A stretch of 16,947 bases of DNA from Stephanodiscus triporus (lineage: Eukaryota > Bacillariophyta > Thalassiosirophyceae > Thalassiosirales > Thalassiosiraceae): positions 1 through 16,947 of the forward strand of contig JALLAZ010000333.1 of the NCBI GenBank assembly GCA_036939755.1. The letters run 5' to 3'. The notes under the pieces are model-generated. The model made no database searches, was not told where the DNA came from, and worked only from the letters and a program-made list of their open reading frames with translations. The translations under genes were made by a program, and so were the position numbers. Each line of letters begins with the position of its first letter. Position 1 is the first letter of the stretch. Below, piece after piece: positions 1 through 16,947 of this stretch.

Positions 1-885
1 GACGGCAGCTCGCCGGTACCACAACAACTGGTAATGATGGGTATTATGAATTTACCGGTCTGCCACCAGGGAGATATACGGTTGAAGTTCAATATAAAGA
101 ATGCCCTTCTGTTCCTCCTACGCGTAGTCCATCTAAGTCCCCGTCGAAGCAACTGAGCCGCAACCCAAGTGAAAATCCATCGGAGCAACCTAGCTCTAGC
201 AGGAACCCGAGTGAAAATCCTTCAACACAACCGAGTCGCGTCCCATCGTTGGCGCCATCATACTCTTCTTCTCCTACTCAAAAACCCACCCCATCACCAA
301 CGGGCATAAAAATTAGGAAGCGTGTTCCTAATCCCTGTGTAGTCGTAGATGAACCATTAGTTGGGGTGGTGGTGCTCCTATTTAATTCAAGAGGGGAGCT
401 CGCAGGTAACACAACAACTGGTAATGATGGATATTATGAATTTTCAGGTCTCCCGCCGGGGCAATACACGGTTCGTGTTGAATATGAAAAATGTCCGTCT
501 GTTCTTCCTACAACAAGTCCATCCGAGTCCCCGTCGAATCAACCGAGCCGCAACCCAAGTGAAAATCCATCCGAGCAACCTAGCGCTAGCGGGAAGCCGA
601 GTGAAAATCCTTCAAAACAACCGAGTCGCGTCCCATCGATGGCGCCGTCATTATCTACTTCTCCTACTCAAAAACCCACCGCATCACCAACGGGCATAAC
701 AATCAGGGCGCGCGTTGCAAATCACTGTGTAGATACAGATGAACCATTAGTTGGGGTGGTGGTGCTCCTATTTAATTGGAGACGGCAGCTCGCCGGTACC
801 ACAACAACTGGTAATGATGGGTATTATGAATTTACAGGTCTGCCACCAGGGAGATATACGGTTGAAGTTCAATATGAAGACTGTC
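1..885 (+). repeat. 390-bp in-frame tandem coding repeat
   Basis: Bases 1-100, 391-490 and 781-880 are copies at exactly 390-bp spacing (130 codons). Copies 1 and 3 differ at only about two positions in that 100-bp stretch; copy 2 is more diverged. The Ser/Pro linkers of copies 1 and 2 are also nearly identical, synonymous sites included. A fourth, diverged module at about 1116-1305 lies outside the regular period. Confidence 0.9.
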
Positions 886-2201
886 CTTCTATTCCTTCTT
901 TTCCTTCTATTCCTTCTTCAAGTAGTCCATCTGTCCCTGTTGCCATGGTACCTCCTCCTGATATTGCCATGGTGCCGTCTCCTAAATATTCTGCAGAACC
1001 TTCGAATATTCCAAGCAATTTACCATCCATCCCTCCGAACCGTGACCCAAGTGAAAATCCATCGGAGCCACCTAGCGCTGGCGGGAACCCAACTTCACCA
1101 CCCACTGGGGGTATGGTCAAAAGGGAGCGAGTGTCGCACCCATGCTTTGTTGATGACCAGCCATTGGCTGGTGCAAAAGTTATTTTATATGATGAAATCG
1201 GAACTGAAGTAGCTTGGAATGTAACGGACAGTGATGGTTATTACGCATTCTATGGTCTTCCATCAGGTCGGTACTACACTTCTGTTGAATATCCAAGCTG
1301 TGATTCAGGCGTGCGAGTCCTCCTCTCTTCAGGCACTGATGATCATGCTTTCAAATTCTACAAAAATGGTGAAGTGTGCGATGTAAAACTCAGTATCGGT
1401 GGTGGAGATGAACTCTCTATGGGAGATTTTGTTCACTTTGACACCCTCGATGAGTGTTGCGCAAATATGTTCTGGTTTGATATAGATGGATGCTCTTCAA
1501 GGTCTCCTGTTGCATTTCAGTTCGAGTTTTGTGTGGATATATATGGGTTTGATGAGTATTCCGACTGTCCACTGCATGAAATCCAAACCGTGGAGAGAGA
1601 AATGCAGAAAGGTCTCGGCCCCAACTCAACGCTTGCACTAGTCCAATTCGGTAGCACAATGCTTAGCAAAGTTGGAGATGAAACTTATTGCATCGGCCCG
1701 ACAATTCATCATAATTTCGTGACGAATAAGTTGAGAGGTCTTTCCTCTTCACAAGAAGGCAAAACGACCATATGCGGCGTGGTGGTCACTAAGGAAACGT
1801 TATGCAGCGACGAAGCATGCTTGCGGGCCAATTATGAAAAAGTTCTTGTTCCATTTGAGGATTATGTCAACAGCAGGATGTTCTTGTCATCCCTTCACTC
1901 TTCTGTTGGAGATGGTTTGCATACTGTTGATTTGCGAATGGCTGAGGTTGTGGCTTCATCACTCACAACAAGGAAGCTAGTGTTTCCGTCCAATGCATCA
2001 AAAGACGCAGCAAATGAACACTCTGCCAACAAAGACACACCTCGATTCTACCCAACATACATATCTGGGACATTGTGTCACTCGAAAACCCTATTCGATA
2101 GTTGGGAGAAATCATATGGGAGCCTCAAAGACTGTTGTGAAGCTCACTTCAGTTGGGACTTCGCGGCATGTTGCAGCTCATTGAACATGGGTGGTTGCTA
2201 G
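3..2201 (+). CDS. Secreted/surface protein with repeated SdrD-B-like domains and Cys-rich C-terminus (5' partial)
   Basis: The frame is open from base 3, so the 5' end lies outside the window; the TTG at 249 is internal. About 732 residues remain (residue n begins at base 3n). Four copies of a beta-sandwich module of SdrD-B/Cna-B type are visible, around residues 1-32 (partial), 103-163, 233-295 and 372-435, with the motif (G/S)DGYY(E/A)F.GLP.G(R/Q)Y. Linkers rich in Ser, Pro, Asn and Glu (repeated NPSENPSEQPS type) separate the copies. The C-terminal third is Cys-rich, with DECCANMFWFDIDGC near residue 483 and DCCEAHFSWDFAACC at 710-724, a module I recall from many diatom extracellular proteins. 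The architecture suggests a secreted or cell-surface adhesive/structural protein; the signal peptide would lie upstream and is not visible. TAG stop at 2199-2201. Function is inferred from architecture only. Confidence 0.85.
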   Translation, partial: RQLAGTTTTGNDGYYEFTGLPPGRYTVEVQYKECPSVPPTRSPSKSPSKQLSRNPSENPSEQPSSSRNPSENPSTQPSRVPSLAPSYSSSPTQKPTPSPTGIKIRKRVPNPCVVVDEPLVGVVVLLFNSRGELAGNTTTGNDGYYEFSGLPPGQYTVRVEYEKCPSVLPTTSPSESPSNQPSRNPSENPSEQPSASGKPSENPSKQPSRVPSMAPSLSTSPTQKPTASPTGITIRARVANHCVDTDEPLVGVVVLLFNWRRQLAGTTTTGNDGYYEFTGLPPGRYTVEVQYEDCPSIPSFPSIPSSSSPSVPVAMVPPPDIAMVPSPKYSAEPSNIPSNLPSIPPNRDPSENPSEPPSAGGNPTSPPTGGMVKRERVSHPCFVDDQPLAGAKVILYDEIGTEVAWNVTDSDGYYAFYGLPSGRYYTSVEYPSCDSGVRVLLSSGTDDHAFKFYKNGEVCDVKLSIGGGDELSMGDFVHFDTLDECCANMFWFDIDGCSSRSPVAFQFEFCVDIYGFDEYSDCPLHEIQTVEREMQKGLGPNSTLALVQFGSTMLSKVGDETYCIGPTIHHNFVTNKLRGLSSSQEGKTTICGVVVTKETLCSDEACLRANYEKVLVPFEDYVNSRMFLSSLHSSVGDGLHTVDLRMAEVVASSLTTRKLVFPSNASKDAANEHSANKDTPRFYPTYISGTLCHSKTLFDSWEKSYGSLKDCCEAHFSWDFAACCSSLNMGGC

Positions 2202-2990
2202 GGTAATAATAGACCACCTACTAATAAACCACATGAAAGTAGTCCATTCCAGAATCTAGTCATTCAATAGACTGCTCTTTTCCCGTATAATTGCTTCGTA
2301 CATCTCATTTCCTCCAATTGCAATCACACAGTCAACTGCAATGGGGCAATGCTACAAGCCCAGGGACCCTCCGTACTGTATGTTGGCCCCCAAATTAGAA
2401 CAAACTCCAAACTGATTCCGGAACTCCCCAATTTGGAATTTGTAGTATCCCTACCCAAACTGATCGGGGAGTCCCCGTTTTGGGAACGGGGATTGCGTTT
2501 TTGGTGTTTTCTTCAGTCACGCACAAGATCGGCCCTTTCTCACCAAAAATTGAGGCGATTCAACGCCATGATGCAGTGTCGTCCTCTCCATCGCTGTCCC
2601 GAATCGCATCCATCCATCAGATCCCCCAACGATGATGATCACTCGCTCCGCCTTGCCTACCACCATGCTGCCTAGATTCGAGCAGTTTTTGTCGAGGCAC
2701 TCCTTGGCCGTTACCGGCGATGTCGACGGCATCATCTTCGGTGTCCTCTGACGTCGTCGCCACCGCCGCCGCCGCCCTCCTTGGCCCTTCTTCATGGTTC
2801 GTCGTCAGCCTCCTTCCGTGACCACCGCGCCAATCATCGTCGTCCCTGATTGTCGTTGTTGCTTCGGTGGGACGCAGCCGGGCCGGCGAGGGGAACGCAC
2901 GCCGCGATGCCCGTCCGCGCCGACGCCGAGGGGGGGGGGAGGAAATTCGATCAACGACGACGGTGACGTCGAACGACGACGACGAAGCGA
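2202..2990. other. Intergenic stretch without a convincing gene
   Basis: After the TAG stop there is about 130 bp of AT-richer sequence, likely 3' UTR. Bases 2374-2500 hold short inverted repeats: CCAAATT/AATTTGG (2390-2396/2430-2436) and CCCCGTT-TTGGG-AACGGGG (2473-2491). Bases 2530-2990 are GC-rich and CGTC/GCC-repeat-like, with short overlapping open frames on both strands but no recognisable domain. The 5' LTR and leader of the copia relic downstream are not visible; if they existed they are replaced or decayed here. Confidence 0.5.
2374..2491. repeat. Hairpin-containing sequence related to the element near 8302
   Basis: TACTGTATGTTGGCC at 2374-2388 matches TACTGTATGTTTGGCC at 8302-8317, and CCCCCAAATT follows in both (2387-2396 and 8329-8338), with about 13 extra bases in the 8.3-kb copy. 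The decamer CCAAACTGAT is present at 2407 and again near 2455, and two short perfect stems follow. This is probably a decayed relative of the palindromic element at 8.3 kb. Confidence 0.35.
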
Positions 2991-3275
2991 TGATGGCGCA
3001 TCGCAACACCCTGTCCTGTCGATTGTATAGCGAGCAGCCTGTTCAACAGGAGGAAGAAGCACTTGTGTTTGCTCAGGGCGCGGACAAGAAACCTCAGAGC
3101 AAGCCGAAGAATGACTCTCCATCCAAGAGCTCCTTGTCTTCTGGTTCGGTATCTTGCGGCAGCAAAACTCCAACAATAGTCTGCAAGAATTGTGGCCAAC
3201 ATGGTCACGTATCAACAGTATGCCCTCGCAAGAAGCCACCTGAGCAAATCCATGCCATGGCCAGGGAACCTGATG
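2990..3275 (+). pseudogene. Copia Gag C-terminal fragment with CCHC zinc knuckle
   Basis: The frame with codons at 3182, 3185 and so on encodes CKNCGQHGHVSTVC at 3182-3223, a textbook CX2CX4HX4C nucleocapsid knuckle that binds RNA in Gag. It is followed by PRKKPPEQIHAM, which resembles the post-knuckle segment of diatom copia Gag. Upstream, EEEALVFAQG looks Gag-like, but beyond about 3015 the sequence becomes low-complexity Arg/Asp-rich and is not recognisable as Gag. The frame reads on into the inserted element and stops at 3455-3457. The ATG at 3251 and other upstream starts are not convincing true starts. Confidence 0.75.
3268..3275. repeat. Left target-site duplication (ACCTGATG)
   Basis: The octamer is identical to 3516-3523 and brackets the hairpin element. 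Confidence 0.75.
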
Positions 3276-3515
3276 TTGGAACCCTAAAGGATGGGTACGT
3301 ACGTAAAGTACCCTTACCTAGGGTTCCACTGATACAGTACGCTGATACCTGTTACTCAGCACAGGTCCCACGTATTCCTACGTGGAGTGATCTAACTAGA
3401 TCACTAGCAGGTTTGGGTCGAAGCATGCTTCGACCCTTTTCACCTTTGTTAGTGTAGACCGCATTAATATATTAGAACAACCTTTGTCTAATGTTAATGC
3501 ATTCTAGGCACTAAC
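3276..3515. mobile_element. 240-bp multi-hairpin MITE-like insertion inside the copia relic
   Basis: Nearly all of the 240 bp folds into consecutive inverted repeats. 3278-3327: arms GGAACCCT/AGGGTTCC plus an inner GGGTAC/GTACCC. 3341-3366: GCTGA/TCAGC or, alternatively, ACCTGT/ACAGGT. 3368-3385: CCACGTA-TTCC-TACGTGG. 3386-3405, directly abutting: AGTGATCT-AACT-AGATCACT. 3415-3436: perfect 22-bp palindrome with half-site GGGTCGAAGCA. 3461-3500: long stem with arms GCATTAA/TTAATGC and ATTAG/CTAAT. The last is enclosed by GTTAGTG/CACTAAC (3448-3454/3509-3515). The element is flanked by the 8-bp direct repeat ACCTGATG. Removing one repeat plus the insert (248 bp) puts the gag frame and the protease frame in register. 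It has no coding capacity and only weak terminal inverted similarity. The class is unknown; an 8-bp duplication fits hAT, P or Merlin-type integration. Confidence 0.8.
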
Positions 3516-3523
3516 ACCTGATG
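3516..3523. repeat. Right target-site duplication (ACCTGATG)
   Basis: The octamer is identical to 3268-3275. The protease frame resumes directly at the CCT at 3517. Confidence 0.75.
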
Positions 3524-4031
3524 ATGCCTCCAAGTCCAGTGCAGAGGACAGCATCCTGATCCTTGCCCAGGTGGATGACTCCATCCTGCATGTGCCTCCC
3601 ACAAGTCCCACAGTACCTCCTCGTACTTATGCTGCTGCTCTCCTTGTACACGGTCTGCCTCCTAGCCATCATGGTCACTCCTCTACTCCTGACGATGCCA
3701 TTTTTACTCAAGATGCCACACCGGTGCCTCGCCGTCCCATTGGCTTGGACCTCCTGCTGCTTGACAGCCAGTTGACCATCCATTTATTCTCACAACCGGA
3801 CCACGTCAACAATATCCATCAGGCTACAAATCCTATTCGAGTCCATTGCAACAAGGGTACTTTGGTGACTACTCAAGAAACTGATTTTGGCAACACCCCT
3901 GTGTATTTTGATTCCAGGGGGATTGCCAATGTTTTATCTCTCTACCAGTTGGGCCAGAAGTTCAAAGTCACATATGATAGTACCGTCCGCAGGGGTGTAT
4001 TGAAAGTGTTCACCAAAGCGGGGGTGGTGAG
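3517..4031 (+). pseudogene. Copia aspartic protease (retropepsin) domain
   Basis: The frame with codons at 3517, 3520 and so on runs from the target duplication to the frameshift. It encodes LLLDSQLTIHLF, with the presumed catalytic Asp at 3763-3765, followed by VHCNKGT, GIANVLSLYQLGQKFKVTYDS and VFTK. This matches the retropepsin domain of diatom-type copia polyproteins, where D-S-Q-S/T takes the place of the usual D-S/T-G. The domain would cleave the Gag-Pol polyprotein. Near 4020-4029 a run of five G's marks a one-base loss: the downstream homology (GGEFKP) continues in the next frame, while the original frame ends at 4047. Confidence 0.82.
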
Positions 4032-4342
4032 TTCAAACCGACTGTAAAAGGCTTACACGCAATTAATCTCCACAAGAACCCCAATGCTGCCTACCTCCTT
4101 GTCAATGATGCCGATCTAGCGTACTCTTCCCCGGTCCAGACCGTTCGTCGCAATTATGAAGGCTTCACCAAAAAACAGGTCCAACATGCTACTCTTGCAC
4201 ACCGCATCATGGGGATGATTGGCGCCCCCACTGAACGTGAATACCAAGGCCTGGTACGTCAGAATCTTTTGCAAGATTGCCCCATCACTCCTTCCGATAT
4301 TGTCAATGCTCACAAAAGCTTTGGCCCTGACGTTGCCAATAC
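4029..4342 (+). pseudogene. Copia GAG-pre-integrase segment
   Basis: Reading from GAG at 4029, the frame gives EFKPTVKGLHAINLHKN and later FTKKQVQHATLAHRIMG, LLQDCPITPSDIVNAHKSFG and PDVAN. This order is typical of the segment between protease and integrase in diatom copia elements (His/Cys zinc-binding pre-integrase region plus a PSH-like helix; here the usual G.PS is GAPT). At 4341-4343 the homology jumps frame again: one missing base between AAT AC and AGA GGA turns the expected N-x-R-G-K-T-V-R-R into a shifted frame. The old frame runs on without homology to 4503-4505. Confidence 0.75.
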
Positions 4343-4858
4343 AGAGGAAAAACAGTACGTCGCAAACCTGAACATGTCAACACGAAGATCGTCAAAATTC
4401 CTCAACAAATCCTCAAGAATCAAGCCAATGTCACACTGTCTGCGGACGTCATATTTGTCAACAGAGTCCCATTCCTTGTCTCATTGTCAAGAAACATTAT
4501 CCTAACAATGATTGAATATGTCCCTCGCTGTACCGCTTCCAAGCTCGGTCTACTTCTTCAATGGATTCTTGCTGTTTATGTGCGTGCAGGATTCACGGTA
4601 CAAACTATCCTAATGGACAACGAATTCAAAAAGGTCAGGGACCATGTCCAACATGCCATTCTCAACACCCCTGCCGCTTCTGAACACGTTGGTGACATAG
4701 AGCGCAGGATTCGGGTCATCAAAGAGCGTTGTCAAGGGATTCTATGTACCCTCCCCTCTACTCGCCTCCCACAAATCATGCTCATCCATTCCTCCTCATA
4801 CTCGCACACCTCGTGTGTCCCACATTCCTCCTCCTTCTATGTCTACTCGTATGCCTAA
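4343..4858 (+). pseudogene. Copia integrase catalytic core (rve), frameshifted and degenerate at the 3' end
   Basis: From AGA at 4343 the frame reads RGKTVRRKPEHV, then LSADVIFVN (first catalytic Asp at 4445-4447), LMDNEF (second Asp at 4616-4618) and AASEHVGDIERRIRVIKER (Glu of GDIER at 4700-4702, aligning with the retroviral GVVE-type Glu). The D-D-E triad is therefore still present, with Asp-Glu spacing of 28 codons rather than the common 35. After LPSTRLPQIM the protein turns into Ser/Tyr-rich sequence with no homology and stops at 4856-4858. Integrase inserts the cDNA; this copy cannot be made as a whole because the frame is broken upstream. Confidence 0.82.
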
Positions 4859-4898
4859 TTGAACCCAACGCCCCCCTGGTCACCTCAAGGACTATCAC

Positions 4899-5511
4899 AT
4901 GTTCACAACCGTCGCTGAAGAACGTTGCCAACCGCCGGAACGTCCCTACCACACCGCGGGAGGCACTGACGTAGACCTTGCCATTCAAGATGAAGAATGT
5001 ATGGTCTACCTCTGTCACTTTGTCATGGTTCATACTGCCACCAGTCTGGAGTTAGCCAAACAAGGCCAACCTACGAAGACACAATATGGCTTGAAAGCCG
5101 GTCTGAAACGATTTGGGTCTTGCGGTGATACCGCCATCACTGAAGAATTGTCGCAACTCCATACTTTGAATTGTTTTTGCCCTTGCGACCCTCACTCCCT
5201 TACACGTGATGATCGGTGCAATGCCCTTACCTCTCTCATGTTCCTTACAGAAAAACGTTCTGGGGAGGTCAAGGCCCGCACCTGCGCTAACGGTAGTGTC
5301 CAACGCCATTATGTGGCTAAAGAAGAGGCTGTGGCACTCTCTGTCACTTTGGAAGCTATTTTTGTCCAAAGCACAACATATACTCACAAATCCTGTGATG
5401 TCGCAATGTGTCATCCCCGGTGCTTTCTTACAAGCAGACAATCCTGATTATGTCCTTATGAGATATGGTGAAGGTTGCCCCAAAATTGTATTGCAAGTAC
5501 GTGATATCTAA
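4899..5511 (+). pseudogene. Copia reverse transcriptase N-terminal part (RVT_2), truncated
   Basis: In frame with 4899, TQYGLKAGLKRFG, ELSQLH, LTSLMFLTEKRSGEVKARTCANGS and VQRHYVAKEEA match the start of diatom copia RT. Near 5410 the homology moves to the next frame as CVIPGAFLQAD and then YVLMRYGEG, ending at the TAA of 5509-5511. In the family this motif is normally VDIPGAF; the Asp, a catalytic metal ligand of motif A, is Val here. The YxDD motif and RNase H are absent. The element therefore ends within RT and what follows is repeat DNA. About 40 bp upstream of 4899 have no clear homology. Confidence 0.82.
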
Positions 5512-5700
5512 GCTTGTACCAAGTCCTTACTTACGTATGTATCTAATATTGATTCCTACTATGTAGGTTTTAATTGTGTTGAGGTCCTATGTATGTAGAA
5601 TCCTAGGCTTGTATCAAGTCCTTATGTATGTATGTAGGTTATACTGATTCCATATGAGTACAATTTTTTTGCTTATACTGAATTCCTATGTAAGTAGAAT
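5512..5700. repeat. Imperfect tandem duplication with a ~95-bp period
   Basis: GCTTGTACCAAGTCCTTAC at 5513 recurs as GCTTGTATCAAGTCCTTATG at 5608, each followed by GTATGTA-rich sequence and a TGATTCC motif (5548 and 5645). A third partial TGAATTCCTATGTA occurs at 5679. A similar TGAATTCCTATGTAGAAT lies at 16807, so the motif is dispersed. Confidence 0.5.
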
Positions 5701-5706
5701 AATACA

Positions 5707-5934
5707 TATTATTCCAAAATGGAAAAGTTAGCTTATTACTACTGCATATCTGCTGCAGAGCAGAACCAGAACCACTAGAATAAGATGTATTATTCCAAAA
5801 TGGAAAAGTTCGCTCATTACTCCATATCTGCTGCAGTGCAGAACCAGAACCACTAAAATAAGACATATTATTCCAAAATGGAAACTTTTGCTTATTACTG
5901 CATATCTGCTGCAGTGCAGAACCAGAACCACCAC
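5707..5934. repeat. Tandem array, three copies of a 78-81-bp unit
   Basis: TATTATTCCAAAATGGAAA starts at 5707, 5788 and 5866. Each copy continues with TTACT..ATATCTGCTGCAG and CAGAACCAGAACCAC. The copies are more than about 90% alike. The repeat is open on the minus strand over its length, but only because the unit has no stop in that frame. Confidence 0.9.
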
Positions 5935-6049
5935 TACAGTCTCTTAATGGAGTCTTTGGTTGGAGATTGGGGATTCGAAGTTGGAGCTGAAATGGTCTAT
6001 TTTAGGCATATTACTTATAAGATTGTTGCCTACTACTTCAGCAAATAAT

Positions 6050-6082
6050 CTCTCTGGGAGCTCTCTGGGAGCTCTCTGGGAG
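6050..6082. repeat. 11-bp tandem repeat, three copies
   Basis: Three perfect copies of CTCTCTGGGAG sit immediately outside the putative left end of the following element. Confidence 0.9.
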
Positions 6083-6091
6083 CACGTCACA

Positions 6092-7787
6092 GTTGCGAGT
6101 ATCACACCTGGTTTTTCCATAGTTTCTATTTATATCACACCTGCGCTAATTTTGCCTGTCATAGATCACACCTATTGCTAAAATTTATTCCTTAGTTTGA
6201 CCTGATTCTTTGTGCCATTCGTCTGTTTCATCAGCGATGAAAATACCCTTTAATTATTTCACTTGCACTGTTTTACATTTTAAAATATCTCACTTCGTAA
6301 TGCTACCCAGTATTCTATCACACCTGTCATTTTTTCCACTTCAGTTGTTTGCTAGTAAAATTGGTTAACTATTACTACAGTTTTGTCTAGTAATGTTGAA
6401 TTGGGGAGTTACAGGAGAGGATTTGGAACGAAGAAAAATGCAGTGAGCTTTCATCCTAGATTTTAGATCTGTTGGTGCCTTTCCACACAATGCTTCGTCA
6501 TCCTGCCGCGGCTGTTCCTTGCCCTCATCCCCTCACTCACATCGTCATTGTCTACCAGCCGTATTTTCTCTTGGCATTGGTCCTGGTATCTCCCCTCCCC
6601 CCTCCGTCAAGGCCAAACTGGTTTTGTTGTTATCCTCCTCCTCCTTGACAACCTCCTCGAACTCATCATCGTAATCATCTGCACCCGCCCCTCCCTTCCC
6701 ACCACCCGACGGCTTCAAATTGTTGTTGTCATCATCCTCCTCATCCTCTGCCCCCTCCTTGAGTCCGCGTCCTTTGCGTTGTTGTCATCCACCCCTGATG
6801 ACTCCGCCAACACCGACATCCTCCTCCTCCCTCGCTATGCCATAATAATGCGTAATGAAATTTGATAGGGTCACCCTCGATTGGAACGTTCAAACCCGCG
6901 ACAGCCGACCCAGCCAATGACCCTCAATCTCAATGCCATTGTGATCTGATGCCCTCCCATTATCAGGACAGTCATCGCAAATGTCCGTTGTCATTGTCAT
7001 CATTGTTGTCGTTTTGGCCCCGATCGCCACCACCACCCCCGTGACCACGTCCTCCGTTGACAACGATGACGATGCACTCATCATTGATGCCTGCTTCGTT
7101 TTCATTTCTGTTTTTGTCGTCCATCACGTCACCGTTCTCAAGGACAAGCGCCGCTGCCTCGTCCTCACGAGCGCAAATGGCGACAACAGCTTATGGCGCC
7201 GCCGCCCCCGGCGCCACGTCACACCTGACCGCTGTTGTGTTCACAGTCGTGGCAGTCGTTGTCGTCACCGGTCCCCCCCGCGACGCCATCATTACGGACG
7301 TAGTTATCCTGGTCATGGCGCCAGCCCCCCCCCTCCCCCGTGTGTTGCATTGTGGGGAGGGCAATGGCCATGGCCCGCTCCTCTTCCCGCATGCAGGGGC
7401 AGGATGCAGCCGTCGAGTCGAGGGGAGGCACAGCAGGGTTGGAGGTGTGTGATATCTATGCCAGATTTATGGTGGGTGTGCTAGAATAACTGTCGCACCT
7501 GCTTTGACGGGAAGGGGGAATTGCTAAAACGCAACTTCTGATGCGCCCAGACAGGTGTGATAGAAGAAAGGGACAAATAGGCTAGTGTAACATTCCAGCC
7601 TAATAAAAGGTGCGCGTGTGATATTCAAGCCTAATATTATGAGCTAGTGTGATATTTGACAGGTAAAACTATCAAATATGTATTTTAAATAGCAAAACTA
7701 GGGTTGTCTGTTTAATCTACTATGTAAATTTTTGAGTGTGATATAGGAAAAATTAAAAAATACGGCGTGATATTCCTGTGCCGCAAC
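6092..7787. mobile_element. Putative non-autonomous DNA element with inverted subterminal TATCACAC clusters
   Basis: The left part carries (T/G)ATCACACCT in the plus orientation at 6100, 6133, 6164 and 6316. The right part carries the same motif inverted (GTGTGATAT or close) at 7447, 7554, 7616, 7647, 7736 and 7765 (GCGTGATAT). GTTGCG (6092-6097) before the first motif and CGCAAC (7782-7787) after the last form matching ends, and the spacing of the two outermost motifs (about 33-35 bp) is similar on both sides. Multiple short motifs arranged toward each end recall transposase-binding subterminal repeats of hAT- or Mutator-like elements. No target duplication could be fixed and no transposase is encoded, so the exact ends are uncertain. 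Confidence 0.5.
6545..7190 (-). pseudogene. Acidic low-complexity coding debris inside the 6.1-7.8-kb element
   Basis: Two stop-free minus-strand stretches look more protein-like than their surroundings. 7190-6972 includes AREDEAAALVLENGDVMDDK and ends QNDNNDDNDNGHLR. 6784-6545 includes KEGAEDEEDDDNNNLKPSGG and later DDYDDEFEEVVKEEEDNN, ending ENTAGRQ. Neither begins with a plausible ATG and they lie in different frames. They may be decayed exons of one captured gene, or merely GAY/GAG-rich simple sequence. No family was recognised. Confidence 0.25.
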
Positions 7788-8334
7788 CCCCCCGGTGTGT
7801 AGATATTAAATTCTGAATTACCTATTTTCCCCAAACAATATAGAGAAGTCGATATGATAGAGAGGTCTATGTTAGTAAGGTAAATGAAGAAGGAGAGTGG
7901 ATGAGAGATTGCCATATTTTGCTACCAGCCGCAAGAATTGGGAAATTTTCCAATCGAAGTCGACCGCCCATGTTCATGTAGGAATCAGTATGTTGAAAAT
8001 TTTAGAGGCAAGAGCGAAAAAAAACACCCCAACCATGGCGGTCGCCGTCGCCATGTGGCCGCCATTAGTGCTCCACCCCTGGCTCCGAGGCATAGTAGAA
8101 CCTTAGCGAATGTGCTATGCAACAAGGCTGTGTTGTTAAAACTAGATAAATTATCATGAATAATACTTATTAGCCTATTTTCTGGGATGACCACAATTGC
8201 ACTCAAAACACTAACAAAATGAGCGCCAGGCACACATTTTCACTATGGCGGCCGCCATCGTACCATGGCCGCTTTTGTGCCCTCTACCAGGTGCAGAGGC
8301 ATACTGTATGTTTGGCCTGAATTTACCACCCCCA
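7788..8334. other. Gene-free spacer with GGCGGCC palindromes
   Basis: No open frame here has recognisable protein character. CATGGCG-(8 nt)-CGCCATG lies at 8034-8055, and a perfect 14-bp palindrome with half-site ATGGCGG lies at 8245-8258; the sequence around the two is related in inverted orientation. TACTGTATGTTTGGCC at 8302-8317 repeats a motif found at 2374. Confidence 0.45.
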
Positions 8335-8481
8335 AATTGGGGGCAAATTCACCGCACCCCCTGGTGTGCTAACAAGCATATGTTATGGTTGCAAGGACTA
8401 GTTTAATGTGTGAACTAGTCCTTGCAATCACAAAATATGCCGTGGTACCACTGGAAGTTGGCCCTGAATTTGCCCCCAATT
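8335..8481. mobile_element. 147-bp near-palindromic MITE-like element
   Basis: The sequence is symmetrical around base 8408 with no net indel. The outer arms, 8335-8351 and 8465-8481, are perfect 17-bp inverted repeats (AATTGGGGGCAAATTCA). The inner arms, 8376-8403 and 8413-8440, match at about 25 of 28 positions, including a perfect 15-bp core (TTGCAAGGACTAGTT) around a 9-nt loop. The 24 bp between inner and outer arms have diverged. It has no coding capacity. A target duplication was not identified, so the true ends could lie slightly outside. Confidence 0.7.
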
Positions 8482-8716
8482 AGAAGGGAACAGGTTTAAC
8501 AGCTTAACTGCTAAGTCCGTTCCAGCGGGAACAAAAAACCCCCACCCCGTAGGATTGGTAAATAGGAATTAGTACCGAATCACCATTGTCCCCACACACA
8601 ACAGAACACAAACACCCCCACCATGGTGAGCTGTTCCCCCCTTCAGCAGCGGCATGGGTTTAGTGTAGTATCCGCTCGATCCGACGCAAGGCCGACGCAG
8701 AAGAGGGATAGGGCGA
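8482..8716. other. Non-coding spacer
   Basis: C-rich, A-rich sequence with a short CACCATGGTG palindrome near 8620. No gene, RNA or long repeat was recognised. Confidence 0.4.
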
Positions 8717-8880
8717 AGGCGCAGACGCACGGTTTAAACTCAATTGCAAAAATAACAGAGTAATTAATTTAATACTACTAGCCTTTCTGTTTTTCACCAG
8801 GCGCGGAGGTGCGGTTCAAACTAAATTGCAAAAATAACAGAGTAATTATTTTTATTCTACTAGCCTTTCTGTTTTTTCAC
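8717..8880. repeat. 82-bp tandem duplication
   Basis: 8717-8798 and 8799-8880 abut directly and share AATTGCAAAAATAACAGAG, TACTAGCCTTTCTGTTTTTC and the GCG-rich start, with only scattered substitutions. Confidence 0.9.
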
Positions 8881-10280
8881 CATTCGCTCACCTGTTTTTG
8901 GTAAAGGGAGCCAAAATGGCATCCATTGTCCTCAGTGGACCACCATAATATACAAACTAAATTAATACATTGTAAAGAACAATGGTATAGCTCGGCTTTA
9001 TATTTAATCGACCATAAGATGGTCTTTTGTCTACGTTTATGCATGCCAAAAAATCGACGACAGAAAAAAAATCATCTCTACTTTGCGGGCTAGTTCGATG
9101 GCCATGCGGATTAGGTGATACGAAGCTGAGTGCATTGCCCAGTACGGCAGGTCTAGGGCTACCCTAGATGCCATCAGAGGCCACCATTGGGCAAGCAATT
9201 TTAGCGTAAAAATCAAATCGATTTGTGGCGTTGCAAAATCACTTTTCCGAAGCTAGCGCTCAAAAGGCACGAAATGGACCCTCAACTCAGCTCATCAAAG
9301 CAACAAGCTGCATAGAAAGGTCCGAATGCCATGTTTAAAGTCAACAAGCTCAGCTATTTTCTGGCTATCAAACGGTAACAACGGACAAACATTGGGTGAA
9401 GTTACCAACCTGCAAAGAAGCTTGTTAAAAAATGTGCCATCATGATGGCACATGCTGCTAAGCTGTCAATTCAATATCAAGGTTAAAGTCATGACTTCCC
9501 ACACAACAAAATATGTCTCACGAAAACTTGCAGGGACAGAGAAACACTGCTAAATCTGATGCTATGTTGAATATGGAGGGCAGTACTTAGTAACCAAGGT
9601 CAAGCAACACGCTTTTAGTTGCATGATGGGGTAGTGTTAGTATGAGCATGTGCTATGTTGGGGCGAAAACACTGCTGGCATCTGATACAGCAGCATCGCC
9701 ATTTTAAATGATTTCCTTATAGCTTCTATCTTAAGACCTGACTAGGGGTTTCAAATCAGTGAATTTTCAAAAATTATTGGGTACAAATTAATTATCAATG
9801 TGGCCGCTGAAGTTTTAGGGTGCTGGCAATATAGGCACCTAATAGTAGGGACATCAAGTAAATGAACTTAAAATGCAAACCATGTTGCTTCTGTGCTGTG
9901 AAGGCTTTTTTCTTTGATCACAACCGTTGATAACAGCTATGCAATGGTCAACTAAATGAAATAGAACCTTTTCTTGATGGTATACAAGCAATTTTTGGAC
10001 AAATATGTTCTTGTAATTCTTCTGGCATTGACCACGCACAACTCCCCGGATGCAATTTTTGGCTGCATGTGATTGAGTTGATCCAATTATTGTCAAGTTA
10101 AGCTCATTTTGATTGCACACAGTAATGGTCACTTGTAAGATAATGAATTATATGACATAAACTTTCATGAATTTTTAGCATCAACCTAGTTGATAGAGTC
10201 CCCCCCTGCTACTAATAACAACATTGATTCCCAATATCAATAATACAATTACTACAACAATCCCACCTAAAATGATCAGC
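8881..10280. other. 1.4-kb gene-free region with structured inverted repeats
   Basis: AT-rich sequence with frequent stops in all frames. A nested cruciform at 9135-9194 has outer TTGCCCA/TGGGCAA, middle GGCA/TGCC and inner TCTAGGG-CTA-CCCTAGA. CAAATCGATTTG, a 12-bp palindrome, lies near 9215, and a perfect 22-bp palindrome at 9432-9453 (half-site ATGTGCCATCA). AACAAGCT occurs twice in one direction and once inverted. A 92-codon minus-strand frame at 9854-10132 has no recognisable domain. The last part is the likely 3' flank of the sulfotransferase gene. Confidence 0.5.
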
Positions 10281-11966
10281 CTAACTCAACGCAATCTGGA
10301 AGCTGTAAAGATGTTGAGAATACACATACAGTTCCCAGTCAAACTTGTTCTTCTCCATGATCTTTCGCCACGGGTCCGAGCCTTCCTGTGCGTCCACGTC
10401 GACAAGATCGGCCGTGCCGTACGTTTCCTTGGCCATTCCCTCCAGGATTGCACTTTCGAAGCAGGCAAGAGTCCTCTCGTTCAACTTCCCCCCATTCATC
10501 GCATGATCCCATCCAAAGTATCTCGCGTAGTGTCGTATCGCCCCCAGGACGTCGCTGTACAATCCCACCACCGCCTTCCTACGCAGGATCTCCTTGGCCG
10601 TCTGCATATCCTGCGCGGTGAGCACCGCGTCTTCGCCCTTGCCGACCAACGTCCTCGTCATCCAGTTGTCGGCGACGTAGTCGCTCTCGGCGAACTCGGC
10701 GTACGACATGCCCTCGTCATCGCCCTCCATCAACTTGCCGTGATCCCACCGACGCAGGTATCGGAAACGGGCGAATTCCCTCTCGGCCGGATGTCGTACC
10801 ACCACGAAGAGCCTGCCCCTGTTCGCGGCCGAGAACAGCCCCGACGCCTCATGCAGGAGAGGGGAGTGGACGACGTCGGCCATGCCCGACGATCCCAGTC
10901 GCAAAACGCTCGCCCTCGCTATCCCCCCCGGAGTCGACAGGTCGACGTTCAGGTACTTCTTTCCCATGATCATCACCGTCGACAGGCGAAGGTCGTCGTC
11001 GCGCGTATCCGCCGCCACCGCGGACACCCCCCCGTCGTCATCCTGATCGAGGCCCCTGCCGTCGCTCGCCTGGACGAGGCCCAGGCACGATCCGACGGCC
11101 CCCTCGACGATCGATCCGCCCGCGTAGGGCAATCCCCAGAACAGCGGCACGTCCACCCGCCTGACATTCTCCTCCATCGTCACGCTTCCGTACCCGTCCA
11201 TCTCGACCGACGCGGGCACACGGACGGTCCCGGCGGCCCAGTCGGCCAGGTTCTCGTGGATCGACGTCGGTACGGCGGAGCCCGGCACGGGCCCGGGCGC
11301 GTCGTCGCCTGCCCGGGGGGGGGGGGGGGGGGGAAAGGAGGATGCCGAGGCGCGGTCCGGGGGGTGAGGGGGGAATGGCGTTCGTTGGGGGAAAAAAGAA
11401 AATGAAATAATAAAGAAAAACACGACCCTAGCTAGGGCCAGGGTCCGGCGATGGGAACGATCCGGGGTGGTATCGAGGGAGAGACAAGCAGCCTCACCGA
11501 ACTTCCAGTCGACGCCCCCCGCGGATCCGTCCCCTCCGCCGCCGCCACCGTCGTAAAAAATCGGCGACGACGACGACACCGACGACCCGGCGGCGGCCGC
11601 GTAGGAGGAGGAGGAGGATGGGGGGGGGAAAGAGCGCATCCGCGGCTCGATCCAATCCTCGGCGGTCCTGACGGAAATGAAATTCTCCAACGTTAGGAGG
11701 ACGCCGACAGTCGCTAGGGCGAAGCACAGGCCGAGCCACACGAATCGACGGAACGGGGGGGACATGACGATTTTCGTTAGCCATTCGCGCGCGCCGCGAT
11801 GATCGAGGCCATCGGAGGACCCCGCCGGCGGACGTAACGAGACGAGGCGTATCGCGGTCATGTCCACGACGACGTCGTCGTCGTCACGGTCGTCGTTATT
11901 TCCGAGGGAGGAGGGGGGGCCTCCCCTCCTACCGCCGACGCCGACGCCGCGGGACGGCAGGAGCAT
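10281..11966 (-). CDS. Type II membrane (Golgi-type) sulfotransferase
   Basis: The protein has a short cytosolic N-terminus, one membrane span at residues 75-93 (VWLGLCFALATVGVLLTL), a Ser/Gly-rich stem and a luminal catalytic domain, numbered from the ATG at 11966. VPLFWGLPYAGGSIV (residues 273-287) is the 5'-phosphosulfate-binding loop, equivalent to IPK.GGT. VVVRHPAEREFARFRY (388-403) is the 3'-phosphate-binding segment of PAPS sulfotransferases, with Ala where the loop often has Ser. NWMTR, VVGLYSDVLGAIRHYARYFGW and the C-terminal FDWELYVYSQHLY fit diatom sulfotransferase-like proteins I recall. It should transfer sulfate from PAPS to glycans or proteins in the secretory pathway. Residues 157-220 are best read as an intron (see separate entry), giving about 498 residues. 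The true start is probably upstream at 12444. TAG stop at 10281-10283. Confidence 0.8.
   Translation of the reverse strand: MLLPSRGVGVGGRRGGPPSSLGNNDDRDDDDVVVDMTAIRLVSLRPPAGSSDGLDHRGAREWLTKIVMSPPFRRFVWLGLCFALATVGVLLTLENFISVRTAEDWIEPRMRSFPPPSSSSSYAAAAGSSVSSSSPIFYDGGGGGGDGSAGGVDWKFGEAACLSLDTTPDRSHRRTLALARVVFFFIISFSFFPQRTPFPPHPPDRASASSFPPPPPPRAGDDAPGPVPGSAVPTSIHENLADWAAGTVRVPASVEMDGYGSVTMEENVRRVDVPLFWGLPYAGGSIVEGAVGSCLGLVQASDGRGLDQDDDGGVSAVAADTRDDDLRLSTVMIMGKKYLNVDLSTPGGIARASVLRLGSSGMADVVHSPLLHEASGLFSAANRGRLFVVVRHPAEREFARFRYLRRWDHGKLMEGDDEGMSYAEFAESDYVADNWMTRTLVGKGEDAVLTAQDMQTAKEILRRKAVVGLYSDVLGAIRHYARYFGWDHAMNGGKLNERTLACFESAILEGMAKETYGTADLVDVDAQEGSDPWRKIMEKNKFDWELYVYSQHLYSFQIALS
11309..11497 (-). 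other. Predicted 189-nt in-frame intron of the sulfotransferase gene
   Basis: On the minus strand the donor GTGAGG starts at 11497 and the acceptor GGGCAG ends at 11309, preceded by a pyrimidine tract containing 19 C's (11315-11333). The length is 63 codons and the intron has no stop, so the frame reads through it. The encoded text (aromatic run, then PPHPPDR and PPPPPP) is unlike the neighbouring protein. Splicing joins KFG to DDAPG without a frame change. Confidence 0.65.
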
Positions 11967-12444
11967 CGACGCCCTCGTGCCGATGGTGCCGTCGTCGCTG
12001 TAGTGGCCCCCCCCTCCCCCTCCCCCTCCCCATCCCCCCCCCTTGTCGCCACGGTAAGTCCCGACGAGCTCGTTGGCATTCTCGCCGTTGGACGTCCCCC
12101 CCCCCCACGCCCGGCGCGCCGCGGTGGGATCCGGCGAGCGCCCTCATCTCGTCCTTGTCGAGCTCGACGTCCTCCTCGATCCGGACGTACAGGAGGAAGT
12201 TCCCCGACAGGCTCGTTCCGAGCGGCGGCGGACCGTCGGCGGCAAGGGGTTGCCGTTGTCGTCGGCCTCCCCCCCCCCCTCCCGGAGGAGGAGGATGATG
12301 GTCGGGACGATCGTCGCGCGGGGGGGAATACGGAGAGGACGACGGCCGACCCCCGCCGACCTGTCCGTCGTCGTCGTCGTCGCGGGCGCTGCCGCTGCCG
12401 CCGCCGTGGTGGTGGTGGCGGTGGAGGATGCCGCCCGATCTCAT
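11967..12444 (-). pseudogene. Probable N-terminal coding extension of the sulfotransferase, interrupted by a frameshift
   Basis: The minus-strand frame from ATG 12444 begins MRSGGILHRHHHH and reaches the protein-like GTSLSGNFLLYVRIEEDVEL and DKDEMRALAGSHRGAPG. At the C11 run of 12096-12106 the protein-like text moves to the frame of the sulfotransferase (TSNGENANELVGTYRGDKG, then HYSDDGTIGTRAS before the 11966 Met). One base fewer in the run would join them. The lower frame has a TGA at about 12145, so it cannot extend upstream by itself. This is either a homopolymer sequencing error, a length polymorphism, or evidence that the gene really starts at 11966. Simple-sequence composition limits confidence. 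Confidence 0.4.
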
Positions 12445-12491
12445 GCTGCCTTCGTGGTGGGGCTGTACGGCGACGATGTGTCGATGGCCAT
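12441..12491 (-). promoter_or_regulatory. Short uORF overlapping the candidate sulfotransferase start
   Basis: On the minus strand an ATG at 12491 opens a 16-residue frame (MAIDTSSPYSPTTKAA) whose TGA overlaps the ATG at 12444 as ATGA. Such an overlap could couple or restrain translation of the main frame. It matters only if 12444 is the true start. Confidence 0.35.
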
Positions 12492-12671
12492 GATCACGTG
12501 GATGTTGGATATTTATTTTATTGTGAGTCACGGTCGCCGGTCGGCGGTGCTTGTTGTTGGGGAGATCTTTTCCCGCCAAATTAGCATTCCCCTCAAATTC
12601 TTCCGTCTTTTCCTAACTGCTCTGGTGGCGCCGCCCCGCCCCCACAACCCGAGCTCGATTCCACGCCCATC
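12445..12671. promoter_or_regulatory. Putative bidirectional promoter between divergent genes
   Basis: The sulfotransferase (minus) and the coiled-coil gene (plus) start head to head about 230 bp apart. An AT-rich island at about 12509-12522 reads AATAAAATAAATA on the minus strand and could act as a TATA-like element for the minus gene, 65-80 bp upstream of ATG 12444. No other element was recognised. Confidence 0.35.
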
Positions 12672-13037
12672 ATGTTGTCCGAAGGAAGGCGCGAGATTGT
12701 AGCGATCGAGCAACGCCTCGCCGATGCCAACGCGAGGGCGTCGCGTGCGAAAGAAACGATGGAATCGGCGCTGCAAACGCTGGAAATCGCGAAGAAGAAC
12801 TTGGACGCATCCAACGAGGAGGTGAAGGCGGCGGAGGCGCAATTGAAGGAGGCATGTGAGAGATGGCAGGTGATAGAAGTCGAGGACGATTCGGACGATG
12901 AGTTGTCAGCGGCGGCTGCTCCGTCGTCGAAGCGGAGGGAAGTTTCGGCGTCAACCTCTGGAGGCGTCCGGCAGAACGATGCGTCGGCCGCTGCAACTGC
13001 CGGTCTATCAATCTCTGCTACTGGTGTCGTCATGGAG
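12672..13037 (+). CDS. Coiled-coil protein with acidic and basic patches, first exon
   Basis: From ATG 12672 the frame encodes 122 residues before a strong 5' splice site (GAG/GTAAG at 13038). Residues 5-65 are a highly charged, Ala-rich heptad-like helix (REIVAIEQRLADANARASRA and so on, no Pro or Gly) expected to form a coiled coil. An acidic stretch follows (VEDDSDDELS, 70-79, CK2-site-like), then a basic KRR that could be nuclear-targeting, and an Ala/Ser-rich tail. Without splicing the frame would end three codons later at 13044-13046. I recall similar charged-helix N-termini in predicted proteins of centric diatoms, but no function. Longer minus-strand frames over this region read as Arg/Ser-rich shadow text. 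The gene shares its upstream region with the sulfotransferase. Confidence 0.6.
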
Positions 13038-13100
13038 GTAAGATAAGCGAACACGTTGTTTGTGTGATTTTTGCTAATGGGACCTTTTGACTTATTTGAG
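13038..13100 (+). other. Predicted 63-nt intron
   Basis: Donor GTAAGA at 13038, branch-like TTGCTAATGG at about 13070-13080, and a pyrimidine/T-rich end TTATTTGAG with AG at 13099-13100. It contains in-frame stops, so retention would end the protein at once. The only downstream AG within reach is this one. Confidence 0.6.
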
Positions 13101-13359
13101 TCGTCGTCGACGACGACGTTCCAACCGTTCTTCTCCCCCTTCTCCCCCGTCTTCTCCCCCGAAGCGACAACGACGAGGAGATCAATCGACGGGAACGACC
13201 CCCATGCTCGAACGACTTCACGCCGGCAATGAACAACATTCCAACCATTCTTCTCCCCCTTCTCCCCCGTCTTCTCCCGTTCTCGTGTACGCCGGCAATG
13301 AGGACGATGACGAGGAGGACGACAACGACACCGCCGACGACGCCGGCAATGACCAATGA
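13101..13359 (+). CDS. Possible second exon: Arg/Ser/Pro-rich and acidic tail (frame uncertain)
   Basis: If the 63-nt intron is spliced, the continuing frame encodes SSSTTTFQPFFSPFSPVFSP and ends at TGA about 13228-13230. A neighbouring frame (codons at 13102, 13105 and so on) is longer and looks more like a protein: RRRRRRSNRSSPPSPPSSPP, then KRQRRGD, a second SSPPSPPSSP, and the acidic NEDDDEEDDNDTADDAGNDQ before TGA 13357-13359. It carries AGNE/AGND repeats. The predicted splice phase does not feed that frame. Either another splice choice, a frameshift, or simple non-coding repeat is possible. Confidence 0.3.
13119..13278 (+). repeat. Direct repeat of about 40 bp, spaced 120 bp
   Basis: TTCCAACCGTTCTTCTCCCC at 13119 and TTCCAACCATTCTTCTCCCC at 13239 continue identically through CCTTCTCCCCCGTCTTCTCC. 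The 120-bp offset preserves reading frame. CGCCGGCAATGA-like motifs recur at about 13221, 13291, 13341 and 13399. Confidence 0.85.
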
Positions 13360-13433
13360 CAATGAGGACTATCTTAGTCGTCGACAACTTGTCGTGTACG
13401 CCGTCAATGACATTGGACGAGGCAATGACAATG

Positions 13434-13583
13434 ATTGTCGTTGTCGTCGTTCTACAGTGGAAGTGCCCCCGGCAACGACAATGATTGGGATCCCAATGTT
13501 AGTCATGAAGTCGTCCGAACTCGGCGTCGTCACGAGGAACCAGGGGGGCACTTCCGTTGTAGAACGACGACAACGAGGACAAT
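13434..13583. repeat. Long inverted repeat with a palindromic centre
   Basis: The left arm 13434-13470 (ATTGTCGTTGTCGTCGTTCT through GGAAGTGCCCCC) pairs with the right arm 13544-13583 (GGGGGCACTTCCGTTGTAGA through GGACAAT) with only a few mismatches and a 3-nt offset. The 73-bp spacer holds a perfect 14-bp palindrome, half-site ATTGGGA, at 13484-13497. Confidence 0.85.
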
Positions 13584-13740
13584 CTGGGGATGAGCAAGAC
13601 ATGGAGCCGCAAAGAGGATGGAGGTGGGGAGGATGGAGGAGGTCCATTGCTTGTGAGCTATCCATTTCACAACACTTTCGTAGCCTGATTCCCCCCCCCC
13701 CTTCGACCATCTCTCTCTCTCATTCTCTTTCTCTCGTTCT

Positions 13741-14217
13741 ATGTGGAAAGTTCTTCTTTTATTGTGTGCTATCATCTATTGGTTCATTCCGCAACAAAAC
13801 AATGGATATGTTCCAGATAGTAATATATGCTACTTTAAGATTTCAGAATGGCGTGAAAAACTTTCATGGCCCAAGAATCATACTTGCAATATGTCTTCAC
13901 TATACCACACTTGTCCAGTTCATGGAATTTGCGAATACGGGAGATTCGTAGGTTGCGAATCGGGTTACTTGTCTACGAACCATGAAGGGAGGCATACTTG
14001 TGAGATCTATTGGAAGAAGGCGCAAGATTACCTGGACCATTTTTTGAAGCAAAAGAAGGAGGCGAAGCAACGGAAGTGTCCATCAGAAGGTCCAGGTGAA
14101 TCAGCTCAAAGAGTCAATAAGTCACAATCGATGGGCCATCAGGATGCTCCACCCGCCAAAAAGTCCTGTCGTCGTGTCGACAATACTGGAACTAACAACG
14201 GCAGAGGTGATGTTTGA
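13741..14217 (+). CDS. Membrane-anchored Cys-rich protein, MAN1/Src1 (MSC) luminal-domain-like
   Basis: The frame has a hydrophobic segment at residues 4-16 (VLLLLCAIIYWFI), then a luminal/extracellular Cys-rich part: C30, C49, C58, C64, C72, C87. The core CPVHGICEYGRFVGCESGY followed by a downstream Cys resembles the CP.HG.C.NG.L.C..GY pattern I know from the Man1-Src1p C-terminal domain of inner-nuclear-membrane proteins, where it also follows a membrane span. A charged helix (YWKKAQDYLDHFLKQKKEAKQRKC) follows, then a polar tail ending at TGA 14215-14217. The full domain is much longer, so this may be a fragment or one exon. A C11 run and a CT-rich tract precede the ATG, and an AG at 13747-13748 could be a splice acceptor, so upstream exons may exist. 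A secreted EGF-like small protein is the alternative. Confidence 0.5.
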   Translation: MWKVLLLLCAIIYWFIPQQNNGYVPDSNICYFKISEWREKLSWPKNHTCNMSSLYHTCPVHGICEYGRFVGCESGYLSTNHEGRHTCEIYWKKAQDYLDHFLKQKKEAKQRKCPSEGPGESAQRVNKSQSMGHQDAPPAKKSCRRVDNTGTNNGRGDV

Positions 14218-14310
14218 CTTGAGAGGGTTTGCTCTGTTCAGTCATGACAAGTGTTTATTATGTTTATGAAGTTGCAGGTGCAAGACTGCTAAAAGATACC
14301 AAAGACTATG
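14218..14310 (+). other. Possible intron or 3' flank of the Cys-rich gene
   Basis: GAG/GTGATG near 14208 could be a donor and TGAAGTTGCAG/GTGC near 14278 an acceptor. If spliced, the protein would continue past 14217. This rests only on dinucleotide signals. Confidence 0.25.
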
Positions 14311-14628
14311 TAAGAGTATTTGTTGACTATTGTGCTACAATGGCAGAGTATGATGATGGAATTAATGGCTTTGACAACTGTTTTACTTTACAGCCTCTTC
14401 TAGTAGTGCAGATAGATACATTTAGAATGACATATCTCCACAGACAAACACCTATACATAAGAGTATTTGTTGATTATTGTGCTACAAAGGCAGGGAGTG
14501 AGATGTTTATTGTTAGGAAAGATGTTTTATGATGTAATTGATGGCTATTGGTGTCTAATTTTCACAGCCCCTTGAAGTGCAGATAGAAACACTTAGAATG
14601 ACATACCCGTGGACTAACACATACATAT
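14311..14628 (+). repeat. Imperfect tandem duplication of about 150-170 bp
   Basis: TAAGAGTATTTGTTGACTAT at 14311 recurs at 14459 with one change. ATGATG(G/T)AATT(A/G)ATGGCT, a TTTACAG/TTCACAG pyrimidine-AG motif, and GTGCAGATAGA.ACA.TTAGAATGACATA follow in both copies. Copy 2 carries about 35 extra bp. No continuing open frame spans the copies. Confidence 0.8.
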
Positions 14629-14647
14629 GGCTCCTAAAAATGCATGA

Positions 14648-14760
14648 CTTTTTGTCATCATCTTGAAGAAGAAGGGGCATGCTGAAGAGGAATGCAAGCA
14701 TAGTGATAGCTTGATCTTATATTTGCTCCTAGATAGAGAGAATGAGGGAGAAGATTGACT
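14648..14760 (+). pseudogene. Possible remnant of a second Gag-like zinc knuckle
   Basis: One frame reads VIILKKKGHAEEECKHSDS, whose KKKGHAEEEC part matches the second half of a CX2CX4HX4C knuckle (GH-X4-C). The neighbouring frame contains TGT CAT CAT just upstream, so a one-base shift could restore the first half. No flanking retrotransposon domain was recognised. Confidence 0.22.
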
Positions 14761-15741
14761 AGAGTAGTTAAGGTATTATGTGTAAACTAACAAACACAAA
14801 TCATTACGTAGGAAGCAATCACAGACAAATATAACAAGTAGAATGGTATTCTTAGCACCATCATTTTGCAAGGTGTTAACAGTGTGTTCGACGATTAGGA
14901 CAAGGCAGAAGAATGGTGTAGAAATTCTTTCTTTTGATCAGGAGGTCAATGGTGTGAGTGAGTTTGTGCAAATGGAGACTGTCAGGGAGGGGTAGAAAAT
15001 GCACCCCGTCGGTCGTTGCTGGTAGCCACATGATGACTGATGATGGATCCTAATCCCCATCAACTGCTGTCAATCACCGTTCATATGTTTGGAGAGGATG
15101 CGAGAACCATGTCATGTGGGTTATAGGAGCCTCAGCCATTGCACAAAGGCATTATTGTAGCGACTGTACTCATAAAAAACTACCTAAGCTAGTAGCTTTC
15201 TTATGAACCAAAAAAAGTTCCACGTGTTTTTTCGGCAAATAAGTAGTTACCAAAACTCCTTAAATTCTGTATGCTACTCACAGGCGAACCAAAACACTCC
15301 TCCCTTGCCAATTTTGTCAAGCACCATCTTCGTTAATATTGTCAATATTGTCAATATTGACCCCTGTGGGATAAATTTTTTTTGGCGACATAGTGGCAGC
15401 GGGGTATCATTTGCGCGTGCCACTAGTACGAAGCCGGAATTGGGAGTTTGGTGCACCCAGGGCTGAAAAATGTCCCACTCCACAAAAAAGCTTGCGACAA
15501 TGACAAATATCCACGTCCTTCCTCCGAAGTGTCCAAACGCATCCTTGAGAAGGACCCCAATCCTCCCTCACAGTAGGGGGTCCAGCGGATGGATTTCCCG
15601 CCAATTTTTTTATTTTATTTTCGCGCCCCAAAATCAGACTCCGCCAAAAACCTCGAAAAAAAACAACCGACTGCGGACTGACCGCGAGGCACCATTTCCG
15701 CCCCTCCCGATTAAAACACATCGCGCTCCCCCCCCCCTTCC
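14761..15741. other. Region without a recognised gene
   Basis: All frames are short and without domain character. The stretch includes a 9-bp microsatellite at 15335-15359 and a hairpin GGACCCC/GGGGTCC at 15552-15558/15577-15583. A run of 10 C's lies at 15728-15737. Confidence 0.4.
15335..15359. repeat. 9-bp microsatellite (TCAATATTG)
   Basis: About 2.7 perfect copies in tandem (AATATTG-TCAATATTG-TCAATATTG). Confidence 0.85.
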
Positions 15742-15887
15742 GATCAATTCGTGATCATTCCACGATGGAATTGGCAATTCTGGCGACGTCACGGCATAAC
15801 GCACATCGAGCGTGATGCCGTGACGTCGGCCGAATTCTGCCCTAACGTAGCTCCGCGAGCATTTTTTACCTGTAAAAACGCTCACGG
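15742..15887. repeat. Cluster of consecutive hairpins, including a double ACGTCA/TGACGT inverted repeat
   Basis: Stems follow one another: GATCA-ATTCG-TGATC (15742-15756); ATTCCA-CGA-TGGAAT (15757-15771); a 14-bp perfect stem CGACGTCACGGCAT/ATGCCGTGACGTCG (15784-15797/15815-15828) that extends imperfectly to about 22 bp and inward by ACGC/GCGT; and GAGCATTTTTTAC/GTAAAAACGCTC (15857-15883), with flanking CCG(C/T)/(A/G)CGG. An AT-rich TTAAATTAAATTAATTAAAT tract follows. It may be a non-autonomous element or a regulatory region; ACGTCA/TGACGT is the bZIP/CRE-type core. Confidence 0.65.
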
Positions 15888-15946
15888 ACCAATTTACTAA
15901 TTAAATTAAATTAATTAAATTCGATGAGCTCCCGAACCAGCCCCCG

Positions 15947-16400
15947 CAACAATAGCAGCCCTCGCGATCCCCCCGCGCGCCCCTCAACAGCGTCGCCCAT
16001 GCCCCCAATCGATTTGGGAGCGCGGGGCATCGCTGACATGGCTCTCCCTCCCACCCTTCTCCAAGAAAAAAATAACCCTTTTCATATCGACGCTGCGCGT
16101 TGTGATGGATCGGATTACCCTCAAGATCCCACCATCCCCCGCGACAAACCCCCCGCGCCCCTCAAGAGCGTCGCCCACGCCCCCCATCGATTTGGGAGTG
16201 CGGGGCATTGCTGACATGGCTCTCCCTCCCCCCTCCAACAATCACCAAAAAAAACCTTTTCATACCGACGCTGCGCGTCGTGAGGGCTGCGCAGCCAAAC
16301 AAGATGCCACCAACAATAGCAGCCCTCCCAACTCCCCCCAGCGCCCCTCAAGCGCGTCGCCAGCGCCCCCCATCGATTTGGGAGCGCGGGGCAATTCTGC
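15947..16400. repeat. Three imperfect tandem copies of a ~180-bp unit
   Basis: GATTTGGGAG begins at 16011, 16189 and 16375 (spacings 178 and 186). Each is preceded by CGCCCCTCAA..CGTCGCC..GCCCCC and followed by GCGGGGCA; the first two copies continue with TGACATGGCTCTCCCTCCC and a CGACGCTGCGCGT block. CAACAATAGCAGCCCTC begins copies 1 and 3 (15947 and 16311). Open frames on both strands cross the array, but no domain is recognisable. Confidence 0.8.
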
Positions 16401-16947
16401 CACGAGGGCGCGGATGCACGACGACCACAGGGCGATGACAACGATGATAATCATCGCCCTCGCTCCGCCCGCTGCTCAAAATAACAAACAACAATCAACT
16501 AAAGATGGTTTACATGAGGTGGATGCGACGGGCGGTCAGCGGGAGGGCGCGGGGGAGCTGAGGAGTGGTGGGGATTATGGCAGGGGGAGGCGGAGAGCGC
16601 GATGGGCGACGACGATAACCATGACGTTCGAAGGAGCGAGGAAGAACCCCTTACTCAACAATCAAATTCTTTATACAACGGCAACAACAACGAGAACACG
16701 ACGGCAGAAGCGGTAGGGTGCTGGAGAGAATAAGGGGGAGGAAGAGGAGGAGGCAGGGAGCGTGGCGGATAATAGATGATGATAAGTTGATTTTTACTCT
16801 CCCCATTTGAATTCCTATGTAGAATGTACTAAATTCCTACGTGTTTTTTTCTTCCCGCCATTTTAATCAACCCTCCCCAACCATGGTGTCCGTCGCTCCG
16901 TAGCCCCCATGGTCCACTTGGAGTTGGAACTATGCCCCAAAACTTTA
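16401..16947. other. Right end of the window, no recognised gene
   Basis: A perfect 10-bp stem AGGGCGATGA/TCATCGCCCT sits at 16429-16438/16451-16460. The rest is purine-rich simple sequence (GGGAGGAAGAGGAGGAGG near 16735). TGAATTCCTATGTAGAAT at 16807 repeats a motif found near 5679. Confidence 0.4.

Follow-up and report, generated by a model that had tools for sequence, protein, structure and literature searches.

A solo LTR inside an older copia-like gag-pol

The stretch of Stephanodiscus triporus DNA analysed here (16,947 nucleotides of contig JALLAZ010000333.1; the window) carries a copia-like gag-pol that is interrupted at positions 3274–3516 of the forward strand by a 243-bp insert, TGTTGG...CTAACA. 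This insert is a solo LTR of a Ty1/copia-type retrotransposon, its boundaries being set by copies on other contigs that have identical ends, while some relatives read CCAACA at the terminus instead of CTAACA. Two copies of CCTGA, a 5-bp target-site duplication, border it on the left (3269–3273, forward strand) and on the right (3517–3521, forward strand), and the frame on the gag side is offset from that on the protease side by 248 nt, the sum of the LTR (243) and the duplication (5). When the two flanks of the insert were searched separately, both matched contig C1164, where they are joined on CCTGA present once, which is the empty site. The insert is younger than the copia-like host sequence around it, and would stem from recombination between both LTRs of a full element.

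A first-pass annotation had already described a mobile insertion with target duplication into an older copia-like gag-pol, had argued from the 248-nt offset and had suggested a search for empty sites; the offset holds as 243 plus 5, and C1164 bears out the insertion. The ends that it gave, 3276 and 3515, have to be moved outwards to 3274 and 3516, and the 8-bp repeat ACCTGATG that it took for the duplication is the 5-bp CCTGA plus chance matches: of the additional bases, the A is the one that closes the LTR and the TG the one that opens it, both coinciding by chance with flank bases. The insert had also been described as lacking clear terminal repeats, and TGTTGG/CTAACA is in fact an LTR terminus.

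A search of the window against Rfam returned no families at gathering score. Elsewhere in the window, positions 1–1100 hold a 390-bp tandem repeat in an open frame, whose translation alternates between P/S/N-rich repeats and a conserved stretch, and a long inverted repeat, recognised by eye around ACTAGTCCTTGCAA at 8380–8445, is possibly a separate small element.

Copies of the LTR and a nearly complete element

We searched the assembly (21.65 Mb, 1324 contigs) with 3276–3515 as query and found matches on 17 contigs, the window's own among them; two diverged relatives as further queries brought the number to 23 contigs in all, namely the window's and 22 others, some of the matches being fragments at contig edges. 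Fifteen copies could be placed exactly. Six of them have perfect 5-bp duplications at their flanks, all different (CCTGA in the window, TTACT in C595, ACACA in C96, TTCTT in C1316, ATGAT in C898 and CATGC in C1135), four (C1224, C855, C344 and C1281) are 3' LTRs that directly follow a purine tract ending in ...AAAGGGTG, another four (C1221, C1308, C563 and C1168) are 5' LTRs facing a leader and gag, and C46 is none of these. The duplication is absent from the nine copies outside the first group, eight of which adjoin internal retrotransposon sequence. An unchanged TG start and CA end are seen in 11 of the 15; C344, C96 and C46 are each altered at an end base, and the copy on C1316 ends in CAACA. 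The C898 copy is shortened to 77 bp.

Two further observations concern single copies. The one on C1135 (L033:7844-8557), which has its own duplication, is split by an additional insert several hundred bases long, and the 3' end of the copy on C1050 (L007) runs into sequence that, by eye, is also found at window 8496–8575 (TTAACAGCTTAACTGCTAAGTCCGTTCC...).

The first-pass annotation had proposed looking for copies flanked by other duplications and for an autonomous partner sharing the ends. The former are represented by five further solo copies. A nearly complete element with gag and pol lies on C1281 and consists, in order, of a 5' LTR of which the contig edge leaves the final 38 bases, leader, gag, TGA, pol and 3' LTR. 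Its gag frame is open for 539 codons and its pol frame for 1421. Pfam found RVT_2 as the only domain of this pol, with an E-value of 7e-4 that is under the curated cut-off, and no domain match in gag; several Pol relatives among the matches listed carry PF07727. At an E-value of 1e-10 or better, residues 780–1421 of the pol match 962 relatives, and the 120 of these that were listed include Skeletonema proteins; together with CCRYP tags, which we take to denote Cyclotella cryptica, these names point to a diatom. No Pol relatives were confirmed in viral and prokaryote contigs, and a PDB sequence search gave no match.

The gag/pol boundary of this element (L025:8340-8342, reverse strand) is marked by one in-frame TGA, with CGG directly after it. 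It is a possible readthrough site, like the one proposed for the Candida element Tca2, which is described as having a UGA between gag and pol (PMC2194720).

U3 encodes the Pol tail

The pol frame of the C1281 element continues past the purine tract for 62 codons into the 3' LTR. In the LTR of the window, 60 codons of U3 (3275–3454, forward strand; stop at 3455–3457) are homologous to this Pol C-terminal tail, and the encoded sequence shares 58 of 60 residues with the tail of P0014, a metagenomic Pol, so that a close autonomous relative exists elsewhere. The frame is open for at least 60 codons in 10 of the 15 LTR copies examined and not in those of C1308, C96, C563, C344 and C293; in C46 its final part is out of register. 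Comparisons among nine open U3 copies gave dN < dS in 35 of 36 cases, the pairs being non-independent. In 82 of the 120 Pol relatives listed (of 962), the final 160 residues contain a match to a loose pattern for the junction motif (GCVG and variants), and we infer from these protein sequences that the LTRs of the motif-bearing relatives also begin at that motif. U3 is doubly read, as a Pol C-terminal tail of ~60 residues and as a row of hairpins.

Hairpins in U3

All hairpins of the LTR are given here on the forward strand. The first, H1 (3277–3328), has an outer stem of 3277–3285 with 3320–3328 and an inner stem of 3293–3298 with 3308–3313, and is followed by H2 (3347–3366, ACCTGT/ACAGGT), H3 (3368–3385), H4 (3386–3405) and H5 (3415–3436), which is a perfect 22-bp palindrome, while stem H6 (3448–3515) is formed by GTTAGTG/CACTAAC. 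H3 and H4 abut, each with a 4-nt loop. Both the palindrome and the abutting pair are as the first-pass annotation had described them, and the strong folding that it had attributed to the insert is evident in numbers. Folded as DNA, 3260–3530 has a z of -9.9, with none of 200 shuffles equally stable, and the 243-nt LTR folded as RNA has a z of -8.0 (100 shuffles). By comparison, 97 other 243-nt stretches from the window and other loci (30 shuffles per stretch) gave a mean z of -0.44 with a standard deviation of 1.44 and a minimum of -5.9, two of them lying at -4 or lower; these controls include window 3151–3393, which overlaps the LTR and has a z of -3.1. Strong folding is seen once more in the window, at 15751–15993 (z -5.9), where GACGTCACGGCAT...ATGCCGTGACGTC is found.

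Excess folding recurs among the copies, with a z of -2.1 or lower in 15 of 16 LTR copies (three of them partial) and 0.0 in that of C595. When synonymous codons were permuted with the protein kept, the observed stability was reached by 0 of 200 permutations in five of nine copies, by 5–14 of 200 in three copies and by 58 of 200 in C595; since the fold is mostly lost in such permutations, the encoded protein does not dictate the excess structure. Three other Copia families vary in this respect, the LTRs of C33 (z -2.8) and C737 (z -2.5) folding moderately and that of C876 (z -0.3) having the Pol tail with no excess fold. C876 (L065) also holds two Copia elements arranged head to tail, with a gag-pol, one LTR and another gag that shares 81% identity with the first one.

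An alignment of 12 LTR copies of families A and B, covering 64 pairs in nine helices, was used to look for covariation, which stands out only in H4 and H5. Both show compensatory changes, matched by 10 of 500 shuffles for H4 and by 3 of 500 for H5. H3 is paired in 68 of 84 cells, with 127 of 500 shuffles as good, and H2 (69 of 72 cells) has no covariation test because it is nearly invariant. The enclosing stem noted earlier is present in the window as H6 and is weakly conserved among relatives (58 of 77 cells paired; 367 of 500 shuffles as good). Across all 64 pairs, 85.8% of cells are paired versus 85.1% in shuffles, and double changes occur in 8 pairs (shuffle mean 5.6, maximum 11 in 1000). 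Families C and D have U3 hairpins too, with other sequences, which suggests that hairpins as such are kept.

One may ask how far selection on structure, as the first-pass annotation envisaged it, has to be invoked. The hairpins could instead be the remnant of an ancestral palindrome, or dyad binding sites, held in place by coding and promoter constraint, and the mostly near-invariant stem columns, the pairing no better than in shuffles, the dN/dS comparisons of the Pol tail and the C595 copy with no excess fold are what one would expect on that account. It leaves unexplained the loss of the fold on synonymous permutation, the compensatory changes in H4 and H5 and the differing hairpins of families C and D, and we regard it as somewhat doubtful, if still a serious contender. 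Of the two sides of the case for selected structure, the excess folding, mostly beyond the demands of the protein, stands, and covariation is weak overall.

A matched pair of segments in LTR and leader

The junction between LTR and leader can be read in five elements of three families. In each, the first ten bases of the leader are complementary to a segment of the element's own LTR, at 10 of 10 positions in C1308, C563 and C1281 (where the LTR segment was taken from the 3' LTR) and at 9 of 10 in C1221 and C1168. Between the end of this segment and that of the LTR lie 66 nt in C1281, 52 nt in C1168 and 38 nt in the other three elements, and exact pairing ends at the tenth base. LTR and leader change in step between families, complementarity across families being 5–7 of 10. 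Shuffled LTRs reached the observed complement in 0–2 of 3000 trials for the 10/10 cases and in 27 of 3000 for the 9/10 cases. In the 144,610 bases of DNA examined, exact 10-nt complements at 40–80 nt spacing occur 74 times; because they are this common, it is the fixed position and the covariation that make the case, and not the presence of a complement alone. The corresponding segment of the window, ATATTAGAAC (3469–3478, forward strand), is a predicted self-primer and putative RNA 5' end, placed by alignment only (with C1308, C563, C1221, C1168 and C1281), as befits a solo LTR without a leader.

Similar junctions are seen in further Copia families, with complements of 12 nt in C33 (0 of 2000 shuffles), 16 nt after a 2-nt gap in C737 (0 of 2000), 15 nt including the last base of the LTR in C1310, and only 8 nt in C876 (8 nt reached by 31 of 2000 shuffles); these are weaker and partly circular cases, as the four LTR ends were placed by visual inspection in knowledge of the complement. 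Leader and LTR of C1310 resemble those of C737 by eye, and primer and site both differ from those of C737. At junctions in C1253 and C1196, where LTR ends are unplaced, there is no 10-nt complement, and a crude pattern scan for further self-primed junctions gave 39 hits against 54 in the control.

The complement points to self-priming of the Tf1 type. The RNA of the element would start at the 10-mer (ATATCAGAAC, TAATTAGAAC or TGCTAAGAAC, depending on the family), its 5' end would pair with the leader site directly behind the LTR, and the paired segment would be cut and then prime minus-strand DNA, as in Tf1. In all four elements run, the modelled 5' RNA is predicted to fold into the primer-site duplex. 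With such a start site, the U3 hairpins would be part of both the cDNA and the 3'-terminal region of the genomic RNA, where they may act, presumably in packaging, 3'-end protection or strand transfer.

The five leaders begin GTTCTGATAT, ATTCTGATAT, GTTCTAATTA, GTTCGTAGCA and GTTCTTAGCA. None of them starts with TGG, which excludes whole tRNA 3' ends as primer. In retroviruses, a U5-leader stem lies beside the primer site, and by this precedent the complement could be an accessory stem of the same kind, with a tRNA fragment as the actual primer. Priming by a half-tRNA, as in Drosophila copia, is described for Copia elements (PMC6317226), and a tRNA scan of 17 stretches found none, hence no tRNA to compare with the leaders. 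However, the complement starts at the first leader base, where the 3' end of a primer must pair, and the leader varies with its own LTR between families, which a shared tRNA does not explain; together with the missing TGG, this makes priming by a tRNA fragment unlikely.

That the insert is a MITE-like or other non-autonomous element, mobilised by an unrelated transposase and forming a distinct hairpin class as the first-pass annotation had considered, is very improbable: it is short and structured, has a target duplication and exists in six free-standing copies, but eight of the 15 placed copies adjoin internal retrotransposon sequence as LTRs (four after the polypurine tract, four facing leader or gag), on which ground a MITE or foldback class was rejected, the termini are TG...CA, C1281 has gag and pol between two such ends, and the insert is homologous to a Pol tail.

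We are highly confident in reading the insert as a solo LTR from a family that likely primes itself with the opening ~10 nt of its RNA, on a site behind the LTR. The wider proposal, to which we give an even chance, is that of a diatom Copia group without tRNA priming, in whose 240-bp LTR three messages overlap: the Pol C-terminus, selected hairpins, and promoter plus primer. What appeared to be a new hairpin element turns out to belong to an ordinary class, and the lasting interest lies in how its family is built, with a likely self-primer and a U3 that is both coding and hairpin-rich.

Comparison with known systems

In Tf1 and sushi elements, a short segment at the start of the RNA is complementary to a site behind the 5' LTR. 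The diatom family has the same complement design in another superfamily, with RNA start, cleavage and priming predicted by analogy, whereas Tf1/sushi elements, which belong to Ty3/gypsy, are experimentally known self-primers (PMC5445492, PMC6317226). Within Ty1/copia, the plant TAR lineage, with Houba and Osr-1, has been predicted to self-prime (PMC6317226); these are also Copia elements, although of plants, and are likened to the diatom family by description. Fungal GalEa Copia elements have a Conserved Hairpin Site in place of a PBS, and their authors describe finding no U5 complement (PMC5445492). The likeness is that of a Copia element without a tRNA-type primer site and with the replacement directly behind the 5' LTR, but the GalEa hairpin is within the leader (PMC5445492), whereas the diatom complement is in the LTR, 38–66 nt before its end.

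Among diatom elements, the CoDi lineages of Ty1/copia likewise have short LTRs, and their gag and pol are separated by a single stop or frameshift or by none (PMC2806351), a likeness of general features and not a tree-based assignment to a lineage. The main text of that paper has no primer-site or tRNA term, and its relevant passages mention no primer site, LTR hairpins or Pol frame inside the LTR (PMC2806351). In the open-access literature searched, we did not find self-priming described for Copia elements of diatoms. If true, matched and covarying pairs of primer and site in several Copia families of one diatom would make self-priming a more general substitute for tRNA priming, one that does not depend on the tRNAs of the host.

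In yeast Ty1, the TYB frame extends slightly into the 3' LTR. The diatom Pol frame likewise runs over the 3' LTR, but the overlap here is ~60 codons, takes up most of U3 and is densely folded. Being both coding and densely folded, this U3 offers a clean case for the study of overlapping selection.
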